From Brachyspira sp. SAP_772 (GTDB taxonomy: Bacteria > Spirochaetota > Brachyspiria > Brachyspirales > Brachyspiraceae), in assembly GCF_009755885.1 (NCBI RefSeq), contig NZ_VYIX01000003.1, forward strand, positions 369,204 to 433,203: a stretch of DNA of 64,000 bases, read 5' to 3'. The position numbers and the translations under genes are program-made. Below the pieces are notes generated by a model that saw only the letters and a list, made by a program, of their open reading frames with translations, did no database searches and had not been told where the DNA came from. Positions 1 through 64,000 of the stretch are shown piece after piece (within the stretch, counting starts at the first letter, position 1; every line of letters begins with the position of its first letter).

Positions 1-35
1 TCGCGTTGAGCTTTAATTTTTTCTCTTAAACTCAT
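1..35 (-). CDS. rplR: 50S ribosomal protein L18, N-terminal fragment (cut by window edge)
   Basis: Only the first eleven codons, reading MSLREKIKAQR, are inside the window; the rest lies beyond base 1. The identity rests mainly on position: in the bacterial spc operon rplR follows rplF, and the gap to rplF is only 12 bases. The basic, arginine-rich start fits L18, which binds 5S rRNA in the large subunit. Too little sequence is present to confirm the family directly; rpsE would be the less likely alternative. Confidence 0.5.
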   Translation of the reverse strand, partial: MSLREKIKAQR

Positions 36-47
36 ATAGCTTACCCC

Positions 48-620
48 TTACTTAGCAGCTTTTTTACTTTCTTTCATTTTAACATACTCGCCTTCAAATC
101 TTACACCCTTACCTTTATATGGCTCAACAGGTCTTTTCTTTTTAATATTCATAGCGAGTTCGCCTACTTTCTCTTTATCATTACCTTCTATAATGATTTT
201 AGTGTCTTTTTCTACTGTTACTTTTATGCCTTCAGGAATTTTCATCTTAACATCACTAGAGAAACCTAATTGTAATGTTAAAGTATCTCCCTGAACATTA
301 GAACGATAACCTGTACCTTCTAATTGTAATACTTTTTTATAACCAGTATTAACACCTTCAATCATATTAGAAACAAGTTTCCAAACTAAACCTAATTTAG
401 CAGAATACTTAGCTTTATTTTCTTTTATAGCTTTTTCATCAGTGCTATCAATCTTAGGAGGTTTAACCCAAAGAGAATTATTTTCAAGTTCAAGTATTAT
501 ATAATCAAAAAACTCTCTTGTCAACTCCCCTCTTTTACCTTTTACGACTACTTTATGGCCGTCGATTTTTACTTCAACGCCTTGAGGAATCGCTATAGGC
601 TTATTTGATAATCTACTCAT
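48..620 (-). CDS. rplF: 50S ribosomal protein L6
   Basis: L6 sits near the base of the factor-binding stalk of the large ribosomal subunit. The 190-residue product opens with the classical L6 start (SRLSNKPIAIPQGVEV) and contains the second-domain signature around GYRSNVQGDTLTLQLGFS and the C-terminal KKKRPVEPYKGKGVRF block. It is roughly ten residues longer than usual because of a charged insertion near residues 55-70 (DSTDEKAIKENKAKY). It lies between rpsH and rplR in the spc part of the cluster, 25 bases after rpsH. Confidence 0.96.
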   Translation of the reverse strand: MSRLSNKPIAIPQGVEVKIDGHKVVVKGKRGELTREFFDYIILELENNSLWVKPPKIDSTDEKAIKENKAKYSAKLGLVWKLVSNMIEGVNTGYKKVLQLEGTGYRSNVQGDTLTLQLGFSSDVKMKIPEGIKVTVEKDTKIIIEGNDKEKVGELAMNIKKKRPVEPYKGKGVRFEGEYVKMKESKKAAK

Positions 621-645
621 TGTAAATACCCTCTCTCAATTTATA

Positions 646-1047
646 TTACCATACATAACATAAAACTTCGCCGCCAACTTTCTCTTTTCTAGCTTCTTTA
701 TCAGTCATAACGCCTTTGCTAGTAGAGATTACAGATATACCGAAACCATTTTTTACTTGAGGAATAGTATCTACTGATGTATAAACTCTAAGACCTGGAG
801 TTGATACTCTTTGAATACCTTCTATAACAGAATTTCCCTCATAATATTTCAAATCTATTTCTATGCGGAAGAAATTTTTATCTTTTACTTCTACTTTTTT
901 GAAGTCATTAATATACCCTTCTTTTTTCAAAATTGCAAGTATATTTTCCATTTTTGTAGAAAAAGGTATAGTTACACTCTCTTTTTTTGCTCTACAACCA
1001 TTTCTAATCACAGTTAAAGCATCTGCTATTGGATCATGTACGCTCAT
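646..1047 (-). CDS. rpsH: 30S ribosomal protein S8
   Basis: S8 binds the central domain of 16S rRNA and, in some bacteria, represses its own spc operon mRNA. The 133-residue length is normal. The start HDPIADALTVIRNG and the C-terminal run GFGISVISTSKGVMTDKEAR are family hallmarks. It is 18 bases downstream of rpsZ. Two plus-strand open frames across this gene are antisense shadows and are left out. I did not identify an S8-binding leader in the neighbouring mRNA. Confidence 0.97.
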   Translation of the reverse strand: MSVHDPIADALTVIRNGCRAKKESVTIPFSTKMENILAILKKEGYINDFKKVEVKDKNFFRIEIDLKYYEGNSVIEGIQRVSTPGLRVYTSVDTIPQVKNGFGISVISTSKGVMTDKEARKEKVGGEVLCYVW

Positions 1048-1065
1048 TTATATACTCTCCTTAAA

Positions 1066-1251
1066 TTACCAACTAGACTTAGTTACGCCCGGAATTAAAC
1101 CTTTATTTGCTAAATCTCTAAAACAGATTCTACACATTTTATACTGTCTTATATAAGCACGAGGTCTTCCACATATAGGGCAGCGATTATATTGTCTTGT
1201 TTTATATTTTTGTTTTTTTGTAGCTTTAACTTTAAGTGCCAATCTAGCCAT
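1066..1251 (-). CDS. rpsZ: 30S ribosomal protein S14, zinc-binding (type Z)
   Basis: This is the short 61-residue S14 form carrying an intact zinc ribbon: Cys24 and Cys27 (CPIC) with Cys40 and Cys43 (CRIC). It assembles into the head of the small subunit. Its first base is shared with the last base of the rplE stop codon, so translation is probably coupled. The zinc-containing form means zinc is required for this copy; any zinc-free S14 paralogue would have to lie outside the window. Confidence 0.97.
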
Positions 1252-1814
1252 TATTTATTCTCCTGACTTTTAGGTGCAGCACGAAATGGCAAACCTATAC
1301 GTTCTAATAAAGTGCGAGCCATATCGTCATTATCTGCAGTTGTTACTATTGTTATATTTAATCCCTTAACAGCATCTGTTTTGTCGAAACTTATTTCTGG
1401 GAATATAATATGCTCTTTTATACCTAAATTGTAATTACCTCTTCCGTCAAAACCTCTTCTAGGAATACCTTGGAAGTCTCTTACTCTTGGTAAAGCTATA
1501 AATATTAACCTTTCCAAGAAGTCATACATTCTCTCTCCTCTCAAAGTTACTCTACAACCTATAGGCATACCCTGTCTTAATTTGAAGTTAGCTATAGACT
1601 TTTTAGCTCTAGTGATAACAGCTCTCTGACCTGCTATTTGAGTAAGTTCTTCTACAGCAGAATCAACATATTTTTTATCTGTTACAGCCTGAGTAATACC
1701 CATATTGATAATAATTTTCTCTATTTTAGGTATAGCCATAGAGGAGCTTAAATTCATCTCTTTTAATAAAGACTGTCTTATTTCTTTTTCATATCTATCT
1801 TTCAATACTGACAT
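1251..1814 (-). CDS. rplE: 50S ribosomal protein L5
   Basis: L5 binds 5S rRNA and contacts the P-site tRNA and the small-subunit head. The 187-residue product shows the family blocks [12 protein letters not shown] near the N-terminus, [20 protein letters not shown] in the middle and the [21 protein letters not shown] loop, ending with [13 protein letters not shown]. Length is normal (about 180). It follows rplX after 16 bases and overlaps rpsZ by one base. Confidence 0.97.
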
Positions 1815-1830
1815 ATTTAATAACTCCTAC

Positions 1831-2172
1831 TTACTTATCAAGAACTTCGCCTGATTTTTTAGCATATCTTTTTAATTTTCCATCAACTTCTTTTCTTCCA
1901 ACCCTAGTAGTTTTACCGCCTTTGTCAACCAACATAAGATTAGATATATGTATAGAAGCCTCTTTCTCAACTATACCGCCTTTTTGATTCTCTTGACTTT
2001 TAGGCATAGTTTTCTTAATCATGTTAATATTCTTTACGAAAGCTCTTCCCTTTGCTCTGTCTATAGACAATACTTCACCGCGTTCTCCGCTCTGCTCTCC
2101 AGCTATCACTTCAACAGTATCGCCTTTTTTTATTTTGTATTTTGTATTACTAAAATCTTTTTTCTTTATCAT
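1831..2172 (-). CDS. rplX: 50S ribosomal protein L24
   Basis: L24 is an early assembly protein near the exit of the peptide tunnel. The 113-residue product has the KOW motif near residues 17-43 (KKGDTVEVIAGEQSGERGEV) and the typical VKNINMIKKTMPKSQE segment. It starts two bases after the rplN stop, consistent with coupled translation. A longer plus-strand frame over the same bases has no family features and is treated as a shadow. Confidence 0.96.
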   Translation of the reverse strand: MIKKKDFSNTKYKIKKGDTVEVIAGEQSGERGEVLSIDRAKGRAFVKNINMIKKTMPKSQENQKGGIVEKEASIHISNLMLVDKGGKTTRVGRKEVDGKLKRYAKKSGEVLDK

Positions 2173-2174
2173 AA

Positions 2175-2543
2175 TTATATTACCTCTGGTGCAAGTGATA
2201 CGATTTTCATAAAGCCTTTATCCCTAAGTTCACGAGCTACAGGTCCGAATATACGTTTACCGCGAGGCTCTTTTTTATCGTCTACTATAACAGCTGCATT
2301 CTCATCAAAACGTATGTATGAACCATCAGGGCGTCTAACTTCTTTCTTTACTCTTACTATTACAGCTTTTACAACTTTACCTTTTTCTATAGAGCAAGTA
2401 GGGATTATATCAGTTACAGAACAAACTATAACATCTCCTAAAGTAGCATATCTGCGTCTACTTCCTCCTAATACCTTAATACATTTCAACTTCTTTACGC
2501 CTGTGTTGTCGGCTACATTAAGAGTAGTTGGTACTTGTATCAT
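2175..2543 (-). CDS. rplN: 50S ribosomal protein L14
   Basis: L14 is at the subunit interface, part of bridge B5/B8 and the binding surface of the silencing factor RsfS. At 122 residues it has the standard length and the diagnostic start [18 protein letters not shown], the GGSRRRYA turn and the C-terminal [20 protein letters not shown]. It is five bases from rpsQ upstream. Nothing unusual was seen. Confidence 0.98.
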
Positions 2544-2548
2544 AATTC

Positions 2549-2911
2549 TTACTCTCCTTCAACCTGTGAAGAAACTGCTGCTTCTGGAGCATGCTTCTCA
2601 CGTTTTAATACGCTTTCTACATCGCTATCCATAGAATCTTTCTCTACACGCTCAGACTTCTTAACGATTTTTACTAATCTGAATTTCTTATCTTTACTAA
2701 TAGGTCTGCACTCTATTATTCTTACTAAATCGCCTTCTAAACATTCATTTTTTTCATCATGAGCTTTATAGCGTTTATTCTTACTTATAGTCTTACCATA
2801 AAGGGGGTGTTTCTGTTTACTTTCAACTTTTACAACTATAGTTTTATCCATTTTATCAGAAACTACAATTCCTTCAAGTACTCTTTTATATTTTTTTGCT
2901 TTGTTTTCCAC
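2549..2911 (-). CDS. rpsQ: 30S ribosomal protein S17 with a C-terminal extension
   Basis: S17 binds helices of the 5-prime domain of 16S rRNA. Residues 5-85 carry the OB-fold core, with [17 protein letters not shown], the HPLYGK turn and the [14 protein letters not shown] block. The product is 120 residues, whereas typical S17 is about 85. The extra 35 or so residues are acidic and charged ([16 protein letters not shown] onward, then [11 protein letters not shown]) and match nothing I know. The stop is five bases before rplN, so the tail is not read-through of a lost gene. Confidence 0.95.
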
Positions 2912-2925
2912 AGTAATACCTCACA

Positions 2926-3132
2926 CTATTTTTTTATGCCAAGTTCATGCTGACGTATAAATGTCTTAACTCTAGCTATATCTTTGCGAGCTTTCTTTAA
3001 TTGATGAGTTTGTCTTGCATCACCAACCACTTTTTCAAATCTATGCTCTTGATATTCTTTTTCTAACTTTAGAAGTTCACCCTTAAGCTCTTCTAAACCT
3101 AATGACTTGTAATCTTTTTTATCTTTAGCCAT
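2926..3132 (-). CDS. rpmC: 50S ribosomal protein L29
   Basis: L29 is a small two-helix protein beside the peptide exit tunnel, next to L23 and part of the docking area for SRP and trigger factor. The 68-residue product has the family pattern [20 protein letters not shown] followed by [20 protein letters not shown]. Its first base is shared with the rplP stop codon. A start eight residues further in would be possible, but this one is best supported by the overlap. Confidence 0.95.
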
Positions 3133-3545
3133 TACATAGCCTCCCTCTTAATGAACTTAGTTTTAATAGGAAGCTTGAAACCAGCTAATCTGAAAGCAGA
3201 CTGTGCTAATTCTTCTGGTACACCTGCTATTTCAAATATAACTTTACCTGGCTTTACAACTGCTACCCAATATTCAACGTTACCTTTACCTTTACCCATT
3301 CTTGTTTCTGCCGGCTTTTTAGTATAAGGTTTGTCTGGAAATACTTTTATCCACATTTTACCTACACGTTTAACATGTCTTGATATAGCAATACGTGCAG
3401 CTTCAATTTGTCTATCTGTAAGCCATACAGGCTCTAATGCCATTAAACCATAATCTCCAAAAGTTAAGTTACTTCCTCTTTTGGACTTACCTTTCATTCT
3501 GCCTCTATGCTGTTTACGATACTTAGTTCTTGATGGTTGTAACAT
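3132..3545 (-). CDS. rplP: 50S ribosomal protein L16
   Basis: L16 helps place tRNA in the A site of the large subunit and is needed late in assembly. The 137-residue length is standard. Family markers are [21 protein letters not shown] at the N-terminus, [10 protein letters not shown], and [20 protein letters not shown] around residues 80-105. It overlaps rpsC by one base upstream and rpmC by one base downstream, so the three genes are probably translationally coupled. Confidence 0.98.
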
Positions 3546-4282
3546 TATCTATCTCCTTTAGCACTGATAACTTTACCCGCATCATCTTGTTTGCTTTCTT
3601 TCTTATCAAGAATCTCGCCTTTATATATCCACACTTTTACCCCGATGATACCAAATGTAGTAGAAGCTTCAGCAGTACCATAATCTATATTTGCTCTTAT
3701 TGTATGAAGAGGTACTGAACCATTTTTGTACTGTTCTGTTCTAGCGATATCTGCACCTGCTAAACGGCCAGAACACATAACTTTTATACCTTTAGCACCT
3801 TTCTTCATAGCTTGAGTGATAACACTCTTCATAGCTCTTCTGAAAGCAACACGCATTTCTAATTGACGAGCTACGCTTTGTGCTGCCAATGTAGCATCTA
3901 ATTCAGCCTCTTTGATTTCTGATATAGAAACATTAATAGGCTTTTTTACTAACTTTTGTACAGCAGCCTTAACAGCCTCAATTCTCTGACCCTTAAGACC
4001 TACAACTACTCCAACTCTTGCAGTAGAAATAAATACATTGATTCTATCTGGGAAACGTACTATTTGTATGTCAGATATAGCAGGATCAAAAGACTCTTTC
4101 TTTCCGCCAATTTTTTTCTGTTCTTCTTTTAATGTCTTATAATAATAGTTCATTATATAGCGTCTTATAGATAAATCTTCATGCAAACTATCTGCATAAG
4201 TTCTGCCATCTTCGAACCATTTACTAGACCAAGTTTTATTAACTCCGAGTCTTAAACCTATTGGACTAACCTTTTGACCCAT
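3545..4282 (-). CDS. rpsC: 30S ribosomal protein S3
   Basis: S3 forms part of the mRNA entry channel and has helicase activity with S4. The 245-residue product begins [18 protein letters not shown], has the KH-domain GxxG turn (GLKGQR) near residue 95, and the C-terminal domain block [21 protein letters not shown] lysine- and aspartate-rich tail ([16 protein letters not shown]) extends a few residues beyond the core. It follows rplV after three bases. Confidence 0.97.
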
Positions 4283-4285
4283 AGT

Positions 4286-4690
4286 TTATACCTCCGCTAC
4301 TTTAGCTGCTTCTTCTTTTTTTGCAACTCTCTTAATTTTTTTCTTCTCAGGTTTTTTTTCATCACTTAATACTATAGTAATATGTGAATTTCTTTTTAAT
4401 ATAGGATCAGCACTACCACGACTTGCTGCTCTTATGCGTTTCAATGATGGTGCTTTATCAACAAAAGCTGTCTTAACCCATAATGTGTCTGGGTTAATAG
4501 TTCTAGTCTGAGAAATAGCATTTGCTATACCGCTTTTTATAGCCTTTCTAAGTACAACTGATGACATTTGTGGCATAGTTGTAAGATTAGCGATTGCATG
4601 GTTAACATACTCACCTTTAACAAAAGGAAGTAATCTTGCTACTTTCCTGCGACCTATGCGTAAATAACGTACCTTTACCTTATATTCCAT
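4286..4690 (-). CDS. rplV: 50S ribosomal protein L22
   Basis: L22 lines the peptide exit tunnel; its long beta hairpin is where some macrolide-resistance changes fall. Family features are the RIGRRKVARLLPFVKG helix near the N-terminus and the hairpin-flanking segment DKAPSLKRIRAASRGSADP. The protein is 134 residues, with a lysine/alanine-rich tail of about 20 residues beyond the usual 110-115. It lies 11 bases from rpsS. Confidence 0.96.
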   Translation of the reverse strand: MEYKVKVRYLRIGRRKVARLLPFVKGEYVNHAIANLTTMPQMSSVVLRKAIKSGIANAISQTRTINPDTLWVKTAFVDKAPSLKRIRAASRGSADPILKRNSHITIVLSDEKKPEKKKIKRVAKKEEAAKVAEV

Positions 4691-4701
4691 AGTCCAATTC
4701 C

Positions 4702-4971
4702 TTATTTCTTAGCTACCTTAGCTGCACCTGCATGTGAACGAAAAGTTCTAGTAGGAGCAAATTCACCTAATTTATGACCTATCATATTCTCTTGTATATA
4801 AACTGCTACAAATGTTTTTCCGTTATGAACATTTATAGTGAAACCTATCATCTCTGGAATAATTGTTGAAGCACGGCTATAAGTTTTTATTTGGTGCTTG
4901 TTATCTCCAGCTTGTATCTTCTTGAAAAGATTTTTATCTACAAAAGGTCCTTTCTTAATAGAGCGAGACAT
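4702..4971 (-). CDS. rpsS: 30S ribosomal protein S19
   Basis: S19 sits in the head of the small subunit and forms intersubunit bridges with L5. At 89 residues it is of normal size and has the standard start [18 protein letters not shown] and the [19 protein letters not shown] signature. Its first base overlaps the stop of rplB. Nothing unusual was seen. Confidence 0.98.
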
Positions 4972-5807
4972 TATTTCTTACCCCCTCTTCTCTTAATTAT
5001 TAATCTGTCAGAATATTTATTTTTCTTTCTAGTTTTATATCCCTTAGTAGGTACACCTGTAGGAGATACTGGATGTGGGTTACCCTGTCCACTCTTACCT
5101 TCACCACCGCCGTGTGGGTGATCTACTGGGTTCATTACAACACCTCTTACTTTTGGTCTTCTACCTTTATGTCTAGTAGTACCTGCTTTACCGTCTGTAG
5201 TGTTGAAATGATCTAAGTTACCGATTTGTCCTATAGTAGCATAACAATCTTCTAATATTCTTCTCTCTTCACCAGAGCGAAGTCTTATTACACAATAACC
5301 ACCAGATTTTGCTGTTATCTGAGCACCACCGCCTGCTGCTCTAACAAGCTGACCACCTTTTCCTGGTGTTATTTCTATGTTATGTATTATAGTACCTAAA
5401 GGTATCTTTCTTAAAGGTAAAGTGCAACCTACTTTTACTTTAGCATTTTCTCCGCTAACAACTCTGTCGCCTACATTAAGTCCCAATGGCCATATTATAT
5501 ATCTTTTTTCACCATCTGTGTAATGTAAAAGAGCTATACGAGCTGTTCTGTTAGGATCATACTCTATAGAAACTACTTTAGCTTCTATATCATGCTTATC
5601 TCTTCTAAAATCTACTAATCTAAATAATTTCTTGTGTCCACCACCACGACGACGCATAGTGATACGACCGTTTGAACCTCTTCCGCTTATGCGTTTCTTT
5701 CCGCATACTAATGATTTACAAGGCTCATTTGTTGTTATATCCGAAAAATCAACTACTGTACGATAACGTAAACTTGGTGTTGTCGGTTTAAATTTCTTAA
5801 TAGCCAT
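4971..5807 (-). CDS. rplB: 50S ribosomal protein L2
   Basis: L2 is a primary 23S rRNA binding protein needed for peptidyl transferase assembly. The 278-residue length is standard. The N-terminal motif [15 protein letters not shown] and the conserved C-terminal [16 protein letters not shown] loop, whose histidine lies near the catalytic centre, are both present. It follows rplW after 14 bases. The plus-strand frame over the C-terminal part is a shadow. Confidence 0.98.
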
Positions 5808-5821
5808 CGGTATCCCTCAAC

Positions 5822-6121
5822 TTATTTTACTATATCTATTGATTCTTTGCCATCGAGAACTATTATCGCTTTTTTATAACTGCGTGTATAACCGCGTCTG
5901 CTCATTCTGCGATTTTTCTTCTTAGGCTTTACATTTATTATCTTACAATCTAGCGGATGTACATTAAATATTTTTTCAACCGCTTTCTTCAACTCTTGCT
6001 TATTAGCGTCCTGTCTTACTCTAAATACATAATAACGCTTCTCTGTTCCTTTAGGCTCAGTTCTAAGGATATTACTTTTTTCTGTAAGTATAGGCTCTAT
6101 TAAAAGTGAATACATGCTCAT
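5822..6121 (-). CDS. rplW: 50S ribosomal protein L23
   Basis: L23 is the main docking point for trigger factor and SRP at the tunnel exit. The 99-residue product contains LLIEPILTEKSNILR at the N-terminus, the VRQDANKQELKKAVEKIFNV helix and the VKPKKKNRRMSRRGY loop. Length is normal. It lies five bases after the rplD stop, in the usual S10-operon order. Confidence 0.96.
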   Translation of the reverse strand: MSMYSLLIEPILTEKSNILRTEPKGTEKRYYVFRVRQDANKQELKKAVEKIFNVHPLDCKIINVKPKKKNRRMSRRGYTRSYKKAIIVLDGKESIDIVK

Positions 6122-6126
6122 ATTTA

Positions 6127-6774
6127 TTATCCCTTAATTCTAGCATTTAATTTAGATAAAGCTGTTTTAGTAAAGTATACTTCATCAGCATAATATAAAG
6201 GATGTATAGACATACTGTCTGCATTTACAAGCTTTAAATCTTTGATGTTTCTTAAAGATAATAATAACTTATTGTAATTATCACCTAATGACTCATCTTT
6301 ACCTACTACAAATGCTACCTTTCTGCTATTTGGCTCTTTAACCTTACTTATAAAACTTGCCATTCTTTTTGTCTTTGGAGCATCAAAAGTGAAATCCTCA
6401 AAAACTTTAAGAACATTGTTACCATATTTCAAAGATAAAACAGACAATAGAGCCTTACGTTTCATCTTTTTAGGCAATCTATAACTATAATCTCTAGGCT
6501 TAGGAGTATGTGTCTTACCGCCGCCTACCCAAATTGGTGAACGTGTAGAACCTGCTCTTGCTCTACCTGTACCTTTTTGTCTCCAAGGCTTCTTACCGCC
6601 TCCTGAAACTTCTGCTCTTGTCTTAGTAGAGTGAGTTCCTTGACGTCTGTTCGCCAACTCATTTTTGATTGCTTCGTAAAGTAGATTGTTGTTAACTTCT
6701 GATTTGAATATCTCGTCAACTACCTCTAAATTACCTACGCTATCTCCATTTTCATTTAGTATTACTACTTCCAT
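6127..6774 (-). CDS. rplD: 50S ribosomal protein L4
   Basis: L4 contributes a long loop to the peptide tunnel constriction. The 215-residue protein has the loop signature RQGTHSTKTRAEVSGGGKKP followed by WRQKGTGRARAGS around residues 43-75, and the typical C-terminal half. In E. coli L4 also represses the S10 operon; I see no clear L4 leader structure here. It is 18 bases after rplC. A shorter minus-strand frame inside it is a shadow. Confidence 0.97.
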   Translation of the reverse strand: MEVVILNENGDSVGNLEVVDEIFKSEVNNNLLYEAIKNELANRRQGTHSTKTRAEVSGGGKKPWRQKGTGRARAGSTRSPIWVGGGKTHTPKPRDYSYRLPKKMKRKALLSVLSLKYGNNVLKVFEDFTFDAPKTKRMASFISKVKEPNSRKVAFVVGKDESLGDNYNKLLLSLRNIKDLKLVNADSMSIHPLYYADEVYFTKTALSKLNARIKG

Positions 6775-6792
6775 TTTATCATCCTGCTTTTA

Positions 6793-7449
6793 TTATTTAG
6801 TCATTGAGTTCTTCTTCTTATTTTTCTTCTTAGCTGCTTGAGTGATTTTTACTATACCGTTTATAGCTCCGGGTATAGAACCTTTAATCATAATCAAGTT
6901 ATCTTCTGGTCTTATTTCAACTACTTTTAAGTTTTGTATAGTAGTTAAAGTATTACCCATATGACCAGGCATACCTTTGCCTTTCCATACTCTTGCAGGG
7001 TAACTGTTACAACCTATAGAACCTGCTCTTCTTCTGAAATTAGAACCATGACTCATAGGACCACCATCATAATTATGTCTTTTCATTACGCCGGCAAATC
7101 CTCTACCTTTGCTCAAAGAACTAACATCTATAAAATCGCCCGCTTGAAATATATCTACTTTAAGTTCCTGACCAACTGTATAAGCACTTGAATCATCCAA
7201 CCTAAACTCTTTTAAATATTTCTTAGGCTCTAAATTTGCTTTTTTAAATTGCCCTATTTGTGGCTTTTTTAAATGCTTTTCTTTTACAGCACCATAACCT
7301 AATTGAATAGCATTATAGCCATCTTTCTCATTATCTCTAACCTGCATAACTGTGCATGGCCCAGCCTCTACAACTGTTACTGCTATAGCATTGCCAGTTT
7401 CATCGAAAACTGTTGTCATACCCAATTTTCTGCCAATTATTCCTACCAT
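6793..7449 (-). CDS. rplC: 50S ribosomal protein L3
   Basis: L3 is an early assembly protein whose long loop approaches the peptidyl transferase centre. It begins VGIIGRKLGMTTVFDE and has the loop block PMSHGSNFRRRAGSIGCNS then KGKGMPGHMGN. At 218 residues it is close to normal, with a short lysine-rich tail (AAKKKNKKKN). It is separated from rpsJ by 126 bases, a longer gap than elsewhere in the cluster. Confidence 0.97.
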   Translation of the reverse strand: MVGIIGRKLGMTTVFDETGNAIAVTVVEAGPCTVMQVRDNEKDGYNAIQLGYGAVKEKHLKKPQIGQFKKANLEPKKYLKEFRLDDSSAYTVGQELKVDIFQAGDFIDVSSLSKGRGFAGVMKRHNYDGGPMSHGSNFRRRAGSIGCNSYPARVWKGKGMPGHMGNTLTTIQNLKVVEIRPEDNLIMIKGSIPGAINGIVKITQAAKKKNKKKNSMTK

Positions 7450-7575
7450 CGGCTAATCCTCTATAATGATTTTACTACTTCTTTTTTACCAATCTTTTTA
7501 AGTCAAACTATTAAAATTATAACCATATAAATAAAACGTAGTAAAGTTTTATTCACACGGTTTAAAAAACCTTTC

Positions 7576-7881
7576 TTATTTCAACTGTACATCTACGCCA
7601 GCTGGAAGTGCCAACTTCTTCAAAGACTCAGTTGTTTGAGGTGTTACGTCAAAGATATCTATTAATCTCTTGTAAACTCTCATCTCGAACTGTTCTCTTG
7701 ACTTAATGTTTACATGCGGACTTCTTATTACTGTTACCTTTCTTATGCTTGTTGGCAACGGTATAGGTCCTGATACTCTTGCACCTGTCTTCTTTACACT
7801 AGCAACTATTGACTGAGCTGATTGATCAATTAATTCTATATCAAAGGCTTTTAATTTAACTCTTATTTTCTGTTCTTTCAT
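7576..7881 (-). CDS. rpsJ: 30S ribosomal protein S10
   Basis: S10 is in the small-subunit head and, with NusB, takes part in transcription antitermination. The 101-residue product shows [19 protein letters not shown], the loop [14 protein letters not shown] and [19 protein letters not shown]. It stands between tuf and rplC, so in this genome the str and S10 operons are joined head to tail. An inverted repeat lies in the tuf-rpsJ gap. Confidence 0.98.
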
Positions 7882-7912
7882 AGTTTGAATTACTCGCTTT
7901 TATTCTTTTATT

Positions 7913-7942
7913 AAGGGATACATTTATTAAAACATATCCCTT
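7913..7942 (-). repeat. Intercistronic stem-loop between tuf and rpsJ
   Basis: A perfect 8-base inverted repeat (AAGGGATA and TATCCCTT) with a 14-base AT loop lies just downstream of the tuf stop. Read on the minus strand it is followed by an A-rich stretch, not a T run, so it is not a classical terminator for tuf. It may be an mRNA-processing or stability hairpin separating the highly expressed tuf message from rpsJ. Function is inferred only. Confidence 0.5.
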
Positions 7943-7963
7943 TTTATTTTATTCTTTCCTTAA

Positions 7964-9190
7964 TTATTCTAATATTTTTGTTACAACACCGTTACCTACT
8001 GTCTTACCACCTTCACGTATAGCGAATCTTTGTTTCTCTTCCATAGCTATTGGAGTGATAAGCTCGATTGTTAAGTTAGCGTTATCACCTGGCATTATCA
8101 TTGGAGAGCCTTCTGGTAAGTTAATAACACCTGTTACGTCTGTTGTTCTGAAGTACATTTGTGGTCTGTAACCTGTTACGAAACCGCTATGTCTTCCACC
8201 TTCTTCTTTTTTCAAGATATAAACTTCTGCTTCAAATTTTTTATGAGGTGTGATTGTACCTGGTTTAGCTAATACCTGTCCTCTTTCTACTTCTTTACGT
8301 TCAATACCTCTTAAAAGACATCCAACGTTATAACCAGCTATACCAACTACTTCTTTCTTGAACATTTCTACACCAGTACAAGTAGTTTTCTTAGTAGGTC
8401 TTATACCAACGATTTCTACTTCATCACCTTTTTTGATTTGTCCTCTTTCTATTCTACCTGTAACAACTGTACCTCTTCCAGGGATTGAATATACGTCTTC
8501 GATTGACATTAAGAAGTCTTTATCTGTTTCACGTACTGGATCTGGAATATAAGTATCAAGTGCGTTTAATAGGTCTAATATACATTTACAATCTGCATCA
8601 GTTCTAGGGTCTTTGCCTGCTTCAATTGCTTGAATAGCTTTGATTGCAGAACCTCTAATAATAGGAGTTTTAGCACCATCGAAACCATAGTGGTCTAATA
8701 CGTCTACTACTTCTGCTTCTACTATTTCTGCCATTTCTGGGTCATCTAATTTATCACATTTGTTTAAGAATACTACGATGTAATTTACACCTACTTGTCT
8801 TGAAAGAAGTACGTGTTCTTTTGTTTGAGGCATTACACCGTCTTCTGCTGATACTACTAAGATAGCTCCGTCCATCTGAGCAGCACCTGTTATCATGTTT
8901 TTAATATAGTCAGCGTGACCTGGACAGTCTACGTGAGCATAGTGTCTGTTATCAGATTCATATTCTACGTGTGAAGTAGCGATTGTCAAAATTTTTGTAG
9001 GGTCTCTTCTACCTTGACTCTCAGAAGCTTTTGCTACTGAATCGTATGCAACTTTCTGTACTGTTGCTGGAAACATTGCAGATGATACTGCTGTGATTGC
9101 TGATGTTAATGTTGTTTTACCGTGGTCAACGTGACCGATAGTACCAACGTTTACGTGTGTTTTTGTACCTTCATAAGTTCCTTTAGCCAT
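7964..9190 (-). CDS. tuf: Translation elongation factor Tu (divergent switch I)
   Basis: EF-Tu delivers aminoacyl-tRNA to the ribosome as a GTP complex. The P-loop GHVDHGKT (residues 19-26), DCPGHAD and NKCD motifs are all present, and domains 2 and 3 are clearly EF-Tu. The product is 408 residues against about 394-396 usually. Switch I is odd: where most EF-Tu have ARGITI, residues 64-70 read PTKILTI, preceded by an insertion (SESQGRRD). The effector threonine is Thr69. The gene has a strong GGAGG ribosome-binding site and follows fusA after 78 bases. This is the only tuf seen in the window. Confidence 0.97.
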
Positions 9191-9268
9191 TTTTATCCTC
9201 CAATTATTTATCCCTATTCTCTAGGAAATTGTTTTTTATTTTATTTTTATTTTTTGTTAATCTCTTAA

Positions 9269-11350
9269 TTATTTAGTGTTACCCATTCTAGCACCTATTA
9301 TCTCTTCTGCTACATTCTTAGGTACTTCTTCGTAGTGTGAGAACTGCATTGTGTAGCTTGCTCTACCTTGTGATACGTTTCTTATACTTGTTGTATAACC
9401 AAACATCTCTGCAAGAGGTACTGTAGCATTGATAGATTTGTAGCCAGACTTATCTGTAAATCCGTGAACCTGTCCTCTTCTTGAAGCTAAGTCACCGATA
9501 ATATCACCCATATAATCTTCTGGTGTTACAACTTCTACACTCATCATAGGCTCTAATAAATAAGGGTCTGCTTTTTTACATCCATCTTTGAAACCCATTG
9601 AAGCAGCAATTTTGAATGCCATTTCTGATGAATCTACTGGGTGGAATGAACCATCAAATGCTGATACTATAACGTCTAGCATAGGATAGTTAGCAAGAAC
9701 ACCTGTATTCATAGCCTCAACACAACCTTTCTCTACAGCCGGGATATATTCTTTTGGAACAACACCGCCAACGATTTCATTGTTAAACTTGAATCCTGCA
9801 TTAGGCTCATTAGGTCCAATTCTCAACCATACATCACCGTACTGACCTTTACCGCCAGACTGACGTACAAACTTACCTTCAACTTCAACTGTCTTCTTAA
9901 TACCTTCTCTGTAAGATACTTGAGGACGACCTACATTTGCCTCAACTTTGTATTCTCTTTTCATTCTATCACAGATAATCTCTAAATGAAGCTCACCCAT
10001 ACCTGCGATGATTGTTTGACCTGTTTCTTCATCAAAACTAACTCTGAATGTTGGGTCTTCTTCAGCAAGTCTTGATAAAGCTATAGACATTTTATCTCTA
10101 TCACCTTTTGTTTTAGGCTCTATAGCAACGTTAATTACTGGCTCTGGGAAGTTGATTGATTCTAAGATGATAGGAGCATTTTCTGGACATAATGTATCAC
10201 CTGTTGTAGTTTCTTTAAGTCCTACTGCTGCTGCTATATCACCACAATATACTTGTTCAATCTCTTCTCTTTTGTTAGCATGCATCTGAAGTATTCTTCC
10301 GATACGCTCTCTTTTACCTTTTGTAGCATTATATACATAAGAACCAGCTTCTAATATTCCTGAGTAAACTCTTAAGAATGCTATTTTTCCTACGTGCGGA
10401 TCTGTCATTATTTTAAATGCTAATGCACTGAATTTTTCATCGTCTGCTACTTTTCTTTTTACAACATTACCATCTAAATCTGTACCTTCTATTTCTGGTT
10501 TATCTATAGGAGATGGTAAATAATCAACTACAGCATCTATTAATACTTGAATACCTTTGTTTTTGAAAGCTGTACCGCAGAACATTGGGAAGAAATCTGC
10601 TGTTAATGTAGCTGTTCTTATAAGTCTTTTTATTGTAGGAATATCTATTTCCTCACCTTCAAAGTACTTAGTCATAGCTTCTTCATCATATTCAACAATA
10701 GCTTCTAATAATTCATCTCTATATTTTTCTGCTTGTTCTTTTAGTTCAGGTCTAATTTCTCTCTCTTCCATCTTCATACCGTCTTCAGATACCCAAACTA
10801 TTTCTTTCATTTTTACTAAGTCAACAACACCCTCGAAATTGCTTTCTGCACCTATAGGTATAACTACTGGGTGACTGTTTGCTTTTAATCTATCTCTTGT
10901 TTGATCTAAAACAGCGTAGAAGTTAGCACCAATCCTGTCCATTTTATTAACAAAAATAGCTCTTGGGATTTTATAGTTACTTGCTTGTCTCCATACTGTT
11001 TCACTTTGAGGCTGAACACCGCCTACAGAACAAAAAACTCCAACAGCACTGTCTAATACTCTTAAAGACCTTTCTACCTCAGCAGTAAAGTCAACGTGCC
11101 CCGGAGTATCTATTAAGTTAATTCTATGACCATGCCAAAAACAAGTAGTTGCAGCAGAAGTAATTGTAATACCTCTTTCTCTCTCCTGCTCCATCCAGTC
11201 CATTTCAGCTGCACCTTCATGAACCTCACCTATTTTATGTGTCTTTCCTGTGAAATATAAAATACGCTCACTTAAAGTAGTCTTACCAGCATCGATGTGA
11301 GCCATAATACCAATATTACGTGTATTTTCTAACGAAATTTGACGTGCCAC
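9269..11350 (-). CDS. fusA: Translation elongation factor G
   Basis: EF-G is the GTPase that drives translocation and, with RRF, ribosome recycling. The 693-residue protein has all G motifs: AHIDAGKTT near residue 17, the intact switch [17 protein letters not shown] and NKMDR, then domains II-V ending in the usual [15 protein letters not shown]. Unlike the neighbouring EF-Tu, its switch I is normal. It lies 20 bases downstream of rpsG, in standard str-operon order. The plus-strand frame inside is a shadow. Confidence 0.98.
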
Positions 11351-11370
11351 TTATTTTTCTCCCTTAAACA

Positions 11371-11841
11371 TTACCACCTAAAGTGGGCAAATGCTTTGTT
11401 ACCTTCAGCCATTCTATGTACTGTATCTCTCTTAGCAACTGCCTGACCTTTACCTTCTATCGCATCAGCTATTTCATTTGATAAACGCTCTATCATGCTT
11501 CTTCCACCTCTTTTTCTTGAAGCGTCTATAAGCCATGTGAATGCTAATGAGTTTTGTCTGTCTGGCCTAACTTCAACAGGTACCTGATAAGTAGAACCTC
11601 CAACTCTTCTTGATTTTACTTCTACTTGCGGTTTTATGTTGTTAATAGCTTCATTAAAAGCCTCTAAACCCTCTTTACCTGTTTTCTCTTTTACCAAATC
11701 CATAGCTTTATAAAAAATGTTTTCAGCTTTACTTTTTTTGCCGTCATACATTAATTTGTTTATGAATTTACTTATAACAACACTGCCATAAATTGGGTCA
11801 GCATTTATCTTTCTTGTTTGTGCTCTTCTTCTTCTTGCCAT
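11371..11841 (-). CDS. rpsG: 30S ribosomal protein S7
   Basis: S7 nucleates assembly of the 16S 3-prime domain and contacts E-site tRNA. The 156-residue length is standard. It starts [20 protein letters not shown] and includes the [17 protein letters not shown] hairpin and the C-terminal [20 protein letters not shown]. It is 14 bases after rpsL. In enterobacteria S7 regulates the str operon by binding the rpsL-rpsG spacer; this gap is too short for that kind of site. Confidence 0.98.
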
Positions 11842-11855
11842 ATTAATTCACTCCA

Positions 11856-12230
11856 TTAAGCCTTAGGTTTTTTAGTACCATATTTACTTCTAGCTTTCAT
11901 TCTCTTCTCTACACCAGAAGCTTCACGACTTCCTCTAACTATGTGATAACGACAACCAGGTAAGTCCTTAACCCTTCCGCCTCTTATAAGTACACGGTTG
12001 TGTTCTTGTAAAGTATGGTCTATACCAGGTATATATGCTGTTACTTCCATACCGTTTGTTATTCTTACACGAGCTATTTTACGCATAGCTGAGTTAGGTT
12101 TTTTGGGTGTAGTTGTTGTTACACGAGTACAAACACCTTCTCTTTGCGGACATTTCATTAATGCAGGTGATTTAGTCTTATTTACTATACGTTTACGACC
12201 TTTTCTTACTAATTGATTAATTGTAGGCAT
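11856..12230 (-). CDS. rpsL: 30S ribosomal protein S12
   Basis: S12 monitors decoding at the A site. I place the start at the ATG giving [12 protein letters not shown], the universal S12 N-terminus; a TTG three codons upstream gives a longer frame but has no family support. Upstream sequence has GAGG at a suitable if slightly long distance. The streptomycin-interaction loop reads [13 protein letters not shown], the drug-sensitive type, and the [17 protein letters not shown] block is present. The product is 124 residues. It is the first gene of the ribosomal cluster. Confidence 0.97.
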
Positions 12231-12340
12231 ACAATACAAAACCTCTAATCTTTTATTTTTTTATTTTTACCCTTTATTAAAAAGGATTTATATATATTAA
12301 AATTATATCTTCAAACGAAACAGCTTGTAACAGCCGAGCT

Positions 12341-12369
12341 TTTATAGTATTTATCTACATAATTGTAAA
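12341..12369 (-). promoter_or_regulatory. Sigma-70-type promoter for the str-S10-spc cluster
   Basis: On the minus strand a TTTACA -35 box is separated by exactly 17 bases from a TATAAA -10 box. Transcription would begin roughly 100 bases upstream of the rpsL start, leaving a leader that includes a small hairpin. No promoter of similar quality was recognised inside the ribosomal cluster. Confidence 0.65.
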
Positions 12370-12542
12370 GAAAACTAATACTAAACGCTTTAATCGCTTC
12401 TCTGAAAGTTAGAAAATTATAAACCAACAAAATAAAAAAATCAATACTTTTTTAGCGAATTTTAGAATTTTTTTTAAAATACACTCAATAAAACCACATT
12501 AAAATAAAATAATATATATGAAAATGTTAAAATAGTGTCTAA

Positions 12543-12692
12543 ATTAAATGGACACCTATTGATTCTGTTGTTTTAGAAAAGGAAACTGCTATATGGACTA
12601 CTTCATCTAATATAAAAAGTGCTTATACTAATAGAACAGCCATTAAATGGTATGAAGCTCAGCAAAAAATATTTTTAAACTCTAGGTTGTAA
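12543..12692 (+). pseudogene. Possible remnant of a degraded coding sequence
   Basis: In the roughly 700-base gap between rpsL and the metallopeptidase gene, one plus-strand frame is open for 49 codons, has protein-like composition (with TPIDSVVLEKETAIWTTSSN and RTAIKWYEAQQKIFLNSRL) and ends in TAA. There is an in-frame stop just before it and no ATG, GTG or TTG start, so it looks like the 3-prime end of a gene that has been lost. The surrounding bases are AT-rich without features. I do not recognise the family; it could be chance. Confidence 0.3.
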
Positions 12693-12827
12693 ATAAACCT
12701 ATAAATATTAATGATTATGTACAAATTATATATATGATAAATAATGTATTATTGAAATAATTTTTTATTAGTGATGTATTTTGTATTTAATATATGCATC
12801 GATTTTTTTACAAAATATAATGAGGCT

Positions 12828-12926
12828 ATGATAAAAATAAAGTGCGATGGTATAAAAGATTTTTGGCATATTTCGTTTGAAATAGGTTTAAATATATATA
12901 TTCTAATTACAGTGATAAAAAGATAA
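12828..12926 (+). CDS. Possible 32-residue small open frame before the metallopeptidase gene
   Basis: A short frame begins at an ATG with GAGG three bases upstream and a TATAAT-like box just before that. It encodes MIKIKCDGIKDFWHISFEIG followed by a hydrophobic NIYILITVIKR end. Its stop is 12 bases from the next start codon. It may be a leader peptide, a decayed N-terminus or noise; length and base composition cannot decide. A minus-strand frame over the same region is even less convincing. Confidence 0.22.
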   Translation: MIKIKCDGIKDFWHISFEIGLNIYILITVIKR

Positions 12927-12938
12927 AGTAGATTATAA

Positions 12939-13637
12939 ATGAACAATATAATAATAAAACATAAAAAAATAAAAAATATTTATATAAGAGTAAAGGAAGA
13001 TTTTAATATATATGTAACGGCACCTAAAAGAGTGAGTAAAGAGTATATATATGGTCTTATAGAAAAAAGAAAAGATTGGATAGAAGAGAAGAAAAAAGAA
13101 TTAAAAGAAAAAAATATTTATGATATAAGCAAAAAAGAATTAATAAATGGTGAAGAGATTTATTATCTTGGAAAAAGATACATGCTTAAGGTAATAACTT
13201 CGAAAGAAGAAAATATAACAATATACGGAAAAATAATGTATATGCAAATTAATATAAAAGATGATGAAAACTATAAAAATTTTAATATAAGAAAAAAGCA
13301 TATACTTCTTGACACTTGGTACAAAAAAGAGGCTTTAAAATTGTTTGAAAGTCTTCTAAAAAAATATTGCAGCATAATGAGTTTAGAAATAAATTCTTTT
13401 AGTGTAAAAAAACTTAAAAGTAAATGGGGGTCATGCGATGTTTCAAAAAAGCATATCACTTTTAATCTGGAGCTTATAAAATACCCAGTTAATGCATCAG
13501 AATATATAGTAGTTCATGAATTAGCACATCTAATAGAACCTAATCACAGTAAAAAATTTTATAATATTGTTAGTCTTTATATGCCTGAGTGGACTAAAGA
13601 AAAAGAAATTTTAAATAATTTTTTCAAAAACAAATAA
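12939..13637 (+). CDS. YgjP/DUF45-type zinc metallopeptidase
   Basis: The 232-residue product belongs to the YgjP-like (DUF45, SprT-related) family. It has the family motif SKWGSC at residues 161-166, the zinc site HELAH at 193-197, and the probable third ligand His203 in PNHSKKF. The catalytic glutamate is Glu194. No signal peptide is visible, so it is probably cytoplasmic. Members are often found near DNA or restriction functions but substrates are generally unknown. It stands alone on the plus strand, convergent with the deacylase gene 52 bases away. Confidence 0.85.
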   Translation: MNNIIIKHKKIKNIYIRVKEDFNIYVTAPKRVSKEYIYGLIEKRKDWIEEKKKELKEKNIYDISKKELINGEEIYYLGKRYMLKVITSKEENITIYGKIMYMQINIKDDENYKNFNIRKKHILLDTWYKKEALKLFESLLKKYCSIMSLEINSFSVKKLKSKWGSCDVSKKHITFNLELIKYPVNASEYIVVHELAHLIEPNHSKKFYNIVSLYMPEWTKEKEILNNFFKNK

Positions 13638-13689
13638 AATTAGTATATCTATATATTGAAATGATTACCTAAAAAATCCTGATAATATT

Positions 13690-14181
13690 TTAAATATCTA
13701 TTATTTCTATATTATTTTTATTCTTTATTAATTTTATTAAATCTGCATACTCAAGAAAAACAGTAGCAGTATTATCACATGGATGGATTCCTATTATATT
13801 ATTAGTTTTAGGCAACACTAAATCTCTATCTATCACTAAATTAACTATTCCATCTTTATCATATAAAAGCCCAAAAGGAGATACAGCTCCCTTACTTAAA
13901 CTAAGATACTTATTCAAATCTTCTTCGCTTGCAAATGTAAGCTTTGCCTGCAATTTTGAACTTAAATCTTTCAAATTAAGTCTTTTAGATTCTTCCATTA
14001 TTATTAAAAAATATCTCTTTGTCTTTCTGCAAAACAAAAAAATATTTTTTATTATTCTTCCTTTTTTATCAAGTTCAAGCTCAAGCATCTCTTCCATAGT
14101 ATAAACTGCTTTATGCTCAACTGCTTCATAATTAATATTATTCTCTTTTAAAATATTATAAATCTCTTCTTTAGAACTCAT
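13690..14181 (-). CDS. YbaK/PrdX-type aminoacyl-tRNA deacylase
   Basis: The 163-residue protein matches the YbaK/ProX editing-domain family, which hydrolyses mischarged tRNA such as Ala-tRNA(Pro). Visible markers are the KNIFLFCRKTKRYFLI strand with its conserved lysines, the GAVSPFGLLYD loop (residues near 110) and the IGIHPCDNTATV turn near the C-terminus. It is a stand-alone trans-editing domain, not part of ProRS. It begins only seven bases after oppF and is probably co-transcribed with the transporter, though no functional link is evident. Which tRNA it edits cannot be told from sequence. Confidence 0.85.
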   Translation of the reverse strand: MSSKEEIYNILKENNINYEAVEHKAVYTMEEMLELELDKKGRIIKNIFLFCRKTKRYFLIIMEESKRLNLKDLSSKLQAKLTFASEEDLNKYLSLSKGAVSPFGLLYDKDGIVNLVIDRDLVLPKTNNIIGIHPCDNTATVFLEYADLIKLIKNKNNIEIIDI

Positions 14182-14188
14182 ATTTAAC

Positions 14189-15127
14189 CTAACCTTTTAT
14201 GCATGAAACTAAGTGATTATTTCCAATATCTCTTAATTTTACATTATCAGACAAACAACCATCTTCAGCATAAGGACATCTACTATAAAATCTGCATCCT
14301 TTTTTAGGATTTATAGGAGAAGTAACTTCACCTCTAAGCAATATTCTATCTTTTTTCTTATTTAAATCAATAGTTGGAATAGCTGAAAGTAATGCTTTAG
14401 TGTATGGGTGTTTAGGATTTTCAAACAAAGTTTTTTTATCACAGCTTTCTATTATCTCGCCTAAATACATAACCGATATATTGTTTGATATATGTTTTAT
14501 AACAGATAAATCATGAGATATAAACATATAAGTTAATTTTAATTCTTTTTGCAAGTCCATAAGCAAATTAATTATTTGTGCCTGTATTGAAACATCTAAT
14601 GCACTAACAGGTTCATCGCAAACTATAAACTTTGGATTAATAGATAAAGTTCTTGCTATAACTATTCTCTGTCTTCTTCCCCCATCAAACTCATGCGGAT
14701 ACATGTTATAGCTTCTCTTACTAAGACCTACTATATCCATAATCTCTTCTACTCTCGCTTTTCTATCTCTCGCATTATCATATATCTTAAAAAAACTTAA
14801 AGGCTCAGAAATTATCTCTGCTACTGTATATCTAGGATTTAAAGATGAATAAGGGTCTTGAAATATTATCTGCATGAATCTTCTCATCTTTCTCATATCA
14901 TCATTATTTAATTTTGTTATATCCATGCCGTTATAATATATATTACCGCTGTCAGCCTCATGCAATCTCAAAATCACCCTTCCCAAAGTGCTTTTTCCGC
15001 AGCCAGACTCTCCCACAACTCCAAGCGTTTCCCCCTCTTTAATACTTAAATTAACATTATCAACAGCATGCAATTTACCCTTTGGCGTATCAAAATATTT
15101 ATATAGATTCTTGGTTTCAATAAACAT
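14189..15127 (-). CDS. oppF: Oligopeptide ABC transporter ATP-binding protein OppF
   Basis: OppF is one of the two ATPases that power peptide import. The 312-residue protein has Walker A GESGCGKST near residue 39, the signature FDGGRRQR, Walker B FIVCDEPVSALD and the switch histidine in ISHDLS. The C-terminal oligo/dipeptide domain carries cysteines in KGCRFYSRCPYAEDGC, typical of OppD/F and linked to an iron-sulfur site in some members. It is 15 bases after oppD and ends the transporter part of the operon. Confidence 0.93.
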   Translation of the reverse strand: MFIETKNLYKYFDTPKGKLHAVDNVNLSIKEGETLGVVGESGCGKSTLGRVILRLHEADSGNIYYNGMDITKLNNDDMRKMRRFMQIIFQDPYSSLNPRYTVAEIISEPLSFFKIYDNARDRKARVEEIMDIVGLSKRSYNMYPHEFDGGRRQRIVIARTLSINPKFIVCDEPVSALDVSIQAQIINLLMDLQKELKLTYMFISHDLSVIKHISNNISVMYLGEIIESCDKKTLFENPKHPYTKALLSAIPTIDLNKKKDRILLRGEVTSPINPKKGCRFYSRCPYAEDGCLSDNVKLRDIGNNHLVSCIKG

Positions 15128-15142
15128 AAATAATAACTTCCC

Positions 15143-16108
15143 TTAAAAATTAAAATGACATTTATATTGATGATTATCACCCATTATATTAGGCTTCTTC
15201 TCTATACATATATCTTTTTTATATTTGCACCTAGGATTAAAATAACATCCGCTTGGCAAATCAGCAGGATTAACCATATCTCCTTCTATAGGTATAAGCC
15301 TCTCATTATCAACATCAAGTCTTGGTATAGAATTAAATAATCCTTTAGTATATGGGTGCTTTGTATTTAAATAAACTTCTTTAACAGAACCGCTTTCAAC
15401 AATTTCTCCCGCATACATTATAAAAACTCTATCACAACTCTCTGCCACAACACCTAAATCATGCGTAATAAGTATAAGCGACATATCAAATTTTTCTTTA
15501 AGATTATTTATTATATTTAATACCTGTGCCTGTATGGTTACATCTAAAGCAGTAGTAGGCTCATCAGCTATTAGTATTTTAGGTTTCAAAAGTAAAGACA
15601 TGGCAATAACAACCCTCTGCTTCATACCGCCGGAAAATTGATGAGGATATTCTTTTAATCTATCCCTTTGAACACCAACCAATTCAAGAAGCTCTATAAT
15701 AGTATCAAGCTTCTCACCCCTACTCATATTGCTTTTATGACTATCCAAAACTTCCATTAACTGCTTTTCAACTGTCATAGCAGGGTTTAATGCAGTCATA
15801 GGGTCTTGAAATATCATAGAGATTCCATTTCCTCTTATTTGCTGATACTCTTTTGCATTGCAATGAATTATATTTTTATCTTCATAAATTATCTCTCCGT
15901 CCATAATAATTCCCGGAGGATATGGAATTAAACCCATTACAGATAAAGCCATAGTGGTTTTTCCAGCACCAGTCTCTCCAACTATTCCTATACTCTCCCC
16001 TTTTTTAAGAGATAAATTTATGCCATTGACCGCCTTTACTGTTTCATCTTCTTTAATGTAATGTACATGCAAATTTTTTATTTCTAATATATCTTTCATA
16101 ATAGGCAA
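15143..16108 (-). CDS. oppD: Oligopeptide ABC transporter ATP-binding protein OppD
   Basis: This is the second ATPase of the peptide importer. The 321-residue protein has Walker A GETGAGKTT, signature FSGGMKQR, Walker B ILIADEPTTALD and ITHDLGVV. The C-terminal region has LPSGCYFNPRCKYKKDIC, the cysteine pattern of the oligopeptide subfamily. The frame's first residues are MPIMKD; a start at the second Met is equally possible. It is 22 bases after oppC. Confidence 0.93.
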   Translation of the reverse strand: MPIMKDILEIKNLHVHYIKEDETVKAVNGINLSLKKGESIGIVGETGAGKTTMALSVMGLIPYPPGIIMDGEIIYEDKNIIHCNAKEYQQIRGNGISMIFQDPMTALNPAMTVEKQLMEVLDSHKSNMSRGEKLDTIIELLELVGVQRDRLKEYPHQFSGGMKQRVVIAMSLLLKPKILIADEPTTALDVTIQAQVLNIINNLKEKFDMSLILITHDLGVVAESCDRVFIMYAGEIVESGSVKEVYLNTKHPYTKGLFNSIPRLDVDNERLIPIEGDMVNPADLPSGCYFNPRCKYKKDICIEKKPNIMGDNHQYKCHFNF

Positions 16109-16130
16109 CTCTTAATTTTTATTTGTTTTG

Positions 16131-17633
16131 TTATTTCATTTTAGGGTCTAATGCATCTCTAAGTCCGTCACCCAAAAAGTTAAAAGCAAGAACCATAAAT
16201 ATAATAGCTAAACCCGGAAATATAGCTATATAAGGATTAGTTTCCAAATAAACACTTCCTATCTTCAATATATTTCCCCATTCTGGTATATGAGGCTCTA
16301 TTCCTAAACCCAAAAAGCTTAAACCGCTTGTAGATAACACAGCAGAACCTATATCCAAAGACATTCTAACAATTACAGGAGAAAGTACATTAGGCACTAT
16401 ATGCTTATATATAATAACAAAATTATTAGCCCCCAATGCCTTAGCCGCTTCTATAAACTCCATATTAGATACTGATATTACACTAGCCCTCACAGTTCTA
16501 GCATAACTAGGTATAGCACTAATACTAAGAGCTATTATCAATACAAAAACATTAGCACCAAATACAGCAATAATGGCTATAGCAAGAAGTATGCTAGGCA
16601 CAGAATATAATATATCTAATATTCTCATTATAATGTTATCAGCTTTTCCCTTATAATATCCAGACAAAGCTCCTAAAACTCCTCCAACTACTATAGGTAT
16701 GAGTGTGGATATCACCCCTATTATAAGAGATATTCTAGCACCAAATACTATTCTGCTAAAAACATCTCTTCCATAATTATCAGTACCAAATGGATATATT
16801 AAAGAAGGCGTTTGAAGCAAAGCTGTATAATTGTTTTCTATAGCATCAGCATAATTAAAAGTAAATGTACTCATTATTGATAGAGCAAATAAAAATATTA
16901 CAAAAAACATTCCTATTACAGCCATTTCATTTCTAAAAACTCTATATAATATATCAACAAACTCTATGGATATATCATCATCTTTATGAATGATTTTTAA
17001 TATCATAGTAATACCTGCTAAAAATGAAAATATATTTCCAATGAGTATGGTTAAAATACATATTGCAGAAATAAAATAAAAAAGCTTCTTGTTTTGTTTT
17101 ATTTCTTTTATTGAAATTAAATACATTGATAATATAAAAAATAATGAAACTAATATTAAAATTATTATACCAAAATAAAAATTTTCAGGCAAAACTTCTT
17201 TAAATAAATTAATGCTTGATACAAATATAATAGCTATATTCACCAAAAAAGCCTCGAATATAAGTATATACTCAAGCTTTTTCTTCTTTGTTATCAAATG
17301 AAAACCAGAAGAAGCTGCAAAAATATTTGCAGACACTAAAAAAGCTATAAGAATAAAACCTAATTTCCTTGTAGAAGAAGATATATCATTATTAGTTTTT
17401 ACATCTTTTTTTAATTTGATTAATACCAAGTATGAAATTAAAGCTGAAATAAAATATAATAATGCCGCTGAAATAGTGTAAACATTAAAACTCTTTTTAG
17501 TAAAATCTACAGAAAATAATAGTATAACAACTCCTACAAATAAAGAAGCTCCTATTGCAAAATTAAGAGAACTATATTCTCTAAATTTAATAAACTTACT
17601 CTCTTCTAATTGTTTTCTATAATCCATATTCAC
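16131..17633 (-). CDS. oppC: Oligopeptide ABC transporter permease OppC with extra N-terminal membrane region
   Basis: The C-terminal 290 or so residues are a normal OppC permease: the GTDNYGRDVFSRIVFGARIS start, the EAA loop FIEAAKALGANNFVIIYKH that docks on OppD/F, and the GLSFLGLGIEPHIPEWG ending. The whole protein is 500 residues, while OppC is usually near 300. The added N-terminal part, up to about residue 215, contains about five or six predicted membrane segments of unknown role and no motif I recognise. It is 16 bases after oppB. No frameshift or second start is needed to explain the length. Confidence 0.9.
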   Translation of the reverse strand: MNMDYRKQLEESKFIKFREYSSLNFAIGASLFVGVVILLFSVDFTKKSFNVYTISAALLYFISALISYLVLIKLKKDVKTNNDISSSTRKLGFILIAFLVSANIFAASSGFHLITKKKKLEYILIFEAFLVNIAIIFVSSINLFKEVLPENFYFGIIILILVSLFFILSMYLISIKEIKQNKKLFYFISAICILTILIGNIFSFLAGITMILKIIHKDDDISIEFVDILYRVFRNEMAVIGMFFVIFLFALSIMSTFTFNYADAIENNYTALLQTPSLIYPFGTDNYGRDVFSRIVFGARISLIIGVISTLIPIVVGGVLGALSGYYKGKADNIIMRILDILYSVPSILLAIAIIAVFGANVFVLIIALSISAIPSYARTVRASVISVSNMEFIEAAKALGANNFVIIYKHIVPNVLSPVIVRMSLDIGSAVLSTSGLSFLGLGIEPHIPEWGNILKIGSVYLETNPYIAIFPGLAIIFMVLAFNFLGDGLRDALDPKMK

Positions 17634-17649
17634 TTCCTATTTTTATCTG

Positions 17650-19047
17650 TTAATAATTTTTCATATTAGATTTTATTCTAGGGTCTAGAAAAGCATATAA
17701 TATATCAACTGCCAAATTAACAACACTCACAACCACAGATACATAAACCACCCCCGCTAAAACCGCAGGTATATCTGGAATAAATTGCTTATCAACTATA
17801 TAGCTTCCTATACCGCTTATGTTAAACACCTTCTCTGTAACAGCAGCCCCCCCTAACACAGCACCTAACTGCATACCAGCAGCAGTTATTATTGGTATTA
17901 AAGCATTTTTTAAAATATGCCTAAATATAACTACATTCTCATTTAAGCCTTTGCTTCTAGCTGTAAGTACAAAATCTGCATTTTTTATCTCAAGCATAGA
18001 AGCCCTAGTCATTCTTGCTATACTAGCAGAAAAACCTGTACCCAATACTATAACAGGCATTATATATGATTTTAAATCTCCTACAGAAAAAGTAGCTGGA
18101 AGTAAATTTAAATTAATAGAGAAATTCAATATAAGTATTAACCCTATCCAAAAATTTGGTATAGATAATCCTATTAAAGCAAAAAGCATAAAAATATAAT
18201 CAAACAATGAATACTGCTTTATAGAAGAAATTATACCAGCAGGTATTGCTATAATTATTGCAAGCAAAAGAGACAAAAATGATATTGACAAAGTTACAGG
18301 AAATTTTCTAGCTATAGCTGAAAATATATCCTCATTACCCACATAAGATTTTCCTAAGTTAAAAGTCATAATATTTTTAAAAGCATTAAATAATTGTTCT
18401 ATATAAGGCTTATCAAGACCATAAGATTTATTGAAAGCTTCTATCTGTTCTTTTGTGGCATCCTGACCCAATATATTTAAAGCACTATCCATAGGCGAAA
18501 TATAAAGTATAGTAAATACTAAGAAAATTACCCCAAACATTACAAATATCATCATCATAAGTCTTTCAAATATATACTTCATATACCAATGCGAATATAT
18601 ATATATTAAAATATACATAGGAAAAGAAAATATTATAGAATATACAAAAAATATTTTATTCTCAAGCATACTGCTTAATACAGCAGAATTGGTAAAGCTA
18701 TCTTTAAACTTTTTATATTTATTTTTATTTCTTTGTTTTTTTAATTGTTCTATATATTTTTTTACCCTTTCTTTTTTCTCTTCTTCGCTTATTTTTTTAC
18801 CTAATATTTCTATCTCTTTTTCTATATGCAAATAATATTCTTTTTCTTTAATCTCTATTTCATCATCTGCATAATCATCAATAGCCTTATAAGAATTAGA
18901 TCTTTTGTATTTGCTGTAGATAAAAAACTTTCTTATCCACAAAGCAATATAAGTAAATATTCCAAGTATTATTAATGCAGCTTTATAAAGAAATACTTTT
19001 TGCATTTTTTCAAAATTGCTGCTGATAGAAAAAATAATATTATTCAT
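17650..19047 (-). CDS. oppB: Oligopeptide ABC transporter permease OppB with N-terminal extension
   Basis: Canonical OppB begins around residue 155 here (YMKYIFERLMMMIFVMFGV) and continues through the periplasmic helix motif GQDATKEQIEAFNKSYGLD and the EAA loop SKGLNENVVIFRHILKNALIP. About 150 extra residues precede it: a membrane segment near residues 20-40, a highly charged Glu/Lys stretch that may form a coiled coil (residues 60-115), and another membrane segment. Total length is 465 against about 310 usually. The extension parallels that of OppC and is probably lineage-specific. It follows oppA after 99 bases. Confidence 0.9.
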   Translation of the reverse strand: MNNIIFSISSNFEKMQKVFLYKAALIILGIFTYIALWIRKFFIYSKYKRSNSYKAIDDYADDEIEIKEKEYYLHIEKEIEILGKKISEEEKKERVKKYIEQLKKQRNKNKYKKFKDSFTNSAVLSSMLENKIFFVYSIIFSFPMYILIYIYSHWYMKYIFERLMMMIFVMFGVIFLVFTILYISPMDSALNILGQDATKEQIEAFNKSYGLDKPYIEQLFNAFKNIMTFNLGKSYVGNEDIFSAIARKFPVTLSISFLSLLLAIIIAIPAGIISSIKQYSLFDYIFMLFALIGLSIPNFWIGLILILNFSINLNLLPATFSVGDLKSYIMPVIVLGTGFSASIARMTRASMLEIKNADFVLTARSKGLNENVVIFRHILKNALIPIITAAGMQLGAVLGGAAVTEKVFNISGIGSYIVDKQFIPDIPAVLAGVVYVSVVVSVVNLAVDILYAFLDPRIKSNMKNY

Positions 19048-19096
19048 TTTTATATCTCTATATTTTTTTAATTAAATAATTAAGTAATTAAATAAT

Positions 19097-19134
19097 AATA
19101 GTTTTGTAAATATATATATACCTACAAAACTATT
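19097..19134 (-). promoter_or_regulatory. Stem-loop between oppA and oppB
   Basis: A perfect 12-base inverted repeat (AATAGTTTTGTA with TACAAAACTATT) encloses a 14-base AT loop in the 99-base gap. On the minus strand it is not followed by a solid T run. A partial terminator or 3-prime-end-protecting hairpin would let the binding protein be made in excess of the membrane subunits, as is common for binding-protein operons. This role is inferred. Confidence 0.55.
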
Positions 19135-19146
19135 TTTTATTAAGGA

Positions 19147-20931
19147 TTATTTAGAAGCCACATTACTTTCTTCATAAGCTTTCAAATATTCTTTAGCTTT
19201 ATCTTTATCTGCTGTTAAAACATTACCAGTATCAACTAATGGTGTAAGAGTAGTATAAGCCTTATAAGCATAACCATCATTAATAGCTATAAATGCATTT
19301 TGGTCCATAGAATATAAAATAGCCTTTCTTACATTAACATCTTTAGTAACATGTCCGTCTGACATATTAACAAAAGCAAATATTAAAGCATTACTTGGTA
19401 CTGTTTGAAGAACCAAATTGCTGTCACTTTCTATTACTTTAAGTTTATCAGCTACTATATCATATAATATATAAAGGTCTCCGCTTCTTAAAGAAGATAC
19501 AGCAGCATCTAAATCTTTTATGAATTTTATATTTATTGTTTTTATTTTAGGGAATTTATCAGTATCTGCCATAAATCCCGGATTTCTTTCTAAAACTATC
19601 TCATAATCATTTTTATAAACAGCAATATACTGTCCGCTAGTGTATAAAGTATTATTATAGCTATTTCCCTCTGTTATTGTTGATTCATCACCATAAGAAA
19701 TATCTTTTTGAGGGTCATAATTAGCAACATTATAAGTATTTACTTTTTTAATTTGTTTTTCACTTACTATACCAGCAGATTGATGTGCTAAATAATTAAG
19801 CACTTGAGGAAATGGTGTTACTGTTGTAACTTTTACTACTTGATATACTCCATTTTTATTATCAGCCTGAGCAGAAGAAGAAGTAAGGGAAGTTATAGGA
19901 GCAGGTAGGTTTTTAGAAAGTTCTGTATAAACATCACTTGCAGCTGTTTTAGCATTTTTAAGTTCATTTATATCAGTTACTATAGAAATTTTATCCATAC
20001 TGCTGTGAAGACTGTATGTTCTATGATTAGGAACACTATTTCTATCTTTAGCTCTGTTTAGTGAAAATACTACATCGCTAGCACCAACTCTCTCCCCGCT
20101 ATTAACTGCTTTTCTATCTTCTACTTTAGCAAAATATATATCATCTCTCAATATAAAATAATAATCTTTATTTCCATTTGCTATAGCATAATTGTATGAT
20201 AGAGAATTCTCTGTAGTTATTTGATCATTAGTAGTTAAAGTTACTATTCTCACATACATTTGATTATTAATAAAATTAATAGAACCATCATTTCCTTTTA
20301 TTGGGTCTAAAGAAGTTAATGAAGATAATGACTGGCTTATATATAAAGGCTCTGTTTCATTTTTTGCTTTATCTACAAATGATATTTCTCCTGCATTAAT
20401 AGAAGCAGCTTTATATATCTTCACTGTGTTTTCATCTAATATAGTTTTGTTGAAAGCTTGAGTTTTTACTCTATTGTATAGCGGTATAATATATGCATTT
20501 TCATCTATAATAATCTTTTCTATTTCAGAATATGTAGCTTTAGAATCTTCAAAAGACTCTGTTGCTGCTTTTTCTATGAGTTCATCTAATTGTACATTTG
20601 ATATTTTAGAAAAATTATAATCGCCATCAATTACAAATAATGACCTTACAGCATAATCTGGATTTCCTGTTACAGTATTCCAACTAGTGATTGCTATATC
20701 ATAATTATTAGCTTCCAACTGACCTATAAAACTTGCATAATCTGGAAGCATACTAATACTAGGATTAAATCCGCTTTTTGAAAGTATATCTCTCATTACA
20801 TTTAAAGATTTTTCATCAAATGATTGAGCAATAATCTTAATGTCTACTTTGTTTTCAATGGTTTCTGAAGATTTTCCACATGAAATTGTTAATAATAATA
20901 AAAATAATAAAACTAAAAATTGTTTATGCAT
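19147..20931 (-). CDS. oppA: Oligopeptide-binding lipoprotein OppA, apparently circularly permuted
   Basis: This is a 594-residue family-5 solute-binding protein with a lipoprotein signal (LTISC, Cys18) and an AAGGGG ribosome-binding site. The order of its parts is unusual. Residues 30-165 look like the end of a normal protein: YDIAITSWNTVTGNPDYAV, then QLDELIEKA and ENAYIIPLYNRV. Residues 200-594 look like the beginning: LDPIKGNDGS near 208, YFILRDDIYFA near 258, GASDVVFSLNRA near 283, IVLERNPGFM near 445 and DVNVRKAILYSMDQNAFI near 531, stopping after DKDKAKEYLKAYEESN, where the C-terminal lobe would normally start. Both parts together make one complete domain set. It heads the opp operon and should bind peptides outside the inner membrane. 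Confidence 0.88.
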   Translation of the reverse strand: MHKQFLVLLFLLLLTISCGKSSETIENKVDIKIIAQSFDEKSLNVMRDILSKSGFNPSISMLPDYASFIGQLEANNYDIAITSWNTVTGNPDYAVRSLFVIDGDYNFSKISNVQLDELIEKAATESFEDSKATYSEIEKIIIDENAYIIPLYNRVKTQAFNKTILDENTVKIYKAASINAGEISFVDKAKNETEPLYISQSLSSLTSLDPIKGNDGSINFINNQMYVRIVTLTTNDQITTENSLSYNYAIANGNKDYYFILRDDIYFAKVEDRKAVNSGERVGASDVVFSLNRAKDRNSVPNHRTYSLHSSMDKISIVTDINELKNAKTAASDVYTELSKNLPAPITSLTSSSAQADNKNGVYQVVKVTTVTPFPQVLNYLAHQSAGIVSEKQIKKVNTYNVANYDPQKDISYGDESTITEGNSYNNTLYTSGQYIAVYKNDYEIVLERNPGFMADTDKFPKIKTINIKFIKDLDAAVSSLRSGDLYILYDIVADKLKVIESDSNLVLQTVPSNALIFAFVNMSDGHVTKDVNVRKAILYSMDQNAFIAINDGYAYKAYTTLTPLVDTGNVLTADKDKAKEYLKAYEESNVASK

Positions 20932-21148
20932 TTGAATACCCCTTGTGAATATTAATATGATTTTAATTTAGATAATGATGTTTATTTATAGACTAACTGC
21001 CTATTTAAAAGAATTTTATAGATGAGGAAAATAGTAAATTAAAGGAAAAAACATAAAACGTATACCTTATACTAATGATTTTTGAGTATATATTAAAATA
21101 TAAAAAAATCAATTAATTTTTAATTAGTTTTAATAAAAAATACTTTTT

Positions 21149-21190
21149 AAAATAAAAAAATCCGTAAGAGCCTTTTAAAGCTAATACGGA
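21149..21190 (-). terminator. Rho-independent terminator of the toxin-immunity module
   Basis: Read on the minus strand, a hairpin with ends TCCGTA and TACGGA plus inner paired bases is followed directly by TTTTTTTATTTT. It lies 26 bases after the immunity gene stop. Its downstream arm and T tract are identical over 22 bases to the terminator after the V-ATPase operon on the far side of the module. Confidence 0.85.
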
Positions 21191-21215
21191 CTTAATAAGT
21201 CATATAAAAAAATAA

Positions 21216-21611
21216 TTATTTCAATTCATTAAGCAAAAAATCTTCTAAATTATTAGATACTATTTTATTATGACCTGATGGAGTCCACTCTATCACTTGT
21301 CCCTTAGTATTCACCAATACCAAAAGTCCATCAACTCCAACATTTTGTAAAACTAAACAATCTTTTGGAAAACTATCATTTAATTCTCTTTCTTCTAAAG
21401 TTGCCTTTAATATGTTTCTATATCCTTTAACTCCAAGTCCAAAAAACTCTTTATCTTTATAGCTAAATAAACATATATCTTTTAAATAAAGACACATAGA
21501 CTTATCTAACTTTAAATTAAGTTTATCTTCTAATTCTTTAATATTACTATCTGTTACATTTCTATCTTTATAAATATCTAATTCAATAAGTTTTTGTTTT
21601 AATCTATTCAT
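21216..21611 (-). CDS. SMI1/KNR4 (SUKH) family protein, probable immunity protein
   Basis: The 131-residue acidic protein fits the SUKH superfamily: an N-terminal helix with IKELEDKLNLKLDKSMCLYL, a central FGLGVKGYRN turn, LVLQNVGVDGLLVLVNTKG strands and a final helix EDFLLNEL. SUKH proteins are the commonest immunity proteins in bacterial polymorphic toxin systems and often pair with HNH-type nucleases. It is 38 bases downstream of the LHH nuclease gene, the usual toxin-then-immunity order, and is the last gene before a terminator. Binding to the toxin is inferred from this arrangement, not shown. Confidence 0.78.
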   Translation of the reverse strand: MNRLKQKLIELDIYKDRNVTDSNIKELEDKLNLKLDKSMCLYLKDICLFSYKDKEFFGLGVKGYRNILKATLEERELNDSFPKDCLVLQNVGVDGLLVLVNTKGQVIEWTPSGHNKIVSNNLEDFLLNELK

Positions 21612-21649
21612 AATATAACTCCAATTAAATTTTGTATTTAATAATTTAT

Positions 21650-22201
21650 TTATTCTTCTATCTGTTTAGCTCTAGCCTGCCAATATTCCCTACGTTCTTC
21701 ATTAAATTTCTCTCTATCAATTTCAGATTCTTTTTTTAAATCATGAAGTGTTGTATGATTATTTTTTCCTCTGTGTTCTTCTTTAGTTAACTCTGCTAAA
21801 GGAGAATCAGGCTTTTGACCTATATGATGAAGCTCTATAGGGTTGCCGTCTTTATCAAGTGGGGCTTTACCATCTTTCATTAATTCTAAATTTGTTTTTC
21901 CTGTATCTTCATCTATTTGATTATAGTCTATATCAGTTCTTTCAAGAGTTGGCTTTCCATTAACCTTTCCCTCTTTTAGAGGAGCATTTTTGTATACATC
22001 TAACTCTTCTTTAGTTCTAATACTATCATTAATCTCTTTTGAAAAAGGACTATTTTCTTCTATTTTTTTAGCATCTTCTGGAGACTTTTCCATATTACTA
22101 GTTTGACTTACATCAGATTTTATATCTTTAAAATCAGGAATAATATCTTTCTCTTTATTTTTTATATTTTCAGATTCTAAATTTTCGTATGTTTTTTCCA
22201 T
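21650..22201 (-). CDS. LHH-type HNH/ENDO VII nuclease toxin
   Basis: The C-terminal 90 residues match the LHH group of HNH/endonuclease VII toxins: ERTDIDYNQIDEDTGKTNLE, GNPIELHHIGQ with the paired histidines, SPLAELTKEEHRG and NNHTTLHD. The N-terminal 80 or so residues are hydrophilic and disordered-looking, without a signal peptide or any delivery domain I recognise (LXG, PAAR, RHS, filamentous haemagglutinin). I start it at the ATG giving MEKTYENLE, which has AAGGAG nine bases upstream; a frame 23 codons longer overlaps the previous gene and lacks such a site. The product is 183 residues. It starts four bases after the HerA-like gene, so the two are coupled. Confidence 0.82.
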   Translation of the reverse strand: MEKTYENLESENIKNKEKDIIPDFKDIKSDVSQTSNMEKSPEDAKKIEENSPFSKEINDSIRTKEELDVYKNAPLKEGKVNGKPTLERTDIDYNQIDEDTGKTNLELMKDGKAPLDKDGNPIELHHIGQKPDSPLAELTKEEHRGKNNHTTLHDLKKESEIDREKFNEERREYWQARAKQIEE

Positions 22202-22205
22202 ACAA

Positions 22206-25200
22206 TTATACTCCTTTATTATAAAAATTTTCAACCCAATCACTATATTTATCAATTTTGCAAATTCCAATATTACTAGAATGCATTAACATTAAATTCA
22301 TAGCCTCTAAAATATATTTTCTATCAAGCCCATTATCTATATTTTCAATATCTCTAATAATATTATTATGCCATATTTGAAAATCAGTATATTCCTGATT
22401 AGAAATCAATAAATCACTGCCATTTAATATATCATATACAGCTAATGAAAGTTTTGCATTATCAATTCTTTCACTTTTAAATATTTCCCTAATATTAATC
22501 TTTGCTGACTCAGCAATATTAATATCATCTAAAGAAGAAATAATATTAGAATCAATATTTTCATTCAATGATTTCTGTACTAAACATTTTAATATATTAC
22601 CTTTGCTTGATTTATTTTCTATAAAGTTTTTATCTTCTATCTTATATGATTTTCCTTCTTCAATAGAATCATAATATTCAACTTTACATAAAACGCTATC
22701 AATCCAATTATTTTGATATACTGCTGCAACACCTGTATGAAGTTTTGCTAATTCTTCTATTTTATCATCATTAAGTCCAGCTGCTTTTCCAACCATTTCT
22801 CTGTCTGAATATTCAGGAAGTCTTAAAATAATCTTTGTATTAGTATTTCTTATAGCCGACATATCCACTGCTGAAGGGGATTGATCTGCTATAATAAATC
22901 CTTCTCCATAAGTACGCATTTCAGCAATAGAGTTTGAAAGCATCTCAACTGATTTTCCTACCAAATTAGAGCTCTCACTAACTTGTTCAGTAGATGTTCT
23001 TTTTAATATGTTATGAGCTTCTTCTAATATAGTAACATGTTTTAAATTCTGATTCATTGCTTGAGATGATGTTCTGTACTCTGAAAGCTTCATTATAAGT
23101 ATACCCATTATCATTGATTTAGTTTCTAATGAACCAATTCTGCTTAAATCAACTATAACATTTTCATCAAACAATATTTTCTCATCTATTTCTTTAGATG
23201 AAAATATTCTTCCTATTATACCATTGGTAAGAGATTTAACTCTTGTAACCAATGAACCTGTATAATTGCTTTTTACTTCCTGAGAATAATCAGAAGATTC
23301 TATAACTTTTTTTAAATTATTCAAAACATCTATAAAATTAGGAAATATATTATCTCCGTATTTATTTACAGACATATCCAAATCCCATCCAGTATTAATA
23401 TAAGATTTTTCAATAGCCTCTTTTAAAACTGCAGGCATAGCAGCATACATAGGCCAGCAAACATTGAATATATCTATAAGTCTATCAATATGTTCAAGTA
23501 CATGTATACTTTTATTAAAGCTAAAAGGATTAATTCTTAAAAGTTCAGTATGGTAAGGATTAGTACCAAACACATGAACATCTTTTCTGTGACCAAATAC
23601 ATTTTTATATTCACCCTTAGCAGGTTCTATAACCATAAATTTTATATTTTTTATTATAAACTTTGATATTATATTATAAATTGTATTTGATTTTCCTGAA
23701 CCAGTAGAACCTGTTATAAAAGTATGTGAAGCCAAACTTTTTAAATTAAGATTAACTTCTCTATTTTCTTCTTTTCCAAAATGAAATATTTTTCCTATAT
23801 TAATACTATTTCTATCATCTATATTATCATAAGAAACTATTTCTCTAGAAAAAGGAGTATATTTTATAACGGGAACTCCCGCAACACTTTTTTGAGGAAG
23901 ACCAGCCTGTATAGCTAATTCCATACTGCTTATTGTAACAGCAGGTGAAAAATTAGGCATTGTGTCATCTATATGAAACATAGGATGATACATTTTTGAT
24001 ATATAATTTAATACTTCTATTCTGTTTCTATTTTCATCATTCCATAAATTAATAGCCCCTATTTCTACAGAAGAACCTTCCCCTCTTATCAAAGACTGAT
24101 ACATACTTGAAACAACCCTATTTGTTTGTACATTATCTGTTATAAAATATGCAGCACTATTCCATACTCCTACATCTGCACATTCATTTATACGCTCCAA
24201 TTGACTATCTATTTTATCTAAAATATTAGTAACCATTTTGTTTTCAGAAGTAACTTGCAAAGATTTATCATTACCTGTTGTTTTTGAAGTGCCTTCGGAA
24301 GTGGAAGAATCTTTTGTATCTGTATCACTGCGACCAATGGTATGCGATTTAGCAGTACCATAACTCCTAGCAAGCCCCATATTAATAGAAGAAAAAACTG
24401 TATTAGCCACTGTTGTTGCTACTGATGTACCTACAGTATTTATCAATGTCTTTCCAACTATTGTACCAATTGTTTGAGCCATTCCAATTGTTTTGGCTAT
24501 GCCACTAGTAGTAGCCCATCCTTTTGAAGCACTAATACTTCCTCCCAATCCTACATTTGCCACTTTAGCATTTACTCCTACACTGCCTCCTACACTTGCT
24601 CCTACTGAAGTAGAATCTGTTTTAGCATATGAATTTGTATTGCTTACACTTTCAGTATTTGATATACTTTCACTTGTGCTTTCTCCTATAGACTGGCTAT
24701 TAAATTGGGAATTAGTAACTGAGTTGGTTGTACTATTTCCAAATGTTTTTCCTACAGAGAAAGTTGTTGTTTTTGATTTTGTTTCTGTGTCTGATATACT
24801 TTTTGATATTGAATGGGAAATACCTTCTGTAAGAGTTTTTGTAACAGCTTCGCTTTCATTTGTAGAATAGCTTAAATGGGTTGTTCTAAAAGGAGATAAT
24901 TGACTGTAAATACTCTCATATCCGCTTTTAATAGCTGATATCTCATTTTGCATTATAGGGTCTGATATTATAACAATAGTATATTTTTCCCCTCTCATAG
25001 CATCTATTAATTTTTCTATACCCTGAGTAAAAGAATTATTATCATCTTTTATATCAATCTTTTTTACCCCTGCTATAGAAGAACATGATGAAATGATATT
25101 ACAATCTCTTGATATGTTATTTAATGTATGTTTAATTTTATCATTATCTACATTAGAAAGTTCTGTGCCTGAAAATATTCCTGTAATAGAATTTTTTAAT

Positions 25201-25658
25201 ACTTCCTTAGAGCTATTTAAAATACTATTTGCAGATGATGTGCTATTAATATCATCTATATTTTTTATGCCTATATATAAGTTTATTTCATTTTCATTAC
25301 TTTCAATAATAGTTATAACTGATGAATTAGTATTATAAATAGCCTGATACAATGAAGAAAGTTTTATTTGATTATTTTCATTATTCTCAAAAACCAATCT
25401 ATTAATCTTATAAAATCTTATATAATCAGATACATCCTTATTCTTAAGCTCATCAGTTAATGGAACTATATCCAAATTAGAAATAGTAGGCAAATATTTT
25501 TTCATAACAGCAATATCTGCCTTTATTAGAGAATTTATAAGTTCACTATTATCTCTAAGAAAATCTTCTTGTATCTTTAATTTAGGTGAATCTTTATTAA
25601 CCTCAAGATACTGAAGATTTGTATTTACATCTTTTTTTTTACCATTTTCTTCTAACAT
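22206..25658 (-). CDS. HerA/FtsK-like ATPase with a Ser/Gly-rich central region
   Basis: The 1150-residue protein ends in a HerA/DUF87-type motor: Walker A GSTGSGKSN at about 650-658, Walker B VTILEEAH at 875-882, IIADQSPS at 922-929 and LRLPEYSDRE near 946, a probable arginine-finger area. The N-terminal 250 residues are unassigned. Residues 260-465 are extraordinary: a Ser/Thr/Asn-rich run followed by a Gly/Ala/Val-rich stretch (about 350-440) with hydrophobic repeats such as SVGASVGGSVGV and IGMAQTIGTIVGK. That stretch could insert in membrane or form a beta-rich tube. HerA-type motors pump DNA or protein through rings. The gene sits between a dynamin-like GTPase (8-base gap) and a nuclease toxin (4-base gap), suggesting it handles toxin or target DNA. 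A plus-strand frame across it is a shadow. Confidence 0.8.
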   Translation of the reverse strand: MLEENGKKKDVNTNLQYLEVNKDSPKLKIQEDFLRDNSELINSLIKADIAVMKKYLPTISNLDIVPLTDELKNKDVSDYIRFYKINRLVFENNENNQIKLSSLYQAIYNTNSSVITIIESNENEINLYIGIKNIDDINSTSSANSILNSSKEVLKNSITGIFSGTELSNVDNDKIKHTLNNISRDCNIISSCSSIAGVKKIDIKDDNNSFTQGIEKLIDAMRGEKYTIVIISDPIMQNEISAIKSGYESIYSQLSPFRTTHLSYSTNESEAVTKTLTEGISHSISKSISDTETKSKTTTFSVGKTFGNSTTNSVTNSQFNSQSIGESTSESISNTESVSNTNSYAKTDSTSVGASVGGSVGVNAKVANVGLGGSISASKGWATTSGIAKTIGMAQTIGTIVGKTLINTVGTSVATTVANTVFSSINMGLARSYGTAKSHTIGRSDTDTKDSSTSEGTSKTTGNDKSLQVTSENKMVTNILDKIDSQLERINECADVGVWNSAAYFITDNVQTNRVVSSMYQSLIRGEGSSVEIGAINLWNDENRNRIEVLNYISKMYHPMFHIDDTMPNFSPAVTISSMELAIQAGLPQKSVAGVPVIKYTPFSREIVSYDNIDDRNSINIGKIFHFGKEENREVNLNLKSLASHTFITGSTGSGKSNTIYNIISKFIIKNIKFMVIEPAKGEYKNVFGHRKDVHVFGTNPYHTELLRINPFSFNKSIHVLEHIDRLIDIFNVCWPMYAAMPAVLKEAIEKSYINTGWDLDMSVNKYGDNIFPNFIDVLNNLKKVIESSDYSQEVKSNYTGSLVTRVKSLTNGIIGRIFSSKEIDEKILFDENVIVDLSRIGSLETKSMIMGILIMKLSEYRTSSQAMNQNLKHVTILEEAHNILKRTSTEQVSESSNLVGKSVEMLSNSIAEMRTYGEGFIIADQSPSAVDMSAIRNTNTKIILRLPEYSDREMVGKAAGLNDDKIEELAKLHTGVAAVYQNNWIDSVLCKVEYYDSIEEGKSYKIEDKNFIENKSSKGNILKCLVQKSLNENIDSNIISSLDDINIAESAKINIREIFKSERIDNAKLSLAVYDILNGSDLLISNQEYTDFQIWHNNIIRDIENIDNGLDRKYILEAMNLMLMHSSNIGICKIDKYSDWVENFYNKGV

Positions 25659-25666
25659 AATAAATC

Positions 25667-28120
25667 CTATAAAGTGATAATATCTTCTAATTTTGATTTA
25701 ATATCTTGTATCCATGCCAATTTGTTTTTTTCTTTTTCTATAAATTGTTCTAATTCTTCTTTAGTGATATTTTTATATTTTAAATCTTCTTTTTTTGATT
25801 TTAGAACATATTCTAGTTTCTCTATTTCTGATAAAATATAACTCTTTAAATTATCAATATTTTCAATAGAATTCTCTGTTATATTATCAATCTCCTCTCT
25901 CATATCATTTATTAATTTATTAAAAACATTCTCATTATACTCTTTTATATTAAACTCATCCCATAATCTTATATCCCAAGATTGTATATCCCACCATTTA
26001 TCTTTAAACTCAGGTTTTAGTTCTATTTTTCTATTCAATATATAATTATTTAATGTATTATTAATATCATTAATAGAGCATCTGTCAAATAGAGTTTCAG
26101 ATTCAATTGACAGCTCTTTAGATATAAATTTATACATGGATAATTCATTAAGCGTATTATAAATACTTATTTTATATTCATTAATTATATTTTTTAAAAT
26201 AAGATTTATATTTTCATTTAAATAAGAATCTAATTCTACAGTTAATTGACTTAATAGTTCTTTTATCATATTATTGATATTAATTGTATATTCTTTTTGT
26301 TCTGGTATACTAATATTGTAGTTTTCATAATCATTGCCTTCTATTAATATAACATTCTCATTTCCATTTAAAGCACTTCTAGGAGTATTAGAGACTTTGC
26401 TATATAAGCTATGAATTACATCTTTAAGATCATCAATTCCCTTTTGCACATTATCTTTAACACTATTAATTCCTTTTTGAACATTATATCCAAACGATTT
26501 TTTTATAGTATCTTCAAATACTATATTCATTTCTTTGCGTAACCTTTCAGAAAAATTATTAAAAATATCTTCAAAATCTGTTTTAATTTTATCATACATA
26601 TCTAATTTATTAATTTTATCACGGAAATATGGAATAGCAGATTCACAGAACTTTATTTGTTCTTCCATTTTCATAATTGTTTCTGAAATATAGCTGTTTT
26701 CATCTTCTTTTTTTACAAGTATTTCATTTATTTTATCTATAAAATTATTTTCATCTATATATAATAAAAATGATTTTATAGCCTTTTCCATTTTCTCAGC
26801 CATAGCATATTTTTCTAAATAATCTTTTATACCAAATTCAAGAGCAGGAATGCCTGAATATATTAAAATCTTTTCCAAATCATCTTTAGGATTATTTAAT
26901 ATATTTTCAATTTTTAATTTATTATTTTTTGAAATAGAAGAATATTGATTGAGATTAAACTCCTCATATTCTTCAAATAAATATCTTGAAGAATCAAAAA
27001 AAGATTTATTTTGCCTATTTCTTAAATCTTCTTTTTTATTTATTAATTTAATAATCATAGCCATTCTTGCAGATACAAAATATATATTTGGATTTACTAT
27101 TTCAAAATCTTTTAAATATTGAATCACTTCTCTATGAAGCTGTTCAATAGAATCTCCGCTATCTATATCAAGTTCATCTACTTTATTAACAACAAAAATA
27201 AATCTGTCTTTTCCCTGTCTTCCACCCCTTTTCATAGCTTTTGAAATATCTTCTAATAATAATCTATTGTCTGTACTTTGATGAACTCCATCTATAACAT
27301 ATAAAATTAAAGGATCAGATTTATTAATAACTTTTCTAGTTTTTTCTTTATGTGTTTTATCACTGAAATTATTAGGGCCGGGGGTATCAAGTAAAACGAG
27401 CTCTAAAGTATCAGTATCTACAAATGGTATATCCATCTCTAAATCTATATAATGAACTTTTTCATCATCATTAAATTTTCTAATTATATCTATATCAGCA
27501 TTATCTGACCTGTATGATTCATCATCAATTATATTTTCATTCTCATCTCTGCATAATACTGAAATATTATCCGAATTATCAACATCTTTAATTCTAATTA
27601 TAGTAGAAGTACAAGCCTGTTTTTTCGAAGGCATAAGTTCTTTACCCAATAAAGAATTTATCAAAGTAGATTTTCCGCTGCTTACTGTAGCAACAACAGC
27701 TATTTCAAATTCTTTATTAATATCAGAATAAAATCTAGCAAATATATTTTCATCTTTCAATTCATCTATAGGAGATTCTTCTTTTATAGAATTGAATAAT
27801 TTTACCAATTCATGTAATCTTGTATCTATTGATTTTACTTCATGCAATGAAGATTTAATATTAGTCTTATGTTTTTTATTAAATTCATCTATTTCAAATT
27901 GAATATCATCATAATCAAAAGAAGTACCCTTAAAATTCAAAACAAAATCTTCATTTATAACTTCATATAATTCAGGAATAAATTTATGAATCCAAGACTG
28001 GAGTCTTTTACTATCTCTGCTGTAACTATATATTTTAGATTCAGGATCAAATTTTATTCCATTTTCTTCTAATTTAAATTCCAAAGTAAAAGGATTATAC
28101 TCAAAATAAACTTCTTTCAT
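25667..28120 (-). CDS. Bacterial dynamin-like GTPase
   Basis: The 817-residue protein has a dynamin-type G domain: P-loop TVSSGKST near residues 145-152, a threonine-rich G2 area (KQACTSTIIR), G3 DTPGPN near 245-250 and G4 NKVD near 312-315. After this come long charged helices, with likely coiled coils around 450-560 and at the C-terminus (residues 745-815), as in stalk domains of bacterial dynamins. About 100 residues of unknown fold precede the G domain. Such proteins remodel or tether membranes. It is the first gene of the four-gene module and is read toward the HerA-like gene. The upstream gap holds the V-ATPase operon terminator. Confidence 0.85.
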   Translation of the reverse strand: MKEVYFEYNPFTLEFKLEENGIKFDPESKIYSYSRDSKRLQSWIHKFIPELYEVINEDFVLNFKGTSFDYDDIQFEIDEFNKKHKTNIKSSLHEVKSIDTRLHELVKLFNSIKEESPIDELKDENIFARFYSDINKEFEIAVVATVSSGKSTLINSLLGKELMPSKKQACTSTIIRIKDVDNSDNISVLCRDENENIIDDESYRSDNADIDIIRKFNDDEKVHYIDLEMDIPFVDTDTLELVLLDTPGPNNFSDKTHKEKTRKVINKSDPLILYVIDGVHQSTDNRLLLEDISKAMKRGGRQGKDRFIFVVNKVDELDIDSGDSIEQLHREVIQYLKDFEIVNPNIYFVSARMAMIIKLINKKEDLRNRQNKSFFDSSRYLFEEYEEFNLNQYSSISKNNKLKIENILNNPKDDLEKILIYSGIPALEFGIKDYLEKYAMAEKMEKAIKSFLLYIDENNFIDKINEILVKKEDENSYISETIMKMEEQIKFCESAIPYFRDKINKLDMYDKIKTDFEDIFNNFSERLRKEMNIVFEDTIKKSFGYNVQKGINSVKDNVQKGIDDLKDVIHSLYSKVSNTPRSALNGNENVILIEGNDYENYNISIPEQKEYTININNMIKELLSQLTVELDSYLNENINLILKNIINEYKISIYNTLNELSMYKFISKELSIESETLFDRCSINDINNTLNNYILNRKIELKPEFKDKWWDIQSWDIRLWDEFNIKEYNENVFNKLINDMREEIDNITENSIENIDNLKSYILSEIEKLEYVLKSKKEDLKYKNITKEELEQFIEKEKNKLAWIQDIKSKLEDIITL

Positions 28121-28202
28121 ACTATTACACCAACTAAAAAATTATAAAAATATAGTTAACATATTTTACTATATAAATATAAAAAATCAAATAAAATTTA
28201 TA

Positions 28203-28250
28203 AAAATAAAAAAATCCGTAAGAGTCTATTACAACTCCTACGGATTTTAT
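28203..28250 (-). terminator. Bidirectional terminator after the V-ATPase operon
   Basis: The two arms, AAAATCCGTAAGAG and CTCCTACGGATTTT, pair with a single mismatch around a short loop. T tracts occur on both sides, strongest on the minus strand, where it ends the V-ATPase message 29 bases after ntpK. The first 22 bases are identical to the terminator on the other side of the toxin module. Confidence 0.9.
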
Positions 28251-28278
28251 TTATTTCACTTTTATTAATCAATAATTA

Positions 28279-28806
<528 letters not shown>

Positions 28807-28810
28807 CTAA

Positions 28811-30670
28811 TTAAGCTACCTTTTTAAGTGGCTTATATTCCTTACCGCCGCCCTCAAAACCAACGTTATTGTAGAACTCTACAAAAGTTAATCTCAAAGG
28901 GTGTACCAAAGCACCAAGTATGTTTAATGCGAATATAGCAATATGTCCAACTACTAGGAATACCACCATTATAACAACACCAACACCCGGTATAGCTTTG
29001 AAACTCATACCTATTTGGTTTATTACCAAAGCCAATATAGAACCAGAAGCACCTAATGCAAACAAACGTATATAAGAAAGTGTATCCCCCATTATACCAG
29101 TTGCAGCAAAATAAACACCAAGTATAGAGTTTAATACATCTGGTTTTTTACCAACATTAGAAAGTATTACTAAGAATACCAAACCAACAAGCATAGTTAT
29201 ATAATATATAGTGCTGAATTGTTTGATAACTTCCATTTTTTGCATATCACCCAAGAACCATAAAACAAGGCTCGGTATAAATAAAAGTTTACCAACAGCT
29301 CCAAATATATCACCTATAGAGCTAGTTTTAATTCTGTCTATAACACCAACTACTAAAGCAAAACATATATGAAGTACACCTATAAGTAATGCTGTATTAA
29401 ATGGAGTTAAGAACCAATTTTCTTTTATGTCAGTAATTATTAAATACTTACTTAAAGTAGCAAATATAGGTATTTGAGTATTAGAAGGTATGCTTACACC
29501 AAAGAAACTACCTCCGTTTATAACACCCATAATAGTAGTACATATTCCAAGTGTTAAAGCAAGTATACCAATACCTCTTAATTGTCCTTTTAGCACAGTA
29601 AATAAACCTACCAAAGCTACTATAGTTAATACTATACCATAACCAGAGTCCCCAAAACAATAAGCGAAAAATAACGGATAGAAAACTGCTATCATAGGAG
29701 TTAAATCTATCTCGAAATAATTAGGCAATTGGAACAATTTTGTAATAAGCTCATAAGCAGAAGAATACTTATTGTTTTTAAGCTCAACAGGTACATTATC
29801 ATCTTTTGTAGGCTCTTCCATTATGTAAGCTATTTTTTTGCTGTCGAGTAAAGTTTTAACTTCGCTCTCTTTATCTTTAGGTACATAAGCTTCAACATAA
29901 AGTATCTTGCCCTCTGTAACCTCACTAGCTACAAAACTCTCTTTAGCCTCTTCAAAATGATTCTGTAAATTAAGATTATCTACTTCTTTATTAATAGCTT
30001 CTATATATACCTGATTTTTTATTATATCATTTTCAATATCTTCTATCTTTTTATCAAGTTCAGATATTTGAGTTTTTAATTCATCATAAGATTTATTAGG
30101 CATATTAACAATATCAAAAGCAATTGCCTCTTCGCTGCCCTCTTTCTTGAAAGCAACAAAATAAACCTTACCAGCTTCTTCTTTTATAGCATAAGTAAAT
30201 ATGTCGCCAAAATTATAAGCTTGATACTCTTTTATAGGAGCACTAAAAAATGATATATCATAAGAAGTTTTTTCTTTTAAGTTGTTAATCTTATCAAAGC
30301 TAAAACTTCCAAAAGGAGCTATAATAGATAATTCTTTTTTAAGGTTATCTCTTTCAGCTTTTAATTTATCAGAAGATTGAGATAACTGTAAAACATTCTC
30401 TATTACATCAGAAGCTTTTTTGCTAGTATCAGTTGCTTTAAGATTAGATACATCTTTCTTAGCTTTTTTAGCATCAGATAAAGCATTATTTATAATAGTT
30501 TTAGCTCTATTAGCATCATTTTTCTGAGCGGCAATATTTTCTATATTTTCAGATGAAACACCGTTAGCAATTTCTATATGCACAACTCCAAGAGAAGCTA
30601 AATCATTTAGAGTTTTTTCCCTATCCTCATGAAAGACAAAGAGAGAGAGTTTCTTCATTTTTCTAATCAT
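28811..30670 (-). CDS. ntpI: V-type ATPase subunit I (membrane stator)
   Basis: Subunit I is equivalent to eukaryotic subunit a: a cytoplasmic coiled-coil half and a membrane half that forms the ion half-channels. In this 619-residue protein residues 1-300 are rich in helical heptads, and from about 330 onward there are seven or eight membrane helices. The segment TLSYIRLFALGASGSILALV carries the conserved arginine that faces the rotor carboxylate. It overlaps ntpD by four bases and is followed by ntpK. Confidence 0.94.
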   Translation of the reverse strand: MIRKMKKLSLFVFHEDREKTLNDLASLGVVHIEIANGVSSENIENIAAQKNDANRAKTIINNALSDAKKAKKDVSNLKATDTSKKASDVIENVLQLSQSSDKLKAERDNLKKELSIIAPFGSFSFDKINNLKEKTSYDISFFSAPIKEYQAYNFGDIFTYAIKEEAGKVYFVAFKKEGSEEAIAFDIVNMPNKSYDELKTQISELDKKIEDIENDIIKNQVYIEAINKEVDNLNLQNHFEEAKESFVASEVTEGKILYVEAYVPKDKESEVKTLLDSKKIAYIMEEPTKDDNVPVELKNNKYSSAYELITKLFQLPNYFEIDLTPMIAVFYPLFFAYCFGDSGYGIVLTIVALVGLFTVLKGQLRGIGILALTLGICTTIMGVINGGSFFGVSIPSNTQIPIFATLSKYLIITDIKENWFLTPFNTALLIGVLHICFALVVGVIDRIKTSSIGDIFGAVGKLLFIPSLVLWFLGDMQKMEVIKQFSTIYYITMLVGLVFLVILSNVGKKPDVLNSILGVYFAATGIMGDTLSYIRLFALGASGSILALVINQIGMSFKAIPGVGVVIMVVFLVVGHIAIFALNILGALVHPLRLTFVEFYNNVGFEGGGKEYKPLKKVA

Positions 30671-31266
30671 AAAGACGCCTCCTTAGCTCTGTTTCTTTCT
30701 TTTACTATCTTTTGAGAAGACTTACTTAAATTTTCTTCATCTTCCATATACCTTTTTATTTTGATTATAGCTGTTTTATACTCAGGAATTTGTACTTTCT
30801 CATAAAGGTTAACTTTCTGAGTAGTTTTTTTCCTAGCATAAGCCAAAGCATTTAATCTTGCCTCAGTCATTTCAATTTTTATTTGTAATGTCATGAGTAG
30901 TTCAAACATATTAATGGCAAGCCTAATCCAAGAAGGCATATTAAACATGCTGACATTTTCAATATCAAAATCTATTCCTGTTAATATAGAAACCTTAACA
31001 CCAGCAATATTTTTTTGCTCAGAGTTTACATTTCTAATCTTAACAATCTCAGGAAACTCAGTCCAAAAACCATTATAGTTTTGATTTTGTTTCACAAGAG
31101 CTTGATATTCTTCTTTAAGTAATTCAATCTCAGCGGTAATCTTTCTCACCTCAAGACGAAGTGCTGCCTCTTTACTTTTCAAAGTAGGCAAAGCTTTCTC
31201 ACGAATGGAAAGCTGGCGTCTTAGGTTTTGAAGAGCCGTTTTATTGTATTGAAACTTTAATGCCAT
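30667..31266 (-). CDS. ntpD: V-type ATPase subunit D (central stalk)
   Basis: The 199-residue protein is almost all helix, with the family start LKFQYNKTALQNLRRQLSIR and the C-terminal heptads TEARLNALAYARKKTTQKVN. Subunit D is the central rotating shaft inside the A3B3 head, analogous to the gamma subunit of F-type enzymes. It is 17 bases after ntpB and overlaps ntpI by four bases. Confidence 0.94.
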   Translation of the reverse strand: MALKFQYNKTALQNLRRQLSIREKALPTLKSKEAALRLEVRKITAEIELLKEEYQALVKQNQNYNGFWTEFPEIVKIRNVNSEQKNIAGVKVSILTGIDFDIENVSMFNMPSWIRLAINMFELLMTLQIKIEMTEARLNALAYARKKTTQKVNLYEKVQIPEYKTAIIKIKRYMEDEENLSKSSQKIVKERNRAKEASL

Positions 31267-31283
31267 ATTTTTAACCTACTTTA

Positions 31284-32609
31284 TTAATTATTTGTCCATT
31301 TACCGTATTGTTCTACTAAAGATTCTTTTATACCCACTTCGGCTTTACTGAAATATTTACCCATTAATTCCCAACCAGTCTCTAACATCTCATCAATTTT
31401 GATGTTAATGTCTATTGCTAATAATCTTTCAGAATATTCAGCAGCATATTTCAAACATCTTTCATCATATTCAGTTAAGTCGAAACCGTTTTCTTTTTTC
31501 ATTTTAGCATTAGCAGCATCTGAATAAAGACGAACTAAAGTGTTCATTACAGCAGGGTGGTCTTCTCTAGTTTTCTTACCTATAACCAACTGTTTCAAAC
31601 GTGAAAGACTTCTAAATGGGTCAATGATTGTTTTACCTATATCAGAGTCACGTCTTAAGTAAAGCTGACCTTCAGTGATGTAACCAGTGTTGTCTGGTAC
31701 AGCGTGAGTAATATCACCTTCGTTAAGAGTAGTAACAGCGATAATAGTAATAGAACCGCCGTCAGGGAACTGAGCTGCTTTTTCGTATATTTTAGCAAGG
31801 TCAGAATATAATGAACCGGGCATAGAGTCTTTAGAAGGAATTTGGTCCATTTTGTTTGATACTATAGCTAAAGCATCGGCATAAAGAGTCATGTCTGTAA
31901 GAAGTACAAGAACTTTTTGCTTATGCTCAACTGCGAAATATTCTGCAGCTGTACAAGCCATATCAGGTATCAAAAGTCTTTCTACTGGAGGGTCATCAGT
32001 AGTGTTGATGAAACATATGATTTTGTCTAATGCTCCAGCTTCAGTAAATGTATTTTTAAATGATAAGTAGTCATCGTTAGAAAGTCCCATACCGCCAAGG
32101 ATAATCTTGTCAGCTTCAGCTCTCAAAGCAACCTGTGCAAGTACTGCGTTATAAGGTTGGTCTGGGTCTGCGAAGAATGGGATTTTTTGTCCTGTAACAA
32201 GTGTGTTGTTAAGGTCAATACCAGCAATACCAGTAGCAATAAGCTCAGAAGGCTGTTTTCTTCTAACAGGGTTTACAGAAGGTCCTCCGATTTCTACCTC
32301 TTTACCTTCAACTTCAGCACCTCCGTCTATAGGCTCACCATAAGCATTAAAGAATCTTCCTGCAAGAAGTTCGCTTACTTTAAGTCTAGGAGGTCTGCCT
32401 AAAAATACAACTTCAGCGTTTGTAGGTATACCTTCAGTACCTTGGAAAACCTGAAGCGTAACAATATCTCCAATCATTTTTACAACCTGAGCAGGTCTGC
32501 CAGCCACTAGAGCCATCTCATCGTTACCAACATTTTCTGCTCTCAAAGATACAGTTGCTTTAGTAATTTGTACTAATTTTGTATATACTTTTTGAAATGC
32601 TTTAGGCAT
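31284..32609 (-). CDS. ntpB: V-type ATPase subunit B
   Basis: Subunit B is the non-catalytic nucleotide-site subunit of the A3B3 head. The 441-residue product has SELIATGIAGIDLNNTLVTG and QKIPFFADPDQPYN (the degenerate P-loop region), then LLTDMTLYADALAIVSNKM and MPGSLYSDLAKIYEKA. Length is usual for the bacterial V-type. It overlaps ntpA by eight bases, consistent with equal production of A and B. Confidence 0.96.
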   Translation of the reverse strand: MPKAFQKVYTKLVQITKATVSLRAENVGNDEMALVAGRPAQVVKMIGDIVTLQVFQGTEGIPTNAEVVFLGRPPRLKVSELLAGRFFNAYGEPIDGGAEVEGKEVEIGGPSVNPVRRKQPSELIATGIAGIDLNNTLVTGQKIPFFADPDQPYNAVLAQVALRAEADKIILGGMGLSNDDYLSFKNTFTEAGALDKIICFINTTDDPPVERLLIPDMACTAAEYFAVEHKQKVLVLLTDMTLYADALAIVSNKMDQIPSKDSMPGSLYSDLAKIYEKAAQFPDGGSITIIAVTTLNEGDITHAVPDNTGYITEGQLYLRRDSDIGKTIIDPFRSLSRLKQLVIGKKTREDHPAVMNTLVRLYSDAANAKMKKENGFDLTEYDERCLKYAAEYSERLLAIDINIKIDEMLETGWELMGKYFSKAEVGIKESLVEQYGKWTNN

Positions 32610-34365
32610 GTGTTATACTCCTTTCAGCAAATATTGATTCCATCTCAGCTGTGTATTTTTTGTGTTCTTCAGACTGATATACAGAATAGTTCATCTGTTT
32701 GAATGCGTTAATAAGTCTTTTAAAATAAGTACCTACTTCGCTGTAATCATCAAATCTGTAATCAGCTTCTACAACTTTCATAACTTGATTTAATAATTCT
32801 TTTTGTCTCTCTATTGGGCAGTTTTTATCTACTTTATCGAAAGCATCTTGCTGTAAGATAACGAAGTCTATAAGCTCAGCTTTCCATAAACGCTGATGGT
32901 ATTCAAGAGGTACTGCGTCGTCACCCAAAATGCTTATTTGGTCGCTTGCTTCCTGACCTCTGCGGGCAATATCTTTTGCTCTAATAACTTTCTCAGACCA
33001 GCCTTTTTCTATATAAGTGTCTGAAAACTCTACGAACTCTGGATATTCTATGTATTTAGAATAAGAATCTAATGGGTCAACAGCAGGATATCTTTTACTG
33101 TCAGCACGTTTTTGTGATAATGCGTAGAAACATCTAGCTGCTTTACGAGTAGATTCTGTTACAGGCTCTTTCAAGTTACCGCCTGCAGGTGATACTGTAC
33201 CTATGAATGTAATAGAACCAGTCTCTCCGTTATTTAAGTATACGAAACCTGCTCTAGCATAGAAACTAGAAATAATAGCTGGCAAGTCGATAGGGAACGC
33301 ATCTGGACCAGGTAATTCTTCAAGTCTGTTAGACATCTCTCTTAAAGCTTGTGCCCAACGAGAAGTAGAGTCAGCAAGAAGAAGTACTTTAAGTCCCATT
33401 GACCTATAATATTCAGCTACTGTCATACCTACATAAACTGAAGCTTCACGAGCAGCAACAGGCATGTTTGAAGTGTTACAGATGATTGTTGTTCTTTCCA
33501 TCAAGCTTCTTCCAGTTCTTGGGTCTATAAGCTCTGGGAACTCTGTAAATATTTCTACTACCTCATTAGCCCTCTCACCGCAAGCTGTCATTATAATTAA
33601 GTCAGCATTTGCGTTAGTAGCCAAAGCGTGCTGCAATACTGTTTTACCAGCTCCGAATGGTCCCGGAATAAATCCTGTACCGCCTTCAGTAATAGGGTTA
33701 AATGTATCTATAGTTCTAACACCAGTTTCTAACAATTTAAATGGTCTTGGCTTTTCTTTGTAAGCTTTAATTGTAAGTTTTACAGGCCAAGTTTGTACCA
33801 TTGTTACATTAACTTTCTCGCCTTTAGAATCTTTTATAACAGCAAGTGTGTCTTCTAAACCATAATTTCCAGAAGAAACTACGCTTTCAACAACACCTTT
33901 ACCTTCAAATTTGAAAGGAACCATTATTTTGTGGTCAATCCAACCCTCTTTAACAGCACCAATCCAATCTCCTGCCTCAACTTCATCACCAACTTTAGCT
34001 ATAGGTGTAAAGTCGTATCTAGCATCTTTATCTTCAGTAAGATTGTTATATTTACCTCTTTCTAAGAATACACCTTTTAATTTATCAAGGTCATTTTGAA
34101 GTCCGTCAAAGTTTTTACCTAAAAGTCCAGGTCCTAATTCAATCTCTAACATTGAACCAGTAAACTCTACGGCATCGCCTAATTTCATTCCCCTAGTAGA
34201 TTCAAATACCTGAGCACTAGCACTAGTACCAGATATTTTAATAACCTCTGCCATTAGTTTGGCATCACCGCAAGATACAAAACATATCTCGTTTTGTGAA
34301 ACGGCTCCGTCCACCTCTATTGAAATTAGGTTTGATATAATAGCAGTTACTTTACCTTTAGTCAT
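32602..34365 (-). CDS. ntpA: V-type ATPase catalytic subunit A
   Basis: The catalytic subunit hydrolyses or makes ATP. The 587-residue protein has the V/A-type P-loop GPFGAGKT at about 235-242, the GERANEV segment with the catalytic glutamate, and LLLADSTSRWAQALREMSN. The non-homologous insertion typical of V/A-type A subunits (residues 115-190) is present. It follows the DUF2764-type gene after 25 bases. Confidence 0.97.
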   Translation of the reverse strand: MTKGKVTAIISNLISIEVDGAVSQNEICFVSCGDAKLMAEVIKISGTSASAQVFESTRGMKLGDAVEFTGSMLEIELGPGLLGKNFDGLQNDLDKLKGVFLERGKYNNLTEDKDARYDFTPIAKVGDEVEAGDWIGAVKEGWIDHKIMVPFKFEGKGVVESVVSSGNYGLEDTLAVIKDSKGEKVNVTMVQTWPVKLTIKAYKEKPRPFKLLETGVRTIDTFNPITEGGTGFIPGPFGAGKTVLQHALATNANADLIIMTACGERANEVVEIFTEFPELIDPRTGRSLMERTTIICNTSNMPVAAREASVYVGMTVAEYYRSMGLKVLLLADSTSRWAQALREMSNRLEELPGPDAFPIDLPAIISSFYARAGFVYLNNGETGSITFIGTVSPAGGNLKEPVTESTRKAARCFYALSQKRADSKRYPAVDPLDSYSKYIEYPEFVEFSDTYIEKGWSEKVIRAKDIARRGQEASDQISILGDDAVPLEYHQRLWKAELIDFVILQQDAFDKVDKNCPIERQKELLNQVMKVVEADYRFDDYSEVGTYFKRLINAFKQMNYSVYQSEEHKKYTAEMESIFAERSITHA

Positions 34366-34390
34366 TTCTATCTCCTAATTAATTTACATT

Positions 34391-35224
34391 TTATAATGAC
34401 GCCTTGCTTTTTAATGTTTCTACAAGCGTCTCTAAATGTTTCTTACCTTCCTCTTCATCTCTTCCGTTGATACTAACGGCATAGTTAAGATTTATATAAT
34501 AAGCAAAAATATTATCTGTTGTGAAAGATTTTATAGATGTTAACTTATCCAAAAACTCCCCTACCAAAGAACATTCTATATTTTCCATATTATATGGGTC
34601 AGCCTTATCTGATGAGTTAAATGTCTCTATAATAGTGTTTATATAAGGTATTTCCCTACCTACACCAAAATCAGAAGCTGTAGATTTGCTTAATGCAGAT
34701 ATTAATGAATAATCTCCTATAAGCTCTTTAGCTATCTTATCGCTATTAAAACCTAAAGCCCTACCGTTTAAAGCTGCTAAAACATTCTTCATGTCTCTCA
34801 TAAATAATGCATAATTCTTTATGAAATTATTACCACTATTTATCATTTCTTCATAATACAAATTCAATAAACTGTTTTCTATATGTCTAACGCTTTCCCA
34901 TTCAACATTCTTATTATCTTCTAAAAATTTGCTCATATAAGTAGGTAAATTAGAGATATTACTGTATTTCTGTATCTCCTCTTTACTAAATATACAAGGC
35001 TCTAAATGCTTTGTATAAGGGCTAAATAACCCTTTTTGTTTTGCTATAGCATTTACTAAATTTTTATTGTCATTTTGATAAATAAGATATTTAAAAAACT
35101 TAGCATCTTTAGCACTTAAACTAGATAATATGCTTTGAGTAATTTCATTAATATCATACTTAGCCTTAGCATCAGATAGTTTCACTTCGGGAAGACCTGA
35201 GATAAGATAATAATATGATCCCAT
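34391..35224 (-). CDS. V-ATPase-associated DUF2764 family protein (probable subunit C counterpart)
   Basis: This 277-residue, largely helical protein begins GSYYYLISGLPEVKLSD, the typical start of DUF2764 proteins, which occupy the place of subunit C in V-ATPase operons of spirochaetes and Bacteroidetes. Subunit C/d normally couples the central stalk to the rotor ring, and no other candidate for it is present in this operon. The role is therefore inferred from position and from the rule that one is needed. It is 11 bases after ntpE. Confidence 0.8.
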   Translation of the reverse strand: MGSYYYLISGLPEVKLSDAKAKYDINEITQSILSSLSAKDAKFFKYLIYQNDNKNLVNAIAKQKGLFSPYTKHLEPCIFSKEEIQKYSNISNLPTYMSKFLEDNKNVEWESVRHIENSLLNLYYEEMINSGNNFIKNYALFMRDMKNVLAALNGRALGFNSDKIAKELIGDYSLISALSKSTASDFGVGREIPYINTIIETFNSSDKADPYNMENIECSLVGEFLDKLTSIKSFTTDNIFAYYINLNYAVSINGRDEEEGKKHLETLVETLKSKASL

Positions 35225-35235
35225 ACTCGCCCCTC

Positions 35236-35850
35236 TTATTTACTAAATATTACTTCTTCTGTTTTAGCTTTGATATAATCACTGAAGAACTCTACAAAAT
35301 CCTCATCTGTAAATTGTAATTGATAATTGCCATTATTAGGTACTATTTTAAAGCCGTTTGATAATTTTTTATCAAAGTTAATAGTAGCGTTATTAATAGC
35401 AGATTTTATAGACTTCTCGAATGCAGCATCTATATCTGCTTTTTTTGATTCTGGGAAATATACTGTTACATCAGAATTATCTGAAGCTATATCCCATTTT
35501 TTTACTACCTCTAAAATTAAATCTTTTAAAAATGCAGTATCAGCAAAAGCTCCTTTTAAGCCTTCTTCCAATACTTTAGAGGTTACTAATTCTTTTACTC
35601 TTTGCTTTAAAGCACTTATTGACTGCTCACCTGCCATACGAACATCTGTGATAGTGTTCTTATTAAGCTCTTCTGCTTTCCTTTGAGCTTCTTTAATAAT
35701 TTCTTCTGATTTTGATTCTGCTTCTTTAATAATTCTATCAGCTTCACTTTTAGCATTAGAAATTATTTCATCAGCTTTCTTATTAGATTTTTCAACACCG
35801 TCTTGATATATACGTTCTAGAAGAGAGTCAAGTTTTTTATCTTCAGCCAT
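35236..35850 (-). CDS. ntpE: V-type ATPase subunit E (peripheral stalk)
   Basis: Subunit E forms the outer stalk that holds the A3B3 head. The 204-residue product has a long N-terminal heptad region with KADEIISNAKSEADRIIKEA and an alpha/beta C-terminal domain. Its usual heterodimer partner (subunit G/H) is not in the operon, nor is subunit F. It has an AAGGAG site seven bases upstream and is the first gene of the operon. Confidence 0.85.
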   Translation of the reverse strand: MAEDKKLDSLLERIYQDGVEKSNKKADEIISNAKSEADRIIKEAESKSEEIIKEAQRKAEELNKNTITDVRMAGEQSISALKQRVKELVTSKVLEEGLKGAFADTAFLKDLILEVVKKWDIASDNSDVTVYFPESKKADIDAAFEKSIKSAINNATINFDKKLSNGFKIVPNNGNYQLQFTDEDFVEFFSDYIKAKTEEVIFSK

Positions 35851-35905
35851 GATATCTCCTTAACTTATAAATTATGTAATTATAAACATTATACGATATT
35901 AAACC

Positions 35906-35934
35906 ATTTTAATGAATTCTAAAAAAAAATGCAA
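35906..35934 (-). promoter_or_regulatory. Probable promoter of the V-ATPase operon
   Basis: On the minus strand TTGCAT is spaced 17 bases from TAAAAT, ending about 55 bases before the ntpE start. A second TATAAT-like sequence lies closer to the gene but has no good -35 box. The region between this operon and hpt (about 300 bases) is otherwise plain AT-rich sequence. Confidence 0.5.
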
Positions 35935-36074
35935 GCAAAATACAAAAAATATTGTTTTATGTTCGTATAATAATATAAAATTTACACTTCAATTATATCA
36001 TTATTAATTTTGTACATATATGTTACAATTATATAAAAATTATATAAAAAACTATATTTATGCAGAAGCTTTTA

Positions 36075-36103
36075 TTAACTTTAAAAAAATATTCTTTTAT
36101 AAT
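36075..36103 (+). promoter_or_regulatory. Probable hpt promoter
   Basis: TTAACT is followed after 17 bases by a perfect TATAAT box, 44 bases before the hpt start. The -35 box matches consensus at four of six positions. Confidence 0.5.
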
Positions 36104-36147
36104 ATAATAAATAAATAAATAATTAAAAACACATTTTAGGAAATATT

Positions 36148-36672
36148 ATGCTAAAAGAAAACGGAATAAAAAAAATATTGATAGATGAAAACACTGTAAA
36201 ACAAAAAGTTAAAGAGTTAGCCAAAAAAATAAATAATGACTATAAAGATAAAACGCCTTGTTTAATAGGGCTTCTTAAAGGTTCTTTTGTATTTATTGCA
36301 GATTTGGCAAGAGAAATTGAAACGAATATAGAAATTGACTTTATGATTGTATCTAGTTATGGAAATGATAAAATAGGCTCTGAGATTAAAATATTAAAAG
36401 ATGTTGATATAGCACTTAGTGGAAGAGATGTTATTATAGTAGAAGATATTATTGATACAGGTTATACTTTAAATAAAATCTGCGAAGTTTTAAAAACAAG
36501 AAATGTTTCTTCACTAAAAATATGCACTCTTCTTAATAAGCCGTCAAGAAGAAAGGTTGATATAAAAATTGATTATAACGGTTTTGATATAGAAGATGAG
36601 TTTGTTGTAGGCTATGGCATTGATTATGCTCAGAAATACAGAAATCTTCCGTATATTGGAGTAGTTGAATAA
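36148..36672 (+). CDS. hpt: Hypoxanthine phosphoribosyltransferase
   Basis: This enzyme salvages hypoxanthine (and usually guanine) using PRPP. The 174-residue product has the type-I PRTase motif VIIVEDIIDTGYTL with the two acidic residues that bind PRPP, the flexible-loop segment MIVSSYGNDKIGS, the lysine-rich loop, and FVVGYGIDYAQKYRNLPYIG near the end, which is diagnostic for HPRT. AGGA lies just upstream of the start. It stands alone; downstream is a kilobase of dispersed repeats. Confidence 0.93.
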   Translation: MLKENGIKKILIDENTVKQKVKELAKKINNDYKDKTPCLIGLLKGSFVFIADLAREIETNIEIDFMIVSSYGNDKIGSEIKILKDVDIALSGRDVIIVEDIIDTGYTLNKICEVLKTRNVSSLKICTLLNKPSRRKVDIKIDYNGFDIEDEFVVGYGIDYAQKYRNLPYIGVVE

Positions 36673-36680
36673 AACTCTAC

Positions 36681-36895
36681 CCACCGCACGCAAAATTAAA
36701 TTAACAACATAAATAAATTTACAATTCTAATTTTATTACACAATGAATATGCATTAACCGTGCGTTAAACAGATTTAAAACCTAATTAAAACTTGGGTGG
36801 GGACAAAAAATATAATTTAAACTTTTAAATGTATTTAAAGCTTTAAATAAAAACAAGTTATCAATTCTAAAGGGCGGGGTATGTAGATAAAATTT
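36681..36895 (+). repeat. Dispersed repeat family B, copy 1
   Basis: The element starts with a GC-rich inverted repeat, CCGCACG and its near-complement CCGTGCG, about 70 AT bases apart. It continues with TTGGGTGGGGACAAAAAATA and ends with AAAGGGCGGGG followed by ATAAAATTT. The same order of blocks recurs at 58.2 kb. It lies directly after the hpt stop and could serve as its 3-prime structure. Confidence 0.7.
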
Positions 36896-36910
36896 AAAAA
36901 TTATTTTTTA

Positions 36911-37076
36911 TCAACTTTTTCCCGTATCAAAAAGTTGCAAAAAGTACAAATACTAAAGTTTTATATATTGTAATATATATAATAAAAAATAATCTATATA
37001 TTTTAGATTAAAAATGTAGCCTTTTTGGTTCTTTGTGGCAACAAAAGAACTGGGGGTTCGGGGGCTAGTCCCCGAG
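36911..37076 (+). repeat. Dispersed repeat family A, copy 1
   Basis: This copy shows three hairpins. Hairpin 1 is CAACTTTTT with AAAAAGTTG. Hairpin 2 is GTTCTTT with AAAGAAC, here with a short loop lacking the usual CGCAAGGGCACTTCC insert. Hairpin 3 is a GGGGGCTAGTCCCC palindrome. A variable AT spacer separates hairpins 1 and 2. Confidence 0.8.
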
Positions 37077-37139
37077 AATAAAAAAATTTAAAAAATATAT
37101 TCTAAAATAGCTATATTTTGTTATATGATTATTTTATTC

Positions 37140-37218
37140 AACTTTTCCAGTGGCTTGCTGTGCGGACTTCGTAAAAGTTTTTACACTACGGGTACTTTTT
37201 ACAGGTGCCTAGTCCCCA
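37140..37218 (+). repeat. Dispersed repeat family A, partial copy 2
   Basis: Only the first hairpin is kept (AACTTTT with AAAAGTT). Its loop is expanded by GTGCGGACTTCGT, and it ends in a short CTAGTCCCCACAAATAAA tail like the 3-prime end of full copies. The middle of the element is deleted. Confidence 0.65.
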
Positions 37219-37242
37219 CAAATAAAAAAACATAAAAATTAT

Positions 37243-37460
37243 ATTGTTTTTTTTCCCGCAGCAAAAAGAACCAAAAAGTGCAAATGTTCTAATCTTTTAT
37301 GTTAGGAATATGTATTAAATATGGTATAACATCATAAATTTTGATTAAAAATGCAGTTCTTTTGGTTCTTTTATACCAATACCGAAGGCACTTCCTACGG
37401 TCGTAAAAGAACTGGGGTGCTACCCTACGGGCACGCTTCGCAGGGGGCAAAGCCCTGCAA
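37243..37460 (+). repeat. Dispersed repeat family A, copy 3
   Basis: Hairpin 1 has a 3-prime arm AAAAAGAAC and a 5-prime arm GTTTTTTTT, so one G-T wobble is kept. Hairpin 2 is GTTCTTTT with AAAAGAAC. A CTACCCTACGGGCACGCTTCG block and the GGGGGCAAAGCCCTGC hairpin follow. Open frames through it are repeat-derived and not called as genes. Confidence 0.8.
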
Positions 37461-37555
37461 TATCTTAATTTAAACAAATAATTTTTAACAAGCTTAAAAT
37501 TTTTAAAATATAGTTAAACAACTATATTTTGTCACATAAGTTTTTTATTTTTATT

Positions 37556-37613
37556 CAACTTTTTCCCGTAGCAAAAAGTTTTTACCCTACGGGTACACTC
37601 CCCGAAAGTACAA
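37556..37613 (+). repeat. Dispersed repeat family A, partial copy 4
   Basis: This is the first hairpin only (CAACTTTTT, loop CCCGTAGC, AAAAAGTTT), fused directly to the TACCCTACGGGTACACTCCCC block that is normally near the 3-prime end. It looks like an internal deletion product. The remaining bases before the TonB-like gene are AT-rich without features. Confidence 0.65.
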
Positions 37614-37763
37614 ATATTTAATCTCTTCTAGGTTTCACTAAAGTGCAAATTTAAGAGAATAATACTATTTTATATATAAAATAAATTATTAAATTAAAAC
37701 AATATCAATATTTATTTAACTAAATAATTAAAAATAACTCTCAATAAATTTCAAACTAAATTA

Positions 37764-38684
37764 TCACTCTCTGCTGAAATTTTGGTATATAAACTTAAAA
37801 GGTATATATATTTTGCCATTCTCTGCATAATCACGCACCAAACCTTGTGGAGGCGGCTTTAATTTCTTGGCATATTCTATAGCCTTCGAGCATGAATTGT
37901 CTAAACTGCTTTGACCTAATTTTGAATTGCTTAAAAATTTCTCAAAAATAATATTTCCGTCCAAATCTATTGATATAAGCACTTCCACTTCATCGCTTCT
38001 TAAAAGACCCAAAAAATGTGCCTGATTTGGAATAGTCAAATACCAAGAATCTCTTATAGAGCCAACCAAAGTATAAAAATACCAAAAATATTCTTGAGCT
38101 TTTGTTCCAAGTTGTATGCTTCCTGTTTCACTTGATAACACCACTGCCCTATCTGCTCCGTCTTCAAATGATGCTGGTATCTTTGTATCGCCTTTAAGAC
38201 CGGGATTTTTTGGCTTATAAGTTTCAACCTTTTCTCTGCTTATCTCATCGCCTAAATCTTTTTGTTTTTGTAAATTGTTGTTATTATTGTTTGGATTTAT
38301 ATTATCGCGTCTTTCAACTATTGGGCTATTAGCTCCGTCCCCCAAAAAAGAAAAAACTGAAGCATCTGAAAATACTTTTGAAGGTGTTACATTTACCTGC
38401 CCTCTTGATACTAATGACTTGTCTGAAGCAAATGGAGTATCTTCGTTGTTTTCCTCTTCCTCTACATCTGGAGTCTCTACCAAAAACATATAATCATCTT
38501 TTTTATTTTTCTCTTCTTCTAAGATTTTTTTTAATTCATCATTATACGCAAACAAAGATTCCACTATATAAGTATTTACCAAACTCAATACAAATATATG
38601 AAGTATAAATGCAACTATTACTGCGAATATAGTATCTTTCTTTTTAACTATTATAGTTTTTAATTTATCTAAAAAATCTTTCAT
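37764..38684 (-). CDS. TonB/TolA-like protein with one N-terminal membrane anchor
   Basis: The 306-residue protein has a basic N-terminus, one membrane helix (about residues 18-38) and a long low-complexity periplasmic linker with an asparagine run. Its C-terminal domain (about 210-300) has SIRDSWYLTIP, DEVEVLISIDLDGNIIFEKF and a PPPQGL turn, resembling TonB/TolA C-terminal domains. Such proteins transmit inner-membrane energy to outer-membrane receptors. No ExbB/ExbD genes are nearby. The assignment rests on architecture and the short C-terminal pattern, so function is tentative. Repeats flank it on both sides. Confidence 0.6.
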   Translation of the reverse strand: MKDFLDKLKTIIVKKKDTIFAVIVAFILHIFVLSLVNTYIVESLFAYNDELKKILEEEKNKKDDYMFLVETPDVEEEENNEDTPFASDKSLVSRGQVNVTPSKVFSDASVFSFLGDGANSPIVERRDNINPNNNNNNLQKQKDLGDEISREKVETYKPKNPGLKGDTKIPASFEDGADRAVVLSSETGSIQLGTKAQEYFWYFYTLVGSIRDSWYLTIPNQAHFLGLLRSDEVEVLISIDLDGNIIFEKFLSNSKLGQSSLDNSCSKAIEYAKKLKPPPQGLVRDYAENGKIYIPFKFIYQNFSRE

Positions 38685-38807
38685 AATATGTTTTATAATA
38701 AAATAGCTATATGTTCAATTATAAATTAAAACTCTAAAAATTTGAATATAGTCAAATGGTTTAATAAACTAATAATTGTATTTCATTATATAAGTTTTTA
38801 TTTTATT

Positions 38808-39043
38808 CAACTTTTTCCAGCCTCCACTGTGCGGACTTCGTCAAAGTTTTACCTTACGGGTACACTTTACGAAAGTACAAGAGTTTCAACTTTATATTTT
38901 AATTTCTATAAAAGTAAGACTTTTAAAAATGCAGTCTTTTTGCTTCTTTGGGCCATACCCACAGGCACTTCCTTCGGTCGCCAAAAGAAGTGGGGGTTCT
39001 ACCCTACGGGTACGCTTCGCAGGGGGGCTAGTCCCCGAGAATA
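38808..39043 (+). repeat. Dispersed repeat family A, copy 5
   Basis: Hairpin 1 has a CAACTTTTT arm and an expanded loop containing GTGCGGACTTCGTC. Hairpin 2 is CTTCTTT with AAAGAAG around a CACTTCCTTCGGTCG loop. It is followed by TACCCTACGGGTACGCTTCG and a GGGGGCTAGTCCCC palindrome. The 950-base gap before ApbE contains this and two more copies. Confidence 0.8.
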
Positions 39044-39111
39044 AAAAACATAAAAATATTTTTTAACAAACTTAAAAATTTTCATCGTATATTAAAACAA
39101 TAATTTTCTAT

Positions 39112-39303
39112 CAACTTTTTCCCGCCGCAAAAAGTTGCAAAAAATGCAAACGTTTTTACTCTATATGTTGGAATATGTATTAGTATGAAATAATACTTGT
39201 ATTTTTAGCTAAAAAAATACAGCCCTTTTGCTTCTTTGTGGCACGTCGCAAGGGCATTCCCTTAGGTCGCAAAAGAAGTGGGGTGCGGGGCAAAGCCCTG
39301 CAA
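39112..39303 (+). repeat. Dispersed repeat family A, copy 6
   Basis: This is a complete copy and a good type sequence. Hairpin 1 is CAACTTTTT / AAAAAGTTG with loop CCCGCCGC. Hairpin 2 is CTTCTTT / AAAGAAG. Hairpin 3 is GCGGGGC AAA GCCCTGC. The TACCC...GGGTA block found in other copies is absent. Confidence 0.85.
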
Positions 39304-39371
39304 ATATATTATTTTAAATATTTTAATAAAAAATTTAATATATGTTGAAAAAATTTTAAGTTAATTTTATT

Positions 39372-39595
39372 GTTCTTTTTCCCGCAGCAAAAAGAACCAA
39401 AAAGTGCAAATGTTCTAATTTTTTATGTTAGAAATATGTATTAAACATTTATATTCTAGTTTCTATAAAAGTAAGACTTGTAAAAATGCAGTCTTTTTGC
39501 TTCTTTGGGTCACGCCACAAGGGCACTTCCTTCGGTCGCAAAAGAAGTGGGGTGCTACCCTGCGGGCACGCTTCGCAGGGGGCAAAGCCACCACA
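39372..39595 (+). repeat. Dispersed repeat family A, copy 7
   Basis: Hairpin 1 is GTTCTTTTT / AAAAAGAAC with loop CCCGCAGC, a two-sided change relative to copy 6. Hairpin 2 is CTTCTTT / AAAGAAG. The 3-prime hairpin is of the GGGGGCAAAGCCACCAC form. A plus-strand open frame through it is repeat-derived. Confidence 0.85.
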
Positions 39596-39634
39596 AATAA
39601 TAAACTCAAAAATTTTTAATATATAACAAAATTA

Positions 39635-40648
39635 TCAAAAACTATCGTTCGTTACTATATATAAAATACCATCAGAATCAACTATATAAGCTTCTCTGTA
39701 ATTATAATTCTCATTAGTGAAAAAATTAGTGCCCATAAGAAAGGCTGTTGTAGATAAAGCATCAGCCTCTTCTGCATTGGTGTGTACAATAGTGGCTGAT
39801 ATTGCATTATAAGTAGGATAACCTATTTTAGCATCTATTATATGATGATAATTAGTGCCGTTTTCTACAAAAAATCTCTCATAATCTCCGCTTGTTACTA
39901 TAGTATAATTTGTTGCCTGTATTAGAGCTAAATATCCATCTTCATCATTTCTAGGGTTTCTTATTGCTATCACCCAAGGATTGCCTCTTGAGTTTACTCC
40001 ATTAGCATAGGTATCTCCGCCATAATCTATTAAATAGTTTTTTATATTATAATTTTTAAATATATCTATTAACTTTGTAACAATATAACCCTTTCCATAA
40101 GAGCCGAAATCAAAAGTTAAATTATCTCTAATCTCTATAAACTTCTTGCCGTTGTTAGTTATAATGCTTACTTTTGAATAATCTATTTTTTTTAATGCAT
40201 TTTCAATCTCTTCTCTCTTTGGTACAGTTTGATTTTCTTTAACACCAAAACCCCAAAGCTCAATTAACGGTCTCACACTTATATCAAAAGAAGGATTTAT
40301 TTTAGAATATCTTAACCCTGTTTCAAATAAATGTGCCATATCTTCAGAAATTTCTACTCTGAGAACATCGTTTTTATTTTCTAAACTTTTTTTATTTATA
40401 ATTGCTATTTCGCTATTTTCATTATACGGATTTAATATATTGTCCATTCTATTGATTTCATTTGTTATAGCCCCCACCAAATCATACATTTTTTTTTCTG
40501 TAGTTTGAGCTGTGATGTTTAATATAGTATCGCTTATTGCTATTGTTGTAGATATATATTTTTCTTTGTTTCTATAAACAAAAAGTGTAACAATTAATGC
40601 TGCTACTACAATTAAAATTAATAGATAATATTTTTTCTTTGATGTCAT
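39635..40648 (-). CDS. apbE: FAD:protein FMN transferase (ApbE family)
   Basis: ApbE attaches FMN to threonines of flavoproteins such as Rnf/Nqr subunits, outside the cytoplasmic membrane. The 337-residue protein has an N-terminal membrane segment (about residues 7-25) but no lipobox, the FDFGSYGKGYIVTKLID motif, IDYGGDTYANG, and HHIIDAKIGYPTYNAISATIV with the Mg/FAD-binding residues near the end, including the final EEADALSTTAFLMG. These are standard ApbE markers. No flavoprotein target lies next to it. It is flanked by repeats on both sides. Confidence 0.9.
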   Translation of the reverse strand: MTSKKKYYLLILIVVAALIVTLFVYRNKEKYISTTIAISDTILNITAQTTEKKMYDLVGAITNEINRMDNILNPYNENSEIAIINKKSLENKNDVLRVEISEDMAHLFETGLRYSKINPSFDISVRPLIELWGFGVKENQTVPKREEIENALKKIDYSKVSIITNNGKKFIEIRDNLTFDFGSYGKGYIVTKLIDIFKNYNIKNYLIDYGGDTYANGVNSRGNPWVIAIRNPRNDEDGYLALIQATNYTIVTSGDYERFFVENGTNYHHIIDAKIGYPTYNAISATIVHTNAEEADALSTTAFLMGTNFFTNENYNYREAYIVDSDGILYIVTNDSF

Positions 40649-40772
40649 AAAATCTTCTCTTTTTTGTAATTATTCTTTTTAATAAACTTATTAAATTATA
40701 ATATAGTTAAACAACTATGTTTTGTCAAAAATAAATTTTTTATTTTTATAAATGTATTGTTAATTTTTTTAT

Positions 40773-40941
40773 TGTTCTTTTTCCCGCAGCTCGCGGTGCG
40801 GACTTCGTCAAAAGAACCAAAAAGTGCAAGTATTTTAACTTTATATTTTAGTTTTTATAAAGTAAGATTTGTAAAAATGCAGTTCTTTTGCTTCTTTTAT
40901 ACCAATAAAAGAAGTGGGGGCGTGGGGGCAAAGCCACCACA
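40773..40941 (+). repeat. Dispersed repeat family A, copy 8
   Basis: Hairpin 1 is GTTCTTTT / AAAAGAAC with a long loop carrying CTCGCGGTGCGGACTTCGTC. Hairpin 2 is CTTCTTTTAT / ATAAAAGAAG with a very short loop. The GTGGGGGCAAAGCCACCAC hairpin closes it. It fills most of the gap between apbE and ispG. Confidence 0.8.
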
Positions 40942-40993
40942 AATAAAAAACTTAAGCAATATTGTTGACAAATTTAAAAATCTTCAGTATATC

Positions 40994-42028
40994 CTAAAAC
41001 TCTTCTATCTTCTTTGTAATAAAACTTATAATATTTTCTTTTGATACCTTTATAGGTTCATTGTCTTTTTCAAAATATATAAAATTACCGTCTGCACTTC
41101 CTGCCACACCAAAATCTGCATGCTTAGCTTCTCCCGGACCATTAACTACACAACCCATTATAGCAATAGTGATATTTTTCTTTATATTTTGTACATGCTT
41201 TTCTATAAAACTAGCAACCTCTTCCACATTCACCTGACATCTTCCGCAAGTAGGGCATGATATTATCTCAACAGAAGGCTCCTTTCTCAAACCCAAAAAC
41301 TTAAGAAGCATCTTTCCTGCCATAACTTCCTCAACAGGGTCGCCCGTAATAGAATATCTTATAGTATCCCCAATTCCTTGCATAAGCAAATATGATAAAG
41401 CACTAGTACTTTTAATTAAAGAACTCCTTAATGTACCAGCCTCTGTAACACCTAAATGTATAGGATAATCAAATTTCTCTCTAAATAATGTATTTGCTTC
41501 TATTGTAGTTTTTATATCAGATGCTTTTAATGATACTTTTATATTTGTAAAGTTTAAATCTTCCATTAATTTTATATGGTCAGAAGCACTTTTTACCATA
41601 TTTTGAGCATTTACTTCCTTGTATATAGCTCTGTCCAAACTTCCGCCATTAACACCAACCCTTATAGTTAAATTTCTGTCTTTTGCCTCTTTTATAACCT
41701 CTTTTACTTTCTCTTTATCTTTTATATTACCCGGGTTAAGCCTCAAAGCATCAATACCGCTTTTCATGCTCTCTAAAGCAAGTCTATAATCAAAATGTAT
41801 ATCCGCTATTAAAGGAAGTTTAGTTTGTTTTTTTATCTCTTTTATAGCTTTAGCCGCTTCCATATCAAGCACAGCAAGCCTTACAATATCAACACCAGCC
41901 TCTTCAAGAGATTTTAATTGATTAACGGTATCTTTAACATTTCTAGTATCAGTATTTGTCATAGATTGTATACTAACAGGATTACCTCCTCCTATTAGTA
42001 TATTTCCGACACTAACTATCTTACTCAT
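40994..42028 (-). CDS. ispG: 4-hydroxy-3-methylbut-2-enyl diphosphate synthase (IspG)
   Basis: IspG is the iron-sulfur enzyme of the penultimate step of the MEP isoprenoid pathway. I start it at the ATG giving MSKIVSVGNILIGGGNPVSI, which has GAGGG upstream and matches the usual N-terminus; a frame 20 codons longer has no family support. The 344-residue protein has the TIM-barrel segments and the cluster-binding ISCPTCGRCQVNVE plus the later MGCVVNGPGEA, giving three conserved cysteines. It is the short bacterial form without the extra insertion domain. It shows that isoprenoids are made by the MEP route. Confidence 0.95.
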   Translation of the reverse strand: MSKIVSVGNILIGGGNPVSIQSMTNTDTRNVKDTVNQLKSLEEAGVDIVRLAVLDMEAAKAIKEIKKQTKLPLIADIHFDYRLALESMKSGIDALRLNPGNIKDKEKVKEVIKEAKDRNLTIRVGVNGGSLDRAIYKEVNAQNMVKSASDHIKLMEDLNFTNIKVSLKASDIKTTIEANTLFREKFDYPIHLGVTEAGTLRSSLIKSTSALSYLLMQGIGDTIRYSITGDPVEEVMAGKMLLKFLGLRKEPSVEIISCPTCGRCQVNVEEVASFIEKHVQNIKKNITIAIMGCVVNGPGEAKHADFGVAGSADGNFIYFEKDNEPIKVSKENIISFITKKIEEF

Positions 42029-42123
42029 ATTGCCCTCATAATAAATTTTATAAGTACTAATTTTATAACCTAATAACAAAATTGTCAAAGTATTTCGTAT
42101 GATGATTGGTGTTTATTTTTTTC

Positions 42124-42151
42124 TTGATTTTTTGCTTTTTTAGTATATAAT
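42124..42151 (+). promoter_or_regulatory. Probable carD promoter
   Basis: TTGATT and a perfect TATAAT are separated by 16 bases, about 70 bases upstream of the carD start and within the divergent gap to ispG. Confidence 0.55.
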
Positions 42152-42221
42152 AGCATTAGATATTTTTTAAATTAGTAGAATAAATTACTATAATAAATTA
42201 AAGGCTTATTTAAAAAGAATT

Positions 42222-42797
42222 ATGTATAAAGTAAATAGTTATGTTGTTTACCCTATGTATGGAATATGCAAAGTCATAGGTATAGCAGATAATAAAGTAA
42301 ATTCTTCCATTGTAGAATGCTATATACTTGAATGTGAAGGTGAAAATATCACATTAAAAGTTCCTATCAATAGAGTTAAAGAATATCGTATACGTAAAAT
42401 AATATCTAAAGCAGAAGCTGAAAATTTTTTGAACCTATTACAAACTAAACCTCATGATATAGAAAATAATTGGAAGATTCGTTATCAAGAAAATGAAGAA
42501 AAATTAAGAAGCGGTGAAATTCAAGATACTATAGAAGTGGCAAGAAGTTTGTTTACTAGAAATAAATTAAAAGAACTATCTGCAAGCGAAAAACGTTTGT
42601 ATGAAAAAGCATATATGTTTATAGTAAATGAAATTAGTATAGCATTAAAAAAAGATAAAGATCAAATTGAAGATATAGTGTCTAATGCATTAGAGAAATC
42701 AGCTAAAAAGTTTAAAACTAAACCCGCTGAAAAAGAACTTATTAAACCAACTAAAAATACTGCTAAGCCTGCCAAAAAAAAGAAAAAAGAAGAGTGA
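42222..42797 (+). CDS. carD: CarD family RNA polymerase-binding regulator
   Basis: The N-terminal 60 residues form the CarD/TRCF RNA-polymerase interaction domain (YKVNSYVVYPMYGICKVIGI and LKVPINRVKEYRIRKIIS). Residues 60-155 are the helical DNA-binding domain with RWxxR-like WKIRYQENEEKL and SASEKRLYEKAYMFIVNEIS. CarD stabilises open promoter complexes, especially at rRNA promoters. At 191 residues it carries an unusual C-terminal tail of about 30 residues, rich in lysine, proline and alanine (KPTKNTAKPAKKKKKEE), which may add non-specific DNA contact. It precedes the PIN-TRAM gene by 88 bases. Confidence 0.92.
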   Translation: MYKVNSYVVYPMYGICKVIGIADNKVNSSIVECYILECEGENITLKVPINRVKEYRIRKIISKAEAENFLNLLQTKPHDIENNWKIRYQENEEKLRSGEIQDTIEVARSLFTRNKLKELSASEKRLYEKAYMFIVNEISIALKKDKDQIEDIVSNALEKSAKKFKTKPAEKELIKPTKNTAKPAKKKKKEE

Positions 42798-42885
42798 AAT
42801 ATTTATTAATTTATTCTATTTTTTTAAAATAACTAAAAACATAAAAATAACTCAAGCTCTTTTTAGTTTTTAAGGAGAAACTGTT

Positions 42886-43899
42886 ATGTGGAGAATAATT
42901 TATTTTGCTTGTTCTATTTTAGCACTTATATTTGACTATATTTATAATAAACTTTTTAATATAAATACTATTATATTTTTTATTGTAAGTTCTGTTATTA
43001 TAGTATTATTAGATTTATTTGTTATAAGAAAAAGGTCTTCAAAAACAACTTTGGTAATTTTTCTATCATTCTTTATAACAATAATAACTGTAATACTTAC
43101 TCTAAATGTTATAAATATTATTGGTATTAATTTATCTTTAAATAAAAAACTTATAATACTATTTATTGAAGGATATTTAACTTTTTCTGTAATATCATCA
43201 CTCATACCAAATATATCAAACATGCTAAAACTTACAAAAACTGATAAAATAAAAACAGCTAAAATATTGGACACTTCTGTTATAGTAGATGGAAGAGTAT
43301 ATGATATAGCAGAAAAAAAATTCTTTGACGGACTTTTAATACTTCCAGAGTTTGTAATAAAAGAAATACAATTTTTAAGCGATTCAAGAGACCCACAAAA
43401 AAGAATAAGAGGAAGAAGAGCATTAGAAATATTAAATAAAATGAAATCTTCAAAAAACATATTACTTTCTGTAACAGATGTAGATTTTCCAAACATCAAG
43501 GAAGTGGATTTAAAACTAATAGAGCTCGCCAAAAAAATGGATGCTAAAGTTATTACGAATGATTTTAACTTGATGAAGGTAGCTTCTATACATGGAGTAG
43601 ATATATTAAATATTAATGATTTAGCTAATTGTTTACAAGTTGTAGTACTTCCGGGAGAAACTATAAAAATTGATTTAATAAGAGAAGGTAAAGATAAACA
43701 GGCATTAGGTTATTTAGAAGACGGCACTATGATAGTTGTAGATAATGCTAAACATTTAATAGGCAAAACTGTTGATATAGAAATAGATAACGTGCTTCCT
43801 AAAGAGGCAGGAAGGGTAATATTTGCTTCTTTGGTAAGTAAGCAGCAAAATAATCAGCAAAACAACAATAAGAAAAAACAAAACCGAGAGCATAAATAA
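42886..43899 (+). CDS. YacL-type membrane PIN-TRAM protein
   Basis: The 337-residue protein has four N-terminal membrane segments (about residues 3-110). A PIN nuclease domain begins ILDTSVIVDGRVYDIAEK near 127 with the acidic residues of the active site, including TNDFNLMKVA. A TRAM domain follows (VVVLPGETIKIDLIREGKDK), then an Asn/Gln/Lys tail. It matches Bacillus YacL, whose gene also lies next to carD in many genomes, so the pair is conventional. PIN domains cut RNA; the substrate is unknown. A GGAG ribosome-binding site precedes the start. Confidence 0.9.
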   Translation: MWRIIYFACSILALIFDYIYNKLFNINTIIFFIVSSVIIVLLDLFVIRKRSSKTTLVIFLSFFITIITVILTLNVINIIGINLSLNKKLIILFIEGYLTFSVISSLIPNISNMLKLTKTDKIKTAKILDTSVIVDGRVYDIAEKKFFDGLLILPEFVIKEIQFLSDSRDPQKRIRGRRALEILNKMKSSKNILLSVTDVDFPNIKEVDLKLIELAKKMDAKVITNDFNLMKVASIHGVDILNINDLANCLQVVVLPGETIKIDLIREGKDKQALGYLEDGTMIVVDNAKHLIGKTVDIEIDNVLPKEAGRVIFASLVSKQQNNQQNNNKKKQNREHK

Positions 43900-43906
43900 T
43901 TTTTAG

Positions 43907-44464
43907 TTAATTTTTTAATGTAGAAATAAATTGGGTTTTAAAATCATTTTCATTATAAAAATTAACATCTTTTAATATAAAATCTTTTAATTTTAATACT
44001 CCACCACATTTTGTTTTTTTATTTGCCTTTTGATACACATGATTATTAATCCCTAATTTTGGATTTTTTTTAATACTATAAACTAATATATATTCTATAT
44101 TTGATTTTGAAAACTCAACTATGCTGTCTATATATTTACTCCCATCATTATATTTTATATCTGACAATATGAATAAACTATCATATATTTTTGTTTTTAT
44201 ATTATCTTCTTCAATTTTACCATTTTTAAACTCTAAAAAATAGAAATGACTATTATCCATAATATATAATGCATCATTAGAGGCTGGTGGATCATCTAAA
44301 TTTTCATTATCTTTATAACACTTCGCAACTTCATCAAAATTAATGGCAGTAAATTGACTATTTGTCATATAATAATTATTACAAGTATCTAAAGAAGTAT
44401 TCTCTAGAGTATCTATATTATTTTTTAATATATCAGGTAAACTATCTATTATATCTTGTCTCAT
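43907..44464 (-). CDS. Possible PD-(D/E)XK nuclease-like partner of the AAA ATPase
   Basis: I do not recognise this 185-residue protein by family. It contains NDALYIMDNSHFYFLEFKNG, in which Asp64, Glu78 and Lys80 fit the D...ExK spacing of PD-(D/E)XK nucleases, with strands around them. A later lysine- and glycine-rich NKKTKCGGVLKLKDF stretch could be a DNA contact. It starts 22 bases after the ATPase gene and is clearly its operon partner. An ATPase plus a small nuclease is a common defence layout, but that function is inferred. It is convergent with the PIN-TRAM gene, seven bases away. Confidence 0.6.
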   Translation of the reverse strand: MRQDIIDSLPDILKNNIDTLENTSLDTCNNYYMTNSQFTAINFDEVAKCYKDNENLDDPPASNDALYIMDNSHFYFLEFKNGKIEEDNIKTKIYDSLFILSDIKYNDGSKYIDSIVEFSKSNIEYILVYSIKKNPKLGINNHVYQKANKKTKCGGVLKLKDFILKDVNFYNENDFKTQFISTLKN

Positions 44465-44486
44465 AATGAAATTACTTTGTTAAAAA

Positions 44487-45740
44487 TTACTCATCAAAAC
44501 TATTTTCCAAATCTTCCAACTTCTCTATAGGCTGAGCCATTAAACTATATATATCTTCTATACTTTCATTTACCAACTTAAAAACAGAGTATTTATTTTC
44601 TATATCTGATAAATAATAATTAGTTTTTTCCTGCATATTATGCAGTTTAGAATACATCTCTATAGCTTCCAAAAAATAAGGGCTATGAGTAGTTATTAAA
44701 ATATATATATTAAATTCTTTTTGTAAAAGCACTATTATTTCAGCATATAAAAGCTGCCATTTAGGGTGAAGATGTATTTCAGGTTCATCTAATACTAAAA
44801 TATCATCTTCTTTTAATGCATTTCTCTCTAACAGCATTTTTATAATAGCAAAAGATTTTAAACCTGCTGATAGATTATGTACTGATATAGGTTCATAAAA
44901 AATTTCTTCTTCTAAATAAAATTCTTTGTCTTTTTCTAAAATTTTTCCATTTACTGCATTTGATAATTTATCATATATATTTTTTAATTTTTCTTCTGTT
45001 AAAATTTTATCTGATATACTTGGTTTTTCTGAATATAATATATTATTTATTAAATGCGATTCTTGTATAGACAAAGAATAGAAATAATCGTTTCTATCAA
45101 AAATAAAAGGATTATCTATGAAATATATATTTCTTTTATTCAAATAATTTAGGTTTGTATCTATACACTCATCATCTTTGAATTTAAAATACAAATCTAA
45201 TATATTAATTTCTGCTATAGTATCTCTTTCTATTCTGCTGTTTATTTGTTTATTAAACATTTCATTAAAATATTCTTCTATTTTTTTATAACCTATTTTT
45301 TCATCTGGTATATTAATATATTCTTCTATTCTTTTAGATACTTTTTTTATATAGTCAATAATATTTTCATCTTTTATATCAACATATCCTGATAAATTAG
45401 TTATTAGAATATCATATATATTTTTTTTAGACTTGATATGAATAGAATATAAATTATCTGACATATCATCTAATCTATATTCTAATAATTCTAAATTTCT
45501 ATAATTAATAGTTTCATATTTTACAAATAAATCATATAAATTATATAACTCTTTTCTAATAGATAATTTTCTATCTAAATATATTTCTTTTTCAAGATTA
45601 TTAAATGAATTAAAGCAAGAAAATAATACTTTTCCTACTGTAGTTTTGCCTGTATTATTTTCACCTGCTATTATAGTGATACCGTCTATTTTTATTTCTG
45701 CTTCTTTTATTCTGCCTAAATTTTTTATATTTAATTTCAT
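44487..45740 (-). CDS. AAA/ABC-type ATPase (OLD/RecF-like)
   Basis: The 417-residue protein is a single-chain ABC-like ATPase of the AAA_15/OLD type without a Toprim domain. Walker A GENNTGKTT is at residues 26-34, an LSAGLKSFAIIKMLL signature near 300, Walker B ILVLDEPEIHLHP near 327 and the switch ITTHSPYFLEA near 360. The middle (residues 60-270) is a variable helical region. Such ATPases are the sensor or motor of defence systems such as Gabija, Septu and PARIS, each with a nuclease partner. Here the partner is the next gene. It lies 81 bases after mreD, suggesting it rides on the mre operon. Confidence 0.85.
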   Translation of the reverse strand: MKLNIKNLGRIKEAEIKIDGITIIAGENNTGKTTVGKVLFSCFNSFNNLEKEIYLDRKLSIRKELYNLYDLFVKYETINYRNLELLEYRLDDMSDNLYSIHIKSKKNIYDILITNLSGYVDIKDENIIDYIKKVSKRIEEYINIPDEKIGYKKIEEYFNEMFNKQINSRIERDTIAEINILDLYFKFKDDECIDTNLNYLNKRNIYFIDNPFIFDRNDYFYSLSIQESHLINNILYSEKPSISDKILTEEKLKNIYDKLSNAVNGKILEKDKEFYLEEEIFYEPISVHNLSAGLKSFAIIKMLLERNALKEDDILVLDEPEIHLHPKWQLLYAEIIVLLQKEFNIYILITTHSPYFLEAIEMYSKLHNMQEKTNYYLSDIENKYSVFKLVNESIEDIYSLMAQPIEKLEDLENSFDE

Positions 45741-45821
45741 ACTATTATCCTAAAAAGATAATCGGATATTTTATTATTTATTATAATATCATTTTTATGT
45801 TTTTTGTATATGTTAAAAAAA

Positions 45822-46361
45822 TTAATCTTCGTAGGTTTTAGTGCTGTCATCTACATGTATTTTGTTTTTGTCATACACTATAGGAGCAATCTTTTCAAAT
45901 AATATAAACAACGGTGAAGAAACTATTACTGTGAGAGGAAGCCCTACGAATAACTCCGAACGCATAAGAACAGCAACACTTGATAAATCTGCATATATTG
46001 CCATTACAAAAAATAAAGCAATAATCTTTATTAAATATCCAACTAAAGTAACAAATATTCCCGCTGCAATCTGCTTAATAAATATTCTGCTGTTAAAGAA
46101 ACCAACAACCAAACCAATATTAAGAAATATTATAGCATAAGAACCAAATGTAGAGCTAGAAACAATATCCTGCATTATTCCTATTAAAAAGCCATATATA
46201 ATTCCCTCAAAAGAACCATATCTAAATGATAAGAATACTAAAAATATAAGAAGCAAATCAGGCTTAGCACCTAATGTTATTCTAATCAAATCATAAGCAG
46301 GAGAAGATTGTATTATTAAAAGGATTAATGAACTTATTATAACAGTTATTGCTCTTTTCAT
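45822..46361 (-). CDS. mreD: Rod shape-determining protein MreD
   Basis: MreD is the integral-membrane member of the elongasome. The 179-residue protein has five to six membrane helices, with the family segment AKPDLLLIFLVFLSFRYGSFEGIIYGFLIGIMQD (shown in parts: GAKPDLLLIFLVF and GIIYGFLIGIMQDI) in the first half. It overlaps mreC by four bases. The mrdA and rodA genes that usually follow are absent here; the AAA ATPase pair comes next. Confidence 0.88.
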   Translation of the reverse strand: MKRAITVIISSLILLIIQSSPAYDLIRITLGAKPDLLLIFLVFLSFRYGSFEGIIYGFLIGIMQDIVSSSTFGSYAIIFLNIGLVVGFFNSRIFIKQIAAGIFVTLVGYLIKIIALFFVMAIYADLSSVAVLMRSELFVGLPLTVIVSSPLFILFEKIAPIVYDKNKIHVDDSTKTYED

Positions 46362-47245
46362 CTATTTGTAACTTCACCCTCTTCATATTCTTCATTAGCA
46401 AGCATAATAATTTCTCTGTCTGGAATCTTTTTTATTACATACACATTCTCTAAAGTAGAAAAATCAACTATAGGCTCAATGTATAAGTCGTGAAAGAGTC
46501 CATAATTTTTTTTCTCAACTTTAAACACATTTCCAACCAATATGCCGCTTGGGAAAACTCCGCCCATTCCGCTAGTATAAACTTTTTCTCCCTCTTCAAC
46601 ATCAATCTGCAAATCAATATACTGCAAATGTGTTTGAGTGGAACGAGGATTCTGACCGCTCATAATACCAGTAGCCTTAGAACTCTCAAGCATAACTGAT
46701 ATTTGAGACCTCTCGTCTATGAGAGATAAAACTCTGCTGTTATATTGTCTTACTTCTACAACCTTACCAACAAGCCCCTTGTATCCGCTTTTATATGATA
46801 TTACAGGCATACCCACAACAATACCATGAGCCCTTCCTTTGTTTATCACTATAGTGTTGTAGAAGTTTTGAGGGTCTTTTGAAACTATCTCGGCATATTC
46901 TAAAGGGTATTCATCGGTAGGAGCTTCATTTAATAATGCTCTTAATCTTGAGTTCTCCTGACGAAGCTGTTCATATTCTAAAGCTGTGCCGTTTAATTCT
47001 GCTATTCTATCTCTAAGCACTTGAAGCTGACTTTGAAGTGTAAATATATCTGTAATGCTTGTATAAAGATAAACAAAAGCCTTTGATATGTTCTGTGTAG
47101 CATTTTGCACAGGATAAACACCGAGTGCATATATAGAACGCAAATCAAAAACAAAATTACTCCTATTAAGAACCATAAATATTGACGCTACAAGACTAAG
47201 CGTAATATAAAGTATAAGTAATTTGTGTTTTAATATATTATTCAC
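46358..47245 (-). CDS. mreC: Rod shape-determining protein MreC
   Basis: MreC links cytoplasmic MreB to periplasmic wall synthases. The 295-residue protein has one N-terminal membrane helix (about residues 8-28), a coiled coil near 60-100 (LQSQLQVLRDRIAELNGTAL), and the beta-barrel domain with DPQNFYNTIVINKGRAHGIVVGMPVI and YTSGMGGVFPSGILVG. Length is normal. It follows mreB after three bases. Confidence 0.94.
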   Translation of the reverse strand: MNNILKHKLLILYITLSLVASIFMVLNRSNFVFDLRSIYALGVYPVQNATQNISKAFVYLYTSITDIFTLQSQLQVLRDRIAELNGTALEYEQLRQENSRLRALLNEAPTDEYPLEYAEIVSKDPQNFYNTIVINKGRAHGIVVGMPVISYKSGYKGLVGKVVEVRQYNSRVLSLIDERSQISVMLESSKATGIMSGQNPRSTQTHLQYIDLQIDVEEGEKVYTSGMGGVFPSGILVGNVFKVEKKNYGLFHDLYIEPIVDFSTLENVYVIKKIPDREIIMLANEEYEEGEVTNR

Positions 47246-47248
47246 TTT

Positions 47249-48274
47249 TTAAGAAAATCTTCTATAATTTTTTAAATTTCTAGTCTCTTCTATAAACTTA
47301 CCGCATCCAATAGCCACACAAGTAAGAGGGCTCTCTGCAAGTATAACAGGAACACCTGTCTCTATAGATATTAAATCTGTAAAACCCGGAAGTAAAGAAG
47401 TTCCTCCACTCATAACAATACCTCTCTCAACAATATCAGCAGCTATCTCTGGAGGAGTTTGATTAAGTACATATTTTACAGCCTCTAATATTTCAAGCAA
47501 TATATCTGATATAGCATCTTTTACTTCAGCACTGTTGATAGTTAAAGTTTTAGGAAGACCAGATACAGAATCTCTTCCTCTTATGTCCATAGTTTTAGAT
47601 ATATCGCCCTTATAAGCATGACCAATATTAATCTTAATCTCTTCAGCAGTTTTTTCACCAATATATAAGTTGTGAGTTCTTTGCATATATTTTATTATAG
47701 CATCATCAAGCTCATCGCCTCCCACACGTATAGAAGCACTGCGTACCATACTTCCAAGTGAAAGTACAGCAACCTCAGTAGTACCGCCTCCTATCTCTAT
47801 AATCATATTACCATGAGGCTCATTAATAGGCATATCCGCTCCAATTGCAGCAGCCCTAGCTTGCTCTATTAAAAATATAGTTCTAGCTCCTGCCTGTTCG
47901 CAGCTTTCACGTACAGCACGTCTCTCAACTTCTGTAATACCTGTAGGAATACCTATAGCAATTCTAGGCTTTACTAAAGTTTTTTTATTGTGAACTTTAT
48001 TGATAAAATATCTTATCATCTTTTCAACAGTTTCAAAATCTGCAATAACCCCGTCTCTCATAGGTCTTATAGCCGCTATAGAATTCGGAACCTTACCCAA
48101 CATTCTTTTAGCCTCATTACCAACAGCTATAACATTTCCAGTACTTTTTTCTATAGCAACCACAGAAGGCTCTGCTAAAACAATTCCCTCTCCCTTAACA
48201 TAAACTAAAGTATTTGCAGTACCTAAATCTATTCCCATATCACTTGAGAACATATTATACAACCAACTAAACAT
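47249..48274 (-). CDS. mreB: Rod shape-determining protein MreB (bacterial actin)
   Basis: MreB forms membrane-bound filaments that guide cell-wall synthesis. The 341-residue protein has phosphate-1 motif [12 protein letters not shown], the [19 protein letters not shown] region, phosphate-2 [14 protein letters not shown] and the adenosine motif [12 protein letters not shown]. The N-terminal MFSWLYNMF is amphipathic and likely inserts into the membrane. It is preceded by a TPR gene (five-base gap) and followed by mreC and mreD. Confidence 0.97.
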
Positions 48275-48279
48275 ATATA

Positions 48280-49218
48280 CTATAATCTCCTTAATGCATC
48301 CCTAGCGGGTTTATAGTTATTATCTATTTTTAATGCTTCTCTAAACATAGCAATCGCTTCATTAATTCGCTTTGTTCTTCTAAATAATTCCCCTATACTA
48401 TAATATAAATTAGGATTTTTGTCATCTAATAATAATGCTTTTTTGTAAAAAAATTCGCTTTCTTTATATAGCCCCTGCCTATAATATAAATCCCCAAGCT
48501 TAGAATATGATTTAGCCTCAAGCTTATAATCATTGTTAAACTTACCGTCTATATAAGAAAGTATCTGTATTGCTTTGGTGTAATTTTTATTTCCTTCATA
48601 AGCAATCGCAAGTTCATAATATAATTCTAAGTTTAAAAACTCTTTATTGTTTTCTGTATCTCTTTCTATAGCATATTCTAAGTTCTCTATTGCCTCTTCA
48701 TAATAACCAATCTCATAACATATCTTAGCAAGCTCTATTACAGTAGATACCCTATTATCGCCATTTTTTATAGCTTCTAAATAAGAATTATAAGAATCTA
48801 TATAATAAGAACTTCCAAGCCTCTGAAATCCATATGCTAATCTCTGATATATTATATATTTATTCTTTATAAACTTTGATGTTAATAACATCTGCTTTGC
48901 ATATTTAGTAATATTCTCGCTTGCAGTTGTAATAATATCTTTGTCTGTAGTTATTAAAAGAATATTATAATATAAATCAATACCTGCCATTAATATGTTT
49001 TTATTTAATGGTTTTCTGCTGTAAAGATCTTTAAATATAAAAGAAGCATTATCATAATCTTCTAAAGCTATATAATCATAAATATATCTAATTCTTTTTC
49101 TTTCTATATAATTTGAAATAAATAAATAAGACAGCACAGCAACTACAATAATACCTGCTAAAGTTGCAATAATGATTTTTGCATTAATCTTTCTTTCAAC
49201 ATCATATAAATAAGGCAT
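48280..49218 (-). CDS. Membrane-anchored TPR protein
   Basis: The 312-residue protein has one membrane helix near residues 16-36 and then at least five tetratricopeptide units. The clearest are near the C-terminus: [40 protein letters not shown] and [23 protein letters not shown] arrays bind partner proteins. Its place between bactofilin and mreB suggests a scaffold linking cytoskeletal elements or wall enzymes, but no specific family was recognised. Confidence 0.8.
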
Positions 49219-49226
49219 ACTATATA

Positions 49227-49628
49227 TTATTGATTATTATTTACAGAGTTATATAGATTAAGTATAGTTTCTTTAGGGTTAGTTTTAGGATCAGGTGATA
49301 CTATACAAACTCCTTCAAGTATAACTCCATTTTGTATAATAAGCTCAGGTGTGCGAATCTCTCCAAGAACTCTGCTTGTAGGCATAAGCATTACCCTATT
49401 TTTTGCTTCAATATTTCCTACTATTATACCCTCTATAATAGCTGAATTAGTTTTTATATTAGATTTTACTTTTCCGCTCTTTCCTACGGTAAGACTATCA
49501 ACTTGAAGATTATCCCCCTCATAACAACCATCTATTCTTAAACTGCCGTTAAGTGTAAACTCTCCTTTAAAATATGAACCTTCACCTATTATTGAATTTG
49601 ATTCTGATATTTCATTTCTTCTAAACAT
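49227..49628 (-). CDS. Bactofilin (polymer-forming cytoskeletal protein)
   Basis: The 133-residue product is a bactofilin (DUF583): a short polar N-terminus, then a right-handed beta-helix core with hydrophobic repeats (IIGEGSYFKGEFTLNGSLRI, LTVGKSGKVKSNIKTNSAII, GIIVGNIEAKNRVMLMPTSR) and a disordered tail. Bactofilins form nucleotide-free filaments and affect cell curvature and wall synthesis, including in spirochaetes. It overlaps the cheR stop by one base and precedes the TPR gene by eight bases. Confidence 0.92.
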   Translation of the reverse strand: MFRRNEISESNSIIGEGSYFKGEFTLNGSLRIDGCYEGDNLQVDSLTVGKSGKVKSNIKTNSAIIEGIIVGNIEAKNRVMLMPTSRVLGEIRTPELIIQNGVILEGVCIVSPDPKTNPKETILNLYNSVNNNQ

Positions 49629-50455
49629 TAAAATACCTCCTCGCTTTTGGTATATACAATCGAATTATCTATATTATTAAATTTAAATTTAGTATCTAGT
49701 CCAAATAAAGACTCGCTATGTCCTATAAATAAAAATCCATGTCTGTTTAATATATCATAAAATCTATTAACAGTCAATTTAACAGATTCATTATCAAAAT
49801 ATATAAGTACATTCCTACAAAAAATTATATCTATATTTAAATATCTATTAGGCGTAATAAGATTATGATATTCAAAAGTAACCATATTCTTTATTTCATC
49901 TTTTACTTTATATTTTTTATTAGGCATCTCATCAAAATACTTAGTTAAATATTCCTCGCTTATATTAGCAACCTTATCTTTATCATAAATACCTGCCTTT
50001 GCAACCTCTAAAGATTGCATAGAAATATCTGTTGCATATATTTTTACTTTTTCCGGATAAATTTTCTCTGTTTCTAAACAAGTCATTGCTATAGAATATG
50101 GCTCCTCCCCTGTAGAACAACCAGAACTCCATATATATATAGGCTCCGAATATTTTTTATTGCTTAATACTATAGGCAAGACTTTATTTTTTAATAAATT
50201 AAAATTACTCTCTGTTCTAAAAAATTTAGTAAGATTTGTTGTTATATTATCTAAAAATAGTTTTAATTCTTGTTTATCAGTAGAAATAAGACGAAAATAA
50301 TCTCCTACATTGAAAATATTTCTTTCTTTCATAGAAGATTGTATTCTAGACTCTAATATTACCTGATTGATAAGATTGAAACGTATACCGCTTTTATTAT
50401 ATATAAACTCTTTGAATAACTCTAAATATTCTTCATTTAAACTATTACTACTCAA
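49628..50455 (-). CDS. cheR: Chemotaxis protein methyltransferase CheR
   Basis: CheR methylates glutamates of chemoreceptors using SAM. The 275-residue protein has the N-terminal helical domain (LFKEFIYNKSGIRF, then LTKFFRTESNFNLL), the SAM motif IYIWSSGCSTGEEPYSIAMT and the DIIFCRNVLIYFD block. No C-terminal pentapeptide-binding or TPR extension is present. It follows the cheY gene after 26 bases and shares one base with the bactofilin gene. Confidence 0.94.
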   Translation of the reverse strand: MSSNSLNEEYLELFKEFIYNKSGIRFNLINQVILESRIQSSMKERNIFNVGDYFRLISTDKQELKLFLDNITTNLTKFFRTESNFNLLKNKVLPIVLSNKKYSEPIYIWSSGCSTGEEPYSIAMTCLETEKIYPEKVKIYATDISMQSLEVAKAGIYDKDKVANISEEYLTKYFDEMPNKKYKVKDEIKNMVTFEYHNLITPNRYLNIDIIFCRNVLIYFDNESVKLTVNRFYDILNRHGFLFIGHSESLFGLDTKFKFNNIDNSIVYTKSEEVF

Positions 50456-50481
50456 ATTAATGATACCGTATTTTTAATAAA

Positions 50482-50898
50482 TCACTTTTTATCTAGAACC
50501 ATTTTTATACGTTCTAAAACTTTTTTTCTATCTAATGGCTTAGTAATATAATTTTTAGCACCAGCAAGAAGTGCCTTTTTAACCATATCCTCTTTACCTA
50601 AAGCACTAACCATAACAACTTTAGCATTTTTATCAAACTCTACTATTTTAGTAAGAGCTGTAATACCATCCATTTTAGGCATAGTAATGTCCATAGTCAC
50701 CAAATCTGGCTTTAATTCTTTATACATCATTACGCCCTCTTCTCCGTTTTCTGCCGTTCCTACTACAGTATATTGTTCTGATACTAATATTTGCTGCAGT
50801 TGTTTTACTACAAACGCAGAATCATCTACTAATAAAACTCTAAAAGATTTACCAAATTCATTTATACCATCTGCAACTTTTTTATTTATATCAGACAT
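50482..50898 (-). CDS. CheY-like response regulator
   Basis: The 138-residue protein is a single receiver domain. The acidic pair is Asp25/Asp26 (LLVDDSAFV), the phosphoacceptor is Asp70 (TMDITMPKMDG), the conserved Ser/Thr is in VVMVSALG and the switch lysine is Lys120 (YITKPLD). About 18 residues precede the usual start. It is close to CheY, but a role outside motility is equally possible given its operon. AAGGAG lies a few bases upstream of the start. It is the first gene of the cheR-bactofilin-mre operon. Confidence 0.9.
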   Translation of the reverse strand: MSDINKKVADGINEFGKSFRVLLVDDSAFVVKQLQQILVSEQYTVVGTAENGEEGVMMYKELKPDLVTMDITMPKMDGITALTKIVEFDKNAKVVMVSALGKEDMVKKALLAGAKNYITKPLDRKKVLERIKMVLDKK

Positions 50899-51316
50899 AT
50901 TATATACTCCTTAAACTCTAAAAAATATTATCGTATTAGAAATAGTTATAATTTAATGTAAATTTATAAAATTCTACTAGTATCTATTTATATATATTTT
51001 ATCAAAATAATAATTTTTTGCAAGTAAAGTTTTACATTTACATTGCTATTTTTAATGAAAATATTTACAACTTATTTAAAAACATTTAATATCTCTTAAA
51101 AATACTTGAGAAACAAAAAATATTTAAATACATATTATTATGCTTTAGTTAATTATATTTTATATTAAAAACTCAAAATACTAACCTTTATATAGAATAA
51201 AAAGGCATAATTATTCACAAAAAAATAAATATATCAAATAACGATATTAAAATGATTTAGCTCTTTCAACTATAATGATTAGTATATATTTTTACTTAAG
51301 TTTAAATCAATTTTAT
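50899..51316. other. AT-rich divergent intergenic region, no gene seen
   Basis: About 500 bases separate the cheY-like gene and efp. Apart from the efp promoter at its right end and the ribosome-binding site of the cheY-like gene at its left end, I see only AT-rich sequence with short A and T runs. There is no open frame with a convincing start and no family A or B repeat. Confidence 0.6.
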
Positions 51317-51345
51317 TTGCTATTTTTTTACTAATAAAATATAAT
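51317..51345 (+). promoter_or_regulatory. Probable efp promoter
   Basis: TTGCTA and a perfect TATAAT are spaced by 17 bases, 49 bases upstream of the efp start. A second TATAAT-like box lies nearer the gene but would leave almost no leader before the AGAGG ribosome-binding site. Confidence 0.55.
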
Positions 51346-51394
51346 GCTTAAACTATCTATCTTAAAAAATATATTATAATTAGAGGTTTTATTT

Positions 51395-51955
51395 ATGGAT
51401 GTTAATGATTTAAGAAAAGGTGATGCTATTATATTAGATGGTGAAACTTATCTAGTAATAGATGCTCATTTTCACAGAGCCCAGCAGAGAAAGGCTAATG
51501 TAAGAACTAAATTAAAAAATATGATTAAAGGCAATATGGTTGAAAAAACTTTTGCTTCTACTGAAACTGTTGAAGAAGCTGATATTGCATACAAGAAAGC
51601 TCAATATTTATACAACGAAGGAAATGAGTATATATTCATGATACTTGATAACTATGAACAAGTTCATGTTAATGAAGATATTCTTGGAGATAACAAATAC
51701 TATCTATTAGACAACAGCGAAGTTGATTTACAATACATAAATGATGAAGTTACTGCTGTAAGATTTCCTATACATGTGGTTTTAGAAGTTACATATACAG
51801 AACCCGGTTTTAAAGGCGACACTACAGGAACTACTTTAAAGCCTGCTAAATTAGAAACTGGTATAGAAGTTAATGTTCCTCTTTTCATAAACATAGGTGA
51901 TAAAATTAAAGTAGATACTAGAGATGATAGCTACGTTGAACGCGTAAACAAATAA
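51395..51955 (+). CDS. efp: Translation elongation factor P
   Basis: EF-P relieves ribosome stalling at proline runs. The 186-residue length is standard, with three beta-barrel domains. The tip loop reads HFHRAQQRKANVRTKLKN; the residue at the modification position (Lys34 in E. coli, in a PGKG context) lies in the QQRKAN loop, so the tip differs from the PGKGxA form. The C-terminal signature VTYTEPGFKGDTTGTTLKPA and VPLFINIGDKIKVDTRDDSY is intact. It is followed after one base by a membrane protein gene. Confidence 0.95.
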   Translation: MDVNDLRKGDAIILDGETYLVIDAHFHRAQQRKANVRTKLKNMIKGNMVEKTFASTETVEEADIAYKKAQYLYNEGNEYIFMILDNYEQVHVNEDILGDNKYYLLDNSEVDLQYINDEVTAVRFPIHVVLEVTYTEPGFKGDTTGTTLKPAKLETGIEVNVPLFINIGDKIKVDTRDDSYVERVNK

Positions 51956-51956
51956 T

Positions 51957-52550
51957 ATGCTTTATATAGCTTCTATTATATTAGCTTTATTCCTATTCAT
52001 AATCATTTTTACTGTAAAAGTAAATACATTAATATATATAGCAATAGCTTTATTTATAATTCATATAATACTTACAAAGTCTTTATATAAAACTATAAAA
52101 AGGCTATTGCATCTTATACCATATTTTTTAGCTGTATTCATTATTCAAGGTTTAAACTCCAGAGGAGAATATTATAATATATTAGGCATATACATAGATA
52201 AAGTAGGTGCCGATTTTACAATAATATATTTTATTAGAATATTGAGTTTATTATATTTTCTATCTATATTTTTTATTCTTATAAAGAAAATTAAAATACC
52301 TAATGGAATAATTTTTGATGAGATGATAAGAATTAATATATTTATGAATATAGTAAAAAAATCATTTTTTTTAGAATTTAATAAAATAAAAGATAAAAAT
52401 AAAACGTTTAAAGAAAAAATAAATCTAGTAAAAAAACTACTAGAGAATGTGTATATAGATTCCTTTAAGCTATACCCATACAATATATTTATTGATAATT
52501 ACAGAAAATCTCAAAATATAAAAACTTACTTACATCCAAATAAAAACTGA
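51957..52550 (+). CDS. Membrane protein, possibly an EcfT-like fragment
   Basis: The 197-residue protein has four or five membrane helices in its first 110 residues, then a basic, soluble C-terminal half (KKSFFLEFNKIKDKNKTF and onward). The middle GADFTIIYFIRILSLLYFLS resembles the helix around the conserved arginine of ECF-transporter T components, but the normal coupling motifs are not evident. It starts one base after the efp stop and has no good ribosome-binding site of its own. Its last 25 bases overlap the convergent gene. Function not assigned. Confidence 0.5.
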   Translation: MLYIASIILALFLFIIIFTVKVNTLIYIAIALFIIHIILTKSLYKTIKRLLHLIPYFLAVFIIQGLNSRGEYYNILGIYIDKVGADFTIIYFIRILSLLYFLSIFFILIKKIKIPNGIIFDEMIRINIFMNIVKKSFFLEFNKIKDKNKTFKEKINLVKKLLENVYIDSFKLYPYNIFIDNYRKSQNIKTYLHPNKN

Positions 52551-52888
52551 GCACATTTACTGCATAAATAATTCTTAATCAACACAGCTATAACAATAGT
52601 ATCTTCTCTGTTTTCAGTCATAAATATGCCATTAGCACTTTTATAATATTTATATTTTAACATTTTATTTCTACCGTCTTTTGATTCTATATTAATTGAA
52701 ATATAGTCTTCTTTAAAATTATTATTTACCATATTTTTATATTGGGGCTTTATTTTTACATGCAAACTAGATATAGAGTGCACATTAATAGTTATGGTAT
52801 TATCATTAATATTAAAATACGCCTCAAATATATGATAGTAATTTACATCACCTTCAATGCATCTTGGAGGTACTATTGCATATATCAT
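52526..52888 (-). CDS. Protein of unknown function
   Basis: The 120-residue frame is credible because of a strong AAGGAG site six bases upstream of its ATG. It has no signal peptide or membrane helix and looks like a beta-rich domain (NTITINVHSISSLHVKIKPQ, EDYISINIESKDG). The end has a cysteine cluster (NYLCSKCAQFLFGCK) that could bind a metal or thiol. I do not recognise the family. Its 3-prime end overlaps the convergent membrane-protein gene. Confidence 0.55.
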   Translation of the reverse strand: MIYAIVPPRCIEGDVNYYHIFEAYFNINDNTITINVHSISSLHVKIKPQYKNMVNNNFKEDYISINIESKDGRNKMLKYKYYKSANGIFMTENREDTIVIAVLIKNYLCSKCAQFLFGCK

Positions 52889-53071
52889 ACAAAACTCCTT
52901 TATTGTATTTCTTATATTGTTTTAATAGTTATTATTTTATATTTTTATAAAATTATGTGAACAATATATAGTTCATGTTTTATATAATTTCATATTAAAA
53001 GCACTAAAAAGTTTGAAAACAAATTATTTATAGTATATACTAAAACAATAATTTATATAAAAGAGAACAAA

Positions 53072-54172
53072 ATGCAAAATAATAACAATCAACATCAAAA
53101 ACCATTAATGGAAGAACTTTATAAAGAAGAATTAGAAATATTAAAAAGCAAAGATAAAAATTTAAAGCCAAAAAATTGGCAATTGTCCCCTCAAGCAGTG
53201 AGAGATTTTATACTTGGTAAAGAGTTTGAAGACGGCACTGTTATTAAAAAAAAGTTTTATGGAGACGATGCTTTAGTTGAAAGGGCAATAATTACATTGG
53301 CAGGCAATAGAGGTTTAATGCTTGTAGGAGAACCCGGAACTGCCAAAACAATGCTTAGCGAACTATTATCTGCAGCCATTAGCGGAAACAGCACAATCAC
53401 AATACAAGGAACTGCTGGAACTAATGAAGATAATATAAAATATTCTTGGAACTATGCTTTGCTATTTGCTAAGGGGCCTGTTGATGAAGCACTTATACCT
53501 TCACCTATTTATACAGGAATGAGTAATGGTTTTATTACAAGATTTGAAGAAATTACAAGATGCCCTATTGAAATACAAGACTCTTTAATAAGTATATTAA
53601 GCGATAAGATAATGAATATACCAGAACAAAACAGAGTATTATTTGCAAATGCTGGTTTTAATGTAATAGCTACAGCAAACACAAGAGACAAAGGTATTAA
53701 TGAGATGAGCAGTGCTTTAAAGAGAAGATTTAATTTTGAAACTGTTGATCCTATAAAAGATATAAAATTAGAATCTGAAATAATAACTAATCAATGCGAA
53801 AGTTTATTTGAGCTTGCCAATATTGATATGAATATAGATTATGATGTAGTTAATGTACTTGCCACTACTTTTAATGAACTTAGAAATGGAAAAAGTGAAG
53901 ACAATGCAAAACTTCAGGAGCTTAATTCTATAATGAGCACAGCTGAGGCAGTATCGGTATATTATCAATCTGCACTTCATTCATACTATTATGCTGATGG
54001 AAATATCAATATGTCTACAGTAGTTGAAAACCTTATTGGAAGCGTTGCAAAAGAAAATAAAGATGATATATCAAAACTCAAACACTATTTTAATAATGCC
54101 GTAAAAATAAAGGCGCAAAAATTCGGCCGCAGGTGGCAGGAATATTATGACAGTAGGAATATTATAAAATAA
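53072..54172 (+). CDS. MoxR-family AAA+ ATPase (YehL type)
   Basis: The 366-residue protein matches the YehL branch of MoxR ATPases: DGTVIKKKFYGDDALVERAI before the P-loop GEPGTAKT (86-93), TIQGTAGTNEDNIKYSWNYA, the Walker B-like FEEITR (158-163) and the sensor region VIATANTRDKGINEMSSALK. MoxR proteins act as chaperone-like motors with a von Willebrand-A partner. No such partner is adjacent; the next gene, across a repeat, is an alcohol-dehydrogenase homologue. It has an AGAGAAC sequence as a weak ribosome-binding site. Confidence 0.85.
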   Translation: MQNNNNQHQKPLMEELYKEELEILKSKDKNLKPKNWQLSPQAVRDFILGKEFEDGTVIKKKFYGDDALVERAIITLAGNRGLMLVGEPGTAKTMLSELLSAAISGNSTITIQGTAGTNEDNIKYSWNYALLFAKGPVDEALIPSPIYTGMSNGFITRFEEITRCPIEIQDSLISILSDKIMNIPEQNRVLFANAGFNVIATANTRDKGINEMSSALKRRFNFETVDPIKDIKLESEIITNQCESLFELANIDMNIDYDVVNVLATTFNELRNGKSEDNAKLQELNSIMSTAEAVSVYYQSALHSYYYADGNINMSTVVENLIGSVAKENKDDISKLKHYFNNAVKIKAQKFGRRWQEYYDSRNIIK

Positions 54173-54215
54173 TTTAGTTTATATATAAAACTATGTTCTA
54201 AGTTTTTATTTTATT

Positions 54216-54464
54216 CAACTTTTTACCGCGTACGAGCTGTACCACCTTGCCGCACTACTCGCCTAGCTGTGCACTCCCTACGGTCGGGGGCTTACCGCAC
54301 GGTAATTCTATGCTTTAATTATAACTTCTTAGTCGTGCGGGGGAGTGCATTTTTATGTACAATAAAATTTATAATAAAAATGCAGTCTTTTTGGTTCTTT
54401 TGGCACGCCGCAAGGGCACTTCCTTCGGTCGCAAAAGAACTGGGGTGCGGGGCAAAGCCCTGCA
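54216..54464 (+). repeat. Composite repeat: family A copy 9 with a family B-like hairpin inside
   Basis: The element opens with a family A arm (CAACTTTTT) but the opposite arm is missing. In its place are CCGCGTACGAGCTGTACC and a CCGCACGG...GTGCGGG inverted repeat like that of family B. It then resumes as family A: GTTCTTTT / AAAAGAAC around GCACTTCCTTCGG, and ends with the GCGGGGCAAAGCCCTGC hairpin. It fills most of the gap between the MoxR gene and the next gene. Confidence 0.75.
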
Positions 54465-54602
54465 AACAAAAAACTCAAAAATATTTTCACAAACTACTAA
54501 ATATTAACTATACACAAAAAATAATATTTAATTTAAACAATAAACATACTTTTTCCGACAATTGATACAGTATAAATCAATTTTTTATTATGATGAGTAA
54601 AT

Positions 54603-55754
54603 ATGGCTATAATAGAGTTTAAATTACCAACAAAAATAAAATTCGGCATTGATTCTATAGAGTGCTTATCTGACACAATTAAACAATACGGTGGAAGGGT
54701 TGTTATTGTAACAGACGGCAATTCTTTTAATCAGATAGGTGTAATAGATAGAATAGTAAGCAAATTAGAAGATAATCTAATGAATGTTATGGTTTATTCT
54801 AAAGTTAATTCAAACTCTAACAGTGATGCTTCAGATATTATAGCCAATTTAGTAAGATACAGTAAAGCAGAATGCATAGTTGCTATAGGAGGATTTAAAG
54901 TACAAAATATAGCTAAAGGAGCTTCGGTTGTAGTTACTAACAGCGGAGAAGCTTCAGATTATGTATCTGGTCAAACTGTATATCATAAGCCATTCCCATT
55001 AATATCTGTGCCTACTATACTTGGTTCTTTATCTGAAATTACTACTGGAATGTATTTGGTAGATAAATATGATGGAATATGCAAAGAATCTACAGATAAA
55101 AATATATATGTAAGTGATTGTATCATAGACCCTTCTCTATATACAACAGTACCTGTAAAATATTCTATAAGCAGTGCTTTAAGTGTATTTGCCATGGCAT
55201 TTGATTTGTATATGAGCACTACTTTAAACGATATTAATGCTCCTATCATTAAAAATGCTATGAGTATGAGTATAAAGGGGTTAGGTAAACTTATATTAGA
55301 TAATACAAATGTGGATAATATATCAAATATAGCTATGGCTAATATGATGTGTGCTATGGCTAGCTCTAATGCAACTCTTGGAGCTTCTAGGGCTTTATCT
55401 ATTGCTATTAATAATATGTATGATGTTAATAAATCAATTATTGCTTCAATGCTTCTTCCGCATATTATGGAGTATTATATACCTGTTGTACCTGATAAAT
55501 ATACAATACTTGCAGATTTCATTAACGGTGTTGACCCTGAAATGACTCCTTTTGAAATAGCAAGCCAAAGCGGTGAATATATTAAAAAGCTTCTTCATGA
55601 CCTAAACTTGCCTAGAAGACTTAATGAAATAAATATAGACAGAAGTAAATTCAATAATGTTGCTGATATAGCTCTCACTTATAGCGGTATGGATAAACTT
55701 CCTAAAGCTATGACTCATGATGCTATCACTACAATATTAGATCAAGCTTATTAA
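54603..55754 (+). CDS. Iron-alcohol-dehydrogenase family protein lacking the metal site
   Basis: The 383-residue protein has the overall pattern of the Fe-ADH/glycerol-dehydrogenase family: LPTKIKFGIDSIECLSDTIK, PLISVPTILGSLSEITTGMY, CIIDPSLYTTVPVKYSISSA and MLLPHIMEYY. Catalytic features are missing. The NAD-binding GGGSxxDxAK is GGFKVQNIAK (96-105). The metal-ligand aspartate falls at Ser191, and the histidine positions fall at Val195/Phe196, Ile267 and Lys277 in my alignment by eye. It is therefore probably not a working dehydrogenase, though the frame is intact. It may bind a ligand or serve as a scaffold. Confidence 0.8.
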   Translation: MAIIEFKLPTKIKFGIDSIECLSDTIKQYGGRVVIVTDGNSFNQIGVIDRIVSKLEDNLMNVMVYSKVNSNSNSDASDIIANLVRYSKAECIVAIGGFKVQNIAKGASVVVTNSGEASDYVSGQTVYHKPFPLISVPTILGSLSEITTGMYLVDKYDGICKESTDKNIYVSDCIIDPSLYTTVPVKYSISSALSVFAMAFDLYMSTTLNDINAPIIKNAMSMSIKGLGKLILDNTNVDNISNIAMANMMCAMASSNATLGASRALSIAINNMYDVNKSIIASMLLPHIMEYYIPVVPDKYTILADFINGVDPEMTPFEIASQSGEYIKKLLHDLNLPRRLNEINIDRSKFNNVADIALTYSGMDKLPKAMTHDAITTILDQAY

Positions 55755-55773
55755 AAATAAAATAATAAAAACT

Positions 55774-56664
55774 TTAATCATCACTCTTTGGTGAATATTT
55801 ATGCGGGTGTTTGTGAAGATAGTCTATTAACTTTTTATTAGGTTTATACTTATTTACAGAAGGAATAGTTTTATAATCTAGAAGAGTAGCATTATATTTT
55901 TCAGCATATTTATTGTATGCAAGACATAATAAATATTCCAAATCAATAGTATCAAGCAAATTATAATGTATGAGAGAATCTATTGCTGTTTCATCTTTAG
56001 TGTCTAAATAATAATTCCAAAGCAAAACGGCGGTATAGCCATTCACACCAAGCATATCATCTCCCCTATCAATACCAACATCTTGCTCTATTTTTTTTAA
56101 TCCGCCGGTATAACCTAAATCCTTTAATACAAAACGTAAATCTATCTGAGCACATTTTATTTTTGTATTAAAGTATCTCTCCAAAAATGGTATATCAAAA
56201 CAAGAACCATTAAAAGTAACAACTATAGAATAATTTTTTATATAATCCAAAAAATCTCTTTCATTTTTACCATGAACAAAAACCTGCATATCCTTTCCAT
56301 CATAGCACCCTATCACTGTAACGTAAGACTTTGCAGGCTTCATACCAGTAGTTTCTATATCCAAAAAAACAACCTTATCCATAAACATAGGATAAAGTCT
56401 ATATAATATTGGGTTCGGAAACTTCTTTAAAAAATAATCATAGTTTTTTGAGTTTAAATTATATATAGACCTTGGAAGTTCATCTTTTAAAGCTTCTCTT
56501 ATAGAGTTTGGCATTGCATAATAATTAATATTTTTTAACGCACTTTGCCAATCTCTCAAACCCTCTTCCCAGAGTAAAGCCTCTTTTTTTGGCCCAATGC
56601 CGCTTATATGCTGATAAGTATTAGTAATTAAATCTATATTATTTTCTTTTCCATTTAACGCCAT
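55774..56664 (-). CDS. YprB-like RNase H-fold exonuclease
   Basis: The 296-residue protein has a short helix-hairpin-helix region (HISGIGPKKEALLWEEGLRD) and then a DEDD exonuclease core. Exo I is FLDIETTGM near 98, Exo II is VVTFNGSCFDIPFLERYF near 152 and Exo III includes LIHYNLLDTIDLEYLL near 240. This matches YprB/predicted 3-5 exonucleases, probably acting on RNA or DNA. The start overlaps the end of cysS by 26 bases, so the two are co-transcribed. A start further inside would avoid the overlap but drop part of the conserved N-terminus. Confidence 0.82.
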   Translation of the reverse strand: MALNGKENNIDLITNTYQHISGIGPKKEALLWEEGLRDWQSALKNINYYAMPNSIREALKDELPRSIYNLNSKNYDYFLKKFPNPILYRLYPMFMDKVVFLDIETTGMKPAKSYVTVIGCYDGKDMQVFVHGKNERDFLDYIKNYSIVVTFNGSCFDIPFLERYFNTKIKCAQIDLRFVLKDLGYTGGLKKIEQDVGIDRGDDMLGVNGYTAVLLWNYYLDTKDETAIDSLIHYNLLDTIDLEYLLCLAYNKYAEKYNATLLDYKTIPSVNKYKPNKKLIDYLHKHPHKYSPKSDD

Positions 56665-58048
56665 TTGGTGTATCCATTATCTCTATTCCCATACTATTAA
56701 GCTCATCTCTTATATCATCTGCTCTTTTATAATTCTTCTCTTTTTTTGCTAAAGTACGTTCTTCTATGAGTTTATTTATTTTCTCTTCATCTTCGCTTTC
56801 TATTTCTTTTTCACCATTCATATTAAAACAGTTTATTATATTATTTACTCTCTCTATAAACTTTATTATAGCGTCTCTTGAACTAATATTAATAGAATCA
56901 AAAGAAATATTTATGCTCTTTATAAAACTAAATAATATTCCCAAAGCCTCAGAAACGTTTAAATCATCATAAATAGATTCAAAGAAGTTTTTATTAGCCT
57001 CTTCAAGTTCCTTCATTACAGCACTGTCATCGGCATCAGTTTTAGTAATATCTTTAAGTCTAAATATAAGGTCATTAACTCTCTCTATTGCACTTTGAGA
57101 TTGATTGATTCCTTCTATAGTAAAGTTTAATTGTTTTCTGTAATGAGAGTTCATAAGCGAATATCTTATAGCCTCTGGAGATAAACCTTTATCAAGCAAA
57201 TCTCTAAGAGTATAGAAATTGCCTTTAGACTTAGACATCTTCTCACCATCAACAATTAAATGCTCACAGTGAAGCCAATAATTAACAAACTTCTCATTAA
57301 AAGCAGCCTCATTTTGTGCTATTTCATTTTCATGATGAGGAAATTTATTATCAACACCACCTGTATGTATATCAAAATGCTTGCCCAAATATTTGCAGCT
57401 CATAGCAGAACATTCTATATGCCAACCGGGTCTGCCCTTTCCAAAAGGTGAATCCCAATAAACATCTCCGTCTTCTTCTGTATATGCTTTCCAAAGTACA
57501 AAGTCGCTTGCATTTTCTTTATCATATTCATCACTTGAAACTCTTCCAGAAGCTCCCTCTTTTAATTCTTGCTTATCAAGGTTAGCTAATTCACCATACT
57601 CTGGAAATGTGCTTATCTTAAAATATATAGAACCATCTGCTTCATAAGTGTGTCCGTTTTTTTCTAAAAGTTGTATTATATCTATCATCTCTTTTATATG
57701 GTCTGTAGCAGAAGGATTTACTGTTGCTGGTTTTATTCTTAAAGTTTTTATATCTTCAAAAAATGCCTCTTTATATTTTTTTGTATATTCATTTAAAGAT
57801 ATTTTATTTTCTTTAGAGTTTCTTATAGTTTTATCATCAACATCTGTTAAGTTCATTACTAATTTTACATTATATCCATAATCTTCTAAAACTCTTCTCA
57901 CCAAATCACTAAATATATAAGCTCTAAAATTACCAATATGTGCATAATTATAAACAGTAGGTCCGCAAGAATACATTCCTACTTCTTTATCATTCATAGG
58001 TTTAAACTCTTCTTTTTGTCTAGTTAATGAATTGTAAAACTTAATCAT
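56639..58048 (-). CDS. cysS: Cysteinyl-tRNA synthetase
   Basis: CysS charges tRNA(Cys). The 469-residue protein has the zinc-binding MYSCGPTVYNYAHIGNFRAY region, which includes the HIGH motif (HIGN), and HIECSAMSCKYLG and GGVDNKFPHHENEIAQNEAA, providing the zinc ligands. EKMSKSKGNF is the KMSKS loop. The C-terminal anticodon part ends normally. Length is standard. It overlaps the YprB-like gene and lies after a family B repeat. Confidence 0.97.
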   Translation of the reverse strand: MIKFYNSLTRQKEEFKPMNDKEVGMYSCGPTVYNYAHIGNFRAYIFSDLVRRVLEDYGYNVKLVMNLTDVDDKTIRNSKENKISLNEYTKKYKEAFFEDIKTLRIKPATVNPSATDHIKEMIDIIQLLEKNGHTYEADGSIYFKISTFPEYGELANLDKQELKEGASGRVSSDEYDKENASDFVLWKAYTEEDGDVYWDSPFGKGRPGWHIECSAMSCKYLGKHFDIHTGGVDNKFPHHENEIAQNEAAFNEKFVNYWLHCEHLIVDGEKMSKSKGNFYTLRDLLDKGLSPEAIRYSLMNSHYRKQLNFTIEGINQSQSAIERVNDLIFRLKDITKTDADDSAVMKELEEANKNFFESIYDDLNVSEALGILFSFIKSINISFDSINISSRDAIIKFIERVNNIINCFNMNGEKEIESEDEEKINKLIEERTLAKKEKNYKRADDIRDELNSMGIEIMDTPNGVKWKRK

Positions 58049-58180
58049 AAAACTATTTCCTTAATAATAACTCTATTCAATAAAAATATTTCTACCATTT
58101 TACTTAAAAGGCTTTATTTGTCAAGGTTTTTAAGGGCTATTTTTGTAAACTTATGTAATTTTAAAAATATTTATAATAAC

Positions 58181-58400
58181 TCACCGCACGATAAACGATA
58201 TTATATATGTTATTTAAATGATATTATTATCAAACATATTAAATAAAATAATTTTACCGTGCGGTTAAACAGTCATCAAATTTAGAAACCGCTTGGGTGG
58301 GGGCAAAAAATAAGAGTAGTGTAGAACAAAAAAGAAAAGTAATGCAAAAATAACAAAGAGTATAAAAAGCCTTTTAGGGCGGGGAGTGAGAATAAAATTT
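58181..58400 (+). repeat. Dispersed repeat family B, copy 2
   Basis: A perfect 8-base inverted repeat (ACCGCACG / CGTGCGGT) encloses about 67 AT bases, followed by CGCTTGGGTGGGGGCAAAAAATA and a TTTAGGGCGGGGAGTG block leading to ATAAAATTT. Block order is the same as in copy 1 after hpt. A minus-strand frame of 82 codons across it is repeat-derived. The rest of the cysS-tRNA gap is AT-rich. Confidence 0.75.
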
Positions 58401-58481
58401 TAAAAATTATAATAAATAGATTTCCTAAAAATTCTAATAAATTGCAAATCTTTTTATAACAAAAAAATATTGTTTTTACTC

Positions 58482-58510
58482 TTGACTTTTTTAATATACT
58501 ACTATAAAAT
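58482..58510 (+). promoter_or_regulatory. tRNA gene promoter
   Basis: TTGACT is spaced by 17 bases from TAAAAT; the likely start of transcription is about 20-25 bases upstream of the mature tRNA 5-prime end. Confidence 0.6.
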
Positions 58511-58539
58511 AGAATAATCAAAACAAACAAAAATAATAG

Positions 58540-58613
58540 GGGCCAGTAGCTCAGTCGGTTAGAGCAGATGACTCATAATCATCGGGTCCGGGGTTCAAGT
58601 CCCTGCTGGCCCA
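58540..58613 (+). tRNA. tRNA with CAU anticodon (elongator Met, or Ile after lysidine modification)
   Basis: The cloverleaf folds fully: acceptor stem GGGCCAG with CTGGCCC, D stem GCTC/GAGC, anticodon stem GATGA/TCATC around CTCATAA, a GGGTC variable loop, and T stem CGGGG/CCCTG with loop TTCAAGT. The discriminator is A and CCA is not encoded. The paired first position and the lack of three G-C pairs in the anticodon stem exclude initiator tRNA. Elongator tRNA-Met and tRNA-Ile2 share the same CAU anticodon before modification; the variable loop slightly favours Met. Confidence 0.93.
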
Positions 58614-58649
58614 CTTATTTCCCCTTAAAATCTTATTCAATCTATAATC

Positions 58650-59864
58650 TTACATGCTAGCAAAGAAAAATGGTAAAATAAAACATATAATCATAAACCA
58701 TACTAAATAAACATAAATAAATATCATATGCTTAGTATTGTCTATACATATATCCTTCATTACAATGCACTCTTCAAATGATCTATTAAATGTCTTTACA
58801 ACGTTAATTGCAATATAAACAAGATGTGCTAAAAATAATATACAATTTACTAAAAGTATAAGCTTACTCATAGAAAAACCATAATTTATAATTCTATACA
58901 AAATACTGCTAAATATAATCAAATCTAATAATGCTATAGCAATTATAGCCAAACAATATATTATCTTTGTTAATATAGTAGCTTTTTTATCTAACCTTGT
59001 AAACAAAAGATTTATAATCATGAGAGAAAGCATTATATTATAAGTAATAAAACTAGTAGTATTTGCATAAGGTCTAAACTCTGCAGATAATAATAAAATA
59101 AAAAGTATAAATATAATTATCAAGCTAAATATCATAATCATTCTTGATAAATATATTGATATAATAGACTTAGTTTTTTTATATAAGAAATAAGATATAA
59201 ATAAAGCCAAACTATACAAAAATATTATTAAAGAAATAGCAACTTTTGCAAATATAAATCCAGCCTCATCATAAGAATAAAGCAATGAAACTAAAGATGC
59301 TCCAACTATAAAAATTAAAAAATATGCTATTGAAATTAAAACACCGCTTGCAGTATTAATAATAAAAAGCCAAGAGAGAGTCTCTCCAACCATAGTAAAA
59401 AACTCAGAAATATTTTCTGTGTCTTTTAAATTAAAATTAATATAAGAAATCATCATTATAATAAAAAATATAAAAGGAATGAACACTAAATTATTTATAA
59501 TTACATAAAAATCTTCAGAATCATACGGAGGCATTGTAACATAATTAAATATAAAATGAAAAGATAATAAAAGCAGACTTATAAGCAAAAAAGATAAAAA
59601 AGTCATCACTATTATTTTAATCTTTAATACATCAGTATGAAACAATATAGTAAAACAAAATAAATAAAAAAATGAAAACGGATAACTTTTTACAATAAAT
59701 AAAAGTAAGGTTTCTGATTCTATTATATCAATACTAAAAAAATATATGTATAACGGCACATTTGAAAATAGTATTGCAAATATGCTAAGTAATATTTTTA
59801 AGTTTTTATTTAGGGTGATATCAGTATTTATTATATTTAAAAATTTGTTATACATTGTTTCCAT
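58650..59864 (-). CDS. Polytopic membrane protein of unknown function
   Basis: The 404-residue protein has about ten to eleven membrane helices with short loops and an almost wholly hydrophobic composition (LLLFIVKSYPFSFFYLFCF and so on). No transporter signature, catalytic motif or signal peptide was recognised. It resembles large uncharacterised bacterial membrane families in size and layout only. It is read toward the tRNA gene and has a divergent, repeat-containing gap upstream. Confidence 0.7.
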   Translation of the reverse strand: METMYNKFLNIINTDITLNKNLKILLSIFAILFSNVPLYIYFFSIDIIESETLLLFIVKSYPFSFFYLFCFTILFHTDVLKIKIIVMTFLSFLLISLLLLSFHFIFNYVTMPPYDSEDFYVIINNLVFIPFIFFIIMMISYINFNLKDTENISEFFTMVGETLSWLFIINTASGVLISIAYFLIFIVGASLVSLLYSYDEAGFIFAKVAISLIIFLYSLALFISYFLYKKTKSIISIYLSRMIMIFSLIIIFILFILLLSAEFRPYANTTSFITYNIMLSLMIINLLFTRLDKKATILTKIIYCLAIIAIALLDLIIFSSILYRIINYGFSMSKLILLVNCILFLAHLVYIAINVVKTFNRSFEECIVMKDICIDNTKHMIFIYVYLVWFMIICFILPFFFASM

Positions 59865-59946
59865 AGAGAACTATATTATATTATAAACAAAAAAATTCAA
59901 TTGATAATAGTATATAGATAAAATTTTGTTATATAAGTTTTTTATT

Positions 59947-60002
59947 CAACTTTTTCCCGCCGCAAAGTTTTTACCCTTCGGGTACGCTTCGCGAAAAGTG
60001 CA
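59947..60002 (+). repeat. Dispersed repeat family A, partial copy 10
   Basis: This is a minimal copy: CAACTTTTTCCCGCCGC, a damaged return arm (AAAGTTT), and the TACCCTTCGGGTACGCTTCGCG block. It has the same internal junction as the partial copy at 37.6 kb. The rest of this 350-base divergent gap is AT-rich with no gene. Confidence 0.65.
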
Positions 60003-60215
60003 TATATTTCAGCACTTTCTACAATCATAAATATATCTAAAAAACATATTTAAGTCTTTTCTTTTATTTCATTTTTTATATTCAAAAACTTAATAGTATC
60101 TATAATAAAGCACATAACCTAAAAAAATTCAATCTTTTCTCTATATTTAAAAAAACTCTATATTATGATATATTATTTATAACTTAAAACAAAAAATAAC
60201 CTAAGGAATAATGCT

Positions 60216-60719
60216 ATGATTAGTAGTTTGTCTATAAAAAAAATAAAATCAGAAAGTTTAATTCTTATATCTTTAATAGCAGTAAGTATATTATCTCCCA
60301 TTGCTGTACACTTTGTAGGACTTAAAGGCACAGAGTTTCTTCCTATATTTTTTGCTTTGTCTATAGGAACTTTTATTTTAAACCCAATTTATTTAATAGC
60401 CCTTTCAATATTATCACCTCTTCTAAACTATTTAATATTTCAAATGCCAAATACTCCTGTTTTATATTTTTTAATGTTTGAAGGAATAGTTTATTCTTTG
60501 TTAATATCAGCTATTAAGCATTTTTTAAAAAACACTAATTATATTATTGTTTTATCTATTCTCTCTTTTGTGGCTGCAAGATTTTCATCTATTTTGCTGT
60601 TAAATATTTTTAATTATGATATGTGGTTTAATTCTTTAATAACAAGCTATAAAGGAATAATTTTAAACTCTATCTATATAGCTATAACATACATCATAAT
60701 AAACAAAAAAAGGCAATAA
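60216..60719 (+). CDS. Small membrane protein, ECF S-component-like
   Basis: The 167-residue protein has five or six membrane helices. The sequence pattern (LPIFFALSIGTFILNPIYLI, then LYFLMFEGIVYSLLISAI) resembles substrate-binding S components of ECF vitamin transporters and related Gx-type membrane proteins. No ECF ATPase or T component lies next to it, and the ligand cannot be inferred. Its stop codon follows a run of seven A's, and the next gene is read in the -1 frame. Confidence 0.55.
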   Translation: MISSLSIKKIKSESLILISLIAVSILSPIAVHFVGLKGTEFLPIFFALSIGTFILNPIYLIALSILSPLLNYLIFQMPNTPVLYFLMFEGIVYSLLISAIKHFLKNTNYIIVLSILSFVAARFSSILLLNIFNYDMWFNSLITSYKGIILNSIYIAITYIIINKKRQ

Positions 60720-60721
60720 AC

Positions 60722-61240
60722 ATTTTTAAACCATACAAAACTTTTTATTTATATAACAATATAAGAGTATCTGCTATTGGCGATTTAGATTTTGAGCTTG
60801 GAGATGAACTTAGAGCTTTTAAAAAAGGAAATATAAATAATACCCCTCTAATATTTGAAAGTTTTTTTAATTGTTATAAATATTTAAATATAAATTGTGA
60901 TTTGCTTTTATATGTGCCATCAAATAAAAATAATAATGTTATGAGTTTTTTTGCTAATACAATATCAAAAACATTAAGCATAAAAAAATCTGATAATATT
61001 ATATTAAATAAAAATATAAAAGAGCAAAAAGTTTTAGAAACATTAAAAGAAAGAGAAGACAACATAAAAAATGCATTCACTATCAAAAATATAGAAAATC
61101 TTAAAAATAAAAAACTTCTTATTATAGATGATGTTTATGCATCAGGTGCCACATTAAAAGAGCTTATAAAATTATTAAAAGAAAATAATATTACAGATAT
61201 AGAAGTAATAGTATTTTGCTATAGAAACTATAATTTTTAA
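60722..61240 (+). CDS. ComF-like phosphoribosyltransferase domain protein, start uncertain
   Basis: The frame encodes a ComF-type protein: FYLYNNIRVSAIGDLDFELG and DELRAFKKGN at the N-terminus, LLLYVPSNK, and the PRPP motif LLIIDDVYASGATLKEL near residue 135. The coding pattern reaches back to the previous stop, but no ATG, GTG or TTG occurs before a TTG at 60902, which would cut off 60 residues of domain. I place the start at an ATT with AAGG eight bases upstream. Alternatives are translation coupled by frameshifting at the A-run, an ATA start, or a damaged gene. ComF proteins take part in natural transformation in some species. The upstream membrane gene ends two bases earlier. Confidence 0.6.
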   Translation: MFKPYKTFYLYNNIRVSAIGDLDFELGDELRAFKKGNINNTPLIFESFFNCYKYLNINCDLLLYVPSNKNNNVMSFFANTISKTLSIKKSDNIILNKNIKEQKVLETLKEREDNIKNAFTIKNIENLKNKKLLIIDDVYASGATLKELIKLLKENNITDIEVIVFCYRNYNF

Positions 61241-61306
61241 TAAACGCATATTTTTAATACCAAAAACACTATAATGTTATTAAACAACAGTATTATATGT
61301 ATAATA

Positions 61307-61335
61307 TTGACAATAATATTAATATATGGTATAGT
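61307..61335 (+). promoter_or_regulatory. Strong promoter upstream of the outer-membrane protein gene
   Basis: A perfect TTGACA is separated by 17 bases from TATAGT, about 60 bases before the start codon. This is the closest match to the sigma-70 consensus noted in the window. Confidence 0.7.
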
Positions 61336-61393
61336 CTTTTCGACTTAAATTATTAACTTTTTTATTTGACTCAAATTCAGCTTAAGGCTCAAT

Positions 61394-62416
61394 ATGAAAA
61401 CTTTTAAATTATTCCTAATAATTTTCTGTTTATTTATATCTATTAGTTCTTTAAATTTAAAAGCACAAGACACATTCAAAAGATCAAGTTTTTATATGAC
61501 CTACCATGTTACAGGTTTTCCGTTCTTTATTGATATTGGATATCTATATAGAAAAAATGCTTCATATCTCTATATTCCTCGTATAGGTGTAAGTTATGAA
61601 TATGGTTCATACTCTTTTGGACTTTTTGCTTATGCTGGTATGGAATATAGATACGATAGGTTCTTTATAAACCTAAAATATAAACAAGGATTAATTCCAT
61701 ACACTGATAAATATACTTTTGACTCTTTAGAATCTTATGGTAATTTTTCAACAGGATACATGTTTGAAAATGTTTCCCTCACATATAATCTTAATGTTGG
61801 TAAAATACTTGATTTAAATAGTACCACTAAAGAAGTAAATAATATTTTTAAGATTCAGCAAGGTATAGATATATCTGCTTTAATTTATGACAATTCTATC
61901 AATAAATTGAAATTAAATACAGGAATAGATTTTAATATTATACCAAATGGAAGAGAATATTCTTATGGAGTATATGCATCTATGCCTTATTCATTTTTCC
62001 ATTATTGGGGAGAATTGGGCATTATGCCGTATATTAGTTATAGTGCCTATTTTAATGACTCTAAAAAGAATTATTCTATTGGAGAGAAATATTTATGCAT
62101 ATTACAAATGCTTCCATTAAACAATGCTGAAAAATATGTAGAGCCTTATAGCTTTTTAACATTTGTACATTTGGAATATAAATTATATATGAGATTTTTA
62201 CCATCTGGCTGGAATGATTTATATTTAGTAGGTTTTGGAAATGTTGGATATGGAAAATATGAATATCAAAGTATTAATGATGGTGAGATGTTATATATGG
62301 TAGGTGGCGGTATAGGATTTAACTTGTTCTCTACTGCACCATTACAAGTAACTTTAGCTACTGATAATAATAAAAGCTTGATGATAAATGTAGTAATTAG
62401 TGCTATTGGCTTTTAA
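61394..62416 (+). CDS. Exported protein, probable outer-membrane beta-barrel
   Basis: The 340-residue protein has a clear signal peptide (residues 1-24, cleavage probably after LNLKA). The rest is made of short alternating strands rich in Tyr, Phe and Gly (SVSYEYGSYSFGLFAYAG-like, with VSYEYGSYSFGLFAYAGMEY and ISYSAYFNDSKKNYSIGEKY) and ends with a hydrophobic strand finishing in Phe (VVISAIGF), the usual beta-barrel end signal. I do not recognise the family. It has AAGG upstream and a strong promoter, and is followed by two more exported proteins. Confidence 0.75.
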   Translation: MKTFKLFLIIFCLFISISSLNLKAQDTFKRSSFYMTYHVTGFPFFIDIGYLYRKNASYLYIPRIGVSYEYGSYSFGLFAYAGMEYRYDRFFINLKYKQGLIPYTDKYTFDSLESYGNFSTGYMFENVSLTYNLNVGKILDLNSTTKEVNNIFKIQQGIDISALIYDNSINKLKLNTGIDFNIIPNGREYSYGVYASMPYSFFHYWGELGIMPYISYSAYFNDSKKNYSIGEKYLCILQMLPLNNAEKYVEPYSFLTFVHLEYKLYMRFLPSGWNDLYLVGFGNVGYGKYEYQSINDGEMLYMVGGGIGFNLFSTAPLQVTLATDNNKSLMINVVISAIGF

Positions 62417-62437
62417 TTATAAACAAAGGATTATATT

Positions 62438-63154
62438 ATGAAAAAAAACTTAATTTTATTATTTTTGTTAATATGCAGTGTAAAATCATTTGCATACATT
62501 AAAGAAATAGATGAGCTATATAATTCATTTTATATGAACAGTGGAAATGAATCTGTAGAAGCACAAGTTCAAGGATTAAGAGATAAGCAATTAGACAAAC
62601 TTCAAAAACAAATCATAACCAATGTAACAGTTGTAATGGAAGTACGTGCTAGTACAGAATCTAAAAGAAAAATATATAAATATTTAAAAGACAATGTTGC
62701 AAACAACGACCCGCTACTTTCAGAAAAAGACCCTGATTATTTAGCATCATTAGCAGATTTAATGACAGCATTTGTAAACTATGCTACATTAAATGAGCTT
62801 ATGGAGTATTCAAATAAAATTATTGATTTATACGACAAGGCTTTAGCAATAAATCCAAATCATTTCCCTTCATTATTAGGCAAGGCTATATATGTATCAT
62901 TTATGCCGAAATTCTACGGAGGCGGATATGATAAATCAATGCCTATATTCAAAAAAGCAGAAGCAAATGCAAAAGAAAATTGGGAAAAGCATACTACTTA
63001 TTTATGGATGTCTCAAATATATTTTGTAGAAAAAGATGAAGCTAATTACAAAAAATATTTTGATATGGCTTATAATATATTTCCTGATGCTGCTTTCGTT
63101 AATTTTGTAAAAGAAGAAAATGCAAAAGGTGTTAGTTTATTTGAACATTATTAA
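62438..63154 (+). CDS. Exported TPR-like protein, paralogue 1
   Basis: The 238-residue protein has a signal peptide (MKKNLILLFLLICSVKSFA). It continues as a helical protein with TPR-like pieces (IDLYDKALAINPNHFPSLLG, KAIYVSFMPKFYGGGYDKSM, and a C-terminal MAYNIFPDAAFVNFVKEENA). It resembles the next gene in layout, including the final helix pair with PD and the FxxxENxxG pattern. Function unknown; probably periplasmic. It starts 21 bases after the barrel protein gene, with AAAGGA upstream. Confidence 0.75.
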   Translation: MKKNLILLFLLICSVKSFAYIKEIDELYNSFYMNSGNESVEAQVQGLRDKQLDKLQKQIITNVTVVMEVRASTESKRKIYKYLKDNVANNDPLLSEKDPDYLASLADLMTAFVNYATLNELMEYSNKIIDLYDKALAINPNHFPSLLGKAIYVSFMPKFYGGGYDKSMPIFKKAEANAKENWEKHTTYLWMSQIYFVEKDEANYKKYFDMAYNIFPDAAFVNFVKEENAKGVSLFEHY

Positions 63155-63187
63155 AATTAATTAAATTATTTAATTTAAGGAAAATAA

Positions 63188-63967
63188 ATGTTTAATTGTA
63201 TAAATAAAATTTTTATTATAATATTACTTTCATTTAGTTTGTTGGAAGCAAAAATAACTCTATCTCCTCAAGCAGAATCTATATTAAATAATATAAACAA
63301 TAAAAACAGTGAATTTTATTCTGCTGCAAGAATTTTAAAAGATCCTGAAATTGAAGCATTAGTTAATGAAATAAAAAATAGTAATTTAACAACAGAAGAA
63401 AAATTATATTTATCTATAGAAGCCTATTCACTTTGGGCTAGTATTTCTGTTTTATCTGGAAATGCAAGAGAAAGTTATAAAATGCTTTTAGATGTTCATA
63501 ATAACACAAAAAAAGATAAATTATTTAAAAATGCTGATTCTGATATTTATTCTGCTTTTTCAGATTTTTCTGCCTCATTAATTAATTTAGCTTCAGTAAA
63601 CGATCAACTTCCCTACACTATAGTAATAGATATGAATAATTATGCCCGCCTTGCCCTGCTTAAAAATCCAAATGATGCTAGAGCAAAACAGTTAATAGCT
63701 ATATGGCAAATATACACAATGGGTTATTATAATAATTATAATTTTTCTGCTGTAATTGATTTTTTTGAAGATTATGATTCACTTCCTGAATATATGGTAT
63801 ATAGAATGCATATTTATAAATCAGTGGCATATATCAAATCAAACAAAGTAAAAGATGCATTTGCAGAACTTGAACTTGCTAAGCAAATTTATCCGGACGG
63901 TTTATATACATTCTTGCTTGAAAACGGTTATAGAAATGGCAGAGAATTCTTTTATTATACTAAATAA
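63188..63967 (+). CDS. Exported TPR-like protein, paralogue 2
   Basis: The 259-residue protein has a signal peptide (MFNCINKIFIIILLSFSLLEA) and a helical body, with ARLALLKNPNDARAKQLIAI and AFAELELAKQIYPDGLYTFLL aligning with the C-terminal half of the preceding protein. The two are diverged tandem paralogues. It has AAGGA upstream. The pair and the barrel protein read as one operon. Confidence 0.75.
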   Translation: MFNCINKIFIIILLSFSLLEAKITLSPQAESILNNINNKNSEFYSAARILKDPEIEALVNEIKNSNLTTEEKLYLSIEAYSLWASISVLSGNARESYKMLLDVHNNTKKDKLFKNADSDIYSAFSDFSASLINLASVNDQLPYTIVIDMNNYARLALLKNPNDARAKQLIAIWQIYTMGYYNNYNFSAVIDFFEDYDSLPEYMVYRMHIYKSVAYIKSNKVKDAFAELELAKQIYPDGLYTFLLENGYRNGREFFYYTK

Positions 63968-63987
63968 TAATAGATATAAAAATATAT

Positions 63988-63993
63988 AAGGAG
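63988..63993 (+). promoter_or_regulatory. Ribosome-binding site of the next gene beyond the window
   Basis: A perfect AAGGAG lies seven bases from the window end, 20 bases after the previous stop, so a further gene of the same operon should start just outside. Confidence 0.7.
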
Positions 63994-64000
63994 CAAAAAA

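Follow-up and report, generated by a model that had tools for sequence, protein, structure and literature searches.

In Staphylococcus aureus, transposon mutants in each of the gisABCD genes show impaired growth with GSH or GSSG as the sole sulfur source (PMC10355420), and at low GSH the growth of this bacterium needs Gis (PMC12510641). The gisA gene is divergent from gisBCD, and GisB and GisC each have nine predicted transmembrane (TM) segments (PMC10355420). For Tp0684 (MglB-2), a glucose-binding lipoprotein of Treponema pallidum, a circular permutation was shown by crystallography, and its authors propose a link with membrane anchoring (PMC4990184). The word stem "permut" is absent from both of the Gis papers cited here, and our literature search, which covered open-licence papers, found no report of a permuted family-5 substrate-binding protein (SBP) or a permuted GisD.

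Here, we analysed a window of 64,000 nucleotides (the whole stretch of DNA under study) from Brachyspira sp. SAP_772, in which an OppA-type binding protein had been described, from the letters of the DNA, as circularly permuted.

Order of the Segments in the 594-aa Protein

The gene occupies positions 19147..20931 of the minus strand. It starts with ATG, preceded by AAGGGG, and its open reading frame (ORF) encodes a permuted family-5 substrate-binding lipoprotein (GisD-like) of 594 aa, as judged from the ORF, the profile alignments and the orthologues. SBP_bac_5 was the sole Pfam family found in the protein and matched it in two stretches (105.8 bits; cut-off 32.4), the best of which aligned residues 250–585 with positions 12–275 of the 368 in the profile. 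A signal peptide with a lipobox (LLTISC, Cys18) was read at 20878..20931 (minus strand), preceding the old C-terminal part. Cys18-Gly19 is invariant among four aligned permuted homologues, and the protein is predicted to be lipidated at Cys18.

In the native order, hhalign aligned the protein with the normal template in two blocks. Block 1 joined residues 206–585 to template positions 38–368; this segment (19177..20316, minus strand) carries the motifs LDP, SDVVFSLNRA, VRKAILYSMDQ and DKDKAKEYL. Block 2 joined residues 26–164 to positions 375–513 and corresponds to 20440..20856 of the minus strand, with the motifs YDIAITSW, PDYA, LDELIEKA and AYIIPLYNR. The two blocks are reciprocal, only template positions 369–374 (~6 positions) being absent between them, and both halves together are complete, as the sequence-only reading had said; every motif that it cited is present. 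A phmmer comparison with Brachyspira paralogues gave a similar division, with residues about 52–158 matching normal positions 402–508 and residues about 204–556 matching 38–325. The alignments place the join of the old C-terminus to the old N-terminus at residues ~172–195 (20347..20418, minus strand), which hold no signal-peptide remnant. The new C-terminus lies just past the DKDKAKEYL (DxxKAKexL) helix, and the new N-terminus picks up at the next strand (VDIKIIAQ). The halves are swapped as first described, but the protein runs on beyond the start of the last lobe, where it was said to stop: its C-terminus lies inside that lobe, past the DxxKAKexL helix.

For a quantitative comparison of the orders, a hidden Markov model (HMM) of 528 positions was built from 60 normal SBPs, and the mature protein was scored after rotation in steps of three residues, the rotated sequences serving as search queries only. 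The best single domain of the window protein scored 74 bits in the native order and up to 149 bits when rotated (model positions 25–500 of 528). Four full-length permuted homologues behaved in the same way with this HMM (67–83 bits native, 128–145 bits rotated). The normal controls (n = 6, leave-one-out) did the opposite: the native order was best in all six, with the peak at cut 0 for five of them and a single residue off for the other. With hhalign, the two blocks of the native order became a single block after rotation (E 4.3e-42, 436 columns). The swapped order thus aligns end to end and the native order does not, which upholds the proposed permutation. The outcomes that would have spoken against it did not appear, as the N-terminus matched no other domain and swapping improved the alignment.

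In a comparison with the PDB, the swapped order merges the pieces and so gives longer single alignments with 5isu, 3m8u and 1uqw; no solved structure covering the permuted order was found in this search. An AlphaFold2 model of the window protein, made from a ten-row alignment with normal-SBP fragments, was of low confidence (pLDDT 47, pTM 0.42). Meanwhile, the 14 other SBP_bac_5 genes of the same genome match nearly the whole profile and are in the normal order. The window protein matches the SBP_bac_5 profile and lacks the normal linear order of the family; it is a permuted derivative of SBP_bac_5 and not an ordinary member. We regard it as near certain that this lipoprotein is a complete family-5 (SBP_bac_5, OppA/DppA-type) binding protein with circularly permuted segments.

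The same arrangement could have arisen if pieces of two different SBP genes had been fused, a possibility also raised for Tp0684 by its authors (PMC4990184). Here, the two halves rank distant normal relatives differently, in a sampling biased by locus retrieval. However, the blocks are exactly reciprocal, the most evenly high-scoring normal SBPs match both halves well (50 + 58 bits for L050; 43 + 43 bits for L057), and the alignment with an SBP of genome G114 is continuous through the restored junction (90.6 bits). We therefore consider such a fusion improbable and the permutation of one gene the preferred explanation.

Distribution and Conservation of the Permuted Gene

Two further Brachyspira species have orthologues with the same ends (94% and 79% identity); these are 2 of the 25 other species in which the oppA copies were checked, as had been suggested. 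Counting the window genome, the permuted gene is present in 3 of 26. A Treponema-like genome (G044) has an orthologue with the same ends and 47–48% identity, in one of eight species of that genus, and no further orthologue was detected among 245 sampled genomes of its family. Outside the spirochaetes, the protein WP_243551643.1 of Metabacillus dongyingensis, encoded on a complete circular plasmid, is 51% identical over residues 28–589 and has the same breakpoints. An S. aureus fragment, the first part of an SBP, crosses the permuted junction with 33% identity to the window protein and 45% to that of Metabacillus. The viral contigs searched held no permuted relatives and only one further SBP. 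A scan of genome contigs returned other SBP-matching loci from which the known orthologues were absent, and it therefore says little about the spread of the gene. These results support the view that the permuted SBP belongs to a wider family that extends to Bacillota and corresponds to the Gis system of S. aureus, which the sequence-only reading had not foreseen.

The S. aureus fragment comes from NZ_CP077929.1. This "plasmid" record is a linear contig in which the gis-like region is inverted-duplicated and the SBP gene is interrupted there; it is probably a chimeric assembly.

The genome of the window consists of 401 contigs, and an assembly error or a pseudogene was considered as the source of the unusual order. 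This was rejected as having next to no probability, because the order recurs in independent assemblies (those of three other genomes and of a complete circular plasmid) and because dN/dS is about 0.1; the ORF, the signal peptide and the operon are also intact. Among the Brachyspira copies, dN/dS was 0.10–0.12, showing that the permuted gene is under purifying selection.

The patchy distribution suggests horizontal transfer of the gene between Bacillota and spirochaetes. The origin first proposed, a duplication with later loss of the outer halves, is plausible in view of the tandem normal SBP genes that occur in spirochaetes; no intermediate of this route was seen.

The Importer Operon and Its Extended Permeases

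The SBP gene is the first of an operon that also encodes adjacent OppB/OppC permeases and OppD/OppF ATPases, all on the minus strand. The OppB/GisB-type permease (465 aa, 17650..19047) has its Pfam BPD_transp_1 domain at residues 267–459 and, by comparison with homologues, an N-terminal extension of ~155 aa (18583..19047) with two predicted TM segments. In the OppC/GisC-type permease (500 aa, 16131..17633), BPD_transp_1 covers residues 317–500, and comparison and Pfam delimit an N-terminal extension of ~225 aa (16959..17633) with about six predicted TM segments. The OppD-type (15143..16108) and OppF-type (14189..15127) ATPases were both recognised by Pfam ABC_tran and oligo_HPY. An inverted repeat, TAGTTTTGTA / TACAAAACTA, was read in the SBP–oppB intergenic region (19099..19132, without assigned strand). 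It could attenuate transcription into the permeases; the terminator scan gave it no score, and the promoter and terminator scans of the window were at chance level.

The permeases are N-terminally extended at every permuted-SBP locus examined (Brachyspira, Treponema, Metabacillus and S. aureus, where the C subunit is truncated in the NZ_CP077929.1 record). By hydropathy, the extended permeases have 7–10 TM segments, with nine in the S. aureus GisB. The cores of the window permeases share 52–66% (OppB) and 47–67% (OppC) identity with the Treponema, Metabacillus and S. aureus homologues. Against other OppB-type matches in Brachyspira, the identity of the OppB core is about 26–34%, and against the closest ordinary OppB paralogues of the Treponema-like genome it is 38–43%. 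The closest ordinary systems of that genome have permeases of 309/288 aa and 305/293 aa without the extension and a normal SBP, and the extension is likewise absent from the OppB proteins adjoining normal SBPs at loci L069 and L070.

The order of the genes varies among these loci. The Treponema-like locus (L065:5386-12362) has the SBP gene at the end of its operon and the two ATPases in one fused protein (686 aa), whereas the Brachyspira operon begins with the SBP gene and encodes the two ATPases separately. In the S. aureus locus (L076), the ATPase gene is divergent from a permease–permease–SBP series. This layout, together with the nine TM segments in GisB, fits the published gisABCD. As the record gives no gene name for the SBP, we infer from the operon layout that these genes are gisABC(D) and that the SBP fragment is GisD.

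Elsewhere in the window, positions 21216-22192 encode a protein with an LHH-type HNH nuclease domain (Pfam LHH, 103 bits), followed by a SMI1/KNR4 (SUKH) protein. Together they resemble a polymorphic toxin–immunity pair in which the toxin is a nuclease. Upstream of these genes, at 22206-28120, a HerA/FtsK-like ATPase (1150 aa) adjoins a dynamin-like GTPase (817 aa).

Relation to Gis and the Probable Ligand

The Brachyspira operon resembles S. aureus GisABCD in its parts, in the permease cores (47–52% identity), in the extension of the permeases and in the permuted junction of the SBP fragment. It differs from it in that the S. aureus locus has a divergent gisA, one fused ATPase and a ggt gene, whereas the Brachyspira operon has separate OppD and OppF downstream and no adjacent ggt; one ggt gene lies elsewhere in the Brachyspira genome. 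Orthology with GisABCD is the best reading of these comparisons, and the 594-aa protein is very likely a functional binding protein, permuted in order, that serves a Gis-type importer.

By this orthology, glutathione appears to be the probable ligand, though with less assurance than the assignment of the protein itself. A permuted and functional protein may instead bind another small peptide, an opine or a nickel chelate, which we hold to be a possible but less favoured alternative. The best partial SBP match in NCBIfam was Opp5A/NikA (59 bits; cut-off 600), with GsiB third. In addition, ggt was found neither in the window operon nor in the Treponema-like genome, the window protein is only 33% identical to the S. 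aureus SBP fragment, and ligand specificity may shift within a family. However, the permease cores are nearer to S. aureus GisB/GisC than to the other Opp/Nik permeases found, and the unusual extensions are common to these permeases and those of S. aureus. Our preferred candidate therefore remains glutathione.

Discussion

We propose that one circular permutation occurred in a distant ancestor, a family-5 (Opp/Dpp/Gis) SBP. A short linker (residues ~172–195) would connect the old C- and N-termini, and the new termini would lie in a C-terminal-lobe loop, the one that connects the DxxKAKexL helix to the next strand. The permuted protein very probably adopts the ordinary two-lobed cleft. With domain boundaries that we take to be those of DppA and OppA, the new termini fall in the second lobe, so that the lipid anchor would hold the permuted SBP not by the usual lobe but by the opposite one. 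The ligand would be bound in the usual cleft and passed to the extended OppB/OppC permeases of the adjacent importer. The cargo would most likely be glutathione/GSSG or a related gamma-glutamyl peptide.

The window protein has all segments in common with E. coli OppA, DppA and GsiB and with other family-5 proteins, and the profile similarity is significant; in contrast to them, its order is permuted and its termini have moved into the C-terminal lobe. With Tp0684 it shares the natural permutation of a lipid-anchored binding protein of an ABC importer, with relatives in treponemes and Gram-positives. However, Tp0684 belongs to a different family of SBPs (sugar-binding, type I/cluster B) and is cut at a different point, and the two are independent events. 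The window protein showed no similarity to the Tp0684-type sugar-binding family and matched SBP_bac_5 alone.

The SBP_bac_5 screen of the same genome also yielded an 862-aa OppA-like lipoprotein, encoded outside the window (L109:3866-6454; G000:C2:1006865-1009453), whose segment order is swapped relative to 7fi3 (E 4e-49). Its residues 41–317, 327–392, 400–445 and 521–740 match 7fi3 residues 327–601, 656–721, 3–47 and 97–305, respectively. Its summed PDB score was not raised by rotation (168.7 versus 170.9 bits); it is the order in which the segments match that makes the case for permutation here. Of 26 Brachyspira species, 25 have the protein, as do some other spirochaetes; no transporter permease genes adjoin it at L109, making it an orphan. 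Both proteins are family-5-like and swapped, but they differ in breakpoint and subfamily.

To our knowledge, large and well-studied transporter families rarely show a natural circular permutation, and a family-5 permutation, seemingly including the S. aureus glutathione importer, appears to be unreported. Domain searches detect such permuted proteins only in part, and the true topology alters how GisD is modelled or compared with GsiB. Tentatively, permuted SBPs with extended permeases may form a distinct class of family-5 importers, with the tether on the opposite lobe and extra helices that co-evolved with it; taken with the 862-aa protein and Tp0684, lipid-anchored SBPs of spirochaetes and Gram-positives may have been permuted repeatedly, perhaps as a moved anchor was selected. 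The permuted SBP offers a natural test of the constraints that anchor position and permease docking place on binding proteins. It represents a major transport protein that was re-cut by evolution and is, by prediction, apparently still working.
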